64,000 nt of DNA from Lachnospiraceae bacterium (GTDB taxonomy: Bacteria > Bacillota > Clostridia > Lachnospirales > Lachnospiraceae): positions 1 to 64,000 of the forward strand of contig JAAUZD010000047.1 of assembly GCA_014804785.1 (NCBI GenBank). Reading direction: 5' to 3'. Shown here piece by piece: positions 1 through 64,000 of this stretch; the first letter of the stretch is position 1, and each line of letters opens with the position of its first letter. The translations under genes and the position numbers were made by a program. The notes under the pieces are model-generated. The model worked only from the letters and a program-made list of their open reading frames with translations, did not search any database and had not been told where the DNA came from.

Positions 1-46
1 CAGGTCGAAGCATTTACTGCTGAGACCGTAAGAATATGATTCAGGC

Positions 47-120
47 ATGCAAAATCCCATTGCCGTAGGCAATTTAGGATGGATTTTGCATTGTAACTGT
101 GAAGGTACTGAACAGTTACA
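47..120. repeat. Two adjacent stem-loops upstream of polC
   Basis: Two consecutive inverted repeats lie just before polC. The first has arms ATGCAAAATCC (47-57) and GGATTTTGCAT (81-91), with an inner TTGCC-GTA-GGCAA hairpin at 60-72. The second has arms TGTAACTGT (92-100) and ACAGTTACA (112-120). Neither is followed by a T-run, so they look more like an extragenic palindromic repeat or an RNA leader structure than a terminator. The rest of 1-162 holds no gene that I can see. Confidence 0.6.
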
Positions 121-162
121 GAAGTTATAAGGCAATCAGTTCAGGATAAGGGCGTACGGAAA

Positions 163-3100
163 ATGGCAAAACAGTTTTTTGAAGTGTTTCCAACATTAAA
201 ATTGGATAAGAAAATGCATGATCTGTTTGAGCAGGTTACGGTGGAGAAGGTGTCTGCAACAAAGAGCAGGGACTTTATCAGAGTTACCATAGGCTGTGAT
301 TACCTGATTCCGAAAGAAACAATCTATAAAGTAGAGGCGGAAATCAAGAAGCAGTTTTTTTCAGCCCATCAAGTGGCAGTAAAATTATATGAACGATTTC
401 ATTTGTCGGAACAGTATACGCCTGAAAAACTGATGAATGCCTATAGAGACAGTATTTTACTTGAACTTAAGAATTACAGCCCCATTGAGTACAATTTGTT
501 CAAAGGAGCTGACATTGCGTTTCCGGGAGACAATCATCTTGAATTAACGGTGGAGGATACAATACTGGCAAGGAACAAGGCAGCAGAGCTTGCCAGAATC
601 CTGGAGAAGATCTTCAATATCAGATGCGGATTTCAGGTTGCATGCCAGATGGAATACAAGGAGAAGAAGACGGGTAAGTACAAGGAAGAAGATGACCTTA
701 AGATTGCACGTCAGGTAGCAGAAATAACTGCAAGGGCGTCTGGAATGCGTATGCCGGATGGCGGAGAAGAAATACAGGGCATCACGGCGGGGAAGGAAGT
801 ACAGAATGGTGCCCGCAGTATGCAGGAGAGCAAAAAACCGGAAACAAAGGAGACGGGATTGCCAAAGCAGGGAGCAGCAGCTTCTTTTCAGGGAAGGGAA
901 AAGAAAGGGACTCGTAAGAATGATTTTAAACGTGCAGTCAGACGATCAGATAACCCGGATGTGCTTTACGGCAGGGATTTTGAAGAAGAGGCCATGCCCA
1001 TTGAAGATATCGTAGGAGAAATGGGAGAGGTGGTCATCAGAGGGAAGATCATCAGTTTCGATTCCAGGGAAATCAAGAACGAGAGAACCATACTGATGTT
1101 TGATGTGACAGATTTTTCGGACACGATGACCATTAAAATGTTCGTACATAATGAGCAGGTGGAGGAAGTCAAGCAGGGCATTAAGCCGGGGGCTTTCGTC
1201 AAGTTAAAAGGAATCACCATGATTGACAAATTTGACAATGAGCTTACAATCGGTTCTCTTGTGGGGGTAAAGAGAATACCTGATTTTACAACATCCCGCA
1301 ATGACAATAGTGCCCGCAAGAGGGTAGAGCTTCACTGTCACACAAAGATGAGCGATATGGATGGGGTATCTGAGGCGAAGGATATCGTAAAGCGAGCCTA
1401 TAAGTGGGGACATCCGGCAATCGCAATTACAGATCACGGTGTGGTTCAGGCATTTCCTGATGCAAATCATGTGTGGGAGGATTTGTGGAAAGCTGAAAAG
1501 GAAAAGCGCAAGGAGGCAGGAGAGGACAACCCTGATAAGCAGGACTTTTTCAAGATTATATATGGCATGGAAGCGTATCTGGTGGATGACCTTCATGAGA
1601 TTGTAACGGGTGAGCGGGGCCAGGATTTTGAGACGGATTTTGTAGTCTTTGATATAGAAACCACAGGTTTTTCGCCTGTGAATAACAGAATCATTGAAAT
1701 CGGAGCGGTCAAGGTGTCGGGAGGGGAGATTGCAGATAAATACTCCACTTTCGTGAACCCGGACGTACCGATTCCTTTTGAGATTGAAAAGCTGACTGGT
1801 ATCAATGACAGTATGGTGATAGATGCGCCTTCTATAGAAGAGGTATTGCCTGAGTTTCTTGCATTCTGTGAGGGAGCTGTACTGGTAGCCCATAATGCAG
1901 AATTTGATATGAGTTTTATCAAAGAAAATGCCATGAGGCAGAATTTGAAGAGAGAATTTACCTATGTGGATACGGTGGGGATTGCCAGAATTCTTTTACC
2001 CCATCAAGGAAAGCATACTTTGGATGCGGTGGCAAAGACCATGGGTGTATCTTTGGAAAATCATCACCGGGCGGTGGATGACGCTGGGGCAACGGCGGAG
2101 ATCTTTGTAAAGTTTATTCCAATGCTGAAAGAAAATGGAGCCGACACCCTTGCAAAGGTGAACGCTATGGGAGAGTCCAGCCCGGATATCATTAAAAAGC
2201 TGCCATCTTATCATGCAATTATTCTGGCAGAGAATAATATTGGCAGGGAAAATCTATATACCCTTGTATCAGAGTCGCATCTGAACTATTTCAGCAAGCG
2301 TCCCAGAGTTCCCAAGAGTCTTCTCATGAAGCACAGAGAAGGGCTGATCTTGGGAAGTGCCTGCGAGGCAGGAGAATTGTATCGGGCAATCTTAGAGGGA
2401 AAATCAGAGTCGGAAATCGCCCGGCTGGTAAATTTTTATGACTATCTGGAGATACAGCCTCTTGGCAACAACCAGTTTATGATTGCTTCTGAGAGAATTC
2501 CGACTATAAACAGTATGGAAGATGTGAAGGATGTCAACCGGAGAATTGTAGCTCTGGGGGAGGAATTTGATAAGCCTGTGGTAGCTACCTGTGATGTCCA
2601 TTTTTTAGATCCGGAGGATGAAGTCTACCGGAGGATCATCATGGCAGGCAAAGGATTTACGGATGCAGATGATCAGGCGCCTCTTTATCTGCGCACAACA
2701 GAAGAAATGCTGGAGGAATTCTCCTATCTGGGAAGTGATAAGGCGGAGGAAGTGGTGATTACCAATACCAATAAGATCGCCGACAGAATCGACGTGATGG
2801 CGCCGGTGCGTCCGGATAAGTGTCCGCCGGTTATTCCTGACAGTGATAAGACTTTGACAGATATCTGCTATAACCGCGCCCATGAGCTTTATGGGGAGAA
2901 ACTGCCCCAGATTGTTAAGGACAGGCTGGAGAAGGAACTGCACTCTATCATCACCAACGGATTTGCAGTTATGTACATCATTGCCCAGAAGCTGGTGTGG
3001 AAGTCGGTGGAGGATGGATATCTGGTAGGTTCCCGTGGATCGGTGGGGTCTTCGCTGGTGGCTTTTATGGCGGGGATTACGGAGGTTAATTCCCTTAGTG

Positions 3101-4719
3101 CTCATTATCGGTGCCCCAACTGCTATTACTATGATTTTGATTCCCCGGAGGTAAAGGCTTATGCAGGAAATGCAGGCTGTGATATGCCGGATAAAATGTG
3201 TCCGGTATGTGGCAAGCCTTTGGTGAAGGATGGGTTTGACATTCCCTTTGAAACTTTTCTTGGATTTAAAGGGGACAAGGAACCGGATATCGATTTAAAT
3301 TTCTCAGGGGAATATCAAAGTAAGGCACATAAATATACAGAGGTTATTTTCGGAGCAGGTCAGACCTATCGTGCCGGAACTATTGCAACCCTGGCGGATA
3401 AGACAGCCTTTGGCTATGTAAAAAATTATTATGAAGAACGGGGAAAGCGGAAAAGAAACTGTGAGATTAACCGTATTGTAGGAGGATGTACCGGCATCAG
3501 AAGAAGTACAGGGCAGCATCCGGGCGGTATTATCGTCCTCCCTATGGGAGAGGATATCAATTCTTTTACGCCGGTACAGCATCCTGCAAACGATATGACT
3601 ACGGACATCGTGACCACGCATTTTGATTATCATTCTATTGATCATAACCTGTTAAAGCTTGATATACTGGGGCATGATGATCCCACTATGATTCGTATGC
3701 TTCAGGATCTTACCGGAATCGATCCAACCCAGATTCCCTTAGATGATCCCCAGGTCATGTCCCTCTTCCAGAACACTTCTGCGCTTGGGATTACACCGGA
3801 TCAGATTGACGGCTGCCCGGTGGGATCCCTGGGAGTGCCGGAGTTTGGGACAGAGTTTGTCATTCAGATGCTTCTTGATACTAAGCCAAAGTGTCTTTCG
3901 GATTTGATCAGGATATCTGGGTTAGGACATGGGACGGATGTATGGCTGGGAAATGCCCAGACACTTATTCTGGAAGGAACCGCGACTATTTCCTCTGCAA
4001 TCTGCTGTAGAGATGATATCATGATCTACTTAATCAATAAAGGGGTTGACAGCGCGCTGTCTTTCACCATCATGGAGAGCGTGCGTAAGGGAAAAGGACT
4101 GAAACCGGAATGGGAGGAGGCCATGAAAGAAAAAGATGTTCCTGACTGGTATATCTGGTCCTGTAAGAAAATCAAGTACATGTTCCCTAAGGCCCATGCA
4201 GCAGCGTATGTTATGATGGCATGGCGCATTGCGTATTGTAAGATTAACTATCCGCTGGCTTATTATGCATCCTACTTTTCTATACGGGCATCAGCATTTT
4301 CTTATGAGATTATGTGTCAGGGGCAGCAGCATCTGGAGAATGTCATGGCAGATTACAAAAGAAGAAGCGATTCCCTCTCCAAAAAGGAGCAGGATTCCTA
4401 CAGGGACATGAAAATCGTACAGGAGATGTATGCCAGAGGATTTGATTTTGTGCCGATTGATATCTTTTCGGCTCATTCCAGAAACTTTCAGATTGTAGAA
4501 GGAAAGCTGATGCCATCTTTAAACAGTATTGATGGATTGGGCGAAAAGGCGGCAGATGCGATTGTAGAAGCCGCTAAGGACGGGATGTTTCTTTCAAAGG
4601 ATGATTTCCGTCAGAGAACCAAAGTGTCAAAAACAATTGTTGATTTGATGGACAGTCTCCATCTTTTAGGGGATCTGCCCGAGTCAAATCAGATCAGCCT
4701 GTTTGATTTTGTATCATAG
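163..4719 (+). CDS. polC: DNA polymerase III alpha subunit, PolC type
   Basis: This is the Gram-positive replicative polymerase with built-in proofreading, 1518 aa, close to the usual PolC length. Visible in order are an N-terminal region, an OB-fold near residues 285-375, a PHP domain starting with VELHCHTKMSD near 387, a DEDDh exonuclease inserted in the PHP domain (FDIETTG near 495, later AHNAEFD and HHRAVDDA), two CxxC pairs near 984 and 1014 that should bind zinc, and the polymerase active-site motif PDIDLNFSG near 1040. The exonuclease-in-PHP layout and zinc cysteines separate PolC from DnaE. The ATG at 163 starts the protein in the family-typical way, although the upstream Shine-Dalgarno is weak. 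It seems to be transcribed alone here. No frameshift or missing catalytic residue was seen. Confidence 0.97.
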   Translation: MAKQFFEVFPTLKLDKKMHDLFEQVTVEKVSATKSRDFIRVTIGCDYLIPKETIYKVEAEIKKQFFSAHQVAVKLYERFHLSEQYTPEKLMNAYRDSILLELKNYSPIEYNLFKGADIAFPGDNHLELTVEDTILARNKAAELARILEKIFNIRCGFQVACQMEYKEKKTGKYKEEDDLKIARQVAEITARASGMRMPDGGEEIQGITAGKEVQNGARSMQESKKPETKETGLPKQGAAASFQGREKKGTRKNDFKRAVRRSDNPDVLYGRDFEEEAMPIEDIVGEMGEVVIRGKIISFDSREIKNERTILMFDVTDFSDTMTIKMFVHNEQVEEVKQGIKPGAFVKLKGITMIDKFDNELTIGSLVGVKRIPDFTTSRNDNSARKRVELHCHTKMSDMDGVSEAKDIVKRAYKWGHPAIAITDHGVVQAFPDANHVWEDLWKAEKEKRKEAGEDNPDKQDFFKIIYGMEAYLVDDLHEIVTGERGQDFETDFVVFDIETTGFSPVNNRIIEIGAVKVSGGEIADKYSTFVNPDVPIPFEIEKLTGINDSMVIDAPSIEEVLPEFLAFCEGAVLVAHNAEFDMSFIKENAMRQNLKREFTYVDTVGIARILLPHQGKHTLDAVAKTMGVSLENHHRAVDDAGATAEIFVKFIPMLKENGADTLAKVNAMGESSPDIIKKLPSYHAIILAENNIGRENLYTLVSESHLNYFSKRPRVPKSLLMKHREGLILGSACEAGELYRAILEGKSESEIARLVNFYDYLEIQPLGNNQFMIASERIPTINSMEDVKDVNRRIVALGEEFDKPVVATCDVHFLDPEDEVYRRIIMAGKGFTDADDQAPLYLRTTEEMLEEFSYLGSDKAEEVVITNTNKIADRIDVMAPVRPDKCPPVIPDSDKTLTDICYNRAHELYGEKLPQIVKDRLEKELHSIITNGFAVMYIIAQKLVWKSVEDGYLVGSRGSVGSSLVAFMAGITEVNSLSAHYRCPNCYYYDFDSPEVKAYAGNAGCDMPDKMCPVCGKPLVKDGFDIPFETFLGFKGDKEPDIDLNFSGEYQSKAHKYTEVIFGAGQTYRAGTIATLADKTAFGYVKNYYEERGKRKRNCEINRIVGGCTGIRRSTGQHPGGIIVLPMGEDINSFTPVQHPANDMTTDIVTTHFDYHSIDHNLLKLDILGHDDPTMIRMLQDLTGIDPTQIPLDDPQVMSLFQNTSALGITPDQIDGCPVGSLGVPEFGTEFVIQMLLDTKPKCLSDLIRISGLGHGTDVWLGNAQTLILEGTATISSAICCRDDIMIYLINKGVDSALSFTIMESVRKGKGLKPEWEEAMKEKDVPDWYIWSCKKIKYMFPKAHAAAYVMMAWRIAYCKINYPLAYYASYFSIRASAFSYEIMCQGQQHLENVMADYKRRSDSLSKKEQDSYRDMKIVQEMYARGFDFVPIDIFSAHSRNFQIVEGKLMPSLNSIDGLGEKAADAIVEAAKDGMFLSKDDFRQRTKVSKTIVDLMDSLHLLGDLPESNQISLFDFVS

Positions 4720-4943
4720 GCTGTATAATCAGATAAATTTATGCCTTAGACCTGGTTTAGCGATCAGGTGGGATATTTATGCAAGCTATGGCAGTGGAAA
4801 GCTGTCTGACAGGGAAAGGGTTCACCGTCCTTTAAAAGTGGGATGACGTTCGTGATGGGAAACTGTCGTTCCTGCTCATATCATTGATTTCCTTTTTTCT
4901 GTCTGTTATTTATATGCTGGATAAAGATGAAAAATAGGGAGAT

Positions 4944-6026
4944 ATGAATGATATGGATTCACAAAAGACAGAACGACTGCAGTATATTGATATTGCCAAA
5001 GCAATTGCCATTTTTCTGGTTGTATTAGGACATCCAAGAGCAGTAGAGGATTATGGGACGGTAGAGCGATTTTTATATGCATTTCATATGCCATTATTCT
5101 TTATGATGTCAGGAATTTTTTTAAAGCAGAAAAATCATTATGGCATTCAATCATGGAAGAACTTTTTCAAAAAAAACTTGCTGGGATTGTTTGTTCCTTA
5201 CATAATGTGGGCGGCTATTTATATGTCTTTTACCTACATCAATGTGGGGAAAGTGCTATATGGAAGCTGGATTGTGCTGCGAAATGCGCACTCGCTTAGT
5301 TCGCTTTGGTTTCTGCCGGTACTATTCATGGCAAGAACTTATCAGGAAGCCATGATGCATGTGGCATGGAAATTTAAATGGAATCCGCGAAAAGTTGCCT
5401 TTGTATGCGCATTTTTGTTTTTTGTACTGGGAATGATTCTGCCGCACAACAATACCGGTGACGGTATCGGTATGCCCTGGGGCTTTGATATTGCCTTTGT
5501 AGCCAGCACATTTATGATTTTCGGCTATCTGGGAAGACCCTATCTTGAAAAATTGGCTGAACGCGGAATTTTGCTGAAATTAGGGATTGCAGCGGCATCT
5601 CTTATTCTGCTTTTGATTGGCATACATTTTGCTCATTATTCCGAAGCTTATCCATTTATGCTGATGGCAAATGCTGAATTTGGAAGCCCAATACTTTGTT
5701 TAATCAATGGTTTTACAGGAAGCCTTATGGTCATTATGATTGCACAAATCATAAACCACTTTCTTAAGCATAGGAATTGGATTCTTTACATTGGGCAAAA
5801 TACAATGGGAATTTATCTCATTCATAAACAGTTTCTCCAAGGGCTTTATAATATGACCATCAATGTTGCGCCGGGGACGCCGTACCTTGTTCGGGCGATT
5901 GTCGTAACATGCATTGCGATTCTTTTTTCGTTATTCCTGCTGGGCATCCTTAGCAAATACATAGCAGAAATCCTTGGCAGACCATCAGTAGAAAAGAACT
6001 ATGAAGAAAAGTTGATGGAGTCATAA
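4944..6026 (+). CDS. Acyltransferase 3 family membrane protein
   Basis: A 360-aa polytopic membrane protein of the acyltransferase-3 family (the OatA/WecH/NolL type), which moves acyl groups onto cell-surface sugars. The N-terminus has the family signature YIDIAKAIAIFLVVLGH, with the conserved His near residue 30, followed by HMPLFFMMSG. About ten hydrophobic segments follow, with IYLIHKQFL near residue 298. There is no fused SGNH domain, unlike OatA. AGGGAG at 4936-4941 sits very close to the ATG at 4944; the in-frame ATG at 4953 has a more normal spacing and could be the real start. The substrate cannot be told from sequence. A terminator follows at 6083, so it is probably monocistronic. 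Confidence 0.85.
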   Translation: MNDMDSQKTERLQYIDIAKAIAIFLVVLGHPRAVEDYGTVERFLYAFHMPLFFMMSGIFLKQKNHYGIQSWKNFFKKNLLGLFVPYIMWAAIYMSFTYINVGKVLYGSWIVLRNAHSLSSLWFLPVLFMARTYQEAMMHVAWKFKWNPRKVAFVCAFLFFVLGMILPHNNTGDGIGMPWGFDIAFVASTFMIFGYLGRPYLEKLAERGILLKLGIAAASLILLLIGIHFAHYSEAYPFMLMANAEFGSPILCLINGFTGSLMVIMIAQIINHFLKHRNWILYIGQNTMGIYLIHKQFLQGLYNMTINVAPGTPYLVRAIVVTCIAILFSLFLLGILSKYIAEILGRPSVEKNYEEKLMES

Positions 6027-6082
6027 ATCAGCAGCGTGGTGTAATGATATCCGGAATAAACACAAGTGAGAGAAAACGAATG

Positions 6083-6111
6083 AACCCGCGGGTGTAAGCC
6101 TACGGGTTTTT
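6083..6111 (+). terminator. Rho-independent terminator after acyltransferase gene
   Basis: The inverted repeat AACCCG...CGGGTT, with an inner GGT/GCC pairing, is followed directly by a T-run at 6107-6111. It separates the acyltransferase gene from the metal-related operon. Confidence 0.75.
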
Positions 6112-6142
6112 AAATGCTATATTTTTGACGATACAAGGTCTG

Positions 6143-6188
6143 TGAAAAATTTTTCATCTTTTATTCTGTGTAATATAGTGCTATATTA
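6143..6188. promoter_or_regulatory. Palindromes upstream of the metal-related operon
   Basis: Two palindromes lie upstream of the operon: TGAAAAATTTTTCA (6143-6156) and TAATATAG-TG-CTATATTA (6171-6188), the latter with perfect 8-bp arms. Their position 50-95 bp before the first gene fits an operator, possibly for a Fur/Zur-family or other metal regulator, but neither matches a consensus that I can name with confidence. Confidence 0.45.
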
Positions 6189-6237
6189 TTATATGAATCA
6201 GCATTTGGGATAAAATAGTATTTAGGTTTGGAAAGGT

Positions 6238-6606
6238 ATGGGTATAAAGATGAAACCATTAGTACTTGTATACAGAAAGTGCAGCACCTGCCAGAAGGCG
6301 CTGAAGTGGCTGGAGGAAAACAAAATTGAGTATGAGGAACGTCCAATCAAGGAAGAGAATCCCACAGCAGAGGAACTGAGAGAATGGTACCGCAAAAGCG
6401 GTTTGCCGTTAAAACGTTTTTTCAACACCAGCGGAAATCTTTACAAAGAATTAAATTTAAAGGATAAACTGTCAGATATGACGGAAGAAGAACAGTTAAA
6501 TCTGCTTGCCTCAGACGGCATGCTGGTAAAGCGTCCTTTGCTGGTGGCGCAGGATTATGTCTGCCCTGGCTTTAAAGAGGAGCAGTGGAAGGAACAAAAT
6601 TTTTAG
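6238..6606 (+). CDS. ArsC/Spx family thioredoxin-fold protein
   Basis: A small (118-122 aa) protein of the arsenate reductase/Spx superfamily. It starts with the strand LVLVYRKCSTCQKAL, carrying the redox CxxC motif CSTC, and has the RPLLV segment near the C-terminus that is typical of the family. Real Spx regulators bind RNA polymerase. This protein could equally be a YffB-like reductase, so no name is given. The start is uncertain: ATG 6238 sits only 2 nt after GGAAAGG, and ATG 6250 is the alternative. It is the first gene of an apparent operon; the next gene starts 15 nt downstream. Confidence 0.8.
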   Translation: MGIKMKPLVLVYRKCSTCQKALKWLEENKIEYEERPIKEENPTAEELREWYRKSGLPLKRFFNTSGNLYKELNLKDKLSDMTEEEQLNLLASDGMLVKRPLLVAQDYVCPGFKEEQWKEQNF

Positions 6607-6621
6607 AAAGAAGGAGTAGAA

Positions 6622-7800
6622 ATGACAAAGATTGATATTGTATCTGGGTTTTTAGGAGCAGGAAAGACCACACTTATCAAGAAGCTGCTTGCAGAAGCGT
6701 TAGGTGATACCAAGGTGGTCCTGATTGAAAATGAGTTTGGAGAAATCGGTATTGACGGCGGATTTTTAAAAGAAGCAGGCATTGAAATCAAAGAGATGAA
6801 TTCAGGCTGTATCTGCTGTTCACTGGTGGGTGATTTCGGAACCTCCCTAATGGAGGTCATGAAAACCTATGAGCCGGAGCGAATACTGATTGAGCCCTCA
6901 GGCGTAGGAAAATTATCTGACGTTATGAAGGCAGTGCAGGATGTGATTGATACAAAAGAAGTAGTGCTTAACAGTGCGGTTGCAGTAGTGGATGCAGCCA
7001 AATGCAAGATGTATATTAAGAACTTCGGAGAGTTTTTTATCAATCAGATTGCCCATGCAGGCACTATTATTTTAAGCCGCACAGGCAATATTTCGGAAGA
7101 CAAGCTGAATAAATGTATAGAATTGCTTAGAGAGCATAATGGACAGGCGACCATCATAACCACGCCATGGGAGGAACTGGACGGTAAGGATATTCTGCTC
7201 ACGATAGAAGGTGCAAAAGATCTGGAAGCAGAAATGATGGCAGAATTGAAGGCAAACAGAAATAAGGAAGAAGAGCATGAGCACCATCATCATCACGGAG
7301 AAGCATGCGGGCATGAACATCACCACCATCATCATGAAGAAGAAGGTGGGCATGAACATCACCACCATCATCATGAAGAAGAATGTGGGCATGAGCACCA
7401 TCATCACCATGAGGAAGAAGGTGGGCATGGGCACCATCACCATCATGATGAGGAATGTGGACATGAGCATGATCATGGACCGGACTGCACTTGCGGATGT
7501 CACGATCATGATCATCACCATGCAGATGAAGTCTTTACCAGCTGGGGAATGGAAACTCCGTCAGCGTACAGCAAAGAGGACATTGAGCACATTCTGGAAG
7601 AACTTGAGGATGAAAGAGAATATGGTTTTGTGCTGAGGGCAAAAGGAATGGTACCCGGAGCGGAAGGCGGATGGGTATACTTTGATTATGTGCCCGGTGA
7701 GAGTAATGTGCGGGATGGCAAACCTGATGTGACCGGAAAATTCTGCGTAATCGGTTCAAAGTTAAACGAGGAAAAACTTAAAGCGCTTTTTGAAAAATAA
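6622..7800 (+). CDS. G3E-family GTPase (CobW/ZNG1-like) with His-rich metal region
   Basis: A 392-aa G3E GTPase of the CobW/COG0523 group, which delivers metals (usually zinc or cobalt) to target proteins. The P-loop GFLGAGKTT is at residues 9-17, ENEFGE follows, and the metal-binding signature SGCICCSLVG is near residue 60. The base-recognition motif is unusual: SRTGNIS stands where NKxD is expected. Residues about 215-305 form a long His/Glu/Cys-rich insert made of repeated C/G-G-H-E-H5-6-E3 units, ending with CTCGCHDHDHHH. The C-terminal CobW domain contains the GGWVYFDY motif. GAAAGAAGGAG-like sequence precedes the ATG. The His-rich insert suggests binding of several Zn or Ni ions. It is operonic with the genes on both sides. 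Confidence 0.9.
   Translation: MTKIDIVSGFLGAGKTTLIKKLLAEALGDTKVVLIENEFGEIGIDGGFLKEAGIEIKEMNSGCICCSLVGDFGTSLMEVMKTYEPERILIEPSGVGKLSDVMKAVQDVIDTKEVVLNSAVAVVDAAKCKMYIKNFGEFFINQIAHAGTIILSRTGNISEDKLNKCIELLREHNGQATIITTPWEELDGKDILLTIEGAKDLEAEMMAELKANRNKEEEHEHHHHHGEACGHEHHHHHHEEEGGHEHHHHHHEEECGHEHHHHHEEEGGHGHHHHHDEECGHEHDHGPDCTCGCHDHDHHHADEVFTSWGMETPSAYSKEDIEHILEELEDEREYGFVLRAKGMVPGAEGGWVYFDYVPGESNVRDGKPDVTGKFCVIGSKLNEEKLKALFEK
7276..7531 (+). repeat. In-frame His-codon repeat tract
   Basis: Within the G3E GTPase, degenerate units of about 33-39 nt built around CATGA(A/G)CATCACCACCAT recur about six times and encode the His-rich insert. The unit length varies by whole codons, as expected of replication slippage under selection for the reading frame. 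Confidence 0.8.
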
Positions 7801-7824
7801 AGAAGATGAGAAAGAAGGAACGAA

Positions 7825-8754
7825 ATGAAACCAGTTTATATGATAAATGGTTTTCTTGAAAGCGGAAAGACAGGCTTTATTTGTTATACATTAGATCAGC
7901 CTTATTTTCGAATTAAGGGAAGGACGCTTCTGATTGTTTGTGAAGAAGGTGAAGAAGAATATGACGAAAAGCTTCTTAAAAAGAGCCATACGGACATGGT
8001 TCTGATTGAGGACGAGGAGGAGTTCAACACTTCACATTTGATTGAACTGGAAAAGAAATATAAGCCTGAGAGGATCATCATTGAATATAATGGCATGTGG
8101 AATTATAAGAATGTGAAGCTTCCTTTCCATTGGACGATTGAGCAGCAGATTACGATGATTGATGCATCCACGTTCCCTATGTATTTTACGAACATGAAAT
8201 CCCTGTTGGCAGAAATGCTTCGGAAATCGGAAATGATTATTTTTAACCGCTGTGATGATGTAGAGGATTTGAGCAGTTATAAAAGGAATGTAAAGGCAAT
8301 TAATCAGCAGGCAGATATTATTTTTGAGGATGCTGAAGGAGAAGTGAATCAGATCTTTGAGGATGATCTTCCCTATAGTCTGGATGCTCCGATTATTGAA
8401 CTTGACAATGAGGGCTATGGCATCTGGTATCTGGACAGTCTTGAGAATCTGAATCGGTACATTGGAAAGACGATTCAGTTCACTGCCATGGTATTAAAGC
8501 CGACGGATTTTCCAAGAGGATATTTCGTACCCGGACGTATGGCAATGACCTGCTGTGCGGATGACATGGCTTTTCTGGGATTTGCCTGTGAATATGACAA
8601 AGCCGATAAACTTACGGACAAACAGTGGGTGAAGGTGACAGCGAAAGTTGTAAAGGAATATTTTGCAGATTATGGCGGCGAAGGACCGATTCTTAAAGCG
8701 TCTGGCGTTGAACAGACAAAACCGCCTAAGGAAGAGATTATAAGTTTCATGTAA
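7825..8754 (+). CDS. G3E-like GTPase fused to YcgQ/TIGR03943 C-terminal domain
   Basis: A 309-aa protein with two parts. The N-terminal part (1 to about 205) is G3E-like: P-loop GFLESGKT at 9-16, a strand-loop RIIIEYNG near 90, MIDAST near 118, and FNRCDD near 150 standing for the NKxD motif. The CxCC metal motif of the preceding protein is absent. The C-terminal part (about 210-309) has YIGKTIQFTAMV, FVPGRMAMTCCADD and WVKVTAKV, the pattern of the OB-like C-terminal domain of YcgQ/TIGR03943 (DUF1980) proteins. Those partner with YcgR-type permeases linked to GTPases. GAAAGAAGGAAC precedes the ATG, 24 nt after the previous stop. A joint role in metal handling is inferred. Confidence 0.8.
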   Translation: MKPVYMINGFLESGKTGFICYTLDQPYFRIKGRTLLIVCEEGEEEYDEKLLKKSHTDMVLIEDEEEFNTSHLIELEKKYKPERIIIEYNGMWNYKNVKLPFHWTIEQQITMIDASTFPMYFTNMKSLLAEMLRKSEMIIFNRCDDVEDLSSYKRNVKAINQQADIIFEDAEGEVNQIFEDDLPYSLDAPIIELDNEGYGIWYLDSLENLNRYIGKTIQFTAMVLKPTDFPRGYFVPGRMAMTCCADDMAFLGFACEYDKADKLTDKQWVKVTAKVVKEYFADYGGEGPILKASGVEQTKPPKEEIISFM

Positions 8755-8788
8755 CATACAAAGGAATATGTGGGAGAGGAAGCTTTTC

Positions 8789-9703
8789 ATGTATCAGTAT
8801 TCGGCAATTCAATGGTTATTTTTCTTTTATTTTTATTGCTTTTTCGGCTGGATTTTTGAGTCCACCTTTGTATCGGTTAAAAGTAAGAAATTTGTGAACC
8901 GCGGTTTTATGCGAGGGCCTTTCCTGCCGATTTACGGAAGCGGAGCGATTATGATGCTTGTGGTTTCCATGCCTTTTCAGGATAATATTTTTCTGACCTA
9001 TATAGCGGGATGTATCGGCGCTACAGCATTGGAATTAGTGACGGGAATGACCATGGAAGCATTGTTTAAAGTACGATATTGGGATTATTCCAATCAGAAG
9101 TTCAACTATAAAGGGCATATTTGCCTTTCCTCCACGATTGCATGGGGATTTTTAACAATTCTGATGACGGAATTTGTACACAAAGGCGTTGAAAAAATCA
9201 TTTTTGCCATTCCTTATATGGTGGTATCGGTCATAACAGTCATTCTTACTGTATATATTATTATCGACTTTACGCTTTCCTTTAAGGCAGCTATGGATCT
9301 GCGCGATATTCTGGTTGGACTGGAAAAGGCGAAAGAAGAGATGGAACGTATTCAGAAGCGGCTTGACGTGATTGTTGCTGTGGTCAATGATGAACGTGAA
9401 ACATGGAGACAAGAGAAAAGTATGCGGGCAGATGAACTTATGGAAAGCATTGAAGGTAAGTTTACTGCTTTGAAAGAGCGTTTCAGGATAAGCCCTTCAG
9501 ACTTTATGGATGAAGTGCGGGAGGAAATTACGGAACTTCGCAGTAAGTATATGATTGAAAAGGAGCACAGGATTCAATTCAGAGGGCTTAAGGATTTCTA
9601 TCAGAGAGCGCTTCTTAAGGGCAATCCTACGATGCATTCCAGATATTTTGGGGAGGCTTTAGAAGAATTGAAAAAAGCAGTAAATGAAAAGAAGAAAAAA
9701 TAA
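8789..9703 (+). CDS. CmpB-type ABC-transporter-like membrane protein with coiled-coil tail
   Basis: A 304-aa protein. The N-terminal 165 residues hold about five hydrophobic segments and motifs of the putative ABC transporter CmpB-like family (PF06541): FGWIFEST, NRGFMRGPFLPIYGSGA, TGMTMEALF, and RYWDYS. The C-terminal 140 residues are charged and helical, with heptad-like spacing (for example LEKAKEEMERIQKRL), suggesting a coiled coil in the cytoplasm. ATG 8789 is chosen because GGGAGAGGA (8772-8780) lies 8 nt before it; an in-frame ATG at 8768 would add 7 residues. It ends the metal-related operon. The family's function is not established. Confidence 0.8.
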   Translation: MYQYSAIQWLFFFYFYCFFGWIFESTFVSVKSKKFVNRGFMRGPFLPIYGSGAIMMLVVSMPFQDNIFLTYIAGCIGATALELVTGMTMEALFKVRYWDYSNQKFNYKGHICLSSTIAWGFLTILMTEFVHKGVEKIIFAIPYMVVSVITVILTVYIIIDFTLSFKAAMDLRDILVGLEKAKEEMERIQKRLDVIVAVVNDERETWRQEKSMRADELMESIEGKFTALKERFRISPSDFMDEVREEITELRSKYMIEKEHRIQFRGLKDFYQRALLKGNPTMHSRYFGEALEELKKAVNEKKKK

Positions 9704-9712
9704 AAATAGGTG

Positions 9713-9741
9713 TTGACTTATTGTACGCTAGGTGGTATTAT
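9713..9741 (+). promoter_or_regulatory. Promoter of tRNA-Leu
   Basis: TTGACT (9713-9718) and TATTAT (9736-9741) are separated by 17 nt and lie 21 nt upstream of the tRNA gene, a good sigma-A promoter. Confidence 0.75.
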
Positions 9742-9762
9742 ATCATTTGTGGCGTGAGTCAA

Positions 9763-9847
9763 GCGGAAGTGTCGGAACTGGCAGACGAGCAAGACTAAGG
9801 ATCTTGTGAGCATTGCGCTCGTGTGGGTTCAAGTCCCATCTTCCGCA
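9763..9847 (+). tRNA. tRNA-Leu (anticodon AAG)
   Basis: An 85-nt class II tRNA. The acceptor arms GCGGAAG and CTTCCGC pair, the discriminator is A, and CCA is not encoded. The anticodon stem CAAGA/TCTTG encloses the loop CTAAGGA, giving anticodon AAG. A long variable arm (GAGC...GCTC) and the TTCAAGT T-loop fit tRNA-Leu. Its 3' end is the attachment site of the mobile element that follows, and the integration leaves the tRNA intact. Confidence 0.95.
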
Positions 9848-9850
9848 GTG
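9827..9850 (+). repeat. attL core (tRNA-Leu 3' end)
   Basis: The 24-bp sequence beginning GTTCAAGTCC and ending TTCCGCAGTG is repeated exactly at 17175-17198. It covers the T-loop to the tRNA 3' end plus GTG, the classic attachment core of tRNA-targeting tyrosine recombinases. Confidence 0.92.
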
Positions 9851-9860
9851 GTTGAAAGTG

Positions 9861-9898
9861 AGGAAACCTTGATAAATACTAAGGTTTCCTTATTTTTT
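9861..9898. terminator. Terminator between tRNA-Leu and integrase
   Basis: AGGAAACCTT (9861-9870) pairs with AAGGTTTCCT (9881-9890) and is followed by TATTTTTTG. It serves the tRNA and possibly the convergent integrase gene. A near-copy follows the right attachment site at 17203. Confidence 0.8.
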
Positions 9899-9902
9899 GT
9901 TT

Positions 9903-11255
9903 TCAAGCATTTTGAACACGCTTGAACACGTTGTTGATTTTGCTGTTAATAGCCCTTTCATAAGCATCGGCACGATTTTCAATGGAAGTCGTAGCGTGCA
10001 TATAGTATTTTTCCGTTGTAGAAAAATCTTTATGTCCTGCAAACGTCCTGATTTCTTCATTTGATAACGCTCCCGACTCGCCCATATTAGAAATACAGGT
10101 TTTTCGGATAGAATGATTTCCCTTTTGTGTGGTCTTAATCATGCGATTCAAACGCCGTAAAACATTGTTGATTGCATCATTGTGCATCCGTTCGCCGTGT
10201 TTATCCAATAATAGATATTCTGAATGAAAATTCCGTTCTTCATTTGCCCTCACTATCATTGCCATAAATTCTTTTGCGTTTCTTGTTAAAAACAATTCTC
10301 TGTCAGCATTTGGCGTTTTTCCATGAGAAACAACCTCATAACCGTTCCGAACGATTTTCCCATTATCCAACTTATCATAGTGCTTAATTTCCTGCCGTTG
10401 AATATGTACTAATGTTTCTGAAAAGTCACTGGTTTTTAATGCAACAACTTCTCCGACCCGCAACGCTAAAGTGAAGTTAAGACATACACCGAGATAGGCT
10501 GTATTTCCTGTCTTTTCATATTGTTTCAATGCCATTTTGATAAGTTTTTCTTCTTCATCATCAACATAGACTTGTTCCGCTGGGGCTTTTTTATGCTCTA
10601 CAGCAAACTTTTTGCAAGAAATACCATGCACCATTCTGGAAACATTACTATTTGTGAGATTTGACTCAATCGCAAAATCATAAAGCATATTCATAAGTGA
10701 TTTCATTTCTTTATATTTCCTAGAAGTGAGTTTATGCTCTGCAATTTTATCCAAGAACCAGCTTTTCAGCATTACAACGGTTATCTCACTAAACTTACAT
10801 TTGACAATATCATCATCTTTGTAATATGTTTCCCATGCCCAGTTTAGCTTGTGCGCATTTGCAGGCGAAGTTTCCTTACCCTTATAATCTAAGAATAAAG
10901 GATATAACTTTTCAAAAGTATCTATTACAGGCGGTTTTTCTTCCATTTGCTTATAATAAGCGACTATTTTGTTTTCAAGGTTCTCTTTTGTTACCGCCGT
11001 TATAGGTTTTCTTTTTTCTCCGTCCTTTTTAGGGGGTAAATACGTCCTATAACGCTTGTCATGCTCCGAATAATAAATCTCATAGGGGTGTTGTTCTAAA
11101 TAATATTCTTTTTCCATAGTTATAATATCATCTAGCACATCATCTATCGTATTCAGCTTAACAAGTTTATAAAACAGTGTCAATGCTTCATCTTGTGATA
11201 TATGCTTTATTGTTTGCAATATATTTATAGCTTGTGAAATAGAAATATCAGACAT
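9903..11255 (-). CDS. Tyrosine recombinase (element integrase)
   Basis: A 450-aa site-specific integrase of the phage/ICE tyrosine recombinase family, which inserts and excises the element at the tRNA-Leu 3' end. Catalytic residues are visible: Arg in LRVGEV (about 266), HSIRKT (His 381, Arg 384), AGHKD (His 408) and Tyr in KYYMH (about 417). The N-terminal 100 residues hold an arm-binding-type domain with YLPPKKDGEKRK, and residues 110-200 a SAM-like core-binding domain. A GGGGGTG Shine-Dalgarno lies upstream of the ATG at 11255. The 3' end of the gene abuts the tRNA, and TTGAACACG arm-type repeats overlap its last codons. Confidence 0.95.
   Translation of the reverse strand: MSDISISQAINILQTIKHISQDEALTLFYKLVKLNTIDDVLDDIITMEKEYYLEQHPYEIYYSEHDKRYRTYLPPKKDGEKRKPITAVTKENLENKIVAYYKQMEEKPPVIDTFEKLYPLFLDYKGKETSPANAHKLNWAWETYYKDDDIVKCKFSEITVVMLKSWFLDKIAEHKLTSRKYKEMKSLMNMLYDFAIESNLTNSNVSRMVHGISCKKFAVEHKKAPAEQVYVDDEEEKLIKMALKQYEKTGNTAYLGVCLNFTLALRVGEVVALKTSDFSETLVHIQRQEIKHYDKLDNGKIVRNGYEVVSHGKTPNADRELFLTRNAKEFMAMIVRANEERNFHSEYLLLDKHGERMHNDAINNVLRRLNRMIKTTQKGNHSIRKTCISNMGESGALSNEEIRTFAGHKDFSTTEKYYMHATTSIENRADAYERAINSKINNVFKRVQNA
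9912..9930. repeat. Left pair of TTGAACACG repeats (candidate integrase arm sites)
   Basis: TTGAACACG occurs twice in direct orientation, 1 nt apart (9912-9920 and 9922-9930), inside the 3' end of the integrase gene. A matching pair lies near the right end at 17095-17114. Paired repeats near both ends suit arm-type binding sites of the integrase. Confidence 0.6.
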
Positions 11256-11334
11256 AACAACACCCCCTCTCTTTTAAAATTTATTAAGCTGATTCTTTCA
11301 TTCAAAATATCTGCCGAAAATACTTTATATATTT

Positions 11335-12588
11335 TTATGCGTTCCCAGTTTCCCCGCATGGAGCTTCACGAAACATGTCTTCAAACAAATCTTTTAGGGT
11401 GCTGGCGGGGCAGTCCTTTTCCCGGTATTTCTTGGAATAGCTGTTCTCCTTTTCAGCATCGCCTACGGGCAGGTATATTTTTTCCTTCCTGTCATATTCG
11501 ACCGCCCTGATATGGTTTTCATCCATTTCAATGGTCAGCGTAATCCTCCGCAGTAGCTGTTCCAGACCGTCAATGATATTAGGGGTAAAGCGGCGGAATA
11601 ACTGCCAGTAGAATTCTACTGGGTCATATGGGGATGTAATAAGTATCAGGTCACAGACAAGGGGCTTGTCGCTGTATCTGGACGGAGCCATGACCTGACT
11701 ACCGAAAGGGTCAAGGATTCGCAATAAATCCGCATATTTCATCATGTCAGCCCGGAGTTCGTCTATTATTATGGTATGCTCACCGGAATAATTCTGGAAA
11801 ATATCACGACTGCTTCCCGTAATGAAATAAGACTGGTTTGTTTTTTCTGCGTATTCTCTGGCCAGGCTTGTCTTTCCTGTTCCCGCTTCCCCGCTAATCC
11901 ATATGACTTTTATCCTTTTCCCGCTCTTTTTCATTTCTTCCCGCCATTCAGCCGCCTGAAATTGCAGGTGTTTACACCATACGTCTTCAATCTGGCGTTT
12001 CGCTATTCCGTACTGACTGCCGCTTAGCAGTTTTTCCACTCCCTCTTTCGTGATTTCCCCTTTATAAAGGGAATCCAGCAGTTTTTGACAGTTTGCGGTC
12101 TGCCTGCTCCGTTTGACTTCTTCCGCGATTCTCTGCATTTCTTCCTGATAATCAAAGTTTGCTGTGACTTCTTCTGGGGAATACTGGCGCTTGCTGATAG
12201 AACTATCTGTGGCATGGATAAGGTAAGAATAGCCGTTTTCTGCTTTTCCTTTCCACATTTGCAGGTACTGCGGTTTGTCCCCGAGTGCTTTGGCAATGCT
12301 GTTGAGGGAACGGGCATTTTCAAAGGACATCATCACATGCACATGGTCTTCTTCGGGTTCTCCCTTTGCATTGACATCACTGTCATGCAGGATAAGTGCA
12401 TATTTTTTCGGCGCAATCTCTATCAGCAGTTCAATTAAGTGTTCAATGGTCTTAGCTGGGAGTCTGTTCATCTGTTGTGCGTACATCATGTTTTTACATC
12501 TGACAGCTTTTTTGGAGCTATCGGTCTTTTCGCTATTGGACTTTTGGCTATCGGTCTTTTCAGCATCAGTCTTTTCACTATCGCTCAT
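11335..12588 (-). CDS. Rep protein: HUH nicking domain plus SF3-like P-loop domain
   Basis: A 417-aa replication or mobilization initiator. After a low-complexity N-terminus (residues 4-26, repeats of S/D-x-EKT), residues 30-150 read as a Rep_2-like HUH endonuclease: MMYAQQMN as motif 1, DHVHVMM (His 82 and His 84) as the metal-binding HUH, and NGYSYLIHAT (Tyr 120/122) as the nicking tyrosine motif. Residues 225-330 hold an NTPase with Walker A GEAGTGKT (233-240), Walker B TIIIDEL and ILITSPYDP, like the SF3 helicase part of CRESS-DNA and related plasmid Reps. AAAGGAG sits 8 nt before the ATG at 12588. It would start rolling-circle replication of the excised circle and may double as relaxase, which is inference. 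Confidence 0.85.
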   Translation of the reverse strand: MSDSEKTDAEKTDSQKSNSEKTDSSKKAVRCKNMMYAQQMNRLPAKTIEHLIELLIEIAPKKYALILHDSDVNAKGEPEEDHVHVMMSFENARSLNSIAKALGDKPQYLQMWKGKAENGYSYLIHATDSSISKRQYSPEEVTANFDYQEEMQRIAEEVKRSRQTANCQKLLDSLYKGEITKEGVEKLLSGSQYGIAKRQIEDVWCKHLQFQAAEWREEMKKSGKRIKVIWISGEAGTGKTSLAREYAEKTNQSYFITGSSRDIFQNYSGEHTIIIDELRADMMKYADLLRILDPFGSQVMAPSRYSDKPLVCDLILITSPYDPVEFYWQLFRRFTPNIIDGLEQLLRRITLTIEMDENHIRAVEYDRKEKIYLPVGDAEKENSYSKKYREKDCPASTLKDLFEDMFREAPCGETGNA

Positions 12589-12589
12589 T

Positions 12590-12756
12590 TTGGTGTCGCT
12601 CCTTTCTTTGATTTTACGGTGTTTCTGGATGTTTCTGACACCGTGACACTTCGATTTTCTGGCGGTATAACAAGCCCACCGCCAGAAAACATAAGCTTTT
12701 GAAAGATTTCTGCATTGACACCACGATTCCGGCGCGCCGGAATCGTGGATGTTTTT
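12590..12756. other. Three stem-loops upstream of rep; candidate replication/transfer origin
   Basis: This intergenic stretch contains three strong inverted repeats: ACGGTGT (12616-12622) with ACACCGT (12638-12644); TTTTCTGGCGGT (12655-12666) with ACCGCCAGAAAA (12678-12689); and a 28-bp palindrome, CCACGATTCCGGCG plus its complement, at 12721-12748. The last is followed on the plus strand by a T-run, so it may act as a terminator for plus-strand transcripts. The density of hairpins directly upstream of an HUH Rep gene is typical of a double-strand origin or oriT. The nick site is not identified. Confidence 0.5.
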
Positions 12757-14121
12757 TCATTCTTTTGTGGCGTAGTATTCGGTCATCAGTCTTCTTAGTT
12801 CCGCGTAGACTTCAAATCCCATTTTCGGAAAATGGAGGTAACACGGCGTATCGTGTACGCCGTCCGTGGAGGAGAACCAGCAGTCACCCACTCCATGATT
12901 ACGTCCCAAGTTCAGGCACTTCAACCGCTCACTGTTCCAAATCAGTCTGGCTTCTTCCGCCGTAGGCTTGAACAGGATTTTTGTTGTCATTGCTGATTTG
13001 AGCATAGAGGGCAGTCCGCCTTCTTCTACTGACGCTTCCGCTATGGAGATGATAACAAAGCATCCGGCAGATGCACCCATAGTTATGATACGTTTCAGCG
13101 AGCCTTCAAAACCTGCAAGATTGAATCCCCCGTCCCCCTTGACAGGTTTCCGCAGGAGGCATTTCAGCGTCACATATTCATCAATGAACAGAAAACTGGG
13201 GTTCATTCCTGCGTCCCACCATTTGACCGCGTCCCCGGTTTCTTCTGAAAGCTGGTTCAAAACTGCCTGTCTCGTCCTCATCGTGTCTTCAAATTCTTTC
13301 ATCTTCAACATGACTGCTTCTGCATCCCCGTCCGGGCTTACTGTAAGGGTACGGGGGATTCTTGACAGTTCCGCAAGTTTCGGGTCAATGATTATAACAT
13401 TGGAGTCATGCCCGTCCCGTCCGTGCTGTAAGACTGAAAGCAGGATTGCAATAATGCCCGTAGTTTTCCCGCTCCTTGTCTTCCCGGCAACAAGGATACT
13501 GCCGGAGGTCTTCAGGTCAATATATGTTTCCGTGTCAATCGGGATTTTCGTCTTGTCAGGCGATTTCAGCCCATCCGGAGAATCCAATGTAAGGCTTTTG
13601 TCAGCCAGCACATCCACGATACGGTAAGTCACACAGTTAAAGGCTTCATCCGCTTCACTATTGATTGCCGCATACTGTCTGTACTTGCCGTTTATTGCAG
13701 ATGATACGGCGGGCGCAATCTTCAATAATTCCTCTGCTGTGCGTGATACGGTATTGATAGTAATGTCAAATATTGTGCCGCTTATTTTCCGGCACTTAAC
13801 AGGCGGGAGCAGTTCACCGTCTTTGAAGCCTAACGGGTTTCCATACCTTGGGTCAAACAGCCTTTTTTTGACACAGTATTCTATCCGCTTTCTGTCTCCG
13901 CCCCCAACAAACAGTACTGTCCATACCGTGAGCAGAATAGCCGTTATTGCCGCGGATATGGCAGAGGCTTTACCTAAAAAAAGTCCCAGCCTGAACACTT
14001 CCGGCTTGCATAAGTTTTTTATCAGGTAAAAAGATAATGAAAAAAAGAGGGAGAATCCCCCCGCCGCAAGAATACAAGCGGCGGGAGAGATGTAGGGTCT
14101 GTCTTTCTTATAGTGCATCAT
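12757..14121 (-). CDS. FtsK/TcpA-like DNA translocase (coupling protein)
   Basis: A 454-aa membrane-anchored ATPase. Two hydrophobic segments lie near residues 12-36 and 52-72. A FtsK/SpoIIIE-type motor follows with Walker A GKTRSGKT (213-220), NVIIIDPKLAEL, and Walker B PSFLFIDEY (about 306-314). Proteins of this size and layout serve as coupling proteins (TcpA) or as the sole DNA pump (actinomycete TraB) in mobile elements. GAAAGGGGGAAGA precedes the ATGATG at 14121. The next gene upstream on the same strand ends 18 nt away, so they are co-transcribed. Whether it works with a host-encoded secretion system cannot be told. Confidence 0.88.
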   Translation of the reverse strand: MMHYKKDRPYISPAACILAAGGFSLFFSLSFYLIKNLCKPEVFRLGLFLGKASAISAAITAILLTVWTVLFVGGGDRKRIEYCVKKRLFDPRYGNPLGFKDGELLPPVKCRKISGTIFDITINTVSRTAEELLKIAPAVSSAINGKYRQYAAINSEADEAFNCVTYRIVDVLADKSLTLDSPDGLKSPDKTKIPIDTETYIDLKTSGSILVAGKTRSGKTTGIIAILLSVLQHGRDGHDSNVIIIDPKLAELSRIPRTLTVSPDGDAEAVMLKMKEFEDTMRTRQAVLNQLSEETGDAVKWWDAGMNPSFLFIDEYVTLKCLLRKPVKGDGGFNLAGFEGSLKRIITMGASAGCFVIISIAEASVEEGGLPSMLKSAMTTKILFKPTAEEARLIWNSERLKCLNLGRNHGVGDCWFSSTDGVHDTPCYLHFPKMGFEVYAELRRLMTEYYATKE

Positions 14122-14139
14122 GATTCTTCCCCCTTTCTT

Positions 14140-14493
14140 TTACTTGTTAGGTGTGATGACCCTGATGTTGTCAGCTGTTACAGACAGCTGGTTGCGGTAA
14201 TCGCCGTATACAGTGGCGGTTACATTGACAGGTTCTATATAAGCACCTGCCGGGACGTTCACGTCTTTGCTGACCTTAAAAGTTATTTTTTCAAAAGCAT
14301 TTGTGACGTGTTCCCCGTTGTTCTGCTTGTAAGGAGTAATATCCTTTGTGATAAGGGCTTCATACTTTTTGCCCATATGAGCCTTAGTATTATAATCTAC
14401 CCATTCGCTGATGCTGATGACCTGAAACGTTTTCCCGTTGGCAAACCCCTCCCAGTCAAATTTTAAAAACTGATTCAATTTTTTTAATCCCAT
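14140..14493 (-). CDS. Element hypothetical protein, OB-fold-like
   Basis: An approximately 117-aa protein lying between the small upstream ORF and the translocase gene. Start ATG 14493 is chosen because GGGAG (14502-14506) lies 8 nt before it; an in-frame ATG at 14511 would overlap the Shine-Dalgarno. Sequence hints are LNQFLKFDWEGFANGKTFQV at the N-terminus and alternating strands ending VNVTATVYGDYRNQLSVTA and IRVI. This suggests a small beta-barrel such as those of single-strand-binding helper proteins found next to element rep genes. No catalytic motif is seen, and the function is unproven. Confidence 0.7.
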   Translation of the reverse strand: MGLKKLNQFLKFDWEGFANGKTFQVISISEWVDYNTKAHMGKKYEALITKDITPYKQNNGEHVTNAFEKITFKVSKDVNVPAGAYIEPVNVTATVYGDYRNQLSVTADNIRVITPNK

Positions 14494-14587
14494 CTTTTTT
14501 TCTCCCTTCAAAATTTATTTTTGTTTCAATGTTACTTTCAGGCAGTTTTGCGCCAGTGCCCGGGGCATAGAACATAAAAACATACAT
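14456..14587 (-). CDS. Small overlapping element ORF (43 aa)
   Basis: A short ORF beginning MYVFMFYAPGTGAKLPES behind a very strong Shine-Dalgarno (GAAAGGAGG, 8 nt before ATG 14587). It overlaps the start of the next gene (14493) by 38 nt in another frame, a layout compatible with translational coupling. No domain is recognised. The main support is the ribosome binding site. Confidence 0.4.
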   Translation of the reverse strand: MYVFMFYAPGTGAKLPESNIETKINFEGRKKDGIKKIESVFKI

Positions 14588-14686
14588 CTGCAATCCTCCT
14601 TTCTGCCCGTTAATGTTAGAATAGATTAAAGCGTGTTTATTCATTTGAACATTTCCGGGCTTTTTAAATTTTTTTTAAACAGGGCA

Positions 14687-15016
14687 TCAGTGTTCTGCTC
14701 TTTCAATAACATCAGAGAGTCTGCACCCCAGCGCATCCGCAATATTCTTAGCAGTTATCAGGTCAATATGATAACTGCGTCCGGACACATAGCCTTTATA
14801 GGTGGAAGGACTGATGCCTGCTTTTTCCGCTACATATTTCTGTGTATATTTTCTGTAATCTTTCCAGCGTTTTCTCCGCTGTTCTTCCAAGTCTCTGATT
14901 ACTTTTTCTATGAAAGCCTGCTGTGGAATACGTTCCATATCACGGTCTAAACGTCTGGATTCCCAGCTTTGCTCTTCTGCGTGGTTTTTGTTTAAACTTA
15001 CATTCTTGTTGTGCAT
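14687..15016 (-). CDS. XRE-family helix-turn-helix protein (element)
   Basis: A 109-aa protein whose C-terminal half is an XRE/Cro helix-turn-helix: TQKYVAEKAGISPSTYKGYV followed by DLITAKNIADALGCRLSDVI. The N-terminal half is charged and helical (EEQRRKRWKDYRKY). It is the first gene of the minus-strand rep/transfer module and probably controls it. The region upstream contains no other gene on that strand for about 550 nt. Confidence 0.82.
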   Translation of the reverse strand: MHNKNVSLNKNHAEEQSWESRRLDRDMERIPQQAFIEKVIRDLEEQRRKRWKDYRKYTQKYVAEKAGISPSTYKGYVSGRSYHIDLITAKNIADALGCRLSDVIERAEH

Positions 15017-15514
15017 ATGAGTTACCTCATATGATGCGCATCATAATTACTTTCTTTTTTTGTTGGATATCCTGTTGTTTTCAGTTTCATTTCCGCATTT
15101 GCAACTGCGGGGCGGTCACTGCCGCCTGTACCGTCATAATGAGAGGGTACTTTGTGAAAGTTCACAAAAAATTTACAAATTCATCTCTAAAGTTATCCCA
15201 TTCAAAAACCGATATTTTTTAAGAGGCTTTGAGGGATGTGAGATAAAAATTTGTAATTTTTATTCGTATTTTAAGAGGGGTACGGGGACTTGTCCCCGTG
15301 AAATAGCGGCGCGTATGCGGCGCGTAACTATTAAGGGAAAAAGGGTTCGGGATTAGTCCCGTGAAGCGCGAAGCCGTAGGGCTGAGCGCGACCTACACAT
15401 ATAAAAAAGTAATGAGTGGGTTAATATAAGAGAGATAAAAGAAATGTAAAAGTGAGAGTGTGCGGAAGCCGCTCTTTTTCTATTTTGGAAAAATCAAAAT
15501 GTATGTAAATAAAA
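15017..15514. other. Structured noncoding region, GC-rich hairpin cluster
   Basis: No convincing gene lies here. AT-rich sequence surrounds a GC-rich island at 15276-15400 with a perfect stem ACGGGGAC-TT-GTCCCCGT (15282-15299), CGGGA-TTAG-TCCCG (15347-15362), and GCGC..AGCC/GGCT..GCGC (15366-15390). This hairpin cluster upstream of the rep module is a second candidate for an origin of replication (dso or sso) or oriT. The promoter of the 14687 gene should also be here. Confidence 0.5.
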
Positions 15515-15542
15515 AAACTGCCTGTGTCAATACAGGCAGTTT
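15515..15542. terminator. Bidirectional terminator after secreted-protein gene
   Basis: AAACTGCCTGT (15515-15525) pairs perfectly with ACAGGCAGTTT (15532-15542). It is flanked by A7 on the left, giving a T-run on the minus strand for the 15573-16283 gene. Confidence 0.85.
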
Positions 15543-15572
15543 TCTTTATGGTTTCTGTTGCTTTTAATTGTC

Positions 15573-16283
15573 TCAATTATTACTCGGTCTTGTACCACGT
15601 TCTGTGCTATCTACAGGTGCATCAATATTAAATCCTGATGTCTGACGGGTTAAAAGTCTTACTTCGCCATTCACCTTGATACCCATTACGTCGAGCTCAG
15701 TTCCAAGGTAAGTTTCATCACCTTTTAAAACATTCACAGCGAGCTTTTCAGCATCAAGATTTTCATCAACTTGGATATTTGCATACCACATTCCATTTGC
15801 ATCCTGTTCAAGAGTTATGTTTTTGTATGCTATAATATTATCTTCTGCGTCCGTTACGTTGAAGGTAATCTTACTGATACCACAGTGATATACCTGATAA
15901 GATGTGTGCTCGTCATTCATAACAATACGGAATTTCTGACCGCCTGCTACACCGACAGTTACATCATTTGGATTGTTTACTGTAGCAGAGTTATCAGAAG
16001 AGCTATTTCCGTTACCAGATGAACTACTGTTTCCATTGTCAGATGAACCACCAGAACTTGAAGAGCCTGTAGAACCTGTAGAGCCTGAACTGCTGCTGGT
16101 AGAACTTCCAGAAGTTGAACCAGAGTTATCTGAATTGCTCGGTCTTGTTCCACGATCTGTTGTGTCTTCAGGTGAATTAGCATTGAATCCTAATGCATGT
16201 GTCGTCATAGATGCCATAGGTGAAGCTACAACAAGTGCCATTGCGAAAGTTCCAGCTAAAAGTTTGTAAATGTTTTTCTTCAT
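15573..16283 (-). CDS. Secreted Ser/Gly-rich protein with identical-type N- and C-terminal motifs
   Basis: A 236-aa exported protein of unknown function. A signal peptide covers residues 1-30 (MKKNIYKLL...ATHA-like cleavage near MTTHA). The mature protein begins with a motif of the form GFN-x3-P-x-D-x-T-x-RGTRPSN and, after a Ser/Gly linker (about 50-100) and a beta-rich domain (about 110-215), ends with the same motif (GFNIDAP...RGTRPSNN). There is one cysteine, no sortase signal and no lipobox. GGAGGT lies 9 nt before the ATG. It is divergent from an XRE gene across a palindromic operator. I recognise no family. Possibilities are a released peptide precursor, an adhesin, or a competition factor of the element. 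Confidence 0.8.
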   Translation of the reverse strand: MKKNIYKLLAGTFAMALVVASPMASMTTHALGFNANSPEDTTDRGTRPSNSDNSGSTSGSSTSSSSGSTGSTGSSSSGGSSDNGNSSSSGNGNSSSDNSATVNNPNDVTVGVAGGQKFRIVMNDEHTSYQVYHCGISKITFNVTDAEDNIIAYKNITLEQDANGMWYANIQVDENLDAEKLAVNVLKGDETYLGTELDVMGIKVNGEVRLLTRQTSGFNIDAPVDSTERGTRPSNN

Positions 16284-16409
16284 AATTCATATACCTCCAT
16301 GTTTTAAGTTTGTCTTACGTTGTTAAAATCAGTTATATATTTTTGTTTATTTTCCTTATATATTCACCCCTTTCGCTACATATATAAAAATACTTTCGGG
16401 AAGCATATT

Positions 16410-16500
16410 ATAAACTATATAGGCATTTAAAAGCCTATATAGTTTATTAAATAATAGCATAGTAGCCTATACAATTCAAGTATAATTAAATTATATAGGC
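16410..16500. promoter_or_regulatory. Operator region of divergent XRE / secreted-protein genes
   Basis: A perfect inverted repeat of 15-bp arms lies at 16410-16424 (…CTATATAGGC) and 16433-16447 (GCCTATATAG…), with an 8-nt spacer. The same half-site returns as GCCTATA at 16465-16471 and TATAGGC at 16494-16500, bracketing a TATAAT at 16481-16486. The placement between divergent genes and over the promoter of the XRE gene argues for autoregulation and control of the secreted protein. Confidence 0.75.
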
Positions 16501-16511
16501 AGGTGAAGGAT

Positions 16512-16847
16512 ATGAATTACTATGAGATAGGACAACGTATACGTAAATATAGAAAGGCATATAATTTCTCTCAAGAACAATTAGCGGAGAAAGTTGGAAT
16601 ATCAACTACACATATGAGTCATATTGAAACTGGAAATACTAAATTAAGTCTTCCAGTTTTTGCTAAAATTGCTAATGTTTTATCAGTACAAACAGATGAA
16701 CTATTATACGATATTCCACAGATGAATAAAACTGTTATAAAACACGAGTTGACAGAAATAATAGATTCATGCTCTCAACAAGATATGTATATAATTTTAG
16801 ATGTACTAAGAACGCTCAAATCAGCATTAGAAAAATATAAAAATTAA
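16512..16847 (+). CDS. XRE-family transcriptional regulator
   Basis: A 111-aa repressor-type protein. The N-terminal helix-turn-helix reads IGQRIRKYRKAYNFSQEQLA then KVGISTTHMSHIETGNTKLS, the standard XRE pattern. The C-terminal 40 residues are helical and may mediate dimerisation. ATG 16512 is preferred, with AGGTGA 5 nt upstream; a GTG at 16503 is possible. It probably binds the TATAGGC/GCCTATA sites in its own promoter and represses or activates the divergent secreted-protein gene. It is AT-richer than the rep module. Confidence 0.88.
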   Translation: MNYYEIGQRIRKYRKAYNFSQEQLAEKVGISTTHMSHIETGNTKLSLPVFAKIANVLSVQTDELLYDIPQMNKTVIKHELTEIIDSCSQQDMYIILDVLRTLKSALEKYKN

Positions 16848-17094
16848 AAATATTTATTGATGTTGAAGTGTATCCTTATAGTTGTACATATTGATAACGG
16901 ACGTTCGCCCAGCCGACCCACCGCCCTGTTAGGAACCGTCGCTCTGGGCGTTCTGCTTTCGCAGAAACACTGTGTATTGATAAGGATAATCAAGGAAAAG
17001 GTAGATGTGAATACGAAAGGTTTTCTGGGCTTGCGTTAAAAAGAAAGGGAGATTCCAGTTGTTTATGTTGGAATCTCCTATGTCTCATAGGTGT
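16848..17094. other. Right-end structured region of the element
   Basis: No supported gene. An isolated GC-rich stretch at 16898-16970 forms CGCCCAG (16906-16912)/CTGGGCG (16944-16950) and TTCTGC-TTTC-GCAGAA (16951-16966). A further hairpin, GGAGATTCCA (17048-17057)/TGGAATCTCC (17069-17078), follows. A 60-codon ORF spans 16857-17039, but it has no clear ribosome binding site. It may be a structured RNA or terminator region. Confidence 0.4.
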
Positions 17095-17114
17095 TTGAAC
17101 ACGTAATTGAACAC
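17095..17114. repeat. Right pair of TTGAACAC repeats (candidate integrase arm sites)
   Basis: TTGAACACG (17095-17103) and TTGAACACC (17107-17115) mirror the pair at the left end (9912-9930), 60-70 nt inside the right att core. Confidence 0.6.
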
Positions 17115-17174
17115 CTTTATGATAGAGGTATGCTAGAAGCCTTTCTATATATAGGATTTGCGAAAGAGGAATGT

Positions 17175-17198
17175 GTTCAAGTCCCATCTTCCGCAGTG
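17175..17198 (+). repeat. attR core (copy of tRNA-Leu 3' end)
   Basis: An exact 24-bp copy of 9827-9850. Only the 3' end of the tRNA is present here, so this is not a tRNA gene. It marks the right border of the element. Confidence 0.92.
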
Positions 17199-17202
17199 AG
17201 AA

Positions 17203-17238
17203 AAGGAAACCTTGAGGATGTTAAGGTTTCCTTTTTTA
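17203..17238 (+). terminator. Original tRNA-Leu terminator
   Basis: AAGGAAACCTT (17203-17213) pairs with AAGGTTTCCTT (17223-17233), followed by a T-run. Before integration this would have followed tRNA-Leu. The element carries a close equivalent at 9861, which restores tRNA termination after insertion. Confidence 0.75.
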
Positions 17239-17318
17239 TACTGCATTTTAAACTTGTCTCTAATCTTATGAATATCCTCAATCGTAAAATCAGGGCTGAT
17301 AATCGGTTCTGCAATCAT
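17203..17318 (-). pseudogene. Small gene remnant beside attR
   Basis: On the minus strand, ATG 17318-17316 with GAGG upstream reads MIAEPIISPDFTIEDIHKIR, a typical small-protein N-terminus in these genomes (DFT-E-IH-IR pattern). It then runs into the terminator and attachment site with no proper end. It looks like the 5' fragment of a small antitoxin-like or regulatory gene lost next to the tRNA hotspot. Confidence 0.4.
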
Positions 17319-17466
17319 AATTATTCCTCACTTTTCAATAGTGCAGAAGGATTCCATATATCATTCCTTTGTTAACCCGAAACGGTTTGCACACCGCGAA
17401 ATTGCTCATTTTTAAAAAGTATGTTATGCTCAAATCAACATATCTTGTGTTATGGAGGTGATTGCA

Positions 17467-17925
17467 ATGGGAAAAGCGACTTTTTATTATAAGCAGTCTA
17501 ATGCGCCTGCACCAAACAAACCCAATCATATAGGTTCTACCATTCTGATTAATTATAATGGTCAGGTATTACTTGAGTCACGAAAAGACAGTAATAGATG
17601 GGCATTTATTGGTGGTGGATTATTTCTCAATGAGACGTTATTGGAATGTGTGAAAAGAGAAGCTTTTGAAGAAACAGGAATTATACTATCTGATGAAGAT
17701 ATTAAATTCTGTAAATTATATGATGACCCATCTATCATTATTGCATATCCGGATGGCAACGTTATTAGGTCTATAATGGCTTTATATACAACCACTCTTA
17801 AAAAAATGCCCGATTTAAAATGCAGTGAAGAGTCAACTGAACTTAAGTTTTTTTCAAAGGAAGAATTGAAAAGAATAAAAATAGTGGAAACTCATATACC
17901 CATTTTAGTTGATTATTTTATGTAA
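17467..17925 (+). CDS. NUDIX hydrolase
   Basis: A 152-aa NUDIX-family pyrophosphatase. The Nudix box is visible as GGGLFLNETLLECVKREAFE followed by ETGI (G-x5-E-x7-REUxEExGU), near residues 53-76. ATG 17467 is chosen because GGAGGTGATT ends 4 nt upstream. The N-terminus GKATFYYKQSNAPAPNKPN is not diagnostic, and the substrate is unknown. It stands alone between the tRNA hotspot and a toxin-antitoxin pair. Confidence 0.9.
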   Translation: MGKATFYYKQSNAPAPNKPNHIGSTILINYNGQVLLESRKDSNRWAFIGGGLFLNETLLECVKREAFEETGIILSDEDIKFCKLYDDPSIIIAYPDGNVIRSIMALYTTTLKKMPDLKCSEESTELKFFSKEELKRIKIVETHIPILVDYFM

Positions 17926-18185
17926 AAGTTCAATCTCAACACGAAAGTAGGACTTTTAGTTACACTATAAAGATGATGTGCTGGAAAGCCCCTTTCTATC
18001 CGCTATCCGCATGATTTTACAGTTTGGATTGTTTGGAATAAAGAAAAATGCTATAATTTAATATAAGAATAGGATAAAATATAAGCAGGAAAGTTAATTT
18101 ATTTATTGATGGTGGAAGATTTGATTTAAAATCGAAGTAGGGATACCAAAACAGATTTAAAGAATAGATTTGTAGGAGATGCGTT

Positions 18186-18410
18186 ATGACAGCAATCAGA
18201 CAAGAAGCAGTACAAATGTTGGAGAAAGTACCAGAAGATAAATTAAGCTATGTAATTCAGATTATGCAAGGAGTGAATGGTCTTTTGGGAATGCCCGAAA
18301 CAAAAGCCAAAAGTAGCATAGATCTTGAACAGTTTATTATGCCGGCAACGGAACGAGGACAGGATGCAGATAACTATATAAGGGAGCTGAGAGATAATGA
18401 CAGAATTTAA
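18186..18410 (+). CDS. Antitoxin-like protein upstream of PIN toxin
   Basis: A 74-aa protein beginning with a helical segment (EAVQMLEKVPEDKLSYVIQI) and ending with an acidic tail (ERGQDADNYIRELRDNDRI). This is a common antitoxin type paired with PIN toxins in Clostridia. GGAG sits 7 nt before the ATG, and its stop overlaps the PIN start by 14 nt, a typical coupled toxin-antitoxin layout. It is probably intact, although its partner is broken. Confidence 0.75.
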   Translation: MTAIRQEAVQMLEKVPEDKLSYVIQIMQGVNGLLGMPETKAKSSIDLEQFIMPATERGQDADNYIRELRDNDRI

Positions 18411-18741
18411 GAGAGTCTTTGTTGATACTGCGCCAATTATTTATTATCTAGAAAACAGTGCTTTATATGTGGATTTGATAAAGAAATTTTTTACAAAGTG
18501 TCTTGAGGAAAATATTCAGATAGTAACTTCTGCCATTACCATTGAGGAGTATCTCGTGCTTCCATATGTAAGTGGAAAGGTGGAACTTGCGGATAATTTC
18601 AAAAGATTTATTGAATATATGAATATAAAGGTGGTAGATATTGATTCTAATATTGCAGAGCAAGGAGCAAAGATAAGAGGGAAGTATAAGCATTTTTTTT
18701 TTGCACGTACAACGTGTCAGCCCGTCTGGTCTTATGACTAA
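18397..18741 (+). pseudogene. Truncated PIN-domain toxin (VapC-like)
   Basis: A 114-aa reading frame beginning RVFVDTAPIIYYLE, the first acidic motif of a PIN-domain RNase. SAITIEEYLVLPY carries the second (Glu). After GAKIRGKYKH the frame runs through a T10 tract (18692-18701) and ends in unrelated residues (TTCQPVWSYD). The distal acidic motif (usually MDA.QLA … TND) is missing; a weak trace, LMTNANQ, is readable in another frame. I infer a frameshift plus loss at the homopolymer, making the RNase inactive. A sequencing error in T10 is possible. Confidence 0.75.
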
Positions 18742-20258
18742 TGCCAATCAGGTACATTCCCAAAATCGGCAACTATTCCGGTAATACAGGTATCTTCATA
18801 CATGGTTCCGGGATATACGTCCTCTATTACAAATTTAAATGTTACTTCCGAGCCGTTTGCTACCCTGATATCACCTTGAGGTATGGTAAAATATTGGGGA
18901 TTTATGGTGTCCTCAAGCGCAAGTCGAGCGTAGGGCTGGTCGTAAACATACATCATAAGAGTTTTTACCCTGCCGTTTTCCTGCCAAACTTGATCATTTC
19001 TGGCGTAGCCGTTTACGATACAAATCTGCGTATAATCTATATATCCATCATCACCATACCCATAACTTCCTCCCCTTAAAATACGATTTCCGCTCGACTC
19101 TACAAGGCTTCCGGAAAATATAATCTGGTCATAAACGATATATTCTCCAATTCCAACACCTTCTGCTCCCTCTGCCCATGCAAATTCTCTGTTTTCACGG
19201 ACGACATTGTCAGCACAGTAACGGTCTGAAGCAGAAGCCAGCTCCGACGAAGCGGTTGCCTGATTAGCAAAGGCATTGATATGACACCATTTACTGCAGC
19301 CAGGCGACTGCCAGTCCTCAAAACCATAATTGGGCGCATCCGGCGTTTCCTCAAAGCTACACCACATATCAGAACTCCAATCGTCATATGTACCTCCAAG
19401 CTCTCCATAAAAAAAGCTTCCTATTTCCGGAGTTAAGAGCAATGGCTCTGAAGGCACATTAATCTGAGTCGTCACAGGATATTCCATTTTAATCCCATTT
19501 GCTGCTGCGTATGCTTCTACTTCCTTACCGGTTTCTTCTCTGCTCCATTCCACAAAAAAAAGCATTTCATCTCTGCAGCCGTCAAAGGCATCCTTTTCAA
19601 TGATTGCATCTCCCGACCAGAAATTAACCCGGGTAAGCTGTGCATTTCCTGCAAATGCCCGCTCTCCAATTTTTTCCATAAACCATGCAGAATAATTTTG
19701 ATCGTGCAGATTGCAGTTTTCAAATGCGTTAGCCTTCACCTCTTTCAAATTATGGCATTGTGAAAGATTAATATTTTCAATATCTGTATTCCTGAAAGCG
19801 CTATTTCCGATCACTTCAACAGTTTCAGGAATTTGTACACTTTTCAATTTGATATTCTCAAAGGCATGGTCGCCTATCTCTAAAACGGGACATCCGCCCA
19901 GTGTATCAGGAATTTTTATTTCTCCATGTATGGGCATATTTTCTTGCAAAGAATTCTCATATTCCGCTTGCAGTCCGGTAATTATTGCACTGTTATCATC
20001 AATTATATAAGTAAACATATCCTGTTCCGTGGCGTCTGACATAGAGTCTGTTTCATTTTCACCTTGCTCATGATCTTCCCCGGCTGCAGTCTTGTCCAAC
20101 GCACCTTCGTCTGATGCTTCCTCACGCGCTGCTTCTGTATCCTGCGGTCCTGCGTTTTCCATTTCTGTAGAAAGAGCGTCTTCAGCTGTTTGTGCACAGC
20201 CATAGATGCTAAATGCTAAAATTATAGTTGTACATATACTTATAAGCTGTTTCCGCAT
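18738..20258 (-). CDS. Lipoprotein with LRR_5 repeats and NADase-type glycan-binding domain
   Basis: A 506-aa surface lipoprotein. A signal peptide ends in the lipobox-like IYGC (Cys about 21), then an acidic, Thr/Glu-rich linker to residue 80. Residues about 110-250 carry BspA-like leucine-rich repeats (LEIGDHAFENIKLKSVQIPE, VEVIGNSAFRNTDIENINLS). The C-terminal about 200 residues resemble the discoidin-like NADase-type glycan-binding domain (ATASSELAS…YCADNVV, GIGEYIVYD, MMYVYDQPYARL). ATG 20258 behind GAAAGAGGGAT is preferred to the upstream in-frame start at 20294. It probably binds host or bacterial glycans. Its 3' end overlaps the broken PIN frame by 4 nt. Confidence 0.85.
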   Translation of the reverse strand: MRKQLISICTTIILAFSIYGCAQTAEDALSTEMENAGPQDTEAAREEASDEGALDKTAAGEDHEQGENETDSMSDATEQDMFTYIIDDNSAIITGLQAEYENSLQENMPIHGEIKIPDTLGGCPVLEIGDHAFENIKLKSVQIPETVEVIGNSAFRNTDIENINLSQCHNLKEVKANAFENCNLHDQNYSAWFMEKIGERAFAGNAQLTRVNFWSGDAIIEKDAFDGCRDEMLFFVEWSREETGKEVEAYAAANGIKMEYPVTTQINVPSEPLLLTPEIGSFFYGELGGTYDDWSSDMWCSFEETPDAPNYGFEDWQSPGCSKWCHINAFANQATASSELASASDRYCADNVVRENREFAWAEGAEGVGIGEYIVYDQIIFSGSLVESSGNRILRGGSYGYGDDGYIDYTQICIVNGYARNDQVWQENGRVKTLMMYVYDQPYARLALEDTINPQYFTIPQGDIRVANGSEVTFKFVIEDVYPGTMYEDTCITGIVADFGNVPDWH

Positions 20259-20550
20259 AAATTTATCCCTCTTTCCCTGTATATATGATAACATGGGTTT
20301 GCATCATTTTTTTTAAAATGGTTGATTATCTCAAAAAAGCCTTGATTTACGGGCATACACGCAGGATTTCAAGCTGAATTTACTACCAATTTACTACTTT
20401 TGAGGGAAAGAGCCTTGCTACGAAAGTTCTTCCTACTATCTACAATGCCGGAAATGTTCATTTTGCCAAACTTCCGCAAAAGAAAAACGCCGCAACCTTA
20501 AAAAGATTGCAACGCTTCTTAGTTCCTATTTAATTTTAGCCGGACAGTGA
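20259..20550. other. Intergenic stretch with recombination-like remnant
   Basis: No gene is seen. TTTACTACCAATTTACTACTTTTGA-type tandem repeats lie at 20379-20402, next to a small GC-rich inverted segment at 20487-20517 (GCCGCAACCTT/AAGATTGCAACG). The sequence context suggests leftover from an excised mobile element, but no boundary can be proven. Confidence 0.3.
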
Positions 20551-20910
20551 TTATTCTCTCTCACCCTCAACCTCTGCAATCTCCCGTGCCGTGGCGGTGA
20601 CTATCCGTATCCCCGTATCGCTCATATCGTCCAGCAGAGCGTCAAGCTGCCGCCGCTGGGTATTCTTCCCGGCAGGCTGTTCCAAAAGGAATTAATCTAC
20701 CGAGATGTTGTAACGCAGCATAAGCTCAAAGAATATCTGTAAGCTGGGATGCTGCCCCTTGTTCTCAATATTCGCAAGATAGCGCGGCGATATAAACATT
20801 TCGTCGCTCACCTTTTTTCGGCTTTCCTTGCGCCCTTTCCGGGCTGTCTTGATTGCTTCCCCAAAAGCCTTAAAGTCATATCGTGGTACTGGTCTTTTTG
20901 CTATATTCAT
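20551..20910 (-). pseudogene. XRE-family regulator interrupted by an in-frame stop
   Basis: Reading from ATG 20910 gives PRYDFKAFGEAIKTARKGRK and MFISPRYLANIENKGQHPSL, a clear XRE helix-turn-helix, to residue 72 (NISVD). There a TAA (20692-20694) stands where related proteins have a Gln codon (CAA). The same frame continues after the stop with FLLEQPAGKNTQRRQLDALL and IRIVTATAREIAEVEGE to a second stop at 20551, the usual family ending. This is therefore a single nonsense mutation. A 72-aa HTH-only protein might still be made. It is higher in GC than its neighbours, suggesting a conjugative-element origin. Confidence 0.75.
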
Positions 20911-21123
20911 TCACCCTATTACATTTTACTGTTCATCTTTCCTTTTGGATATGTTTACATAGTTCTATTAGTTAAACAAAATAGTTCCCTAATACGTCAT
21001 ACTACTTTTCGGAAAAGTGAAATTTGGGTAGAAGTTCAATCATATGGATTGACAAGAGCAATGTTGTGAATTATAATATTACTGCTGTTATATAACGTAA
21101 ATAATAAAACAGGAGGGAGAATT

Positions 21124-21696
21124 ATGCCGCCAAAACCTAAAATCACAAAAAATATGGTTATTGACGCTGCCTTTGAGGTTGCCCGTGAAGCAGGTGGGGA
21201 AAACATCAATGCAAGGACTGTTGCCAAAAAGCTTAATTGTTCAACACAGCCTGTTATGTACCACTTTGCGACGATTGAGGAATTAAAAAAAGCTGTCTAT
21301 GCAAAATTGGATTGGTATCATGCAGAATATTTGATGAAGATTGAAGAACCACAGAAAGGAGCTATGCTTGGAATCGGAATAAACTATATTCGATTTGCGG
21401 TTGAAGAACCAAACTTATTCCGCTTTCTATTTCAATCGGGTTTTGTAGTTGAGAACAATCTGCTTGAAATGATTGACTCACCAGAACTTGTACCTGTTAT
21501 TTCTGCAATGCAGAAAGCAATAGGCATGAATATTGAGCAGACAAAAAAGGTTTTTTTATCAATTTCTCTATTTGCCCATGGATATGCAAGTATCATAGCC
21601 AACAATTCATTAGAGTATGATGAAGAACTCATAAAATCTCATTTAGAACGGGCTTACAGAGGGGCAATATTAGCCGCACAGGAGGAAATGAAATGA
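21124..21696 (+). CDS. TetR/AcrR family transcriptional regulator
   Basis: A 190-aa regulator. The N-terminal helix-turn-helix is clear: ITKNMVIDAAFEVAREAGGE, then NARTVAKKLNCSTQPVMYHF. The C-terminal part (IRFAVEEPNLFRFLFQSGF) resembles the WHG-type ligand domain. AGGAGGGAGAATT precedes the ATG. Its stop overlaps the start of the following protease gene (ATGA), so it probably controls that gene. Confidence 0.9.
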   Translation: MPPKPKITKNMVIDAAFEVAREAGGENINARTVAKKLNCSTQPVMYHFATIEELKKAVYAKLDWYHAEYLMKIEEPQKGAMLGIGINYIRFAVEEPNLFRFLFQSGFVVENNLLEMIDSPELVPVISAMQKAIGMNIEQTKKVFLSISLFAHGYASIIANNSLEYDEELIKSHLERAYRGAILAAQEEMK

Positions 21697-22372
21697 AAAA
21701 TCAGCAAATTATGAGTAATAACAAAAAAAGTGTTGTTCTCACACTCATAGGTATAACAGTAATGATACTGTTGACTTTAACGAAAGTTGTTCCGTCCTCG
21801 ACAATAGCAGGATATTCCGTATTTGTGGGATAGCGTTTTTCTTTATAGTGGAAGCTGTCAACAAAACGCGAGGTGCCGAATCGGGTTTGCGTTTCGATAC
21901 GATTGCGGCGGATTTCAAAAAGCCGGGTGTGCTTCTTTTGGTGTTGCTACCGAGTGTGAGTGGTATTGCAGCGCTTGTTGTAGGAAATATGATTTTCGGC
22001 GGAGAATTTGTTGCCCATGTAATGGGACGGACGAGTTCTATACTGTCTTTTGATAAGACAGCATTATTGATAGGTCAAGTTATCATTGCAGCATTTGGAG
22101 AAGAAATTGCGTATCGAGGTTTCTTCTTTGGAAAATCCTCAAAAATATTTCCGATTTGGGTTAGTGCAGTGGTATCATCCGCTGTTTTTGCTGCTGGACA
22201 TATTGCTACAGGAAACATAGGGATTGTAGCTTATGACATTGCCGGCGTATTCATTGACAGCTTGATTTTCTCGGTGATTTATCAAAAATCCGAGAATTGC
22301 GTTATCAGCACCTTTTCACACATCCTCGGAAACGCAATATCCCTTGTTGCCGTGTTTGTATTCTTGCAATAA
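21693..22372 (+). pseudogene. CPBP-family membrane protease with 1-nt frameshift
   Basis: Starting at ATG 21693 (Shine-Dalgarno GGAGGAA inside the TetR gene), the frame encodes SVVLTLIGITVMILLTL and stops at TAG 21831. The next frame continues without a break (IAFFFIVEAVNKTRGAESGL) to 22372. One extra G in the GGG run at 21827-21829 would join the two into a 226-aa protein. The downstream part has the CPBP/Abi protease motifs EEIAYRGFFFG, FAAGHI and FSHILGN. These membrane proteases can process prenylated peptides or give bacteriocin self-immunity. It is a frameshift pseudogene or a base-calling error; a shorter product from GTG 21848 is possible but would lack the first helix. Confidence 0.8.
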
Positions 22373-22415
22373 AATTGCATTAAAGTTGCATCATTTTTAC
22401 CAGCCTTTTTTGAAA

Positions 22416-22444
22416 TTGTGTACACACTAAAAATAAGTTATAAT
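22416..22444 (+). promoter_or_regulatory. Promoter of small membrane protein gene
   Basis: TTGTGT (22416-22421), a 17-nt spacer and TATAAT (22439-22444). The surrounding 58 bp resemble the promoter and leader at 60695-60755. Confidence 0.65.
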
Positions 22445-22480
22445 AGAGCTGATAAATTGAAATTTGAGGAGGTTGGTATA

Positions 22481-22804
22481 TTGGTTGGAAGAATAATAGG
22501 CTTGGTAAGTTTCTTATTATGTGCTTTTCCTTTTTATGTTATAAGTATTTATAATAAGGATAGTAGTGAGCCTATTAATTTTTGGAGTGGAGATACCTCA
22601 CTAAAAGATAAGGTTAAGGACATAAAGGGCTATAATACTGAAATGGCTGGATTATATAAAAAATGTGCGTTTTTTTTCTTATTGACTGGGATTTTATGGG
22701 CAGTCTTTCCTATTGCTGGAATTGTTTTATTCGTGTTTGATTGCTCGGTTGGAATTTATTTAGCATATCGGGTTTATAAGGGGATTTTGGCAAGATATTC
22801 GTAG
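22481..22804 (+). CDS. Small two-TM membrane protein, unknown
   Basis: A 107-aa protein with hydrophobic segments at residues about 3-22 (IIGLVSFLLCAFPFYVI) and 65-95, separated by a polar loop containing INFWSGDTSLKDKVKDI. The TTG start at 22481 is chosen because GAGGAGG (22466-22472) lies 8 nt upstream and good promoter elements precede it; an in-frame ATG at 22418 overlaps the promoter and is unlikely. This looks like a recurrent Firmicute hypothetical family. Its function is unknown. Confidence 0.65.
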   Translation: MVGRIIGLVSFLLCAFPFYVISIYNKDSSEPINFWSGDTSLKDKVKDIKGYNTEMAGLYKKCAFFFLLTGILWAVFPIAGIVLFVFDCSVGIYLAYRVYKGILARYS

Positions 22805-22965
22805 CTTCCAATTTGACAGTAAATAGGAAAACCGGAATTTATAAGGGGTAATGCGCGTGAGAAAGATATATCTTGGATTAAGTATGTTGTTTTTTAGTTC
22901 TCTATTTTTCCGTGAAAAATAGAAATACCTGTCATGTTGAAAACAAACGGAGGAGGATGCTTGTA

Positions 22966-23373
22966 GTGAATAAAAAAATTATCATATCGTGTTTGTTAAT
23001 TATTAGTTTGATTACTATGATGATGATATATAAGAACAATACTATGGATAAAGCAACTGATGCTATAGATAAAGCAGCTGATGCTATAGAAATTAATGTT
23101 GAAGGGTTTGAAATAAAATATATACCTCAAAATAGAAGTTTAACAGTTGAAGATTTTCAAAATATTGAATTAGGAGTATCTATAGATGAAATAGAGGAAA
23201 AAATCGGAGAACCAGATGTATGGCTCGGAAGTGGTATACTACATCCGGTATATATTCTGGATGATGGAAGAGCTGTAGCATGCTATTTCTCACAATTTTA
23301 TACTTGTAAAGATTTAAAAGAATTAATTGTTTATAAGGGGAATAATGTAGATTATGTTTTAAAAGAAAAGTAA
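22966..23373 (+). CDS. Exported protein with BamE/SmpA-like domain
   Basis: A 135-aa protein from GTG 22966 (AGGAGG 9 nt upstream). An N-terminal hydrophobic segment (IIISCLLIISLITMMMIY) anchors or exports it, followed by a duplicated DKATDAIDKAADAIE helix. The C-terminal 75 residues, FQNIELGVSIDEIEEKIGEP followed by hydrophobic strands, have the G-x-S-x-x-E-V/I-x-x-x-x-G-x-P pattern of SmpA/OmlA/BamE-like domains common in Gram-positive lipoproteins. The function is unknown. A 23-nt leader motif upstream is repeated before the kinase-like gene at 23937. Confidence 0.65.
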   Translation: MNKKIIISCLLIISLITMMMIYKNNTMDKATDAIDKAADAIEINVEGFEIKYIPQNRSLTVEDFQNIELGVSIDEIEEKIGEPDVWLGSGILHPVYILDDGRAVACYFSQFYTCKDLKELIVYKGNNVDYVLKEK

Positions 23374-23376
23374 TGA

Positions 23377-23468
23377 ATACTTATTGTCTCCATAATTTGA
23401 ATCTCATATTCTGGGATTTTCCTATCGCGCTCTGTCCAGTATGTTTCGAACCCTAAATTTTCATAAAA
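23377..23468 (-). pseudogene. C-terminal remnant of a GNAT-type acetyltransferase
   Basis: The minus strand reads FYENLGFETYWTERDRKIPE followed by YEIQIMET, the usual ending of a GNAT N-acetyltransferase, with no upstream catalytic domain. It is a short relic within a gene-poor interval. Confidence 0.4.
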
Positions 23469-23631
23469 ATTTATTGTATTTTTTTACATGTTTTTTTGCT
23501 TTTCGCACATTCATTTTTTAAATTTTGTTAATTTTTTTGCCAAAGATTTTCATCTATGCTATTATACTAATAAGAGTACCGTGTTGCAGGGTGGGCTGAC
23601 CCGATATTCCTATGGAATGGAGGTGATGCCT

Positions 23632-23703
23632 ATGAAAAATCATTTTGATTTTAAGGATATGCTGACTTTTGGCATTACTTACATTCGTATTTACGTTTTG
23701 TAG
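23632..23703 (+). CDS. Candidate type I toxin-like small ORF
   Basis: A 23-codon ORF (MKNHFDFKDMLTFGITYIRI…) behind GGAGGTG, 6 nt from the ATG. The surrounding layout resembles holin-like/TxpA-type type I toxin loci: a short peptide gene, then two hairpins (CCACCCC/GGGGTGG and CCCAC/GTGGG) with a T-run. The peptide is less hydrophobic than functional toxins and may be truncated. An antisense RNA promoter could not be confirmed. Confidence 0.35.
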   Translation: MKNHFDFKDMLTFGITYIRIYVL

Positions 23704-23722
23704 GTAACGCTACATAGAAAAA

Positions 23723-23800
23723 CCACCCCTAACTTTGGCGAGCGATGGGGTGGAATTTCTACTCATAAACTTGTCAACCCACCTTGTGGGCGGCTACTCT
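23723..23800. terminator. Tandem hairpins after the small ORF
   Basis: CCACCCC (23723-23729) pairs with GGGGTGG (23747-23753). CCCAC-CTT-GTGGG (23778-23790) is followed by TCTTTTT. The pair could terminate the small transcript and a converging antisense RNA. Confidence 0.55.
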
Positions 23801-23936
23801 TTTTAATTTAAGTATAATGTTTTTGCCTAAAATGTCAAGGAATAATTCGTCCTCAGCGTTTGATTAGGATTAAAGTCATGTTGAAAACAAATGGAGGGGT
23901 AAAGTATCATAACCCTCCACAAAATTGGGAGGCAAA

Positions 23937-24854
23937 ATGATAATAAACAAACTTGATTCTATCGAATTTAGACTTAAAGAATTGCATGATTTTACTTGGT
24001 TAAAGAAATACGGCACGGCTTTTTGGTGTGTTGATCAAACGGGTTCGGGATGTATTTGTATTGGTATGGAGAATAAAGGCAAAAAATATTTCTGTAAGAT
24101 TGCAGGCGTAAATACGATTGAGGCAGAAGTATCACCAAAAGAATCTATTGAAATATTAAAAGAATCTGTTCACTTATATCATGATTTAAAACACCCGAAT
24201 TTAGTTAAGATTATTGAGGATTATAATTATAAGCAATTCTATGTTGTAGTTTTTGAGTGGACAGAGGGCGAGTGTTTATTTGACCATTGGAATTTTGAAA
24301 AATATCAGGAAAATCTCACTATAAAAAGTCCTAAAGAAAAATTCAGGCAATTATCTGTCAGCAAAAAGTTAAGTACGATAGATGTGCTATTTTCCTTTTT
24401 GCAAAATGTAAATAAAAAAGGATATGTTGCTGTTGACTTTTATGACGGAAGTATTATGTATGATTTTTTAACAGATAAAACCACTATTTGTGATATTGAT
24501 TTTTTCAAAAAAGCGCCTGTCATTAATAATAAAGGACCTGAATGGTTTGGAACAAAGCGTTTAAAAGCCCCTGAAGAATATATAAAAGGCAGTGCTATTG
24601 ACGAGCAAACAAATATTTTTACTCTTGGGGCATTGATTTTTGATTTTTTTGGCTATTTTTCTGATGAAGAAATCCGGCAAAGATATCAGAATAATCAATT
24701 TATCCCATGTTCATACTCTAATTGGGAATTAAATGAGGAAAGTTATCAAGTTGCAAGTAGGGCGGTTAGGCATAACAAAAATGAGCGATATATGACATTT
24801 TCTGAATTTTTTAGAGCGTGGAATGAAGCAAGCAGTTCTATGATTCCCAAGTAG
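23937..24854 (+). CDS. Protein kinase-like protein
   Basis: A 305-aa protein with an atypical eukaryotic-like kinase fold. KKYFCKIAG supplies the VAIK-type lysine, LKHPNLVKIIEDY and VVFEWTEGECLFDHW match the hinge region, AVDFYDGSIMYDF replaces the HRD catalytic loop (Asp kept), CDIDFF replaces DFG, and RLKAPEEY is the APE motif. The core acidic residues are present, so activity is plausible. ATG 23937 lies 5 nt after GGGAGG; the upstream in-frame TTG at 23925 is rejected. There is no signal peptide or C-terminal sensor. A hairpin (TGGAGGG…CCCTCCA, 23892-23919) lies in the leader. Substrates are unknown. Confidence 0.75.
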   Translation: MIINKLDSIEFRLKELHDFTWLKKYGTAFWCVDQTGSGCICIGMENKGKKYFCKIAGVNTIEAEVSPKESIEILKESVHLYHDLKHPNLVKIIEDYNYKQFYVVVFEWTEGECLFDHWNFEKYQENLTIKSPKEKFRQLSVSKKLSTIDVLFSFLQNVNKKGYVAVDFYDGSIMYDFLTDKTTICDIDFFKKAPVINNKGPEWFGTKRLKAPEEYIKGSAIDEQTNIFTLGALIFDFFGYFSDEEIRQRYQNNQFIPCSYSNWELNEESYQVASRAVRHNKNERYMTFSEFFRAWNEASSSMIPK

Positions 24855-24881
24855 AGTACAGACGGCGGGGGCGGACAGAAA

Positions 24882-25133
24882 CTAATAGGGATACCCCGAT
24901 GTAGCTCCTTCCGCGCGTATCGTTCCGCTTCCTGAGGTAGAGTATACCTGATATACTTCTTTAACAGTGCCATCAACCTGCTTTTCATAGTAGAAATTTC
25001 CGCCGACATAAATTCTTCCGTTGTATTCTCCGGCTATGCCGACAACTTCTCCGCATAATTCCTTGGTCGTGATCCAAATTGACATTCCATCCTCAGACGT
25101 CAGATATAATCTGCCGCCTGCTCCATGAATTTT
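24882..25133 (-). pseudogene. Beta-propeller-like C-terminal gene fragment
   Basis: The minus-strand frame reads GRLYLTSEDGMSIWITTKEL and GEYNGRIYVGGNFYYEK, repetitive beta-strand sequence ending YPY at 24882. It is in the same frame as the upstream LysM-protein gene but begins right after that gene's stop (25134-25136), without its own Shine-Dalgarno. It is probably the 3' end of a separate deleted gene, or a tail cut off by a nonsense mutation. The first ATG inside is 25085. Confidence 0.45.
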
Positions 25134-25829
25134 TTAACACCAACTGATTTCTCCTGTAGTAGAATCAATTGTAAAGCGGTAAAATTCCTGTTTTTTGCCT
25201 CTTTCATGGTTTTCTATTATCAACCAGCTTGTTCCATCATTTTCCGTCAGTAAATACCAGATATCCTCCGGCAGACCTCTCTCTATTTCGTAGCTGTAGA
25301 GGATATCCTCACTGTCTTTCTTTCTGTATTCTTCCTGTTCTTTCTCCGTCAGAATTCTTGGTGCTAACAACTCACTCAGCCATATTTCCACCTTGTCCTC
25401 TTTAAGTGCCTTTAGTGCTTCTGACTCTGCTTCTTTCGGATATTCTTCATATCGCTCCGGTGTTTCACTATAAAAGTGGACGTATCCATATTCGTCCCAA
25501 AGCCACATATAATTCGTTTCTTTTCTCTGTTCTGTCATAAACCTTTCATCCGGGTTCTTTGGAAATACGTAGCTTGGAATCTCTAGTTTCATTTCCGGAT
25601 AAATCAATGCCGGATTAAATATATAATGGTTGTTGCGATACAACCATTCCCATTCGGTGCCATCCCCGAATAGTTCTTCGCTGATTTTCCATAAATTATC
25701 TCCGGGCTGCACGACATAATAATATACTGTTTCCATTTTTTCATTTCCAGCCGCTACGCTGCCACTGTGCATGAAAATGATAAAGAATAGAACAATACCA
25801 ACAATCTGAATATGTTTAAAATGCTTCAT
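25134..25829 (-). CDS. Secreted LysM-domain protein
   Basis: A 231-aa exported protein. A signal peptide covers about 1-27 (IQIVGIVLFFIIFMHSGSVA), followed by a LysM-type peptidoglycan-binding module at 36-85: YYVVQPGDNLWKISEELFGD … LIYPEMKLEIP. The remainder is acidic and Tyr/Trp-rich with no recognised enzyme domain. GAGGT precedes the ATG. It probably sits in the cell wall. The fragment directly downstream is in the same frame. Confidence 0.8.
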   Translation of the reverse strand: MKHFKHIQIVGIVLFFIIFMHSGSVAAGNEKMETVYYYVVQPGDNLWKISEELFGDGTEWEWLYRNNHYIFNPALIYPEMKLEIPSYVFPKNPDERFMTEQRKETNYMWLWDEYGYVHFYSETPERYEEYPKEAESEALKALKEDKVEIWLSELLAPRILTEKEQEEYRKKDSEDILYSYEIERGLPEDIWYLLTENDGTSWLIIENHERGKKQEFYRFTIDSTTGEISWC

Positions 25830-26003
25830 TATTTGAATACCTCGCTTTCCCCAGTGAAATCATCTTATATCGGGGATTGCATAAAAGCAAGAAGTTTTAA
25901 TAGTAATGTGAAAGGAAGTATGATATGCTTAGAAAAATGACAATTTACTTTTCTACAAGCATCTTTTATTTTGAGACTTGTAGCGAAGCAGAAAGGTATG
26001 GTC

Positions 26004-26993
26004 ATGAAAATGAAAAGAATACTGACATTTCCCTTGGTTTTTATACTGATAGTTTCAATCAATCTTTCAGGCTGCTCAAATCAGACAAATGCAACCGACT
26101 ATTCCGATAATTCAAACTGGGTATATTTTGAAACGGATACAACAGACAAGAGTGCGGACGTCTTTTTTGTGTGTCCGACTGTATATTTTGGCTCAGATGA
26201 CTCATACAATATGGAACTTACAGATGAAGATACGAAAGCAAACTTCCTCGGTGCAACTAATATGGAAAAAGAAATCTATGACCGTGACAGCCGGTTCTTT
26301 GCACCGTATTACCGGCAGGTCGGATTGAATGTTTACTCAATGGAAATCTGTGACCGTGAGCAGTATCTTGAAATTGCATTTGATGATGTTAAGAATGCTT
26401 TTGAGTATTATTATGAAAACTGTAACGACGGCAGACCGATTGTTCTCGTAGGATTTTCGCAGGGAGCGGATATGTGTATCAGGCTTATGAAGGAGTGCTT
26501 TACGGATGAGAAAAGACAAAATCAGCTAATAGCCTGCTACGCAATCGGATGGAGTATTACCGAAGAAGAAACCCGGGAATATCCTCAGCTGAAATTTGCC
26601 GAAGGCGAAAGCGATACAGGAGTGATTATATCCTTCAACAGTGAGGCGGAAAACATTGACGATTCGCTTACCGTTCCGAAGGGAACAAAAACCCTCGCAA
26701 TCAATCCTCTTAACTGGAAGACAGACTCAACTATTGCAGACAAAAGTCTTAATCTCGGCGCCTGCTTTACCGATTATGATGGCAATATCACAAAAGAAAT
26801 CAACAATCTTACAGGTGCATACATTGATGATGTTCGAGGTACATTGAAGGTAACAGATGTAACGCCTGAGGAATACCCTGCCGGACTTGATATATTTGAG
26901 GATGGTATTTATCATCTGTATGACTACCAGTTCTTTTATCGCAATTTACAAAAAAACGTTCAGACACGAATTGCTGCCTATCAGTCAAATTAA
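26004..26993 (+). CDS. Lipoprotein, DUF3089-type alpha/beta hydrolase
   Basis: A 329-aa lipoprotein: signal peptide with lipobox LSGC (Cys near residue 22), then DVFFVCPTVYF at the start of the fold and the nucleophile elbow GFSQGAD, near residue 148, with the catalytic serine. FFAPYYRQVG is a hallmark of DUF3089 proteins. AAAGG sits 7 nt before ATG 26004. The family is predicted to be hydrolytic; its substrate is unknown. The start of the following HAD relic is 17 nt downstream, hinting at a former operon. Confidence 0.8.
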   Translation: MKMKRILTFPLVFILIVSINLSGCSNQTNATDYSDNSNWVYFETDTTDKSADVFFVCPTVYFGSDDSYNMELTDEDTKANFLGATNMEKEIYDRDSRFFAPYYRQVGLNVYSMEICDREQYLEIAFDDVKNAFEYYYENCNDGRPIVLVGFSQGADMCIRLMKECFTDEKRQNQLIACYAIGWSITEEETREYPQLKFAEGESDTGVIISFNSEAENIDDSLTVPKGTKTLAINPLNWKTDSTIADKSLNLGACFTDYDGNITKEINNLTGAYIDDVRGTLKVTDVTPEEYPAGLDIFEDGIYHLYDYQFFYRNLQKNVQTRIAAYQSN

Positions 26994-27010
26994 CTGATGG
27001 AGAATTTACC

Positions 27011-27387
27011 ATGGACAAGATTATTTTTTTAGACATAGACGGTGTACTTAACTCCAATTTCTGGAATGATGAGCATCAAAAGGAAATCAGCGACGGAACA
27101 TTGATTGATAAAGAGAAGATTAAGCTGTTGGCACAGTTAGTCAGCAGGACAAGTGCAAAAATAATTCTTCACTCGGGATGGCGTTTCTGGTTTGATGGTG
27201 AGGGAAAGCCGAAGAAATCTTATTATGGTTAGAATTACATCATAATGTAAGCGGATGGGTAGTTCTTGATGACTTGGCGTTACATAATGAATCTGTTGTC
27301 AAGCATCAAGTGAAGCCGGATCAGGCAACTGGATTGACTTCGGAGGATATTGCAGAAGCAGAAAAAATTTTAGGACAAGATGATTAA
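27011..27387 (+). pseudogene. HAD-domain protein (HAD_SAK type) with internal deletion
   Basis: The 5' part encodes KIIFLDIDGVLNSNFWNDEH and KIILHSGWRF, the HAD motif I (DxDG) and Swiss-army-knife type motif II, up to a stop at 27230-27232 (SYYG). The continuation, EILLWLELHHNVSGWVVLDD … VKHQVKPDQATGLT, is readable in another frame to 27387. The segment joining motif II to motif III is missing. An internal deletion with a frameshift therefore inactivates the gene. Confidence 0.75.
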
Positions 27388-27408
27388 ACGAGGGCGAGGA
27401 GATATCTA

Positions 27409-28104
27409 ATGAACAAAGAAACATATTGTTTGCTCGAAAATTGTATGCTCTGTTGTATGGAAGATTCAGCTCATGACAAAGAGCATATATATCGCGTGTT
27501 GTATAATGCATTAGAAATTGCAAAGACAGAAAATAATGTGAATTATGATGTTTTGATTGCAGCATGTTTATTACATGATATCGGGAGAAAAGAACAATTT
27601 GAAAACCCTGTCTTAGATCATGCAATTGTAGGAAGTGAAAAAGCGTATCAATTTCTTTTGGCGCATGGATTTGAAATGTCCTATGCAGAACAAGTAAAGC
27701 AATGTATTAAGACGCATAGATATAGAAAAAATAACCTGCCTCAAAGTATAGAAGCAAAAATTTTATTTGACGCAGATAAATTAGATGTAGCCGGAGCAAT
27801 AGGAATTGCAAGAACATTACTTTATAAAGGCAGTGTTTCTGAACCATTGTATTCTGTGATGCCAAATGGATCAGTTTCAACCGGAGAAAATGATATTATG
27901 CCATCGTTCTTCCAGGAATATAAGTATAAATTAGAAAATTTGTATTCAAATTTTTATACGGAAAAAGCAACGACAATTGCCAAAGAGAGACAACAGATTG
28001 CAATGGAATTTTATAACAGTCTGTATCAGGAGGTAAATTTATCGTATCAGAATGGAACAAACGAACTGAATAATTTATTGGAAAGTGAAGATGGATTAAA
28101 CTAA
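27409..28104 (+). CDS. HD-domain phosphohydrolase
   Basis: A 231-aa protein of the HD superfamily. The metal ligands are visible: DSAHDKEHIYRVL (first His), LIAACLLHDIGRK (HD), a later His in TH, and DADKLD (Asp) near 120. The layout matches YedJ-like HD hydrolases that act on nucleotides or phosphoesters. GAGGAG lies 8 nt before the ATG. The reaction is not defined. Confidence 0.88.
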   Translation: MNKETYCLLENCMLCCMEDSAHDKEHIYRVLYNALEIAKTENNVNYDVLIAACLLHDIGRKEQFENPVLDHAIVGSEKAYQFLLAHGFEMSYAEQVKQCIKTHRYRKNNLPQSIEAKILFDADKLDVAGAIGIARTLLYKGSVSEPLYSVMPNGSVSTGENDIMPSFFQEYKYKLENLYSNFYTEKATTIAKERQQIAMEFYNSLYQEVNLSYQNGTNELNNLLESEDGLN

Positions 28105-28415
28105 AGTGAACGATTGCTGTTCAAGTTCATTTGGGTAGAAGAATATTTTATGAATCGGAAGAGAAAATGCCGTTATAACAGCAGACAGCACAGCTGCTAA
28201 ATTTTTCCTCACAATATAAGGGAACTGTGCCAATTGATGCAATAGCCAATCCGGTAACTTCTGAAAAACCGATTACGCCCATCGGGTAGCTCTTTTGGAA
28301 ATCATCTATAAAATAATACATCTTTAAACTCGCCTTGCTGTGTATAAAACCCAAATTTATCGTACTATATCTATACAAAATGGGCATTATTCTGGAAAAA
28401 AGATAACGATTGGGA
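28105..28415. other. Gene-poor interval, no recognisable gene
   Basis: Open frames exist on the minus strand (for example 28148-28387, IDDFQKSYPMGVIGFSEV), but none has a ribosome binding site or a recognised domain. Hydrophobic stretches appear in more than one frame, as in a decayed membrane-protein gene. Nothing firm can be called. Confidence 0.35.
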
Positions 28416-28823
28416 TCATAAATCGCCGCTTATAAGATCTGCTATGGTGATATTAAAAAAATAGTCATGTACGATATCATCAAATTTTTTCCACATCGGT
28501 AACGTTTTACAGAAAGATTTTCTCGGACACGGTTCCGCCTCCGCATCCAGACATGCAACCGTTGCCAGAGTGCCTTCTGTTAGTTCCAGAATTTCTCCTA
28601 CGGTGTATTCTTCCGGCTTTCGCAATAGCCGGTATCCGCCGCCTTTTCCGCTGGTGCCTTTTACCAACTTGCCTTTTACAAGCATTTTCACGATTAACTC
28701 CAAGTATTTTTTTGAAATATCTTGTCTTGAAGCCGTTTCATCAAGCGGAACAGGCGTGTTGAAAGGCTGTTCTGCCAAATCTATCATAAAGCGGATAGCA
28801 TATCTTCCCTTTGTTGATATCAT
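28416..28823 (-). CDS. Rrf2-family transcriptional regulator
   Basis: A 135-aa Rrf2 protein. ISTKGRYAIRFMIDLA and DETASRQDISKKYLELIVKM form the winged helix, GTSGKGGGYRLLRKPEE is the signature wing, and three cysteines (ACLDAEAEPCPRKSFC) are placed as in Fe-S-binding members. ATG 28823 is chosen with AAGGAGG 9 nt upstream. It diverges from the metNIQ-type operon, across an inverted repeat. This points to a CymR- or IscR-like control of sulfur uptake. Confidence 0.92.
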   Translation of the reverse strand: MISTKGRYAIRFMIDLAEQPFNTPVPLDETASRQDISKKYLELIVKMLVKGKLVKGTSGKGGGYRLLRKPEEYTVGEILELTEGTLATVACLDAEAEPCPRKSFCKTLPMWKKFDDIVHDYFFNITIADLISGDL

Positions 28824-28891
28824 AACAGTATTCCTCCTTCTGTTCACTTATTTTAACGCAGAGTAATTGGATAATGCAAGAAAAAATACCT

Positions 28892-28929
28892 ATTTACCTA
28901 TTGACAAAGTAGGTAAATGGGTGTATGGT
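28892..28929 (+). promoter_or_regulatory. Promoter with overlapping Rrf2-type operator
   Basis: The perfect repeat ATTTACCTA (28892-28900)/TAGGTAAAT (28910-28918) flanks the -35 TTGACA (28901-28906). The -10 is TATGGT (28924-28929), 17 nt away. A dimer bound here would block RNA polymerase, so the divergent Rrf2 regulator probably represses the operon from this site. Confidence 0.8.
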
Positions 28930-28971
28930 ATGTTCATTGAATTTGAGCAATCCATTGAAGAAAGGAGAGGA

Positions 28972-29058
28972 ATGCTGTGTATAGGACAAGCGATTCTAAT
29001 ATTACTATCATGTGTTGTTGCTGGCGAATGTTGTTCTCCCGGCATATTTATATGGTAA
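28972..29058 (+). CDS. Cys-rich 28-aa leader peptide
   Basis: Behind a good Shine-Dalgarno (AAAGGAGAGGA) a 28-codon ORF reads MLCIGQAILILL, then SCVVAGECC and a short tail. It has four Cys codons, two adjacent, in 28. It lies in the 5' leader of a sulfur amino-acid transport operon and precedes a terminator at 29129-29157. Ribosome stalling at Cys codons when cysteine is scarce could change leader folding. An ordinary small membrane peptide is the alternative. Confidence 0.6.
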   Translation: MLCIGQAILILLSCVVAGECCSPGIFIW

Positions 29059-29128
29059 GGTGCATTCGTCTGCTTTGTGTTGCACCGAAGTGTGACATTT
29101 CAATGTGAAATGCTATATTGCCATTTAC

Positions 29129-29157
29129 CGGGAGCTTTTAAGGAATCCCGTTTTTTT
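29129..29157 (+). terminator. Leader terminator (candidate attenuator)
   Basis: CGGGA (29129-29133) and TCCCG (29146-29150) form a stem followed by T7 (29151-29157). It lies between the Cys-rich ORF and the ABC transporter ATPase gene, so transcription must read through it. A competing upstream stem is possible (GGTGC…GCACC near 29060-29090). Confidence 0.65.
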
Positions 29158-29221
29158 ATGCTCAAATTTAATAATCATAACGACTATAAATAGATCAGAT
29201 ATAGAAGACAGGCGGATGAAT

Positions 29222-30283
29222 ATGAGCACAGGAAACAATATATTTACACTGCGGAATGTTTCAAAAATATTTGGTAGCGATGACAGTGCGGTGAAAGCGG
29301 TAGATAATGTCAGTTTTGATATTCGCAGGGGAGAAATCTTCGGAATCATAGGCATGAGCGGCGCAGGAAAAAGTACTCTTGTAAGGACGCTTAACCGCTT
29401 GGAGGAAATTACAAACGGGACGGTTGATTTTGACGGCAGGAACCTGGGAAGTCTTTCTAAAAGAGAACTGAGAGAAGCCCGTCAGTCTATAGCCATGATT
29501 TTTCAAAGCTACAATCTGCTGATGCAGAAGACGGTGCTGGCAAATGTGATTATACCGATGCGGATTGCAAGAGTGCCGAGGCGGGAAAGGAAAGAACGGG
29601 CATTGGATATGCTGAGGATTGTTGGACTGGAAGACAAGGCAGAAGTTTATCCGTCACAGCTTTCCGGTGGGCAGCGGCAGAGAGTCGCTATTGCAAGGGC
29701 ACTTACCATGAACCCTGAAGTATTACTCTGTGACGAAGCAACCAGCGCGCTCGATCCCAAAATCACAGAAGAAATACTGAAGCTTTTGAAAGATATAAAT
29801 ACCAGTATGGGTCTGACCATAGTAATCATCACTCATGAAATGAAGGTAGTGGAAAAGATTTGTGACAGGGTAGCGATTGTGGATGATGGTCAGATTGTGG
29901 AATTGGGTGATGTGAAGGAAATATTCACAAAGCCGAAGACAAAGACGGCACGGCAACTAATTATGCCGGAGTCAGATAAAAACGAGCTGAATATGGATGA
30001 GTACAAAGGAAGGTGTGCAAGAGTTGTCTTTGACGGTACGGTTTCAAGAGAGCCGATTATCTGCAGCTTGACACAGGAAACAGGTCATAAGGTCAGCATA
30101 CTCAGCGCTAATACAAAGAGTGTCGGAGGAATAGGCTTTGGTCAGATGATTATCGAGCTTCCGGAGGATGACAGGGCATTTGCAGAAATTGTAACATTTC
30201 TGACGGATTCGGGTGTTACCGTTACAGAACTGGAAAAAGACAGACAGATGGATAGCCGGCTGCGTGATACATGGCATAGATAA
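29222..30283 (+). CDS. metN: Methionine-type ABC transporter ATP-binding protein
   Basis: A 353-aa ATPase of the MetN family. Walker A GMSGAGKSTL, Q-loop FQSYNLL, signature LSGGQRQRVAIARAL and Walker B LLCDEATSALD are present. The C-terminal 75 residues (RVVFDGTVSREPIICSL … MIIELPEDD) are the NIL domain that binds methionine and inhibits transport. ATG 29222, 6 nt after AGGCGG, is chosen. The operon continues with permease and binding protein. Substrate could be methionine, cystine or another sulfur compound. Confidence 0.92.
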   Translation: MSTGNNIFTLRNVSKIFGSDDSAVKAVDNVSFDIRRGEIFGIIGMSGAGKSTLVRTLNRLEEITNGTVDFDGRNLGSLSKRELREARQSIAMIFQSYNLLMQKTVLANVIIPMRIARVPRRERKERALDMLRIVGLEDKAEVYPSQLSGGQRQRVAIARALTMNPEVLLCDEATSALDPKITEEILKLLKDINTSMGLTIVIITHEMKVVEKICDRVAIVDDGQIVELGDVKEIFTKPKTKTARQLIMPESDKNELNMDEYKGRCARVVFDGTVSREPIICSLTQETGHKVSILSANTKSVGGIGFGQMIIELPEDDRAFAEIVTFLTDSGVTVTELEKDRQMDSRLRDTWHR

Positions 30284-30295
30284 GGAGGTACATAG

Positions 30296-30949
30296 ATGTC
30301 CAATATAATATGGTCAGAGATATGGCAGGGAACACTTGCTACACTTCAGATGACACTGATCTCAACGGTTCTCGCCTATGTAGTTGGTCTCCCGCTTGGA
30401 ATTCTTTTGGTGGTCACCGATAAAGGTCAGATTCTGGAGAACAAACCGGTAAATTTCATATTTGGCACGATTGTCAATATCCTGCGTTCCATACCGTTTC
30501 TGATTTTGCTCGTAGTGCTGATGCCGGTGACGCGATTCATTGTGGGCAGATCCATTGGAACGACAGCGACCATTGTTCCGCTAACGATTGGTACAATACC
30601 CATCATAGCGAGAATGGTCGAATCGTCCCTGAAAGAGGTTTCGGCAGGGATTATAGAAGCAGCTAAATCTATGGGTGCTTCGTCTTTCCAGATTATTCTC
30701 TGGTTTATGGTGCCGGAGGCAATACCTTCGCTTTTGCTGGGCGCAGCCATAAACCTTGCAACGATATTGGGATATTCGGCAATGGCGGGATGTATCGGCG
30801 GAGGCGGTCTGGGTGCCATCGCACTGAACTACGGATACTATAGATATCAGACTGATGTACTAATGATCACAGTGGTCATTCTGATCGTACTGATACAGGC
30901 ATTTCAGACATTGGGAACACGTTTGTCTCTTAAATCAAGACATTCTTAG
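30296..30949 (+). CDS. metI: Methionine-type ABC transporter permease
   Basis: A 217-aa inner-membrane permease with five or so hydrophobic segments. WQGTLATLQMTLISTVLAYV is the MetI N-terminus, and EAAKSMGASSFQIILWFMVP is the EAA loop contacting the ATPase. AAGGAGG lies 7 nt before the ATG, 12 nt after metN. It forms a MetN2I2-type transporter with the flanking genes. Confidence 0.93.
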   Translation: MSNIIWSEIWQGTLATLQMTLISTVLAYVVGLPLGILLVVTDKGQILENKPVNFIFGTIVNILRSIPFLILLVVLMPVTRFIVGRSIGTTATIVPLTIGTIPIIARMVESSLKEVSAGIIEAAKSMGASSFQIILWFMVPEAIPSLLLGAAINLATILGYSAMAGCIGGGGLGAIALNYGYYRYQTDVLMITVVILIVLIQAFQTLGTRLSLKSRHS

Positions 30950-31005
30950 TTAAGAAGATTACATAATAGAAACAGTAAAAATGCACATAGAAAAGGAGAA
31001 AAGCA

Positions 31006-31851
31006 ATGAAACTCAGAAAAAGGATTGTATTTGGACTTATAGCAACATTAGCGCTGGCTGCATTAGCAGGATGTGGAAAAGATTCATCTTCGGAAGACGC
31101 AGCAGGCGCTAAATCAGGAGAAACAGAAAAGATTACTGTGGGAGCTTCAATCACACCTCATTCAGAAATCCTTCAGCAGGCTAAACCGATTCTGGCGGAA
31201 GAGGGTATCGATCTTGAAATCGTACAGATAGAAGATGTAGTGACACCCAATACAGGTGTTGTGGAAGGAACGCTGGATGCGAACTTTTTCCAGCATCAGC
31301 CATATCTGGATGATTTTAATTCAGAAAATGGCACCGACATGGTCTCCATTGGTGCAGTACATTACGAACCCTTTGGCATTTATGCAGGAAGGACAACCAA
31401 TCTTGCAGATTTACCGGATGGCGCCCTGGTAGCAGTCCCGAATAATGTGACCAATGAAGCGAGAGCGCTCCTGCTTCTTCAGCAGGAAGGTATTATTACG
31501 CTTGATACAGATGCAGGGGTATTGGCTGGTGTAAACGATATTGTTGATAACCCCAAAAATATTCAATTCAGCGAAATCGATCCCTCACAGCTTGTAAGGG
31601 CGCTTCCTGATGTTGACGTTGCAGTTATCAATGGCAATTACGCACTTGAAGGAGGGCTCAGTATAACGGATGCACTGGCTATAGAATTGGCAGATGGTCT
31701 TGCCGCCCAGACATATAAAAACATTTTAGTGACAAAGCGTGAAAATGCAGAAAATCCAGCGCTCTTAAGGCTGGTTGAAGTGCTTCAGAGCGAAGAGATT
31801 CAGAACTACATTTCAGAAACATATAATGGTTCAGTCGTTCCCGTACAGTGA
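31006..31851 (+). CDS. metQ: MetQ/NlpA-family substrate-binding lipoprotein
   Basis: A 281-aa lipoprotein with signal peptide and lipobox LAGC (Cys about 23). The family motifs are ITVGASITPHSEIL, VTPNTGVVEGTLDANFFQHQ and VAVPNNVTNEARALLLLQQ. It captures methionine or a related sulfur amino acid at the cell surface for MetNI. AAAAGGAG precedes the ATG. It is the third gene of the operon. Confidence 0.93.
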   Translation: MKLRKRIVFGLIATLALAALAGCGKDSSSEDAAGAKSGETEKITVGASITPHSEILQQAKPILAEEGIDLEIVQIEDVVTPNTGVVEGTLDANFFQHQPYLDDFNSENGTDMVSIGAVHYEPFGIYAGRTTNLADLPDGALVAVPNNVTNEARALLLLQQEGIITLDTDAGVLAGVNDIVDNPKNIQFSEIDPSQLVRALPDVDVAVINGNYALEGGLSITDALAIELADGLAAQTYKNILVTKRENAENPALLRLVEVLQSEEIQNYISETYNGSVVPVQ

Positions 31852-31900
31852 CGGATTGAAATAGAGAAATATAAAAATAGATTAAAAAGGAGAAAAGAAA

Positions 31901-32455
31901 ATGGCAAGAGTAAAATTAACACCACCAGAGGAGTTGACAGGAAAGGAAAGAGAAGCATATGAAAAGTTGAATGCAGCTGGAAAGATTACAAATATGAAGC
32001 TTTTTATGTTGCAGGATTATGGCACCTTTGAAGCATTCATGGGCTGGTATCCTTCATGGGAAAGCCTTGTAAAGGCTGTGGGCATCAGAACAGCAACAAT
32101 CTATGCGCATGCGGTTTCAACGACAAACAGCTGCATGCTTTGCTCACTGTTCTTTATCAGCGATCTTAAGGAACTGGGACTGAATCCTGAGGATCTTGAG
32201 TTTGATGAAAAAGAAGAACTGCTGGTACAGCTTGGACAGCAGATTGTGAAGGATGCAACTTCTGTTTCGGATGAACTGATAGAGAATCTAAAAAAATTTT
32301 ATACGGATAAGGAAATTATTATTATTGTTGGCTTTGCTGCGCAGATGATGGCAACAAATAACTTTAACTCAGTGCTTCAGGTTGATGTAGATGAAAGACT
32401 TCTTCCATTAAAGGATTCTTTCAAGCCTGCAACATGGCGGGAGGCAATTAAGTAA
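31901..32455 (+). CDS. AhpD/carboxymuconolactone-decarboxylase-like protein
   Basis: A 184-aa helical protein with the redox motif TNSCMLCSLFF (CxxC), near residue 78-88, followed by an invariant-type segment, as in AhpD-like members of the CMD family. It reads in the same direction, 49 nt after metQ with AAAGGAG, so it is probably part of the operon. A peroxidase or disulfide role linked to sulfur metabolism is plausible but unproven. The His of the AhpD proton-relay is not obvious (CMLCSLFF lacks the usual H). Confidence 0.75.
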   Translation: MARVKLTPPEELTGKEREAYEKLNAAGKITNMKLFMLQDYGTFEAFMGWYPSWESLVKAVGIRTATIYAHAVSTTNSCMLCSLFFISDLKELGLNPEDLEFDEKEELLVQLGQQIVKDATSVSDELIENLKKFYTDKEIIIIVGFAAQMMATNNFNSVLQVDVDERLLPLKDSFKPATWREAIK

Positions 32456-32501
32456 ACGGCATAAAATGTAGCATAATCCAGAAGAGAAAGGAATAGCAGG
32501 T

Positions 32502-33662
32502 ATGGTAAATTTTCAGTATCATAATCCCGCAAAAATCGTATTTGGAGCAGGTTCGGAGAAGGAACTTGCAAGATTACTTAAGGAGGAGAAGGCAACTTCC
32601 CTCCTTATGGTATATAGCGGGGATTTTGTAAAACAACTTGGAATTTTTGAAGTAGTAGAGTCTTCCTGCAGGGAGCTTGGAATAAAGTTTATTGAAAATG
32701 GAGATGTGCAGCCCAATCCTTCTATTGAGCTGGTACATGAACTGATTCAAAACGGGAAGGAAGAAAAAGTGGATTTTGTGCTGGCAGTTGGAGGCGGTAG
32801 TTCCATTGACACAGCTAAGGCAATTGCATTGGGGATTCCATATGAAGGGGATGTATGGGACTTTTTCTTCAACAGCGCTGTACCGGACGAGGTACTTCCA
32901 ACAGGGGTCATAACAACGCTGCCGGCAAGCGGGTCAGAAACATCAAATGCAGCAATCTTGTCAAACGGACACTGGAAGCTGGGATTTGAGGACGATCGTA
33001 TCGTCCCTAAATTTTCCATAATGAATCCGGAATACACGCTTACTTTACCGCCCTATCAGACTTCATGCGGAATTGCGGATATATTGTCCCATCTTCTGGA
33101 ACGATATTTTTCTGATGTAAAAAACACAGACGTTACCGATTATCTGATTGAAGGCGCAATAAAGGCGTTGATGTTGAATGGCACAAGGCTGATGAAGGAT
33201 CCGGCAGATTTGAATGCAAGAGCAGAAGTACAGTGGATGGCGAGTATTGCTCACAATAATCTTCTGGATACCGGACGTATTGGTGACTGGGGGTCCCATC
33301 GGATAGAACACGAACTAAGCGCTCAGTATGGGATTACCCATGGTGAAGGAATGGCGGTGGTACTGGTTGCCTGGACGAAATATGTAGCAAAGGAAAAACC
33401 GTGGAAACTTGCACAGCTTGCCGTGCGCGTGTTTGGCGCAGACGCCTTTGACCATACAAGCGAAGAACTTGCCCTTATTTTATCCAATAAATTGAAAGAA
33501 TATTTTATTTCGTTAAATTTAAGGACTTCACTGACAGAACTGGGAATCGGAAGAGCGCATTTCACGGAAATGGCGGAAAGAGCAACCAGAAATGGAAACG
33601 TAGGTCATTATCTGCCTTTAGATAAAAAGAGGTTTCAGGAAATACTTGAACAAGCAATGTAG
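32502..33662 (+). CDS. Iron-containing alcohol dehydrogenase
   Basis: A 386-aa group III alcohol dehydrogenase, nearest in feel to butanol dehydrogenases (BdhA/YugJ). FGAGSE, then VLAVGGGSSIDTAKAIAL for NAD(P) binding, TTLPASGSETSNAAI, and the iron ligands in the pattern of DILSHLLERYF and THGEGMAVV (His). It is the last gene of the apparent sulfur operon, 46 nt after the AhpD-like gene. Its connection to sulfur is unknown; aldehyde detoxification is one option. Confidence 0.92.
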   Translation: MVNFQYHNPAKIVFGAGSEKELARLLKEEKATSLLMVYSGDFVKQLGIFEVVESSCRELGIKFIENGDVQPNPSIELVHELIQNGKEEKVDFVLAVGGGSSIDTAKAIALGIPYEGDVWDFFFNSAVPDEVLPTGVITTLPASGSETSNAAILSNGHWKLGFEDDRIVPKFSIMNPEYTLTLPPYQTSCGIADILSHLLERYFSDVKNTDVTDYLIEGAIKALMLNGTRLMKDPADLNARAEVQWMASIAHNNLLDTGRIGDWGSHRIEHELSAQYGITHGEGMAVVLVAWTKYVAKEKPWKLAQLAVRVFGADAFDHTSEELALILSNKLKEYFISLNLRTSLTELGIGRAHFTEMAERATRNGNVGHYLPLDKKRFQEILEQAM

Positions 33663-33806
33663 AGTAGTAGGATAAGGAGAGTCGATGCCTGTCTTGATTG
33701 TCTGTGAGCCATTAAATTCATAAGTGTAAGAAAAAGGGTACGATTCAGGATAAAAATATGTTACAATCAATATTACGAAATCGTAGCACCAAGGAGGAAT
33801 TCCCGG

Positions 33807-35600
33807 ATGGAGAATGAAACAAAAAAACGATATGGTAAATGGATTGTGGCAGCAGCAGTAGCAGCAGTCGTCTGTCTGCTGGCGTGTGGAATCACCGCTA
33901 TTATAATACATAAGGGAGGTAAGACGGACTCAGAAACGTTTGATGCTTATACGGATGAGTTATTTAAAGAGGAAATCGCAATAAATACAGTGAATCTCCA
34001 CTATACACTTGCACATCCGGAAAATTATGGAATCACTGACTATGATGTTTCTTTGGGGGATTTTTCCATTGAAAACATAAAAGATAGCTATCAGCAGTTT
34101 GAAGATATAAAGGAGAAACTTCTTACTTATGACCGGAAGAAACTGACTGAAAGTCAGAGACTCACTTATGATGTGCTGATGGATTATGTGGAGACGGAGT
34201 TGTCGGTAGAAGATCTGTATCTTTACGAAGAGGTGCTTGAACCGACGAATGGATATCAGTCACAGTTTCCTATTATTCTTGCAGAATATACATTCCGTAC
34301 GGAAAGGGATATAGAGGACTATCTGGAACTGCTTTCCGAAATGGATGAGTATTATGCACAGCTCATTGCTTTTGAAGAAAAAAAGGCTGAAGAGGGACTC
34401 TTTATGTCTGATTCTGCTGTAGATGATGTTATTGGGCAGTGCGAAGAGTTCATTAAAAATCCGGAAAACAACTATATGATAGAGGTTTTCAATGATAAAA
34501 TCGATTCTTTTGAGGGAATTTCAGAGGAGAAGAAAGAAGAATACCGGGAAAGACATGATGAAATCATCAACGCTGATGTGGTAGAGGGCTATCAGATTTT
34601 GATTGATGGCTTAACGGAACTGAAAGGAAGCGGCAGGAATGAGCTTGGGTTATGCTACTTTGAGGATGGAAAGGAGTATTATGAATATCTGATCCGCTCT
34701 AAGGTTGGTACCGATGCTTCCGTAAAGAAGCTGCAGAGAAAAATCGAAAAATTTATAGGAGATTATATTCGGGAGCTATACGATACAGTTTTGCAGGACA
34801 TGGATGCTTATGAGGAAGCGTTAAATTACCAGCTTCCGGATATGGAACCTGATGAGATTCTTCAGGATTTGATGAGAAAAATGGAAAAGGATTTCCCAGA
34901 GCCGCCACAGGTAGACTATAACGTTAAATATGTGCATCCCTCCATGCAGGATTTCCTCAACCCGGCATTTTATCTGACGACGCCGATTGATGATATACAA
35001 AATAATTTCATTTATATCAATGAAAAATATACGGGAGCAAATGCAGGAGGAAATGGAAGACTTTATACAACGCTGGCTCACGAGGGTTATCCGGGGCATC
35101 TGTATCAGAATGCTTATACTGCATCCAGCGGGCTTCCGCTTGTGCGTAATCTGTTTTCCTGTCAGGGATATGTGGAAGGATGGGCAACTTATGTAGAATA
35201 TGAATATGGATATGAATATGCGTACGAAGAACTGGACAAGAACTTTACGGATTTTCTTGCAAAAGATACGGCGGTGTCAATGGCGATTTATGCATATATT
35301 GATCTGGGAATTCATTATGACGGATGGGACCGTGAAGATGTGTCAGAGTTCTTAAGCGGCTTTATGGATGTGGACGAGGAGACAGTCAATGAGGTGTTTG
35401 ATGCAATCGTTACTGACCCAGCCGGCTATTTGAGTTATTTTGCAGGCTATTTGGAAATTCTTGAACTTCGGGAAGATGCCATGGAGGAATTGGGCGGTGA
35501 CTTTGATATAAAGGAGTTTCATGATTTTCTTTTAAGTACCGGACCTGCCCCGTTTTATATCATAGAAGATTATATGGATGAGTGGATGAAGGCGCAGTAA
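33807..35600 (+). CDS. DUF885 family metallopeptidase-like protein
   Basis: A 597-aa exported protein anchored by one N-terminal helix (WIVAAAVAAVVCLLACGITA). The zinc motif LAHEGYPGHLYQN (HExxxxH type of DUF885) is near residues 428-440, followed by WATYVEYEYGYEY. The whole length fits DUF885 proteins, which are related to gluzincin peptidases. AAGGAGG lies 8 nt before the ATG. An extracytoplasmic peptidase is likely; the substrate is unknown. The gene is flanked by its own hairpin at 35616. Confidence 0.88.
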   Translation: MENETKKRYGKWIVAAAVAAVVCLLACGITAIIIHKGGKTDSETFDAYTDELFKEEIAINTVNLHYTLAHPENYGITDYDVSLGDFSIENIKDSYQQFEDIKEKLLTYDRKKLTESQRLTYDVLMDYVETELSVEDLYLYEEVLEPTNGYQSQFPIILAEYTFRTERDIEDYLELLSEMDEYYAQLIAFEEKKAEEGLFMSDSAVDDVIGQCEEFIKNPENNYMIEVFNDKIDSFEGISEEKKEEYRERHDEIINADVVEGYQILIDGLTELKGSGRNELGLCYFEDGKEYYEYLIRSKVGTDASVKKLQRKIEKFIGDYIRELYDTVLQDMDAYEEALNYQLPDMEPDEILQDLMRKMEKDFPEPPQVDYNVKYVHPSMQDFLNPAFYLTTPIDDIQNNFIYINEKYTGANAGGNGRLYTTLAHEGYPGHLYQNAYTASSGLPLVRNLFSCQGYVEGWATYVEYEYGYEYAYEELDKNFTDFLAKDTAVSMAIYAYIDLGIHYDGWDREDVSEFLSGFMDVDEETVNEVFDAIVTDPAGYLSYFAGYLEILELREDAMEELGGDFDIKEFHDFLLSTGPAPFYIIEDYMDEWMKAQ

Positions 35601-35615
35601 TCCAATTCACTACAA

Positions 35616-35670
35616 TTCAGTCTTTGGTTTTATGGTAACGTAATTTGTTACAGTGAAGCCAGAGACTGAA
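35616..35670. terminator. Large hairpin after DUF885 gene
   Basis: TTCAGTCTTTGG (35616-35627) pairs with CCAGAGACTGAA (35659-35670) with one mismatch, enclosing GTAAC/GTTAC. No strict T-run follows, so termination is likely but not certain. No PyrR-box was seen before carA. Confidence 0.5.
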
Positions 35671-35707
35671 CTATATTCAGGATTCTAATTTTTTTGCAGA
35701 TTGTCAG

Positions 35708-35736
35708 TTGAAGAGAGGAAATTCTTGTGCTATAAT
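35708..35736 (+). promoter_or_regulatory. Promoter of carAB
   Basis: TTGAAG (35708-35713), 17-nt spacer, TATAAT (35731-35736), 45 nt upstream of carA. Confidence 0.75.
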
Positions 35737-35781
35737 GAAACGATTTGCAAAAGAATATGAAAGAAAGGGAGCAGGGACTAC

Positions 35782-36975
35782 ATGAAAGCATTTTTAATTC
35801 TGGAAGACGGCACTGTTTTTACGGGAATACATATTGGTGCTGCCAAGGAAATCGTCAGTGAAATCGTATTTAATACTTCCATGGCTGGCTATCTGGAGGT
35901 GTTGACAGATCCATCCTATGCAGGGCAGGCTGTATGCATGACTTATCCGCTGATTGGCAACTATGGTATTTGTAAAGAAGATATGGAATCAAACAGGGCA
36001 TGGCCGGATGGCTTTATTGTAAGAGAGTTATCGCGCATACCCAGCAACTTCCGGAAAGATATCACCATCCAGGATTTTCTCATACAACAGGACATTCCGG
36101 GCATAGCAGGTATCGACACACGTGCCCTTACAAAAATTCTTCGTGAAAAAGGCACCATGAATGGTATGATTACTACCAATGAAGCCTACGATCTAAGTAC
36201 AATTCTTCCTAAATTAAAAACCTATACCACCGGCAAAGTGGTGGAAAAGGTAACCTGTTCCCAGAAATATGAAATAAAAGGCTCCAGAGAACTTGCTGAT
36301 AACGGTCCCCTTTCCGGCAGTGCCAGATTTGTAAAAGAAGATTTTGTTTCTGGAAAGCGCGAAAAGCGTCCCAGCATCACAAAAGCGTTAAATGGACTTG
36401 GCAAAAAGGCAGCGTTGCTGGATTTAGGCGCCAAGGGCAATATTGCATTGTCTCTTGCGCAGAGAGGCTGTGATGTGACCGTTTACCCTGCTTTTACAAA
36501 AGCGGAGGAGATCCTTGCAGATCGACCTGACGGCATCATGTTAAGCAATGGACCGGGCGATCCTAAAGAATGTACTGCTATTATAGAAGAAATCCGTAAA
36601 CTTTATGAATCGGATATTCCGATTTTTGCCATTTGCCTGGGGCATCAGCTGATGGCGCTGGCTACAGGGGCGGATACCTTTAAAATGAAATATGGTCACC
36701 GCGGGGGGAATCATCCGGTAAAGGATCTTGCGAACGGACGGGTTTATATTTCCTCACAGAATCATGGCTATGTGGTGGATATGGACAAGCTGGATCCGCA
36801 GATAGCAGTTCCGGCATTTGTGAATGTGAATGACGGAACTAATGAGGGACTTTCCTATATCAATAAAAATATATTCACGGTTCAGTTCCATCCAGAGGCA
36901 TGTCCCGGACCGCAGGACTCCAGTTACTTGTTCGATAGATTTATCAAAATGATGGAGGTGGGGAAAAATGCCTAA
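35782..36975 (+). CDS. carA: Carbamoyl phosphate synthase small subunit
   Basis: A 397-aa glutamine amidotransferase subunit that supplies ammonia for carbamoyl phosphate (arginine and pyrimidine synthesis). The N-terminal domain has EDGTVFTG and FNTSMAGYLEVLTDPSYAGQ. The class I glutaminase has IFAICLGHQLMALATGA (catalytic Cys), and a HPEACPGPQD His-Glu dyad. GAAAGGGAG precedes the ATG. carB overlaps its end by 8 nt. Confidence 0.97.
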   Translation: MKAFLILEDGTVFTGIHIGAAKEIVSEIVFNTSMAGYLEVLTDPSYAGQAVCMTYPLIGNYGICKEDMESNRAWPDGFIVRELSRIPSNFRKDITIQDFLIQQDIPGIAGIDTRALTKILREKGTMNGMITTNEAYDLSTILPKLKTYTTGKVVEKVTCSQKYEIKGSRELADNGPLSGSARFVKEDFVSGKREKRPSITKALNGLGKKAALLDLGAKGNIALSLAQRGCDVTVYPAFTKAEEILADRPDGIMLSNGPGDPKECTAIIEEIRKLYESDIPIFAICLGHQLMALATGADTFKMKYGHRGGNHPVKDLANGRVYISSQNHGYVVDMDKLDPQIAVPAFVNVNDGTNEGLSYINKNIFTVQFHPEACPGPQDSSYLFDRFIKMMEVGKNA

Positions 36976-39900
36976 AAATCCAGATGTAAAAAGAGTAATG
37001 GTAATCGGCTCCGGTCCTATCGTGATCGGTCAGGCGGCGGAATTTGACTATGCAGGAACCCAGGCGTGCCGTTCCCTTAAAGAGGAAGGCGTGGAGGTGA
37101 TACTGGTCAATTCCAATCCTGCAACCATTATGACGGATAAGGACATAGCGGATAAAGTATACATAGAGCCTTTGACGGCAAGAGTGTTGGAGCAGATTAT
37201 TGAAAAAGAGAAGCCGGACAGCATTCTTCCTACCTTAGGCGGACAGGCAGGTCTTAACCTTGGAATGGAACTGGAAGAATCGGGATTTCTTGCGTCCCAT
37301 CATGTGAAGCTGCTTGGCACTACGGCAGCTACCATCAAAAAGGCAGAAGACAGGCAGGAATTTAAGGACACCATGGAAAAAATTGGCGAGCCCTGTGCAG
37401 CTTCTAAAGTTGTGGAAACTGTGGAAGACGGCGTTGCCTTTACCAGGACTATCGGCTATCCGGTGGTACTCCGACCTGCATACACGCTGGGAGGTTCCGG
37501 CGGCGGTATAGCCCACAATCAGGAGGAACTTGAGAATATTCTGGAAAATGGTCTCCGCCTTTCCCGTGTGGGACAGGTTCTGGTGGAACGCTGTATTGCA
37601 GGGTGGAAGGAAATTGAATATGAGGTGATGCGTGATAGTGCAGGTAACTGTATAACCGTGTGCAACATGGAAAATATTGATCCGGTAGGCGTCCATACAG
37701 GCGACAGTATTGTTGTTGCACCTTCCCAGACACTGGGAGATAAGGAATACCAGATGCTCCGGACCTCAGCCCTCAATATCATCAGCGAATTGGAAATTAC
37801 AGGCGGATGCAACGTGCAGTTTGCCCTTCATCCCACCAGCTTTGAATATTGTGTAATCGAGGTGAATCCCCGTGTAAGCCGTTCGTCGGCACTGGCAAGT
37901 AAGGCAACCGGTTATCCCATTGCAAAAGTGGCGGCAAAAATTGCGCTTGGTTATACCTTGGATGAAATCAAAAATGCTATCACTGGAAAGACCTATGCAA
38001 GTTTTGAGCCCGCTCTGGACTATTGTGTGGTGAAGCTTCCAAGACTTCCCTTTGATAAATTTCTGACGGCGAAGAGAACACTTACCACCCAGATGAAGGC
38101 AACCGGAGAAGTCATGAGCATCTGCAACAGTTTTGAAGGCGCGCTGATGAAGGCAATCCGTTCGCTGGAACAGCATGTGGACTGTCTGCTTAGTTATGAT
38201 TTCAGCGCTCTTTCCAAAGAGGAATTGAAAGACAGACTGCATGTGGTGGATGACCAGCGGATTTATGTGATTGCAGAGGCGCTGCGAAAAGGTATTGATT
38301 ATGATACCATCCATGAGATTACCATGATCGATCACTGGTTCATCGACAAGATTGCGATTCTCGTTGAGATGGAACAGGCGCTGAAACAGGAGACACTCAG
38401 CGCGGAACTGTTAAAAGAAGCAAAACGCCTGGAATTCCCTGACAATGTGATCAGCAGGCTGACAGGTATACCGGAAGAAGAAATTAAAAAAATGCGTTAT
38501 GACAACGGAATTGTTGCCGTCTACAAAATGGTGGATACCTGTGCCGCTGAGTTTGAGGCAAGCACCCCTTATTACTATTCCGTATATGGCGGTGAAAATG
38601 AAGCGGTGGAGACAAATCCTCCCAAGAAAGTGTTGGTGCTTGGTTCAGGCCCGATCAGAATCGGTCAGGGAATCGAGTTCGATTATTGTTCTGTTCATGC
38701 TACATGGGCGTTTGCAAAAGCAGGATATGAGACCATTATCATCAACAACAATCCCGAAACGGTGAGTACGGATTTTGATATTGCAGACAAGCTGTACTTT
38801 GAGCCGCTCACCCCGGAGGATGTGGAGAGTATCGTAAATATCGAAAAGCCGGATGGAGCTGTGGTACAGTTTGGCGGACAGACGGCGATTAAACTGACGG
38901 AGAGCCTTATGAAGATGGGCGTCCCCATTCTAGGTACAAAGGCGGAGGATGTGGATGCAGCAGAAGACCGGGAATTGTTTGACAAGATATTGGAAGAGAC
39001 TCAGATTCCACGGGCAGCAGGCGGTACGGTTTATACTGCACAGGAAGCCAAAGAGGTTGCAAATAGGCTGGGATATCCGGTGCTTGTAAGACCTTCCTAT
39101 GTGCTTGGCGGTCAGGGAATGCAGATTGCGATTTCTGATGAAGAAATAGAAGAGTTCATGAACATTATCAACAGGATTGCCCAGGACCACCCGATTCTGG
39201 TGGACAAGTACCTTCAGGGCAAGGAAATCGAAGTGGATGCGGTCTGCGACGGCACGGATATCCTGATACCGGGGATTATGGAACATATTGAAAGAACCGG
39301 GGTTCATTCGGGAGACAGTATTTCTGTCTATCCGGCGCCCACTATTTCTGCAACGGTAAAAGAAAAGATTGCAGAATATACCAGAAGACTGGCAAAAGCC
39401 CTGCATGTCAAGGGGCTGATCAATATACAGTTCATTGCTATCGGAGAAGAGGTCTATGTGATAGAAGTAAATCCTCGTTCTTCCCGTACGGTTCCCTATA
39501 TCAGCAAGGTAACAGGGATTCCGATTGTGGATCTTGCCACATGGGTCATTATTGGAAAGACCATAAGGGAACTGGGGTATGAACCTGGATTACAGCCCGA
39601 GGCGGATTATTTTGCAATTAAGATGCCAGTATTCTCCTTTGAGAAAATCAGAGGCGCAGAAATCAGTCTTGGACCGGAAATGAAGTCCACGGGAGAATGT
39701 CTTGGAATTGCAAGGACTTTCAACGAGGCACTTTACAAGGCTTTCTTAGGGGCAGGGGTCGATCTGCCGAAACATAAGCAGATGATCATTACAGTTAAAG
39801 ATGCAGATAAAGGTGAGGCAGTGGAAATCGGACGCAGATTTGAAAAACTCGGTTACACAATCTATGCAACCAGAAGTACAGCGGCTGCCTTAAATGAAGC

Positions 39901-40162
39901 AGGGGTAAAAGCCCGTAAGGTCAACAAGATTTCCCAGGAATCGCCTACTGTTATGGATCTCATATTAGGGCATAGGATTGATCTTGTGATCGATACGCCT
40001 ACCCAGGGACGGGATAAGTCCAGAGATGGGTTCTTGATCAGAAGAACCTCCATTGAAACCGGTGTGAATTGTATCACAGCAATGGATACGGCGAGGGCAT
40101 TAGTAACCAGTCTTGAAAATGCCAATGACCAGTTTACCCTGATTGACATTGCTTCCATTTGA
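36968..40162 (+). CDS. carB: Carbamoyl phosphate synthase large subunit
   Basis: A 1064-aa synthetase with the two homologous halves expected: PDVKRVMVIGSGPIVIGQAA starts the first ATP-grasp half and KKVLVLGSGPIRIGQGIEFD starts the second near residue 554. EVNPRVSRSSALASKATGYP and EVNPRSSRTVPYISKVTGIP mark the two ATP sites. The C-terminal allosteric MGS-like domain carries ITVKDADKGE and SPTVMDLILG. Length is normal. GGAGGTG precedes the ATG within carA, so translation is coupled. Confidence 0.97.
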   Translation: MPKNPDVKRVMVIGSGPIVIGQAAEFDYAGTQACRSLKEEGVEVILVNSNPATIMTDKDIADKVYIEPLTARVLEQIIEKEKPDSILPTLGGQAGLNLGMELEESGFLASHHVKLLGTTAATIKKAEDRQEFKDTMEKIGEPCAASKVVETVEDGVAFTRTIGYPVVLRPAYTLGGSGGGIAHNQEELENILENGLRLSRVGQVLVERCIAGWKEIEYEVMRDSAGNCITVCNMENIDPVGVHTGDSIVVAPSQTLGDKEYQMLRTSALNIISELEITGGCNVQFALHPTSFEYCVIEVNPRVSRSSALASKATGYPIAKVAAKIALGYTLDEIKNAITGKTYASFEPALDYCVVKLPRLPFDKFLTAKRTLTTQMKATGEVMSICNSFEGALMKAIRSLEQHVDCLLSYDFSALSKEELKDRLHVVDDQRIYVIAEALRKGIDYDTIHEITMIDHWFIDKIAILVEMEQALKQETLSAELLKEAKRLEFPDNVISRLTGIPEEEIKKMRYDNGIVAVYKMVDTCAAEFEASTPYYYSVYGGENEAVETNPPKKVLVLGSGPIRIGQGIEFDYCSVHATWAFAKAGYETIIINNNPETVSTDFDIADKLYFEPLTPEDVESIVNIEKPDGAVVQFGGQTAIKLTESLMKMGVPILGTKAEDVDAAEDRELFDKILEETQIPRAAGGTVYTAQEAKEVANRLGYPVLVRPSYVLGGQGMQIAISDEEIEEFMNIINRIAQDHPILVDKYLQGKEIEVDAVCDGTDILIPGIMEHIERTGVHSGDSISVYPAPTISATVKEKIAEYTRRLAKALHVKGLINIQFIAIGEEVYVIEVNPRSSRTVPYISKVTGIPIVDLATWVIIGKTIRELGYEPGLQPEADYFAIKMPVFSFEKIRGAEISLGPEMKSTGECLGIARTFNEALYKAFLGAGVDLPKHKQMIITVKDADKGEAVEIGRRFEKLGYTIYATRSTAAALNEAGVKARKVNKISQESPTVMDLILGHRIDLVIDTPTQGRDKSRDGFLIRRTSIETGVNCITAMDTARALVTSLENANDQFTLIDIASI

Positions 40163-40334
40163 ATCTGCACGCAGATGAATAGCGAAATGACGAAAAAAGG
40201 AACAAGAACATATACAAAATGTACAAAAAATGGATTGATAAATTTGCAAAAGCGACGAAATTGCCAAAAAATCATTTTAAAATGTGAAACAAGTATTGCA
40301 TTATTGCGCTATAAATGTTATCTTTAATATGTGC

Positions 40335-40350
40335 TTGGAAACGTTTCCAA
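40335..40350. promoter_or_regulatory. LacI/CcpA-type palindromic operator
   Basis: TTGGAAACGTTTCCAA is a perfect 16-bp palindrome with a central CG, 54 nt before the sugar-binding protein start. It differs by one base from the CcpA cre consensus and suits any LacI-family regulator. No LacI gene is in the window. -35 and -10 elements are not clear; TTGCAT at 40296 and TATCTT at 40319 are a weak option. Confidence 0.7.
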
Positions 40351-40403
40351 AACGATTCTGCACAAATACAATTAATCCAAATAAAGGAGAGGAAAGGTAT
40401 ATT

Positions 40404-41813
40404 ATGAAAAAGAAAGTAATTAGCGCATTACTTTGTGTTGCCATGGTATCCAGCATGCTGATTGGCTGCGGATCAAGTAACACATCAACCACACAGGAAA
40501 CTACAGACTCTGCAGACGTAGAAGCTGCTGATGATGCATCTGAAGGTGAAGCAGCACCTGCAGATGATGCAACAGCAAGTGCTGAAGGCGGTTCTGTATA
40601 CTACCTGAACTTCAAACCCGAACAGGCTGATCAGTGGGTTGCTTTAGCAGCTAAATACACAGAGCAGACAGGTGTTCAGGTTGACGTCGTAACAGCAGCT
40701 TCAGGAACATATGAATCAACATTGAAATCTGAAATTGCTAAGACAGAGGCTCCTACATTATTCCAGGTTAACGGACCGGTTGGTCTTGCAACATGGAGCG
40801 ACTATTGCTATGATTTATCAGGCACTGAAATTTACAATAATGTAAAGAGTGATGACTTCGTACTTAAAGAGGGCGATGCAGTAAAGGGTATTGCATATGT
40901 TATCGAGACCTACGGAATCATTTACAACAAGACACTTTTGAATGACTATTTCACAAAAGACTATGCGGTAGTTTCCAGCGTAGATGAAATCAATAGCTTT
41001 GATACATTAAAGGCTGTTGCAGAAAGCATTCAGGCTAACAAAGAAGATATGGGCGTTGAAGGCGCATTTACATCCGCTGGTATGGATTCTTCTTCTGACT
41101 GGAGATTCAAAACACACTTAGCAAACCTGCCTATCTACTATGAGTATGAAGGAAATGGTTACAGCTCAACAGCAGCTATTGAGGGTACATATCTTGATAA
41201 CTACAAGGCTGTATGGGATCTTTACATCAACAATTCCACATGTGCACCTACTCTTCTTTCCAGCAAGACTGGTGATGAAGCAGAAGCAGAATTCGCGTTA
41301 GGCGAAGCTGTATTCTTCCAGAATGGTACATGGGAGTATGGAAACTTGATCAACGCTGGTATGACAGATGCTGACATGGGAATGCTTCCTATCTACATTG
41401 GTGTTGACGGTGAAGAAAATCAGGGTCTTTGTACAGGTTCTGAAAACTACTGGTGTGTAAACAGCCAGGCTTCAGAAGCAGATATCCAGGCAACACTTAA
41501 TTTCTTAGCTTGGGTTATCACATCTGATGAAGGTAGAGATTCCATGGCTAACGAGATGGGATTCTTAACACCTTTCTCAACATTCGATGATGGCTATGTT
41601 GCAGAGAACGCTCTGATTGCAGCAGCAGATGAATACATTGCAGGCGGTAAGAAATCCGTAGCTTGGTGCTTCCCTACAATGCCTTCAGAGTCATGGAAAG
41701 ATGGCGTTGGTTCTGCATTAACAGAGTATGCAGCAGGAACAGGCGATTGGGATGCAGTTGTAACAGCATTCGTTGACGGTTGGGTTACAGAATATGAGGC
41801 AGCTAATAACTAA
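40404..41813 (+). CDS. Carbohydrate ABC transporter substrate-binding lipoprotein
   Basis: A 469-aa extracellular solute-binding protein, family 1. The signal peptide ends in lipobox LIGC (Cys about 22), then an acidic Ala/Glu/Asp linker. The binding domain shows TGVQVDVVTAASGTYESTL, AIVETYGIIYNKTLL-type strands and TFFQNGTWEYG-type hinge (FFQNGTWEYGN). ATG 40404 is preferred, with GGAGAGGAAAGG upstream; the in-frame upstream starts cover the operator. Codon use is strongly biased, suggesting high expression. It feeds the two permeases downstream. The sugar is unknown. Confidence 0.92.
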   Translation: MKKKVISALLCVAMVSSMLIGCGSSNTSTTQETTDSADVEAADDASEGEAAPADDATASAEGGSVYYLNFKPEQADQWVALAAKYTEQTGVQVDVVTAASGTYESTLKSEIAKTEAPTLFQVNGPVGLATWSDYCYDLSGTEIYNNVKSDDFVLKEGDAVKGIAYVIETYGIIYNKTLLNDYFTKDYAVVSSVDEINSFDTLKAVAESIQANKEDMGVEGAFTSAGMDSSSDWRFKTHLANLPIYYEYEGNGYSSTAAIEGTYLDNYKAVWDLYINNSTCAPTLLSSKTGDEAEAEFALGEAVFFQNGTWEYGNLINAGMTDADMGMLPIYIGVDGEENQGLCTGSENYWCVNSQASEADIQATLNFLAWVITSDEGRDSMANEMGFLTPFSTFDDGYVAENALIAAADEYIAGGKKSVAWCFPTMPSESWKDGVGSALTEYAAGTGDWDAVVTAFVDGWVTEYEAANN

Positions 41814-41850
41814 TTCATAAAGATATAGTTTGAAGCCCTGGAAACAGATG

Positions 41851-41882
41851 AAAAGGGTGAACGATTTATCGTTCACCCTTTT
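41851..41882 (+). terminator. Strong hairpin between binding-protein and permease genes
   Basis: AAAAGGGTGAACGAT and ATCGTTCACCCTTTT pair over 15 bp. Only 20 nt separate it from the next start. Such intercistronic hairpins stabilise or partly terminate mRNA, giving more binding protein than permease. Confidence 0.75.
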
Positions 41883-41902
41883 GAATTAGGAGAGAGGATA
41901 GT

Positions 41903-42745
41903 ATGGAGAAAACTATAAAAAAATATTTTCCTATATTTGCATTGCCTACAGCGGCGGCATTTACGGTGTTTTTTATAATTCCCTTTATTATGGGTGTATA
42001 TTTGTCGTTTTGTAGTTTTACAACGGTGAAAGATGCAACATTGGTAGGGTTCACAAATTATACAAAAATCTGGGGTGATCCGACCTTTGTTCATGCATTG
42101 TGGTATACAGCATTATTTTCGATAGTTGCAGTGGTATCGATTAATGTTCTGGCATTTGCGGTTGCCCTTCTCCTGACAAAGGGGATTAAGGGAACAAATA
42201 TCTTCAGAACGGTATTCTTTATGCCGAACTTAATTGGCGGTATTGTACTGGGTTATATTTGGCAGTTGATTTTTAATGGTATTCTGGCAAAATATGATAT
42301 GACATTGACCTTTAGTGAGAAATATGGTTTCTGGGGATTACTTATTTTGCTTAATTGGCAGCAGATTGGTTATATGATGATTATTTATGTTGCAGGAATT
42401 CAGAATGTTCCCGGTGATTTGATTGAAGCAGCCAAAATTGACGGCGCGACAAAATTCCAGACACTTAAGAGTGTTACAATTCCAATGGTAATGCCTTCCA
42501 TAACGATTTGTACCTTTTTAACACTGACGAATGCGTTCAAGCTTTTTGACCAGAACTTGGCATTGACAGCAGGAGCACCGTCAGACAGATCTCAGTTGCT
42601 CGCCCTTAATATCTATGATACGTTCTATGGCAGGAACGGATGGGAAGGCGTAGGTCAGGCGAAAGCGGTTGTATTCTTTATTTTGGTTGCAGTGATTTCG
42701 ATTATTCAGCTTCGTGCAACAAGATCAAAGGAGGTGCAGCAATAA
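41903..42745 (+). CDS. Sugar ABC transporter permease (MalF/UgpA-like)
   Basis: A 280-aa inner-membrane permease with six hydrophobic segments and the EAA loop IEAAKIDGATKFQTLKSVTI. AGGAGAG precedes the ATG. It pairs with the next permease, which begins on its stop codon (TAATG overlap). No ATPase is encoded here, so a shared MsmK-type ATPase elsewhere is likely. Confidence 0.93.
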   Translation: MEKTIKKYFPIFALPTAAAFTVFFIIPFIMGVYLSFCSFTTVKDATLVGFTNYTKIWGDPTFVHALWYTALFSIVAVVSINVLAFAVALLLTKGIKGTNIFRTVFFMPNLIGGIVLGYIWQLIFNGILAKYDMTLTFSEKYGFWGLLILLNWQQIGYMMIIYVAGIQNVPGDLIEAAKIDGATKFQTLKSVTIPMVMPSITICTFLTLTNAFKLFDQNLALTAGAPSDRSQLLALNIYDTFYGRNGWEGVGQAKAVVFFILVAVISIIQLRATRSKEVQQ

Positions 42746-43587
42746 TGGAAAATGTAAGAAAAGCAAAACATGGCTGGGCGTTGACACTATTTTTCACCAT
42801 TTTATCTATAGTGTATATTTTACCTATTGTCATTGTTGTATATAACTCTTTTAAAAGCAAGGTATGGATTAATAAAAGTCCCTTTGCACTTCCCAATGCA
42901 AATTCATTTGTGGAGTTCTTAAACTACACAAAGGGCGTTGAAAAGACGAATTTCTTTGGCGCTTTCCTTGTTTCACTTTTTATTACGGTTTTATCGGTGG
43001 CTTTGATCTGCCTTTGCACTTCTATGTGCGCATGGTACATTGGACGTGTAAACAGTGCTTTTTCCAAGCTATTTTATATGTTGTGTGCGTTCTCTATGAT
43101 CGTACCATTCCAGATGGTAATGTTTACATTATCCAAGATTGCAAATATGCTGCATTGTTCTAACCCGTTAGGTATCATTTTTGTCTATTTGGGATTTGGA
43201 GCAGGTCTGGCAATCTTTATGTTTGTTGGTTTCGTTAAATCGATACCATTAGAAATAGAAGAAGCAGCAATGATTGATGGATGTAATCCGTTGCAGACTT
43301 TCTTTGGAGTAGTTCTTCCGATTATGAAGCCTACAATGATTACAGTTGCTATTCTTCAGGCAATGTGGATCTGGAACGACTATTTGCTTCCTTATCTTGT
43401 GCTTGATCAGAGAAAATGGAAAACAATTCCGATTGCTGTTCAGTACTTGAAGGGCGGATACGGTGCAGTCGAGATGGGACAGATGATGGCAATGCTTGTT
43501 TTGGCAATCATTCCAATCATTATCTTTTATCTTGCCTGCCAGAAATATATCATCGAAGGCGTTGTTGCAGGTGCAGTAAAAGGATAA
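42745..43587 (+). CDS. Sugar ABC transporter permease (MalG/UgpE-like)
   Basis: A 280-aa permease with six hydrophobic segments and EAA loop IEEAAMIDGCNPLQTFFGVV. GGAGGTG lies 10 nt before ATG 42745, which overlaps the stop of the previous gene. It completes the membrane part of the importer. Confidence 0.93.
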   Translation: MENVRKAKHGWALTLFFTILSIVYILPIVIVVYNSFKSKVWINKSPFALPNANSFVEFLNYTKGVEKTNFFGAFLVSLFITVLSVALICLCTSMCAWYIGRVNSAFSKLFYMLCAFSMIVPFQMVMFTLSKIANMLHCSNPLGIIFVYLGFGAGLAIFMFVGFVKSIPLEIEEAAMIDGCNPLQTFFGVVLPIMKPTMITVAILQAMWIWNDYLLPYLVLDQRKWKTIPIAVQYLKGGYGAVEMGQMMAMLVLAIIPIIIFYLACQKYIIEGVVAGAVKG

Positions 43588-43742
43588 AAGTGGATTACGC
43601 GATTCGAATTTAGGTTTAAGTTGGCTCAGTCCAATTAAACAATACCTGTACTCCCGTTGCAGTGGGCGGAAATCATTGTATATTCCGTCCACAAAGCAAC
43701 AGGAAAGTAAGAAAATCTTAATATGGCTAGATAATATAGATG

Positions 43743-43766
43743 TGTGCTGAGAAGCACATTTTTTTA
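43743..43766 (+). terminator. Terminator after sugar ABC operon
   Basis: TGTGCT-GAGA-AGCACA (43743-43758) followed by T8. Region 43588-43742 holds only an imperfect hairpin and no gene. Confidence 0.8.
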
Positions 43767-44030
43767 TTTTGTGTGAAATGGAAGCAGATGAGTGCGTTTT
43801 TATTGCATATTTTTCCTGTTGTGTGCAAATTTCCTATAAAATACTAAATTTGTGTTGTAAATATTGTTAAACATTGATAAAATAGACATGAGCATATTGA
43901 AAAAAGTAGCTAAAAATGATAAGATGCTGTGAAATGTCTGTGTGAAGAATCTTTTATCTGCAGTCGATTACAAATGATTTGTTTGCAGTTCCCAGATATC
44001 CAACTAAGATGTGAAAAGTGAGGTAGGAAT

Positions 44031-46199
44031 ATGGCAAAGAAAAAGGTGCCAGGTAAACAGAATATAGAAAAGGAAAAGAGAGAAAAGAGCATAACAGGAA
44101 AGCAAAAACCAAGAAAGCAAAAACCAGAAAAGCCAAAACCAGGAAAGCAAAAATCAGAAAAGAAAAAAATAGAAAAAGTACCGGGGCAATCACATCATCT
44201 GCGGACGGAATTGATTATTGCTTTCTTTGCACCTATTTGTTTGTTTGTCCTGACAATTTTATTGATTTATTCTGTAAGCAGCACTACACTGGCGGATGCC
44301 TATGAGGATTCTGCAAATAGTAATGTGGTGACGCTTGGAAAATATTTCGATCTGGTCTTTGCAAATGTGGAACTGATGTCCACCAGACTGTCCGTGAACG
44401 AAACTGTTACAGATTATTATTCCGGTGGAACCAAACAGACAGAATCTATGCTTATGAATGCCAAAATGGCAATCAACAGCGAACTGGTTGCAGATGAATA
44501 CATAAGCCAGATTGTGGTGATTGCCCAGACCGGAAAGGCATGTACGGATAAGGGACCGATTAATGAGGACGTTTACGGTGCTTTTTGTGAATCAGAGGAA
44601 GGGAAATATGTCCAGGAAAATATAGTAGATGACATATGGATTGAGTCCCATCCATCTATTGATGAATTTACCGGTAAGGGAACGGATGTGTATGGCATGT
44701 CCTATGTGAAGATTTTAAGAAGCACAAACAATAAGCCAGTAGGATACATTATCATAGATGTGAAGAGAGAATTCCTGCAAGGTATTCTGGACGATGCAAA
44801 GACCAGTGACCGGAGTGCCCAGGCGTTGGTGATGGGAGACGGTGCACAGATTGTAAGCGGAAACAGCGAAGTGGAATTTTACGAAACGGAATCATATAAA
44901 AAGGCATTATCCCTTGAGGAAGAGCAGGGCAGAGAATATGCAGTTTATGACGGTGAGGAGATGTTATTTGCCTATCATAAACTTGAAAACAATATGATGG
45001 TGTGGGCAGCGCTGCCAAAAGAGGAAATTATGGCAGGTGCACAGAGAATATTGGAGTATGCGGTCATCTCAATCGTATTATGTGCTTTTGCAGCGATTCT
45101 GCTTGGTATCATACTCTCGGGAAGCATTTCAAAAGCGCTCAAAAATGCCAACAGGGCACTCAAAAAGACAGCAGATGGGGACTTGACAGGTCAAGTTACA
45201 ACAAATCGTAAGGATGAATTCCTCGCTTTGACAGCCAATATTGCGGAGATGATCAAGAGCATGAAGGGGCTGATCAGAAAGATGACCAATGTCAGCAGCT
45301 ATGTGTCAAGTTCGGCAGAAGCAGTCCGTGGAAATTCCCAATTGCTGTTGGAAGTTGCGAACCAGATGAATTCTGCAGTTTTGGATATTAATGGAGGCAT
45401 TGCACAGCAGACTCAGGATACGGAGCAATGTGCCAGTCAGATGGAGGACCTTTCCAATAAGATAGAAGACGTACACAAAAGGGCAACGCAAGTCAATGAG
45501 CTTACGAAAGAGACCAGAGATGCTGTAAATGAAGGAATGATCATCGTTAAGGATCTGGAGGAAAAGGTAGACAATTCGACAGAGATTACAAGAGCGATTA
45601 TTGCAGAAATTGACGAACTGAGTAAAGAATCTTCTGCAATAAGCAGTATCATTGAAACCATTAACGAGATTGCAGAGGAGACAAATCTATTATCATTAAA
45701 TGCTTCTATTGAAGCAGCGAGGGTAGGTGAGGCAGGAAGAGGATTTGCTGTGGTATCTTCGGAAATCAGGAAGCTGGCAGATCAGTCCGGAAATGCAGGT
45801 ATGCAGATTGCCGAAATTATTAATCATATTCAGGAAAGAATGTCAACGACCATTAAAACAGCACAAAAAGCCGGTGATATCGTAGTGACTCAGTCAGAGG
45901 CGCTAGAGAGTACGATTGATGTATTTCATAGTATCAATAAACAGATACAAAAGCTGGGGGAGAACATTACTCACATTGTCCAAAGCGTAAACGGAATTGA
46001 GGATGCGAAGGAAGACACAATGTCTGCCATTGAGAGCATTTCCGCCACATCGAATGAGACAGAATCGGCATCTTCTGAATTAGGTAACAGCAGCCAGAAA
46101 CTGATGAATGCAGCGCAGGAATTAAGCGAAGCTGTGCTGAGGTTGCAGGAGGGTGCGGAAGACCTGGATAATTCGGTGAAGATATTTAAAACAGAGTAA
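44031..46199 (+). CDS. Methyl-accepting chemotaxis protein
   Basis: A 722-aa chemoreceptor. It has an unusual Lys/Pro/Gln-rich cytoplasmic N-terminus (residues 1-56; repeats of the KQKPEK/KPGKQK kind) before the first membrane helix (about 60-85). A Cache-like extracellular sensor follows to about 340, then the second helix (SIVLCAFAAILLGIILSGSI), HAMP, and the signalling domain with the tip ETNLLSLNASIEAARVGEAG. It lies just after a sugar ABC operon, so it may report on the same ligand; this is inferred from position only. Upstream sequence 43767-44030 has no other gene. Confidence 0.93.
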   Translation: MAKKKVPGKQNIEKEKREKSITGKQKPRKQKPEKPKPGKQKSEKKKIEKVPGQSHHLRTELIIAFFAPICLFVLTILLIYSVSSTTLADAYEDSANSNVVTLGKYFDLVFANVELMSTRLSVNETVTDYYSGGTKQTESMLMNAKMAINSELVADEYISQIVVIAQTGKACTDKGPINEDVYGAFCESEEGKYVQENIVDDIWIESHPSIDEFTGKGTDVYGMSYVKILRSTNNKPVGYIIIDVKREFLQGILDDAKTSDRSAQALVMGDGAQIVSGNSEVEFYETESYKKALSLEEEQGREYAVYDGEEMLFAYHKLENNMMVWAALPKEEIMAGAQRILEYAVISIVLCAFAAILLGIILSGSISKALKNANRALKKTADGDLTGQVTTNRKDEFLALTANIAEMIKSMKGLIRKMTNVSSYVSSSAEAVRGNSQLLLEVANQMNSAVLDINGGIAQQTQDTEQCASQMEDLSNKIEDVHKRATQVNELTKETRDAVNEGMIIVKDLEEKVDNSTEITRAIIAEIDELSKESSAISSIIETINEIAEETNLLSLNASIEAARVGEAGRGFAVVSSEIRKLADQSGNAGMQIAEIINHIQERMSTTIKTAQKAGDIVVTQSEALESTIDVFHSINKQIQKLGENITHIVQSVNGIEDAKEDTMSAIESISATSNETESASSELGNSSQKLMNAAQELSEAVLRLQEGAEDLDNSVKIFKTE

Positions 46200-46221
46200 C
46201 ATGCTTAAAAGGGTCATAGAG

Positions 46222-46273
46222 AAAGGACTGCTGTAAAGGTAGATGATTGTTTACTGGAGCAGCAGTTCCTTTT
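46222..46273 (+). terminator. Possible terminator after chemoreceptor gene
   Basis: AAAGGACTGCTG pairs with AGCAGTTCCTTT with one bulge, ending in CCTTTTGGG. The T-run is short. Confidence 0.4.
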
Positions 46274-46310
46274 GGGTGTATTGAAAGATGGATTCAAGGG
46301 AGCTGATACT

Positions 46311-46817
46311 ATGGAAGTTTTACTTAGGATGAATTTGAAAAATGCAGTAGAACGTGTATTGCATGTACCGGGGAATTACTCCGGCGGTATATTGGAAATG
46401 ACATTGGTGATTGATTGTGCGCTGCAGGCGGATTATGTTAAAATAATGGCGGCGGATATAGCGGCAACATTGCGTTCCCACAGCGAAATTTTTCGCAATG
46501 TGAGATTAAACCTGCTATACTGGGAGAGTGATGAGAAATTTGAAAATCATGTAATCCCTATTTCCTTTTTACAGATGAGTAACTTTTTTGAAACATATTC
46601 TGTGGTTCAAATGGAAAAAGCACTGGATGAGTTGTCTGCAAAATTAAAGCTTCTCCATGCAAGATCAAAACTGATCATAGTGCTTGCCGGCGAAAATATA
46701 CTGATTCGTGACAGAGAGGAAGTAAAAAGAAATATGTATCCCTTTCTTGGAAAGAAAAGCCTTTTTCTGTGCCAAAATGACCCGGAGATGAAATGGAGAA
46801 AGGGAGAAGAATTGTAA
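46311..46817 (+). CDS. Hypothetical protein, 168 aa
   Basis: No family is recognised. ATG 46311 behind AAGGGAG is preferred to the upstream in-frame start at 46272. The sequence has a Rossmann- or vWA-like alternation: LEMTLVIDCALQADYVKIMA, a variable middle with IPISFLQMSNFFETY, then LIIVLAGENILIRDREEVKR. It is soluble, without signal peptide. It ends 13 nt before a LysR gene and may be co-transcribed with it. Confidence 0.6.
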   Translation: MEVLLRMNLKNAVERVLHVPGNYSGGILEMTLVIDCALQADYVKIMAADIAATLRSHSEIFRNVRLNLLYWESDEKFENHVIPISFLQMSNFFETYSVVQMEKALDELSAKLKLLHARSKLIIVLAGENILIRDREEVKRNMYPFLGKKSLFLCQNDPEMKWRKGEEL

Positions 46818-46830
46818 AGGACGGAAATCC

Positions 46831-47718
46831 ATGGCAGAAAATCTTGAATATTATAAGGTGTTTTATTATACTGCTAAGTATGGGAGTCTGACGGCGGCAG
46901 CATCGGAACTGTCTATTTCTCAGCCGGCAGTGAGCCAGGCATTGAAGCAGCTGGAAAGTGCTTTGTCGGCAAAGCTGTTTGTACGGGCATCAAGAGGTAT
47001 CAGACTGACGCCGGAAGGACAGGTCCTGTATGAACATGTGAAGGAAGGCTACGAGCAAATCAGGTTAGGAGAAAGGAAACTTGCATCTATGCTACAGCTT
47101 GAGCATGGAGAGCTGAAGATTGGAGCCAGTGATATGACGCTTAAATATTATCTGCTTCCATTGCTTCAAAAGTACCACGAGCAGTTTCCCGGAATTAAGG
47201 TGACAGTTATGAACGCTCCTACACCGGAAACCTTGAATCTATTGAGACAGGGCAAGATTGATTTTGGAGTGGTAAGCACACCTGTCGGAAACGAGCAGGA
47301 ATTTCATATTATTCCGGTACGGAAAATTGAAGATGTGTTTGTGGCAGGGTGGAAATTCATCCAGTACAAAAACCGTATGCTTGATTTTAAGGAACTGGAA
47401 AGTCTCCCTATTATATCTTTGGAGGGAAATACCAGCACGAAAAATTATATGGATGCTTTTTTACTTCACAGTGGTGTGGAGCTTCGTCCTGAATTTGAAT
47501 TGGCAACAAGCGATATGATTGTGCAGTTTGCATTGCGTAGTTTGGGAGTTGGAAGTGTAGTACGTGATTTTGCAGCTGAATATCTGGAGAATGGGAGATT
47601 ATTTGAGCTTCGTTTCAACAAGATGATACCCAAACGGGAAATCTGTGTGGTGACAGATGCGGGGGGACCAATATCAAGAGCAGCAGAAGAATTGCTTAAA
47701 ACAATAGAGCCGCTGTGA
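46831..47718 (+). CDS. LysR-family transcriptional regulator
   Basis: A 295-aa LysR regulator. The N-terminal winged helix reads FYYTAKYGSLTAAASELSIS, then QPAVSQALKQLESALSAKLF. A two-lobed inducer domain follows (LKIGASDMTLKYYLLPLL, GKIDFGVVSTPVG). AAAGGACGG precedes the ATG. Its target genes are not evident, since no divergent gene lies beside it. Confidence 0.95.
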   Translation: MAENLEYYKVFYYTAKYGSLTAAASELSISQPAVSQALKQLESALSAKLFVRASRGIRLTPEGQVLYEHVKEGYEQIRLGERKLASMLQLEHGELKIGASDMTLKYYLLPLLQKYHEQFPGIKVTVMNAPTPETLNLLRQGKIDFGVVSTPVGNEQEFHIIPVRKIEDVFVAGWKFIQYKNRMLDFKELESLPIISLEGNTSTKNYMDAFLLHSGVELRPEFELATSDMIVQFALRSLGVGSVVRDFAAEYLENGRLFELRFNKMIPKREICVVTDAGGPISRAAEELLKTIEPL

Positions 47719-47784
47719 TAGCCAAAAAAGGTGCATACAGGTATGATTAGCTCATGTGCACAGAAAGAATCATAGGAGGTTTAG

Positions 47785-48399
47785 ATGATTAAGAATATTA
47801 TATTTGACATCGGAAATGTATTGGCGGGTTTTGCGTGGCAAGATTATTATCGCAGTTTTGGTTTTCCTGATGAAGTATATGAAAAACTGGCGGATGCCAC
47901 AGTCAGAAGTGACTTTTGGAATGAAATGGACAGAGGTAAACTGAGCGATGACCAGCTCCTTGAAGGTTTTATTCAAAATGATCCTTCCATAGAAAAGGAG
48001 CTTCGGGAAGTGTTTCGGAATATAAAGGGCATAATACGGCGATATGATTATGCGATTCCATGGATTCGGGAGTTGAAGAAGAGGGGATATGGTATTTTTG
48101 TCATATCCAATTTTGCACATAAGGCGCATGAGGAATGTATGGAAGCACTGGACTTTTTAGAGGAAATAGATGGCGGCATCTTGTCCTATCAGGTAAAGCT
48201 GATTAAGCCGGCACCTGAAATTTATCAGCTTTTATGCAACAGATATGGACTGCGTGCAGATGAGTGCGTTTTTATTGATGATACTGCAAAAAATGTAGAT
48301 GCGGCAATAAAAGAAGGTATGAAAGGAATTACCTTCCATACACTTGAGCAGACGAAAGAAGAACTCGAAAAATTACTTGCCGGTGTATTTGCCATATAG
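47785..48399 (+). CDS. HAD-family hydrolase
   Basis: A 204-aa HAD phosphatase. Motif I is altered to IIFDIGNVLAGF, with Gly in place of the second Asp, as in the YihX/acid-phosphatase-like subgroup (FDxGNV). VISNF is motif II, KLIKPAPEIY supplies the motif III Lys, and FIDDTAKNVDAA motif IV. AGGAGG lies 7 nt before the ATG. It probably acts on a small sugar phosphate. It converges with a small membrane-protein gene, overlapping by 27 nt. Confidence 0.9.
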   Translation: MIKNIIFDIGNVLAGFAWQDYYRSFGFPDEVYEKLADATVRSDFWNEMDRGKLSDDQLLEGFIQNDPSIEKELREVFRNIKGIIRRYDYAIPWIRELKKRGYGIFVISNFAHKAHEECMEALDFLEEIDGGILSYQVKLIKPAPEIYQLLCNRYGLRADECVFIDDTAKNVDAAIKEGMKGITFHTLEQTKEELEKLLAGVFAI

Positions 48400-48573
48400 C
48401 CAGATGAAAATCCATAAAAGGATTGGAAGACCAATAGTAGCCATCAGACATGCTGCGAACAGGTGCTCTGAACCGGGAAAGTCCAGAAGCGAAACCACCA
48501 AGGTGGCTGCATATAGAAGGACAAGCAGTATAATACAGATGATAGCGGCAATTTGTTTAGCTTTGCGTTTCAT
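48373..48573 (-). CDS. Small two-TM membrane protein
   Basis: A 66-aa protein, KAKQIAAIICIILLVLLYAA for the first helix and LFAACLMATIGLPILLWIFI for the second, ending YGKYTGK. An AGGAGCG-type Shine-Dalgarno precedes ATG 48573. Short proteins like this are frequent in Lachnospiraceae. The function is unknown. Confidence 0.7.
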   Translation of the reverse strand: MKRKAKQIAAIICIILLVLLYAATLVVSLLDFPGSEHLFAACLMATIGLPILLWIFIWLYGKYTGK

Positions 48574-48638
48574 AACAGCGCTCCTTTTGCGTGAATATTT
48601 ATAAGTTACATTATATCATAGGAGATTCAGGTATATTA

Positions 48639-49664
48639 TTAAGTTTCTGTTAGGAAATTAAAAATTTTCTGATAATATGCTTCCAATACAGAAACCGGAC
48701 TATTATAAATTTCATGTCTGCTTCCATTGACATTGCGCAACCTGGCAGAAGGCGTGTTTTTAATGAAACGGAAGATGCCGGATGGATTTACGACTCCGTC
48801 ATTGATGGAACGGAATACAAGAATGGGAACTTCGATTTTTTCGCAGTTCCTTTTTTGTGTAATAAAACGACAGGTATTAAGAGAGTGATAAACCCATCCA
48901 TAGCTGGAACCAGAGTTCTGAAAGAGTGGGAGGGCTTCTTTTTTCTCCTGATAATAATAAAATCGTTCCGGGCAGGAAGAGCAGCTGTCTTCAAACTTTC
49001 CGCCGGGAATAAAAGGATGCTGTCCGGGGGCATAAGTTTCATCCCGGTGCAGGCGGAGCATGAGATGTCCCCAAGCCCTTGCACATGGTACAGGAAATGG
49101 ACACATGGAGATGGCAAGCATGGGAGCACTGAGGATTGCTTTATCGAAAGTATCTGGGTATGTTTCAAGATATAGAGCACCGATTGCACCGCCCATGGAA
49201 TGGGCGTACAGATAGAGAGGAATACCGCTTGATGAGGGCTTTACAATCTTGTAGAGGAAAGTATGGAGATCTTTTACATAATTGTTAAAATCAGAAATAT
49301 GAACCATGTTGGGATGGGCGGTTTCGCGAAAAGAACGACCATGACCGCGATGCTCTGCCAGATATACTTCATATCCTGCAAGGGTAAAATAGTAGATGAC
49401 TTCTTTATATTTTTCTGCCGATTCACAAAAGCCATGGCTGATAACAACAGCGCCTACCGGCGCCGCAGGGCGATAAGTCTCATAATAGAGCCTGCCGCCG
49501 GATTCCGTTACAGATATATATCCGCTTTGGCAGATAGATTGCAGATAGGGAAGAACTGTTTGAGCCATTTCTGTTTTAAATTGTTTGTCAGGTATGATAT
49601 TCCTTATCTTAGTTGATTTTGACATGGGTTTTGATTGCTTGAAAACTTTCTTTACTGATATCAT
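48639..49664 (-). CDS. Alpha/beta hydrolase (monoglyceride lipase-like)
   Basis: A 328-341 aa serine hydrolase of the S33/lysophospholipase group: VVISHGFCESAEKYKEVIYY, AEHRGHGRSFRE for the oxyanion side, YAHSMGGAIGALYLE as nucleophile elbow, and a C-terminal SRHEIYNS with the catalytic His. The start lies inside the end of the DtxR-family gene, at ATG 49664 or at ATG 49625 (MSKSTKIRN). It is therefore coupled to that regulator. Region 48574-48638 is only spacer. Confidence 0.88.
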   Translation of the reverse strand: MISVKKVFKQSKPMSKSTKIRNIIPDKQFKTEMAQTVLPYLQSICQSGYISVTESGGRLYYETYRPAAPVGAVVISHGFCESAEKYKEVIYYFTLAGYEVYLAEHRGHGRSFRETAHPNMVHISDFNNYVKDLHTFLYKIVKPSSSGIPLYLYAHSMGGAIGALYLETYPDTFDKAILSAPMLAISMCPFPVPCARAWGHLMLRLHRDETYAPGQHPFIPGGKFEDSCSSCPERFYYYQEKKEALPLFQNSGSSYGWVYHSLNTCRFITQKRNCEKIEVPILVFRSINDGVVNPSGIFRFIKNTPSARLRNVNGSRHEIYNSPVSVLEAYYQKIFNFLTET

Positions 49665-49974
49665 GTTCTATTCTGCAGGCATCCTGTGCTGCAATTTTCT
49701 CATCCACTCCTAGTTTAACCAACCAATTGGTGAGAAATTCATGACGTTCATAAATCATTTCAGCGATTTCCCTGCCAGAGGGAGTAAGATAAATAAATCC
49801 CTCTTTGGTGACGGTTATATGTTCTTTTTCACGGAGATTTTTCATGGCAACGCTGACACTGGACTTTTTGAAGCCCAACTCTTCTGCAATGTCCACGGAA
49901 CGCACAACAGGGTGCGATTTGCTGAGAATTAAAATTGTTTCAAGATAGTTTTCTGCGGATTCACTTGTGTTCAT
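49609..49974 (-). CDS. DtxR/MntR-family metal-dependent regulator
   Basis: A 121-aa regulator. SAENYLETILILSKSHPVVR and VDIAEELGFKKSSVSVAMKN form the winged helix, while ERHEFLTNWLVKLGVDEKIA and DACRIEHDISKES supply the metal-binding His, Glu and Cys residues. There is no SH3-like third domain, as in MntR. It diverges from feoA-feoA-feoB, and an inverted repeat lies inside the feo promoter, so Fe(II)-dependent repression of iron uptake is likely. Confidence 0.92.
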   Translation of the reverse strand: MNTSESAENYLETILILSKSHPVVRSVDIAEELGFKKSSVSVAMKNLREKEHITVTKEGFIYLTPSGREIAEMIYERHEFLTNWLVKLGVDEKIAAQDACRIEHDISKESFQAIKTHVKIN

Positions 49975-50085
49975 AATTGTTCCCCTATATAGATGCCTGA
50001 TAGAATGGCTCTTTACTTAAAAATATAAGTACATTGTATCATAAATATAAAATAAAAAAAATATAAAATTTTATCTAAAAACGTG

Positions 50086-50114
50086 TTGACATCTAACTTA
50101 CGTTAGAATATACT
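50086..50114 (+). promoter_or_regulatory. feo promoter with DtxR-type operator in the spacer
   Basis: -35 TTGACA (50086-50091) and -10 TATACT (50109-50114) have a 17-nt spacer. The spacer contains TCTAAC-TTAC-GTTAGA (50092-50107), a perfect 6-bp inverted repeat. A bound repressor would block polymerase directly. Confidence 0.85.
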
Positions 50115-50172
50115 AATTTTGAAAAGGGGATAAACACAATAATTATTTTCAACTAACAGAAAGAAGGTATGC

Positions 50173-50388
50173 ATGATGCCGTTGTCAATGGTAAAGGAAG
50201 GCGAACCTAACGTGATACATAAGGTTGGAGGCAAAGAAGAGACAAGAAGATTTCTGGAAAATCTCGGCTTTGTGACAGGTGGAGTAGTTACTGTAATATC
50301 CCAAGTTGGCGGCAGCTTGATTGTCAATGTCAAAGATGCAAGAGTTGCAATTGGCAGGGATATGGCAAATAAGATTTTGGTGGGTTGA
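50173..50388 (+). CDS. feoA: FeoA-domain protein (first copy)
   Basis: A 71-aa SH3-like protein: NVIHKVGGKEETRRFLENLG, FVTGGVVTVISQVGGSLIVN, and ARVAIGRDMANKILV match FeoA. FeoA supports the GTPase-driven Fe(II) transporter FeoB. ATG 50173 and 50176 are both possible; GAAGG lies upstream. Confidence 0.92.
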   Translation: MMPLSMVKEGEPNVIHKVGGKEETRRFLENLGFVTGGVVTVISQVGGSLIVNVKDARVAIGRDMANKILVG

Positions 50389-50422
50389 AGGAGATATTCT
50401 GTAAAGAAGGGAGATTAAGAAG

Positions 50423-50641
50423 ATGACATTAAAAGAAGTTCCTTGCGGAAAATCCGTGAAGGTGACGAAGCTTACCGGTGACGGACCAGTTAAAAGAAGA
50501 ATTATGGATATGGGAATAACAAAGGGTGTTGAAGTGTTCGTTAGAAAGGTAGCGCCCCTCGGCGATCCGGTAGAGGTTACTGTACGGGGATATGAGCTTT
50601 CACTGCGTAAAGCAGATGCCGAAATGATTCTTGTAGAATAA
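50423..50641 (+). CDS. feoA: FeoA-domain protein (second copy)
   Basis: A 72-aa FeoA paralogue: LKEVPCGKSVKVTKLTGDGP, RRIMDMGITKGVEVFVRKVA, and GYELSLRKADAEMILV. It carries more charged surface than the first copy. AAGGGAG precedes the ATG. Tandem feoA genes before feoB are usual in Clostridia. Confidence 0.93.
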   Translation: MTLKEVPCGKSVKVTKLTGDGPVKRRIMDMGITKGVEVFVRKVAPLGDPVEVTVRGYELSLRKADAEMILVE

Positions 50642-50694
50642 TTTTTTTGATAAGAGTTAGTAAGGACTAATAAAGGATAGGAGTGAAATACGAT

Positions 50695-52878
50695 ATGTCA
50701 ATTAAGATTGCGCTTGCAGGTAATCCAAACTGCGGCAAAACAACATTATTTAATGCGCTTACCGGCTCCAATCAGTTCGTTGGAAACTGGCCAGGGGTAA
50801 CGGTAGAAAAAAAAGAAGGTAAGTTAAAGGGACATAAAGATGTTGTCATCATGGACCTTCCGGGTATTTATTCCCTTTCCCCTTACACATTAGAGGAAGT
50901 GGTGGCAAGAAATTACCTGATAACAGAAAGACCGGACGTAATCATGAACATTGTGGATGGTACAAATATTGAAAGAAATCTTTACCTTTCCACACAGCTG
51001 ATGGAATTAGGAATTCCTGTTATTATGGCTGTCAACATGATGGACGTGGTGCAAAAGAGCGGGGATAAAATCAACATCTCCAAATTAAGTGAGAAGCTCG
51101 GATGCGAGGTGGTGGAGATTTCCGCCTTGAAAGGAACGGGTATCACCAAGGCAGCTGAAAAGGCAATTGGACTTGCAAGTCAGAAAAAAACTGTCGGACA
51201 GGTACATAAGTTTGCTGTCAGAGTGGAAAATGTACTGAACGCCATTGAAGATAAGCTGGGCAATGAGGTTCCGGCAGAGCAAAAGAGATTTTTTGCAATT
51301 AAGCTTCTTGAGAAGGATGATAAAATCGGAGAACAGATGAATAATGTTCCTGATGTATCCCGCGAAATCGAACAGATAGAGAAGGAAATGGATGATGATA
51401 CGGAAAGTATCATTACCAATGAACGGTATGTTTATATTTCTTCCATTATCGGAGAATGTTATACGAAGGTGGGCAAAGAAAAGCTGACGACCTCTGATAA
51501 AATTGATAAGATTGTAACCAACAGATGGCTGGCACTTCCGATTTTTGCAGTGGTTATGTTTATTGTTTACTATGTATCCGTAACAACGGTGGGTACATGG
51601 GCAACGGACTGGGCAAATGATGGTGTGTTCGGTGAGGGATGGAGTCTGTTCGGACTTGAGATTCCAGGCATTCCCGTCATAATTGAAAGCGGACTTAGTG
51701 CGATTGGATGTGCAGATTGGCTTCAGGGGTTGATTTTAGACGGTATTGTTGCCGGTGTGGGGGCAGTGCTTGGCTTCGTACCCCAGATGTTGGTATTGTT
51801 TATTTTCCTGGCATTTCTGGAAGCATGCGGATATATGGCAAGAGTTGCATTTATTATGGATAGAATTTTTAGAAAGTTTGGGCTTTCAGGAAAATCTTTC
51901 ATTCCTATGCTGATTGGAAGCGGCTGTGGCGTTCCCGGTGTTATGGCATCCAGAACCATTGAGAATGACAGGGATCGTAAAATGACAATCATGACGACTA
52001 CCTTTGTGCCCTGTGGTGCAAAGCTTCCGATTATTGCACTGATTGCAGGCGCACTTTTTGGTGGCGCGTGGTGGGTAGCACCCAGCGCTTACTTTGTAGG
52101 TATTGCAGCAATCATCTGCTCAGGTATCATTTTAAAGAAGACAAAAATGTTTGCAGGAGATCCGGCTCCTTTTGTTATGGAACTTCCTGCGTATCACATG
52201 CCTACGGTGGGTAATGTATTAAGGAGCATGTGGGAGAGGGGCTGGTCCTTCATCAAAAAGGCTGGAACGATTATCCTTTTATCCACTATTGTGCTTTGGT
52301 TCCTTATGAGTTTTGGATGGACAGATGGCTCTTTCGGAATGCTTGAGGCTGAACAGCTTGACAGCAGTATTCTTGCATCAATAGGCGGTATCTTTGCACC
52401 TTTATTTATACCTTTAGGGTGGGGCGACTGGAAGATGGCGGTTGCGGCAATTACTGGTCTTATAGCAAAGGAAAATGTAGTAGGTACATTCGGTGTTCTC
52501 TTTGGTTTTGCTGAAGTGGCAGAAGACGGCGAAGAAATATGGGGGCAGCTGGCAGGAAGTTTAAGCGCGGTAGCTGCATACTCTTTCCTGGTATTTAACC
52601 TGCTGTGCGCACCATGCTTTGCAGCCATGGGAGCAATCAAGAGAGAGATGAATAATATAAAGTGGTTCTGGTTTGCGATTGGCTATCAGACGATTCTGGC
52701 ATATGTAGTTTCGCTCTGCGTATATCAGATTGGAAATCTATTTGTGGCTGGTGCGTTTGGAATCGGTACGGTAGTGGCTGTCCTTTTGGTAATCGGATTT
52801 ATCTACTTGCTCTTCAGACCGTACAAAGAAAGCAGAACCTTGAAGGTTGATATGAAAAAAATGGCTCGTGTAAAATAA
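50695..52878 (+). CDS. feoB: Ferrous iron transporter FeoB
   Basis: A 727-aa GTP-gated Fe(II) transporter. The N-terminal G domain has ALAGNPNCGKTTLFNALTG (G1), FVGNWPGVTVEKKEG (G2), MDLPGIYSLSP (G3), and AVNMMDV (G4, NxxD). The membrane part has the two Gate motifs, GSGCGVPGVMASRTIENDRD and FVPCGAKLPI, and ends in LLFRPYKESR. ATG 50695 with AGGAGTGA upstream is preferred over GTG 50683. It completes the iron uptake operon with both feoA genes and the Cys-rich protein. Confidence 0.97.
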   Translation: MSIKIALAGNPNCGKTTLFNALTGSNQFVGNWPGVTVEKKEGKLKGHKDVVIMDLPGIYSLSPYTLEEVVARNYLITERPDVIMNIVDGTNIERNLYLSTQLMELGIPVIMAVNMMDVVQKSGDKINISKLSEKLGCEVVEISALKGTGITKAAEKAIGLASQKKTVGQVHKFAVRVENVLNAIEDKLGNEVPAEQKRFFAIKLLEKDDKIGEQMNNVPDVSREIEQIEKEMDDDTESIITNERYVYISSIIGECYTKVGKEKLTTSDKIDKIVTNRWLALPIFAVVMFIVYYVSVTTVGTWATDWANDGVFGEGWSLFGLEIPGIPVIIESGLSAIGCADWLQGLILDGIVAGVGAVLGFVPQMLVLFIFLAFLEACGYMARVAFIMDRIFRKFGLSGKSFIPMLIGSGCGVPGVMASRTIENDRDRKMTIMTTTFVPCGAKLPIIALIAGALFGGAWWVAPSAYFVGIAAIICSGIILKKTKMFAGDPAPFVMELPAYHMPTVGNVLRSMWERGWSFIKKAGTIILLSTIVLWFLMSFGWTDGSFGMLEAEQLDSSILASIGGIFAPLFIPLGWGDWKMAVAAITGLIAKENVVGTFGVLFGFAEVAEDGEEIWGQLAGSLSAVAAYSFLVFNLLCAPCFAAMGAIKREMNNIKWFWFAIGYQTILAYVVSLCVYQIGNLFVAGAFGIGTVVAVLLVIGFIYLLFRPYKESRTLKVDMKKMARVK

Positions 52879-52895
52879 GGAAAAGGAGGCATCTT

Positions 52896-53036
52896 ATGGG
52901 AACAATCCTTACAGCGGCAGTGCTGCTTGGTATGGTAGGATTTATTATCAGAAAGATGATACGGGACAAGAAAAACGGCAAGTCTCTGCAGTGCGGCTGT
53001 GACTGCAAACACTGTAGTGGCTGCGGTCACAAATGA
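52896..53036 (+). CDS. FeoB-associated Cys-rich membrane protein
   Basis: A 46-aa protein with one membrane helix (TILTAAVLLGMVGFIIRKMI) and a cytosolic tail of five cysteines (CGCDCKHCSGC) that could hold iron. AAAAGGAGG precedes the ATG. It belongs to the small family found next to feoB (PF12669). It is 17 nt after feoB. Confidence 0.9.
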   Translation: MGTILTAAVLLGMVGFIIRKMIRDKKNGKSLQCGCDCKHCSGCGHK

Positions 53037-53084
53037 AAATTGTTGAAAAGTACTAAAAAAAATGGTAAATTAGACACAGTTTTG

Positions 53085-53113
53085 TTGAATGTGCCCTTCC
53101 CCTATGCTATAAT
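53085..53113 (+). promoter_or_regulatory. Promoter of the GGDEF-EAL gene
   Basis: TTGAAT (53085-53090), 17-nt spacer, TATAAT (53108-53113). Confidence 0.7.
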
Positions 53114-53186
53114 CAAACATGTAGTAAATGACCTCGGTGAATGTGTCATGGATGTCAGATGGAGGTCAGATTAGGGGGAGGGCAAC

Positions 53187-54854
53187 ATGGAAAATAACAC
53201 ACATGTTTCAATCAGTAAAATTCTTGAGGTAATCAATATCTTTAATCCGTGTATAGACGATTATCTTTACATTTTGGATTTTAAAAATGATTTCTATTAT
53301 ATCTCTCCCAATGCAATAGAACGGTTTGATATGTCTGAGAATCAGTTTTACAATGTATTTGATAAATTAAAAAAACTGGTGTATCCTGCTGATTTCGAGC
53401 TTTTGTCAAAAGATATAGATCAAATTATAAATAAAGAAAAGGATTTTCATAATCTACAATATCGTTGGATGAATAAAGAAGGCGGGCCTGTATGGATCAA
53501 CTGCCGTGGAAAGGTATTGAACTCTGCGGACGGCACACCAGAATTTCTGGTGGGGTGTATTAATGAGATTGGCTGTAAGCAGAAAGCTGACAATGTCAGC
53601 GGACTTTTAGGGGAATCCAGTCTGCAGAATGAATTAAAGGTAGCAGATGGAGAACGTTTATGTGGTTTTATGCTACGCCTTGGCATAGATAATTTTAAAG
53701 AAATTAATGAGAATAGAGGGATGGATTACGGTGATATGGTTCTGAAGCGGACTGCGGAATGTATTCAGAACGTCATCCGTCCAAATCAGAAGCTGTATAG
53801 AATCGTAGCTGATGAATTTGTTGTGATTGATTTGAATGGCGGCAGTATAGATGATGCTGTGCAGCTGTATAAAGATATACAGGGAAGAATTGACGGTTTC
53901 ATAGAAGAAAACCGTTATGAAGTATTCTATACGATTTCCGCCGGAATATTGGATTTTTCCGCTGTTGAGGACCAATCTTATTATAATTTGATGCGGTATG
54001 CTGAATTTTCACTGAATGAGGCAAAGAATGGTGGGAAAAATAAAAGCTATATCTATTCCCAGATAGACTATGATTTATTCCAACGCAAAAAAGATTTAAT
54101 CCACATCATGCGACAAGCGGTCAATCATAATTTTGAAGGGTTTGAGGCATATTTCCAGCCTATTGTGGATATTAGTAAGAATCGGCTTTTCAGTGCAGAA
54201 ACACTGCTGCGTTTCCGGACACCAGAGACAGGTGTGATTACGCCTAATGAATTTATTCCTCTTTTGGAGGAAAGTAATCTGATCATTCCGGTAGGTAAGT
54301 GGGTGTTGGATCAGGCTATGGAGGCATGTAGCATAATCCAGAAGAGAATACCGGATTTCCGCATTTCAGTGAACTTATCTTATATCCAGGTTTTAAAGAG
54401 TAATATCCTGGAAGATATTCTTGATGGAATCAGAAAGTATCAGCTGAAAAAGGGCAGCATATTGATTGAACTGACAGAAAGCGGGTTCCTGGAGTCAAAT
54501 ACTTTCTTCATTAACTTCTGTGAGGGACTTAAGGAGAATGGTATACCGTTAGCATTGGATGATTTCGGGACAGGTTATTCTAATTTTCATTATTTGTATA
54601 ACTTGAATCCAAGCACCATCAAGATAGACCGTTCCTTTACGATGAAGGCGCTTAGCAATTCTTATGAGCATAATCTGCTTCAGCATATGATTGATATGAC
54701 GCATAGTATCGACCTTAAGCTTTGCATTGAAGGAATAGAAACCAGACAGGAATTAACAAAGATTTGTGAAATGGGACCGGATTATATACAGGGATTTTAT
54801 TTTGGAAAGCCCTATCCGCTGGAACAGTTCATGACGGATTTTGTAAATGAATAA
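53187..54854 (+). CDS. PAS-GGDEF-EAL cyclic-di-GMP protein
   Basis: A 555-aa soluble signalling protein. A PAS-like sensor covers about 15-130 (YRWMNKEGGPVWINCRGKVL). The GGDEF domain (about 150-300) is degenerate: LYRIVADEFVVI stands where RxGGDEF is expected, so cyclase activity is doubtful. The EAL domain (about 310-555) keeps AETLLRFRTPE, VNLSYIQ, ELTESGFLE, LDDFGTGYSNFHYL, IEGIETRQE and QGFYFGKP, and so is likely an active c-di-GMP phosphodiesterase. The Ala-to-Thr change in the EALLR motif is common. It has no membrane segment. The SDR gene follows 21 nt downstream. Confidence 0.92.
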   Translation: MENNTHVSISKILEVINIFNPCIDDYLYILDFKNDFYYISPNAIERFDMSENQFYNVFDKLKKLVYPADFELLSKDIDQIINKEKDFHNLQYRWMNKEGGPVWINCRGKVLNSADGTPEFLVGCINEIGCKQKADNVSGLLGESSLQNELKVADGERLCGFMLRLGIDNFKEINENRGMDYGDMVLKRTAECIQNVIRPNQKLYRIVADEFVVIDLNGGSIDDAVQLYKDIQGRIDGFIEENRYEVFYTISAGILDFSAVEDQSYYNLMRYAEFSLNEAKNGGKNKSYIYSQIDYDLFQRKKDLIHIMRQAVNHNFEGFEAYFQPIVDISKNRLFSAETLLRFRTPETGVITPNEFIPLLEESNLIIPVGKWVLDQAMEACSIIQKRIPDFRISVNLSYIQVLKSNILEDILDGIRKYQLKKGSILIELTESGFLESNTFFINFCEGLKENGIPLALDDFGTGYSNFHYLYNLNPSTIKIDRSFTMKALSNSYEHNLLQHMIDMTHSIDLKLCIEGIETRQELTKICEMGPDYIQGFYFGKPYPLEQFMTDFVNE

Positions 54855-54875
54855 TATATCAGGAGGTAATTTTTT

Positions 54876-55640
54876 ATGGGACGTTTAGAAGGGAAAGTTG
54901 CTATTATCACAGGAGGAAATTCCGGTGTTGGAGCGGCAGCGGCAATGTTGTTTGCAAAAGAAGGCGCTAAGGTGGTAATTAGTGCACGGCGTCAGGCACA
55001 GTTGGAAGAAGTGGCAAATAAGATTAAGGAAGCTGGCGGTGAGGTTTTAAGTGTTGTCACAGATATCTCTAAGCCGCAGGATGCCCAAAATCTGGTCAGT
55101 AAAGCAGTGGAAGCTTTTGGAAAAGTGGATATTCTTGTGAATAATGCAGGAATTCTTGAATCGGGATTAAAGCCCATTGACAGGGTGGTAGACGAAGATC
55201 TGGATCGGATTATTGACACGAATACCAAGGGGACTATGTATTGTATGCGGGAAGCCAGTGCAGAAATGGCAAAGAATGGTGAGGGATCAATCGTGAATGT
55301 AGCATCTGTTGCAGGCGTGCTTGGATGCGGCGGCGCCGCTTATGTAGCGTCTAAGGCGGCGATTGTAGGAATTACCCGTCACACGGCACTGCGTTTTGCA
55401 GGTACAAAGATTCGCTGCAATGCAGTTTGCCCGGGAACGATTGTTACACCTATGGTGGCTGGTATGAATGCGGCTAATATGGATGCAGATATGTTCGGCC
55501 AGATGGCGAAACATGCGGATCTTAAGGTTTCACCTTGTATGCCGGAGGATGTGGCAAACATTTTACTGTTCCTGGCAAGTGATGAATCCAGAGCTATTAC
55601 CGGTCAGACAATCGTATCTGATTTTGGAAGCACATTATAA
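54876..55640 (+). CDS. SDR-family NAD(P)-dependent oxidoreductase
   Basis: A 254-aa classical SDR. GGNSGVGAAAAMLF is the nucleotide-binding TGxxxGxG variant, LVNNAGIL the NNAG motif, IVNVASVAGVLG the catalytic Ser, and AAYVASKAAIVG the YxxxK. A FabG- or bile-acid-like hydroxysteroid dehydrogenase activity is possible, but the substrate is not set by sequence reading. AGGAGG precedes the ATG. It is probably co-transcribed with the GGDEF-EAL gene. Confidence 0.9.
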   Translation: MGRLEGKVAIITGGNSGVGAAAAMLFAKEGAKVVISARRQAQLEEVANKIKEAGGEVLSVVTDISKPQDAQNLVSKAVEAFGKVDILVNNAGILESGLKPIDRVVDEDLDRIIDTNTKGTMYCMREASAEMAKNGEGSIVNVASVAGVLGCGGAAYVASKAAIVGITRHTALRFAGTKIRCNAVCPGTIVTPMVAGMNAANMDADMFGQMAKHADLKVSPCMPEDVANILLFLASDESRAITGQTIVSDFGSTL

Positions 55641-55719
55641 AAAGACACCCAATCAGCGAACTGGTTAACGAAAAGAATATGGCAGGGCATATTTGATGAA
55701 GGTCAGATATGTTTTAGAG

Positions 55720-55757
55720 TATCCCATGCACGGTGCTAAGTGCATGGGATATTATTA
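55720..55757 (+). terminator. Terminator after SDR gene
   Basis: TATCCCATGCAC (55720-55731) pairs perfectly with GTGCATGGGATA (55740-55751), followed by TTATT. It lies between converging genes and may serve both. Confidence 0.75.
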
Positions 55758-55786
55758 ACATAAGAATGTCTCGCCAGGCTTGGCAT

Positions 55787-56272
55787 TTATTTGAAATATT
55801 TATCAAAGAACTTATATAAAATAATACATAGCCCCATAGGCAAACCAAATAGTATGCCACCAATCAATACTCCGATTATCAGCTGGGGTACAGAAAAGCA
55901 ATCTGACAAAATATAATATCTTAATCCTAAAACAGAATTAATAAGAAAAAGTGTTCCGCTTATCAAACCGGGAGATACTTTTTTGTCTTTGATTGTATAG
56001 AAAAAATGGTCTCCAAAATTGATGATTCCCCATATAAGTATCGCCACTCCAAAGCATATGATCTTATTGTTGAATATATATAAAAATACGGATATAAGAA
56101 GCATTGGATAGTAGATAAATAAATTGTTTGCCATCCAATGTCCATGTGTCATATGATAAGGCAGCCATTTATGTTCATACATCCATTTTGGGAAATCCCC
56201 AACAGCTTCCTCAAATAAGTGGAATGGTATATAAATTACCAAATTAAAAAATATAAAATTCATCATACTCAT
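55787..56272 (-). CDS. HXXEE-type membrane protein
   Basis: A 161-aa polytopic membrane protein with HLFEEAVGDFP (HxxEE pattern) in the first loop, HMTHGHWMANN in the second, and FGDHFFYTIKDKKVSPG in the third. His/Glu residues clustered this way define the HXXEE family (PF13787), whose function is unknown. The start ATG overlaps the stop of the upstream PadR gene (ATGA), so it is a regulator-target pair. Confidence 0.8.
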   Translation of the reverse strand: MSMMNFIFFNLVIYIPFHLFEEAVGDFPKWMYEHKWLPYHMTHGHWMANNLFIYYPMLLISVFLYIFNNKIICFGVAILIWGIINFGDHFFYTIKDKKVSPGLISGTLFLINSVLGLRYYILSDCFSVPQLIIGVLIGGILFGLPMGLCIILYKFFDKYFK

Positions 56273-56805
56273 TTTTCTATCCTTACCTTCTCAAATTCTT
56301 TTTCAAAGTTTTCTTCCCATTTTTCCAGTGTTTCTAAAAGTAAAAATTGTTGCTCCAAAATGGTTCGCCCAAATAATGGAATGTCTTTATGCTTAGATAG
56401 TTGTTCCATAATTTGCATTTTGGTATTTTGAATACTGTTTTTAATATTTACAATACATTCATTTGCAAAATCTCCGTCAATCAATGCCATATTCACAATA
56501 ACTGCATTAAAATCCAAAAAAACTCTAGTTTCCGTTAATGAAAATTTGGTCATCAATTCTTTAAAGATTTCTTTTCCTGTTGGCGTTATTGTATATAATG
56601 TTTTTTCGGGCATATTTCCGTTCTTAGTAGTTTCGCTAACAACATACCCTTTTGCTTCATATTGAACCACTTTTTTGTAAACAGTGAATGAACCAATTTT
56701 AACCCACCTAGACAAGTTTTTGGCTTCAATTTGCTTTTGTAAGTCATACGCACTTTTAGGACTTTGACATAATGAGCCTAAAATAATTAAATCAATCGTA
56801 GACAT
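56269..56805 (-). CDS. PadR-family transcriptional regulator
   Basis: A 178-aa PadR protein with an N-terminal winged helix (DLIILGSLCQSPKSAYDLQK, FTVYKKVVQYEAKGYVVSE, KTLYTITPTGKEIFKEL) and the long C-terminal helix used for dimerisation. GGAGGTG lies 6 nt before the ATG. A perfect palindrome in its promoter is the likely autoregulatory site. Confidence 0.92.
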   Translation of the reverse strand: MSTIDLIILGSLCQSPKSAYDLQKQIEAKNLSRWVKIGSFTVYKKVVQYEAKGYVVSETTKNGNMPEKTLYTITPTGKEIFKELMTKFSLTETRVFLDFNAVIVNMALIDGDFANECIVNIKNSIQNTKMQIMEQLSKHKDIPLFGRTILEQQFLLLETLEKWEENFEKEFEKVRIEK

Positions 56806-56819
56806 AATTCACCTCCTTA

Positions 56820-56849
56820 ACTGTATAATACAATACTGTATTATACAGT
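56820..56849. promoter_or_regulatory. Perfect PadR operator palindrome
   Basis: ACTGTATAATACA (56820-56832), 4-nt spacer, TGTATTATACAGT (56837-56849): a 30-bp site with perfect 13-bp arms, 15 nt before the padR start. TATAAT/TATTAT boxes lie inside it, so binding should shut off the promoter. Confidence 0.85.
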
Positions 56850-56903
56850 ATTTTGGGAATTTGTCAAATTATATTAAAGCCTATAATAATGAAAACAATT
56901 ATT

Positions 56904-57167
56904 TCAACAACCAATACCGCAAAAAAAAATCAGTATAATGATATGAACCGGGTAAAATGCGTAACAGGCGTATTGCAATATTTTATTATGAAACCCTTGG
57001 CGCCCTTGATATAACCAGATAGGAATCAGTGATATCATAGCAAGCCTCTGCTGAACAAACTCTATGTCATGTCCCAATATTTGGAAAGTATAGTAATATC
57101 CGCCCAACAGCTTTACATCCGAAAATTTCCACTTGAGTATACTATATGTTTCTATTGTTTTCAGCAC
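56904..57167 (-). pseudogene. TraX-family C-terminal fragment, copy A
   Basis: The minus strand reads VKLLGGYYYTFQ, GHDIEFVQQRLAMISLIPIW, then LQYACYAFYPVHIIILIF, which is the C-terminal end of TraX-like acetyltransferase membrane proteins (YAFYPVH signature). The N-terminal two thirds are missing, and the 5' end of the frame is unrelated sequence. It shares nearly identical blocks with copy B at 58982. Confidence 0.7.
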
Positions 57168-57183
57168 ATAATTATGCTATAAT
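57155..57183 (+). promoter_or_regulatory. Promoter of Phd/RelE-type operon
   Basis: TTGTTT (57155-57160), 17-nt spacer, TATAAT (57178-57183), 27 nt before the antitoxin start. Confidence 0.65.
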
Positions 57184-57209
57184 TGTGTCAAAGAAAGGAG
57201 CGAAGCATT

Positions 57210-57473
57210 ATGCCTCTTATTATGCCTATTAAGGATTTACGTAATACAACCGAAATTTCCAATATTGCACACAAGGAGCAGGAGCCTATTTTTATTACCA
57301 AAAACGGATATAGCGACTTGGTTGTAATGAGTAGTGAATTGTATGATAAATTCGCAAGGATTAACCGCATTGATCAAGCTATCTACGAATCCGAACAGGA
57401 AATTGCAAACGGAGCAGAAGCAGTCGATGCAGAGAGAGTTTTTGCGGAATTGGAGAAAAAGCATTTTGGATAA
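57210..57473 (+). CDS. Phd/YefM-family antitoxin
   Basis: An 87-aa antitoxin. MPIKDLRNTTEISNIAHKEQ then EPIFITKNGYSDLVVMSSEL is the Phd/YefM DNA-binding fold; the acidic C-terminus (NGAEAVDAERVFAELEKKHF) should bind the toxin. AAAGGAG lies 10 nt before ATG 57210. It overlaps the toxin gene by 8 nt. Confidence 0.88.
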   Translation: MPLIMPIKDLRNTTEISNIAHKEQEPIFITKNGYSDLVVMSSELYDKFARINRIDQAIYESEQEIANGAEAVDAERVFAELEKKHFG

Positions 57474-57780
57474 ATACAAGGTAATGATTAACCCCAGAGC
57501 AATACGAGAATTAGACAACATTTACGAATATATTGCAAATGAGAAATTGGCTCCTGAAAATGCAAAAGGACAGGTTGACAGAATTAAGAAAGCTGTTTTA
57601 AGTTTAGATACTTTTCCGCAGTCTCATCAAGAGCGAAACGAGGGCAGATATGCCGGAAAGAGTTTGATTGATAACTATATTGCTATCTTCCGCATTGACG
57701 AACCGCACAAAACGATTAATGTGGTAACGATACAGTATCAAGTTCATTTACAATATCACTATCTTTATAAAATCCTATAA
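57466..57780 (+). CDS. RelE/ParE-family toxin with altered C-terminus
   Basis: A 104-aa toxin from TTG 57466 (GGAG upstream; ATG 57484 is possible). The body, INPRAIRELDNIYEYIANEK, and SHQERNEGRYAGKSLIDNYI followed by AIFRIDEP, is normal RelE/ParE. After VVTIQYQ, where relatives end with GRN or similar, the frame continues with VHLQYHYLYKIL. That region overlaps the 3' end of the minus-strand membrane-protein gene by 65 nt. This suggests a recombination junction near 57737, so activity is uncertain. Confidence 0.8.
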   Translation: MDKYKVMINPRAIRELDNIYEYIANEKLAPENAKGQVDRIKKAVLSLDTFPQSHQERNEGRYAGKSLIDNYIAIFRIDEPHKTINVVTIQYQVHLQYHYLYKIL

Positions 57781-58864
57781 ACTCTATCTCTTTATTCTCG
57801 CTCGCAAAACTTGATAATATAAGCGAAAGTTCTGTCGTCAAGTTTTGTAACGCATAATTTTTTTCCATTATAAAATAACTATCGCCCCCCGACAGCTTTA
57901 CTTCTGCATGTTCAAAATTTCCTCTTTGATAATCAGCAAAATCTTTTCTTGCCTCCGAGCTTATATCACCATAATCCACAAAGGATAGTCTTACAAAAAC
58001 CAGAAGCAGCAAAATAAAAGGTATCACAAAATTTGTAAGCGTCGAATCAAGGTCTATTCCCATATATCTGTATTTCCAAAGAAAACAGAAAATAACATAC
58101 AAACATACCAGCACAAACGCTCCTATCTGAAAATATCGTTCATATCCTACTCGAAACAGAAAAACTTCCACTTCATTTCCGGTTTCAACAAATAAATTCA
58201 TAAATGGGACACAAAGGCGATGGAGCAAAAAAATAATTCCCAGTAATATTACAAGAAATATCCCATAAAACGGATAATCACCATCATATTCATCATAAAT
58301 ATCTTTCGTTTTTTTACTAATTTCTTCGCCCTGTATTGCACGATTGATGGAACTCACGATTGCCTCCGGTTCCGTTCCTATAAAAATCGTGGGCACTTTT
58401 AAAACAATCTGCTTTTCTCCTTTTCGAATTAGGACAATATTTCTAATTTTAAATTCCACCTGATATTTGTAAGAATTTCCAGTGCACAATTCTTCTTTAT
58501 ATTTTGCGTTTAAGACATTCTTAAACGGAATAATTCTCTTTTTAAACATTCTATATTCTACAAGAAATGTCTGATTTACCAAAACAGGTCCTACCAACAG
58601 TGGTCTTTTTTGAAACGCAGCCTGTTCTTTTTCGTCTAACGCATTTATTTGCCGATGCAAGTGTACTTTTGTGATAAGTTGTATGAAAATTATAATGCTC
58701 TCCAAAAGAAATACTCCTCCAGCTAAAAAAGGCAGTATTTCGGCTCCTTTGTGTGAAGAATCCGTATAAACATATATTACAATTTCCAAAAATATCAGAA
58801 CAGGAAGTAATGTATAAAATAAGTAGATACTTTTTTGGCGTTTGAAATTATTTTCTACTAACAT
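57716..58864 (-). CDS. Hypothetical polytopic membrane protein
   Basis: A 382-aa protein with about five membrane helices (FYTLLPVLIFLEIVIYVY, IIFIQLITK region, FYGIFLVILLGIIFLLH, FVLVCLYVIFCFLW, VIPFILLLLVFVRL). A cytoplasmic domain at about 90-190 resembles a PH-like fold (QTFLVEYRMFKKRIIPFKNV). No family is recognised. GGAGGG lies 9 nt before ATG 58864. Its C-terminus may be foreshortened at the junction with the toxin gene. Confidence 0.65.
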   Translation of the reverse strand: MLVENNFKRQKSIYLFYTLLPVLIFLEIVIYVYTDSSHKGAEILPFLAGGVFLLESIIIFIQLITKVHLHRQINALDEKEQAAFQKRPLLVGPVLVNQTFLVEYRMFKKRIIPFKNVLNAKYKEELCTGNSYKYQVEFKIRNIVLIRKGEKQIVLKVPTIFIGTEPEAIVSSINRAIQGEEISKKTKDIYDEYDGDYPFYGIFLVILLGIIFLLHRLCVPFMNLFVETGNEVEVFLFRVGYERYFQIGAFVLVCLYVIFCFLWKYRYMGIDLDSTLTNFVIPFILLLLVFVRLSFVDYGDISSEARKDFADYQRGNFEHAEVKLSGGDSYFIMEKNYALQNLTTELSLILSSFASENKEIEFIGFYKDSDIVNELDTVSLPH

Positions 58865-58981
58865 TTACATCATCCCTCCAAAATCTTTAATTTCGCATAG
58901 ACTTAACATTATCTTTTATCTACTAAAAGTTCGTATACCCACTTATTGCATATTCATACTTACATTATACGACGATGAAAT

Positions 58982-59434
58982 CTATTTCAACAACCAATAC
59001 CGCAAAAAAATCAGTATAATGATATGAACCGGGTAAAATGCGTAACATGCGTATTGAAATCTTTGGAAAGTATAGTAATATCCTCCCAACAGCTTTACAT
59101 TCAAAATATACAGGCATATAAACTGGATTAATCGAATTTTCCAAGTTTGTCCCCGGAAAAAATAAAATGTCAAAACAGTTAAAGCTCCAATTCTATAGTA
59201 ATCGACCATGGTTTCGTAGCCAAGAATAAATCCCAAAACGATAATACCTACAGATAGCACCGTTGCGAATACTTTTTTAAAATTTGTTCTGCATTTCTCG
59301 ATCAAAATAATCAACAGCAAACTCTCTAAAAACGTCCAGAGTACGTTTTGATGATATGGATAAAATACACTGCCGCCATACATAATGTTGAATGGTATTT
59401 CAGACAAACAAGCCCACAAAAGAATACGCAGCAT
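58982..59434 (-). pseudogene. TraX-family fragment, copy B
   Basis: A 150-codon frame: RILLWACLSEIPFNIMYGGS, FFRGQTWKIRLIQFICLYIL, VKLLGGYYYTFQ, then directly YACYAFYPVHIIILIFL. It starts in the middle of a TraX-like protein and lacks 33 residues present in copy A. It is therefore a doubly truncated relic. Confidence 0.7.
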
Positions 59435-59554
59435 ATATCAATGCATGGGAAATATTTCTGTTTTAATATTTAGTGGAATTGTGCATGCATTTGTGGTAGG
59501 ATAATAACCTGAACAAATTAACAAATTGGAACTTTGCAATGGATTGGAGAGAAA

Positions 59555-60145
59555 ATGAAAGAGAAATGTGGCATTACAAATTTAATCATTGTAATGATAT
59601 GTACATTGAGCTTAATAATCAATTCATTTACTGTAGGTCAAGATGAATTACTAGCACTTAATGCAAATAAGAGGTTGGCATTTATTTTGAATTTTCTTTT
59701 ATCAGATAAGGGGACATTTATTAGCAACGGTTCCATGTCGTATGATGCAGTATTCCATAATGGACAATGGTATAGAACTATTACTAACGTATATTTACAT
59801 GTTGGATTTTTTCATATGGCATTTAACATGGGGGCTCTTATTTGTGTAGGTAGACATATTGAGAAAAAGATAGGAAGTATTATATATGTGCTTTGTTTCA
59901 ATATAATAGCAATAATTGATGCAATTATGGTCAGTAGGATATTTCCTAATGAGGTATCTGTGGGAGCTTCGGCAGGTATATTTGGTTTATTGGGGATAGC
60001 AGTCATATTTTTGATAATTTTTTCAATGTTGTCTTTGTTATTAGGATTAAGTTCCTTTATTCATCATTTTAGCGCGTTTGTAATAGGATTAATAGCTGGA
60101 CTAATGATTTGTAGATGGTTTCCTAAAAGTGGTGTGGAAGGTTAA
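59555..60145 (+). CDS. Rhomboid-family membrane protein, shortened
   Basis: A 196-aa rhomboid-like protease. WYRTITNVYLHVGFFHMAFN holds the L1 loop and the conserved HxxxN, VGASAGIFGLLG carries the catalytic Ser (GxSxG), and HHFSAFVIGLIAG the His. Between the Ser and His the usual loop with charged residues is missing, so there may be an internal deletion. ATG 59555 with GGAGAG is preferred over the in-frame ATG 59534. Confidence 0.75.
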   Translation: MKEKCGITNLIIVMICTLSLIINSFTVGQDELLALNANKRLAFILNFLLSDKGTFISNGSMSYDAVFHNGQWYRTITNVYLHVGFFHMAFNMGALICVGRHIEKKIGSIIYVLCFNIIAIIDAIMVSRIFPNEVSVGASAGIFGLLGIAVIFLIIFSMLSLLLGLSSFIHHFSAFVIGLIAGLMICRWFPKSGVEG

Positions 60146-60236
60146 ACTCCGGTTTGTAGGGGCATTTGGACCTGTGGAATGATTATATTTATGCAGCAGT
60201 ATGATATGGGATAAGGAGATAAGGAGAGTTGCTGGG

Positions 60237-60677
60237 ATGAAGAAAACATCATTTAGAAACATGGTGCTTAAAGCAGCCGCAGAACGGTATCATACAGAAC
60301 CGGAACATCTGTGGGCAAAGTATCCGGGCTATGTAGTTCTGAGGCATACGGATAATAAAAAGTGGTACGCAGTCATTATGGATGTCCCAAGGAATAAGCT
60401 GGGGCTTGATGGCATGGAATATGTAGATATTTTAGATGTTAAGGCTGATCCGGTGATGGCAGGTTCTTTTTTGCATGAGGAAGGGATTCTGCCCGGCTAC
60501 CATATGCATAAAGGAAATTGGATAACAGTTTTGCTTGACGGGACAGTTCCCATGAATATAATCGAATTATTACTTGATACCAGCTTTGAACTAACCAGTG
60601 GAAAAAAGAAGAAAAATAAAAGGCAAAGGAATGGGGAATATGTTTTTGACCTTGAATCCGCTGACTATAGCAATTGA
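60237..60677 (+). CDS. MmcQ/YjbR family protein
   Basis: A 146-aa protein with the CyaY-like MmcQ/YjbR fold: EPEHLWAKYPGYVVLRHTDN, KKWYAVIMDV, KADPVMAGSFLHEEGILPGY and HMHKGNWITVLLDGTVP. The tail is Lys-rich. It is often annotated as DNA-binding, on weak grounds. AAGGAGAG lies 8 nt before ATG 60237. Confidence 0.85.
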   Translation: MKKTSFRNMVLKAAAERYHTEPEHLWAKYPGYVVLRHTDNKKWYAVIMDVPRNKLGLDGMEYVDILDVKADPVMAGSFLHEEGILPGYHMHKGNWITVLLDGTVPMNIIELLLDTSFELTSGKKKKNKRQRNGEYVFDLESADYSN

Positions 60678-60698
60678 TGTAAATTCCCTTTTTTAAAA

Positions 60699-60727
60699 TT
60701 GCGTACCCGTTGAAAATAGGTTATAAT
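60699..60727 (+). promoter_or_regulatory. Promoter of DHFR-like gene
   Basis: TTGCGT (60699-60704), 17-nt spacer, TATAAT (60722-60727). It resembles the promoter and leader at 22410-22472 over about 58 bp. Confidence 0.65.
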
Positions 60728-60761
60728 TGCGCTAACAAATTGGGATTTGAGGTGAAGAAAC

Positions 60762-61292
60762 ATGAGAAAAATCAGTTTATTTATTGCGATGAGTCTTGAC
60801 GGATATATTGCGGATAGTAAGGGCGGTGTCGATTGGCTGAAAGGACAAAGCGACGATGATGAGGATATTGATACCTATTCCGAGTTTGTAAAGAATATTG
60901 ATACAATATTGATGGGGTGGAATACTTATCATCAAGTAGTTACGGAGCTTTCTCCCACTGAGTGGGTATATAATGATTTTACAACTTATGTAATTACACA
61001 CAATGAGTATACTTCCTCTGAAAAAATTCGATTTACAAGTACAAATCCTATTGATTTGATAAAAAGCTTAAAAAATGAAAATGGAAAAGGTATTTGGATA
61101 TGCGGCGGAGCTAATCTTGTTCAGCAATTAGTAAATGAGGATTTAATTGACTGCTATTATATTACTATAATTCCAACACTTTTAGGCTCTGGTATTCGGC
61201 TTTTTGAAAATGCGAAACATGAGATTAAACTAAGATTACTTAATACGCAGTCATATAATGGTATGACAGATTTAATCTATACGCGAAGATAA
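60762..61292 (+). CDS. Dihydrofolate reductase / RibD C-terminal family protein
   Basis: A 176-aa reductase-like protein: ISLFIAMSLDGYIADSKGGV at the N-terminus, ILMGWNTYHQVV, IWICGGANLVQQLVNEDLID and IIPTLLGSGIRLFE. This is the YwjB/YyaP type, not the folate enzyme FolA. GAGGTGAAG lies 6 nt before the ATG. It stands alone with its own promoter. Confidence 0.88.
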   Translation: MRKISLFIAMSLDGYIADSKGGVDWLKGQSDDDEDIDTYSEFVKNIDTILMGWNTYHQVVTELSPTEWVYNDFTTYVITHNEYTSSEKIRFTSTNPIDLIKSLKNENGKGIWICGGANLVQQLVNEDLIDCYYITIIPTLLGSGIRLFENAKHEIKLRLLNTQSYNGMTDLIYTRR

Positions 61293-61401
61293 CTTGGCAT
61301 TTGTAGAGTCGGTCACGGGAACACTTTTCTGAAAAGGGAAAAATAAAATGTGTGAAAAAGAAAATATAAGGATTTAAACACACTTAAACACGGTTTTAGG
61401 T

Positions 61402-61647
61402 GTGTTTTTCTATGGAAATAGCAAAGCGAAAATCCTAAAATCAAAAGTTAATGCAAGCTATGTGGGCACATGCGGATGTGGATGGGATAAGTCGGGAAAT
61501 GCCCCTGGAAGGGGTTCCGAACAGCAGCAGGATACGCAGACGGAACAATCACAACAGCCGCAAATACTGTACTGTATGTCCTGTGGAAAGCAGATTGAAA
61601 CGGACTCAAAATTCTGCCGGTTCTGTGGAGGAAAAACTGGGATGTGA
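61402..61647 (+). pseudogene. Zinc-ribbon protein remnant
   Basis: The frame ends with ILYCMSCGKQIETDSKFCRF and CGGKTG, a clear zinc ribbon (CxxC…CxxC). The upstream part (61402-61540) is low-quality sequence, with CKLCGH readable in another frame, indicating frameshifts. The rest of 61293-61718 holds nothing else. It may once have been fused to the membrane protein downstream. Confidence 0.45.
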
Positions 61648-61718
61648 TGTAAGGCAAAAGATTGATGTATCCATTGACATCTGAAGGAAGCGGACGGCAG
61701 AAACGGAGGGATGAAAAA

Positions 61719-62345
61719 GTGAGTCGCACATCTTTCAAGACAAATCTGGCAGGGGTTGTTGGAGTTGCTGCAGTATTATTATTCATAGTCGTTGTCATTT
61801 ATGTTATGACCGGAAAGCGTGACCTTTCAGGGAACTACTATAAGGACTATAACACATATTTTTACATAGATGCTGTATTTTTTGATGATAATGGAACATT
61901 TACCATGCAAACTGCTGGTGGGTACTTTTATGGGAAATACTATAAGAAAAAAGGGAACTATTATCTATATCCTGATAGCGGAACGTCTAAAAGTTCTAAT
62001 CCTGTGTCAAATGTAGAAGAAAACCATATGGCATCGAAGTATTATTTTCTTGCCAATCCTATAGCGGATAACACGTTAGAGATTACCATGCTGGGGCGTG
62101 GAGATTATGAATACTATCTCCCGTGGAGTGGTCAAATGGCGATATTTTATAGTATACCTCTCAGAGATGCCAATGCCCATGAAGAAGAACTAAATAAGGG
62201 GTGGGAGAACCGTGAGGATGATAATGCTGTCATTGATGAACCTGCAAAAAGCACATCAATGATGGATTTCTTTCAGGAAGAATTGGAGAAAGAATCGGAG
62301 AACGACATTGGACGTCCACCAGAAGAAGATATTGTAGATTGGTGA
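61719..62345 (+). CDS. Membrane-anchored hypothetical protein
   Basis: A 208-aa protein from GTG 61719 (GGAGGG 8 nt upstream). One membrane helix (LAGVVGVAAVLLFIVVVIYV) is followed by an extracytoplasmic beta-rich domain (LSGNYYKDYNTYFYIDAVFF, GYFYGKYYKKKGNYYLYPDS) and an acidic tail. The Y/F/G-rich pattern is seen in secreted proteins that follow a zinc ribbon plus one helix in Clostridia. The function is unknown. Confidence 0.6.
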   Translation: MSRTSFKTNLAGVVGVAAVLLFIVVVIYVMTGKRDLSGNYYKDYNTYFYIDAVFFDDNGTFTMQTAGGYFYGKYYKKKGNYYLYPDSGTSKSSNPVSNVEENHMASKYYFLANPIADNTLEITMLGRGDYEYYLPWSGQMAIFYSIPLRDANAHEEELNKGWENREDDNAVIDEPAKSTSMMDFFQEELEKESENDIGRPPEEDIVDW

Positions 62346-62349
62346 GATA

Positions 62350-62578
62350 AGGAGCATAAAATACAGGACGAAAAAAATAGGAAAGATTGTCATAGCTGCT
62401 ATTATCATAGTCGTAGCAGTGGGATTAGGGGTTATGATGATCCGGACTCAGGAAAGGCGGTAGAAAAAGGAAGTGGGACAGTAATATTGACCAAGACAGT
62501 AGTACCCATTATATTGTGCCACCCTGCTATTTTGGTTAAAATATATCTTTTCTAAAATAATACAAGGAGAGCGATAGT
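62350..62578. other. Gene relic and spacer
   Basis: A frame ending at 62463 reads KKIGKIVIAAIIIVVAVGLG, a membrane anchor, but it has no valid start (ATA after GGAGC) and stops soon after. It is probably the 5' end of a deleted gene. The rest of the interval shows nothing. Confidence 0.35.
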
Positions 62579-63774
62579 ATGAAGAAAAATTTATATGTGG
62601 TGATAGTTATGCTGATTTTATTTTTAGTAGGATGCGGTGATAGTGCATCTGATATTACCAGCGCTCCGGCTGAACCAGCTACATCCATTGAGGAAACAAC
62701 ATTCTCAGAACAAACAAGTGAACCACTGGCAGTGGAAGAAAATGATTCCGAGGACATGGGCATTGACCTGGCATCCGGTCCAGCCTTGACTATACGGTCA
62801 GTGGTCCCAAAGGAGAACTGTCATATTATGTTGAATGGGAGGACGGGAGCACTTTTGAAGAAACGGTTCCGGTAATTTTGGTTGGTGATGATTGGTATAT
62901 TTCACCGGAACAACTAAATTTTACAATGCCGGAATATGGCAGCATTCCAGTGACTGCCGGAATTAACGAAAATGATATTGTAGACGGACTTTATTCTTAT
63001 TATGAGTATGTTGATGGAAGAAAATATTACGGTTTCATGAATATAAGCGGAAAAATAATTATCGAACCATATTTTTCTGAGGTTGGAGTGTTCAGTGAAG
63101 ATGGACGCTGTCCTGTCTGCTTGGATAGAAAATGGGGGATTATTGATAAGTTTGGGAAGCTTGTAGTTTCTTTTGAATTTGATGAGATTAGGAATAATCC
63201 ATCCGAAGGATTTTGGACATGTTATTTACATGACAGAGGATATGGCTTTCTTAATCTGGATACTGGAAGCAGTATTGCCTGTCAATATAGCTCTTGTGGT
63301 ATCTTTTCCGATGGCGTTGTCCCCGTACAGAAAGATGGGTATTGGGGTGCTATCGACATAGAAGGTAATACGGCAGTGGAATTTCTGTATGATGAAATGC
63401 TCCATTGGCAAATCCCGTTTAGTTACGAAGAACATGAACTGGCTTTTGTAAACGGGTTGATTCCAGTAATGGTCAATGGAGCAAAAGGAGTTATTGATTC
63501 TGCTGGAAATTACATGCTGCCAATGGACAAAGTACTTACTGGAGATGTTGAAAAGTATGACAAGATTAGCTTTCTTGATTCTAATGATTCTGCAGTAATT
63601 GTATTTGACGGTGTATTTTATGGATTAAATACTAAGGATGGTTTGGTTGGGAGCGGAATTGCTTATAATAAAATATCTTATGATGATGGAAGCCGTATCT
63701 GCATCATGGAGCTAGGGGCGACAACGGAAAAATATCGATTAGGACCTGATGGGACTGCAAATGCTTTGAAATAA
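62579..63774 (+). pseudogene. WG-repeat lipoprotein with frameshift
   Basis: ATG 62579 (AAGGAGAG upstream) opens a lipoprotein: signal peptide, lipobox LVGC (Cys about 19), and Thr/Glu-rich linker. Near 62780 the frame shifts. The continuation, SLDYTVSGPKGELSYYVEWE, is seamless in the other frame and runs to 63774. The C-terminal part carries WG-type repeats (KYYGFMNISGKIIIEPYFSE, KWGIIDKFGKLVVSFEFDEI, GYWGAIDIEGNTAVEFLYDE). One missing base near 62778-62782 explains both frames. WG proteins are cell-surface beta structures of unclear role. Confidence 0.8.
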
Positions 63775-63805
63775 AATGCTTTCTTTCCATGCATATTTTC
63801 TATAT

Positions 63806-63842
63806 CCGTCTGCATGTGTTACAGTTTGCAGACGGATTTGTA
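63806..63842 (+). terminator. Terminator after WG-repeat gene
   Basis: CCGTCTGCA (63806-63814) pairs with TGCAGACGG (63827-63835), followed by ATTTGTATTTT. Confidence 0.7.
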
Positions 63843-63967
63843 TTTTATAGAAATGAAAGCATCCTTGAAAGTTGTGAGTTTCTTTACGAGGACATTATCC
63901 TATGATAAACTATGTGTATATCAAAAAGAGGCGATTATTTAAGTTTCAAACATAGGATATACAGGTT

Positions 63968-64000
63968 GTGACATTAGGTGAATTTATCAGGAGATTAGAG
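63968..64000 (+). CDS. Partial ORF at window end
   Basis: A GTG at 63968 begins VTLGEFIRRLE and runs off the window. A moderately good context (ACAGG) lies upstream. The beginning looks like that of small hypothetical proteins, but too little is visible to name it. Confidence 0.3.
   Translation, partial: MTLGEFIRRLE

Follow-up and report, generated by a model that had tools for sequence, protein, structure and literature searches.

A predicted exported protein with a duplicated motif in an integrative mobilizable element of Lachnospiraceae

Here we analysed a window (the whole stretch of 64,000 nucleotides of DNA from a gut Lachnospiraceae bacterium) and found that an integrative mobilizable element (IME) carries, beside a divergent regulator gene, the gene of a protein in which one 19-residue motif occurs twice. 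We tentatively interpret this gene as IME cargo encoding an exported protein that is controlled by a repressor and presents a tag to a partner. Comparison with relatives suggests that the motif is a family trait and that only the window copy bears it at both ends. One slot of such IMEs, usually beside a divergent regulator, repeatedly houses genes for predicted exported proteins, one family of which has a tag in two matched copies. Small elements could change the encounters of their hosts with other cells if this tag binds a partner.

The protein and its mobile element

The element is bounded by direct repeats that are 26/27 identical (Table 1), and no mating channel gene is present among its genes. 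A reading made from the sequence alone had described the secreted-protein gene as cargo next to a repressor, and the gene indeed lies inside a mobile element and adjoins a divergent helix–turn–helix (HTH) gene. A minus-strand promoter-like match (16479–16451) overlaps both of the palindromes that separate the two genes; promoter-like matches overall numbered 16, against 10.3 expected. The stem-loop that marks the boundary with the backbone genes was predicted for the plus strand, and the T run on the minus strand was read from the sequence. As separate observations, the start of the Rep gene (12517–12591) contains four repeats with a spacing of 15 nt that encode a low-complexity N terminus, and two small overlapping genes at 18186–18741 are, by eye, antitoxin-like and PIN-type toxin-like.

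Table 1 Features of the element and of the secreted-protein gene (window positions)
Feature	Position	Strand	Basis
tRNA-Leu	9763–9847		
Integrative mobilizable element, 7.4 kb	9824–17198		27-nt direct repeats (9824–9850, 17172–17198) holding the tRNA-Leu 3′ end
Tyrosine integrase	9903–11255	−	PF00589, 2e-13
Rolling-circle type Rep/relaxase with helicase domain	11335–12588	−	PF01719, 2.6e-14, and PF00910, 8.3e-8, both above cut-off
FtsK-like coupling protein	12757–14121	−	PF01580, 4.8e-13 (FtsK/SpoIIIE family)
Small protein without family match	14140–14511	−	No Pfam family above cut-off, no NCBIfam match; likely counterparts by eye in L052, L056, L068, L080 and L081
HTH regulator of the element backbone	14687–15016	−	PF01381, 7.9e-11
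Stem-loop terminator between secreted gene and backbone genes	15514–15543		13-pair stem
Secreted protein with duplicated motif	15573–16283	−	Open reading frame, 236 aa
Motif copy 2, residues 217–235, GFNIDAPVDSTERGTRPSN, C terminus	15579–15635	−	Motif profile and alignment of copies
Beta domain, about residues 104–211	15651–15974	−	AF2 model; relatives' profile matches 15654–15971
Ser/Gly-rich linker, residues 51–103	15975–16133	−	Read from sequence; residues 1–103 pLDDT <50
Motif copy 1, residues 32–50, GFNANSPEDTTDRGTRPSN, mature N terminus	16134–16190	−	Motif profile and alignment of copies
Signal peptide, residues 1–30, ending THA	16194–16283	−	By eye; HA ending common to 15/15 family members
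Two imperfect palindromes with GCCTATATA-like half-sites, likely operators	16405–16500		16405–16452 (88%) and 16465–16500 (83%)
Divergent HTH regulator, probable repressor	16518–16847	+	PF01381, 5.8e-14; RstR family, 9.6e-15, under its cut-off

The claim that the same motif opens and closes the protein was borne out: the copies agree at 13/19 residues, and a single residue is left after copy 2 before the protein ends. At the DNA level the pair extends over 62 nt with 79% identity (15579–15640 versus 16134–16195). With residues 51–101 of the linker excluded, the best internal pair of 19 residues scored 76, and none of 500 shuffles scored above 38; a profile made from the two copies matched, in the own genome, those two places only (E up to 10). 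The protein is probably exported, on the basis of a signal peptide judged by eye without a predictor. The mature protein had been taken to begin with the motif; the motif does follow the signal, but the probable start is the L that stands one residue ahead of GFN. Reading by eye revealed no LPXTG, lipobox or membrane helix, and the LPXTG, hydrophobic stretch and positive tail of a sortase anchor are absent at the C terminus; because no anchor was seen by eye, surface attachment is a guess.

A Ser/Gly linker and one beta domain had been placed between the copies, and structure prediction had been suggested as a check. Both parts are supported: the linker is evident in the sequence, and modelling predicts one folded beta domain. 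AF2 models built with 7-row alignments gave block pLDDT values of 83–91 for residues 121–210 and 56–68 for residues 101–120 of the window protein, and of 80–90 for residues 111–210 of the relative L052; in both models the motif copies and the linker are below 50 and predicted to be disordered, and the domain is folded. Nothing in the models suggests docking of a motif on the domain. The protein has no Pfam or NCBIfam match at or above curated cut-offs, the first of 9 domain rows likewise gave only matches below them, fold searches with the beta domain gave no clear match, and no fold or family indicates a function for it.

The family and the position of the second copy

In total, the family comprises 15 proteins, the window protein and 14 relatives, 13 of which are from the window's own genus; this genus includes Parablautia muri, and the named family member is from Parablautia muri D42-62 (L056). 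A profile of the domain matched 13 places in 9/37 genomes of the genus and, among 392 genomes of the order, the own genome only. The family count adds to these places L054, the record of which says Lachnospiraceae only, and L064, a contig-end fragment without the full domain. Loci L052–L057 were obtained from the second of two scans of genome contigs, the first of which confirmed no relative; L052 and L053 are near-duplicates, and L010 and L013 share their N-terminal part. A full-length profile matched 20/397 genomes of the taxonomic family, two of them from the window's genus. We rejected the other 18 as relatives: their matches cover only model positions 1–135 of 241 and amount, by eye, to a signal peptide plus stretches that are acidic or Ser/Thr-rich. 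No relative was confirmed in scans of viral contigs or found by tblastn in plasmids and phages, and a literature search found nothing on the RGTRPSN motif or on the combination of linker and motif.

In all 15 members the signal peptide ends in HA, and a motif begins no more than 6 residues after it. This motif is of the GFN/GLN type in seven (the window protein, L052, L053, L054, L055, L057 and L064) and GFD in L056, and the remaining seven, the group B proteins, have a different, DDG-type motif; the GFN and DDG types share their position, which does not show common descent. A hidden Markov model search with the motif alone had been proposed, and across the 37 genomes of the genus a profile of the GFN type recovered 10 places in 6 family members (E <1e-3) and 3 further weak matches (E 0.25–0.80). 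The motif does recur in the family, but the profile missed the DDG-type members and L056. At one locus (L061; G007:C78, about 4163–5656), the tandem paralogues L013 and L008 have motifs that are unlike each other, each duplicated within its own protein.

The motif occurs once in 7/15 members and twice in 8/15, which count as 6 independent proteins given the pairs L052/L053 and L010/L013. The second copy is internal (first copy, second copy, domain) in seven of the eight, and C-terminal in the window protein only; the family as a whole therefore does not follow a rule of one copy at each exposed end. The distance between starts is 46–48 residues in L052, L010, L008 and L014 (4/6 independent proteins), 37 in L064 and 185 in the window protein. 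Homologues with the motif once or at random positions had been named as evidence that the duplication is incidental. This applies to the terminal arrangement and not to the motif itself, the positions of which are non-random: every member has its first copy just after the signal peptide, and the spacing is regular in four of the six independent two-copy proteins.

The copies of one protein mostly resemble each other. In 5/6 independent two-copy proteins (the window protein, L052, L010, L008 and L014), each copy is most like its partner in the same protein; the exception is L064, the copies of which agree at 7/19 residues and match the copies of other proteins better. With 18 copies compared (L053, L013 and L057 were excluded as near-duplicates), the true pairing ranked 1/15 by total in each of two groups. 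Matched copies could also follow from recent duplication, and for this reason we examined silent change. The copies of L008 differ at 24/75 nt versus 6/25 residues and those of L014 at 27/84 nt versus 7/28 residues, and for each of these pairs 0/2,000 neutral simulations were as conserved. The simulation, from which L064 and L013 were excluded, gave P = 0.17 for the window pair and borderline values for L052 (0.07), L053 (0.04) and L010 (0.05). As judged from these substitutions, selection on the copy pair is clear for two DDG-type relatives, L008 and L014, and is not shown for the window protein. Over the first 7 codons, window copy 1 shares 18/21 nt with copy 2 of L052 versus 16 with its copy 1, and window copy 2 shares 19 nt with copy 1 of L052 versus 15 with its copy 2; the remaining codons match within the protein (29/36 versus 16–18). 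An old pair could have had its order swapped in the window protein and its tails made alike, a reading that rests on few bases.

A slot for exported proteins in related elements

Searches with the FtsK-like protein yielded seven elements: five in 4/37 genomes of the genus (E up to 1e-20) and two in genome G158 (E up to 1e-60), the only genome besides the own among 299 of the taxonomic family. In each of the seven, the end opposite the integrase carries a gene the product of which has, by eye, a signal peptide; element ends were verified in only four. The slot is occupied by this family in 4/7 (the window element, L052, L056 and L059) and by other sequence in 3/7 (L068, L080 and L081), and the slot gene lies between verified att repeats in the window element, L052, L059 and L081. 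A 27-nt query was used for att repeats in 8 loci and found them in 6 (the window element, L052, L053, L054, L059 and L081), with none found in L057 and L068; L055 and L056 have no tRNA and no fitting repeat. Two of the elements, L059 and L068, have an interrupted FtsK coupling gene. The other occupants are exported proteins, as judged by eye, at L068:5208–6236, L080:8833–10002 and L081:2836–4191. Two of these three are cell-wall-repeat-like by eye, one with a choline-binding-repeat match (E = 2.1e-4) that does not reach the curated cut-off. No divergent regulator is present within 1.3 kb upstream in L068.

A divergent small DNA-binding protein is encoded in 7/8 group A loci, the exception being L054. 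It is an HTH protein in the window element, L055 and L056 and a 55-aa CopG-like protein in L052, L053, L057 and L064, assigned by Pfam for the window element, L052 and L055 and by likeness for the others. L053 (160–2094) looks like a 1.9-kb mini-element, in which 27/27 att repeats surround only a CopG-like regulator gene and the secreted-protein gene; a misjoin in this metagenome assembly is possible. A degenerate repeat of the last codons of the domain lies 3′ of its secreted gene. In L057 the secreted gene is intact, and neither backbone genes nor att repeats were identified. The family occurs on at least two IME backbones, one with a PF01719 Rep and one with a G2P-type Rep (L054). The group B gene of L059 sits on an IME, and other group B genes are near VirD4-like genes (L060 by Pfam, L062 and L063 by eye) or ClpP-like genes (L060 by Pfam, L063 by eye).

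Several further features were recorded around the family. The secreted gene is preceded by ECF sigma genes at L060:7355–9841, L061:1360–3828 and L064:3674–5791, with the sigma part fused to a long further region in L060 and L061; we rejected this arrangement as a general rule because it was seen at these three loci and not upstream in the others. Toxin–antitoxin-like pairs are located near the secreted gene at L059:3303–3853, L054:8799–9553 and L052:8313–8967, the last of these outside the att repeats; the pair types are DUF4258 with MqsA-like, Phd with ParE-like and RelB with ParE. A CxCG…H-x3-H tail is alike in otherwise unlike exported proteins (L052 residues 219–263 and the C termini of L068 and L083). 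Two strands and a helix are predicted for it in L052 with low confidence, and a 2-row profile of the tail (L052/L053 and L068 being alike) matched 1/299 genomes of the taxonomic family; the tail is absent from the window protein.

Interpretation and known systems

Our tentative explanation is that of a tag-bearing cargo protein. The protein would be exported under the control of the divergent, element-encoded repressor; the flexible Ser/Gly linker would act as a tether between the folded beta domain and a short linear tag at the mature N terminus, and this tag may be the ligand of one partner, probably at a cell surface. In members with two matched tags, these could provide two-point (avidity) binding of the same partner, and in the window protein the second tag would stand at the C terminus instead of ahead of the domain. 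The sequence itself shows the architecture, the family, the matched copies, the element and the adjacent regulator; export, repression, binding and surface location are inferred, as is the purpose, which may be adhesion, mating contact or exclusion. The sequence-only reading had taken the terminal duplication for a repeated signal, and its option of a binding epitope is favoured by the own-partner match in five of the six proteins and by the protein-level match in L008 and L014, both of the DDG type; the terminal duplication as such appears to be incidental to the window protein. The tag explanation loses some weight, and neutral duplication gains some, because the clear cases of selection are of the DDG type and the ends are unverified in 3/7 slots.

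The strongest rival, which we regard as somewhat unlikely, holds that the motif is only a conserved mature start that serves cleavage or export, and that the N-terminal region was duplicated internally, without harm, wherever a second copy is present. The constancy of the N-terminal motif, the presence of a second copy in just over half of the members and in varying places, the drift between the copies of L064 and a window pair that is compatible with a fairly recent copy all fit this. However, L008 and L014 retain an internal second copy despite heavy silent change, and an internal copy would have no role in signal cleavage. It is improbable, in our assessment, that the protein is a transfer or exclusion factor, the tag of which labels carrier cells and thereby either promotes mating contacts or excludes a further copy of the same element. 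Such a factor would account for the presence of the family on different IME backbones and beside the VirD4-like genes of larger elements, for an exported-protein slot in every FtsK-found element and for a motif that varies among elements and is mostly matched within one protein, but the IME lacks a gene for a mating channel, the secreted gene has its own terminator, and the intact gene of L057, with no backbone or att repeats found, would also be compatible with a benefit to the host cell. Also quite improbable is that the tag of exported proteins from elements of this genus is an identity label that differs per element, with paired tags kept matched as a two-point ligand that co-evolves with one partner.

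Multi-copy pheromone precursors suggest, by analogy, that the protein could be a precursor from which the motif is released as a signalling peptide, in two doses where there are two copies. Copies that differ among proteins and mostly match within a protein would agree with this, and terminal placing in the window protein would permit release from both ends; nevertheless, the second copy is internal in nearly all two-copy members and the element has no matched peptidase family. RRNPP-type signalling (Rap/Phr, AimR) relies on a long regulator with an HTH and a peptide-binding repeat domain, and none was found in the window element: it has no regulator of peptide-receptor size, its HTH proteins are short (about 110 aa; two tested as 109 aa each), and an AimR match covers residues 9–59 only, below the cut-off. 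We consider peptide release very unlikely. Polymerization, also put forward in the sequence-only reading, with one end as donor and the other as acceptor, would make use of the two like ends of the window protein and is hardly credible: the ends are alike rather than complementary, the motif is predicted to be disordered in both models, its profile has no other place in the own genome, almost half of the members have one copy, and C-terminal placing is unique to the window protein.

Among known systems, ICEBs1 encodes the exclusion protein YddJ and the secreted peptide PhrI. The window protein is comparable as a predicted exported product of a conjugative-type element that would be tied to element biology; it differs in being far longer than a Phr peptide and in belonging to an element with no mating channel gene. 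The slot proteins of G158 (L080 and L081) are similar in having a signal peptide (by eye), a divergent small HTH gene and a location, within a related element, at the opposite end from the integrase, but they are cell-wall-repeat-like, with no duplicated tag seen and no sequence likeness by eye. Cargo of IMEs, in the sections of a review on which we draw, includes resistance, restriction, toxin–antitoxin, transporter, protease and antibacterial peptide genes, together with many unknown genes (PMC5704250). Streptococcal IMEs with a Rel_PF01719-PF00910 relaxase, mostly accompanied by a TcpA coupling protein in the portion of the source that covers them (PMC5357655), are the closest counterpart within that portion: the tyrosine integrase, PF01719 and PF00910 in one protein and site-specific insertion between direct repeats that characterize this kind of IME were all found in the window element, which also has an FtsK-family protein. 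Compared with the streptococcal elements as described there, the window element has a Lachnospiraceae host, and its cargo is a predicted exported protein encoded beside a divergent regulator (PMC5357655).
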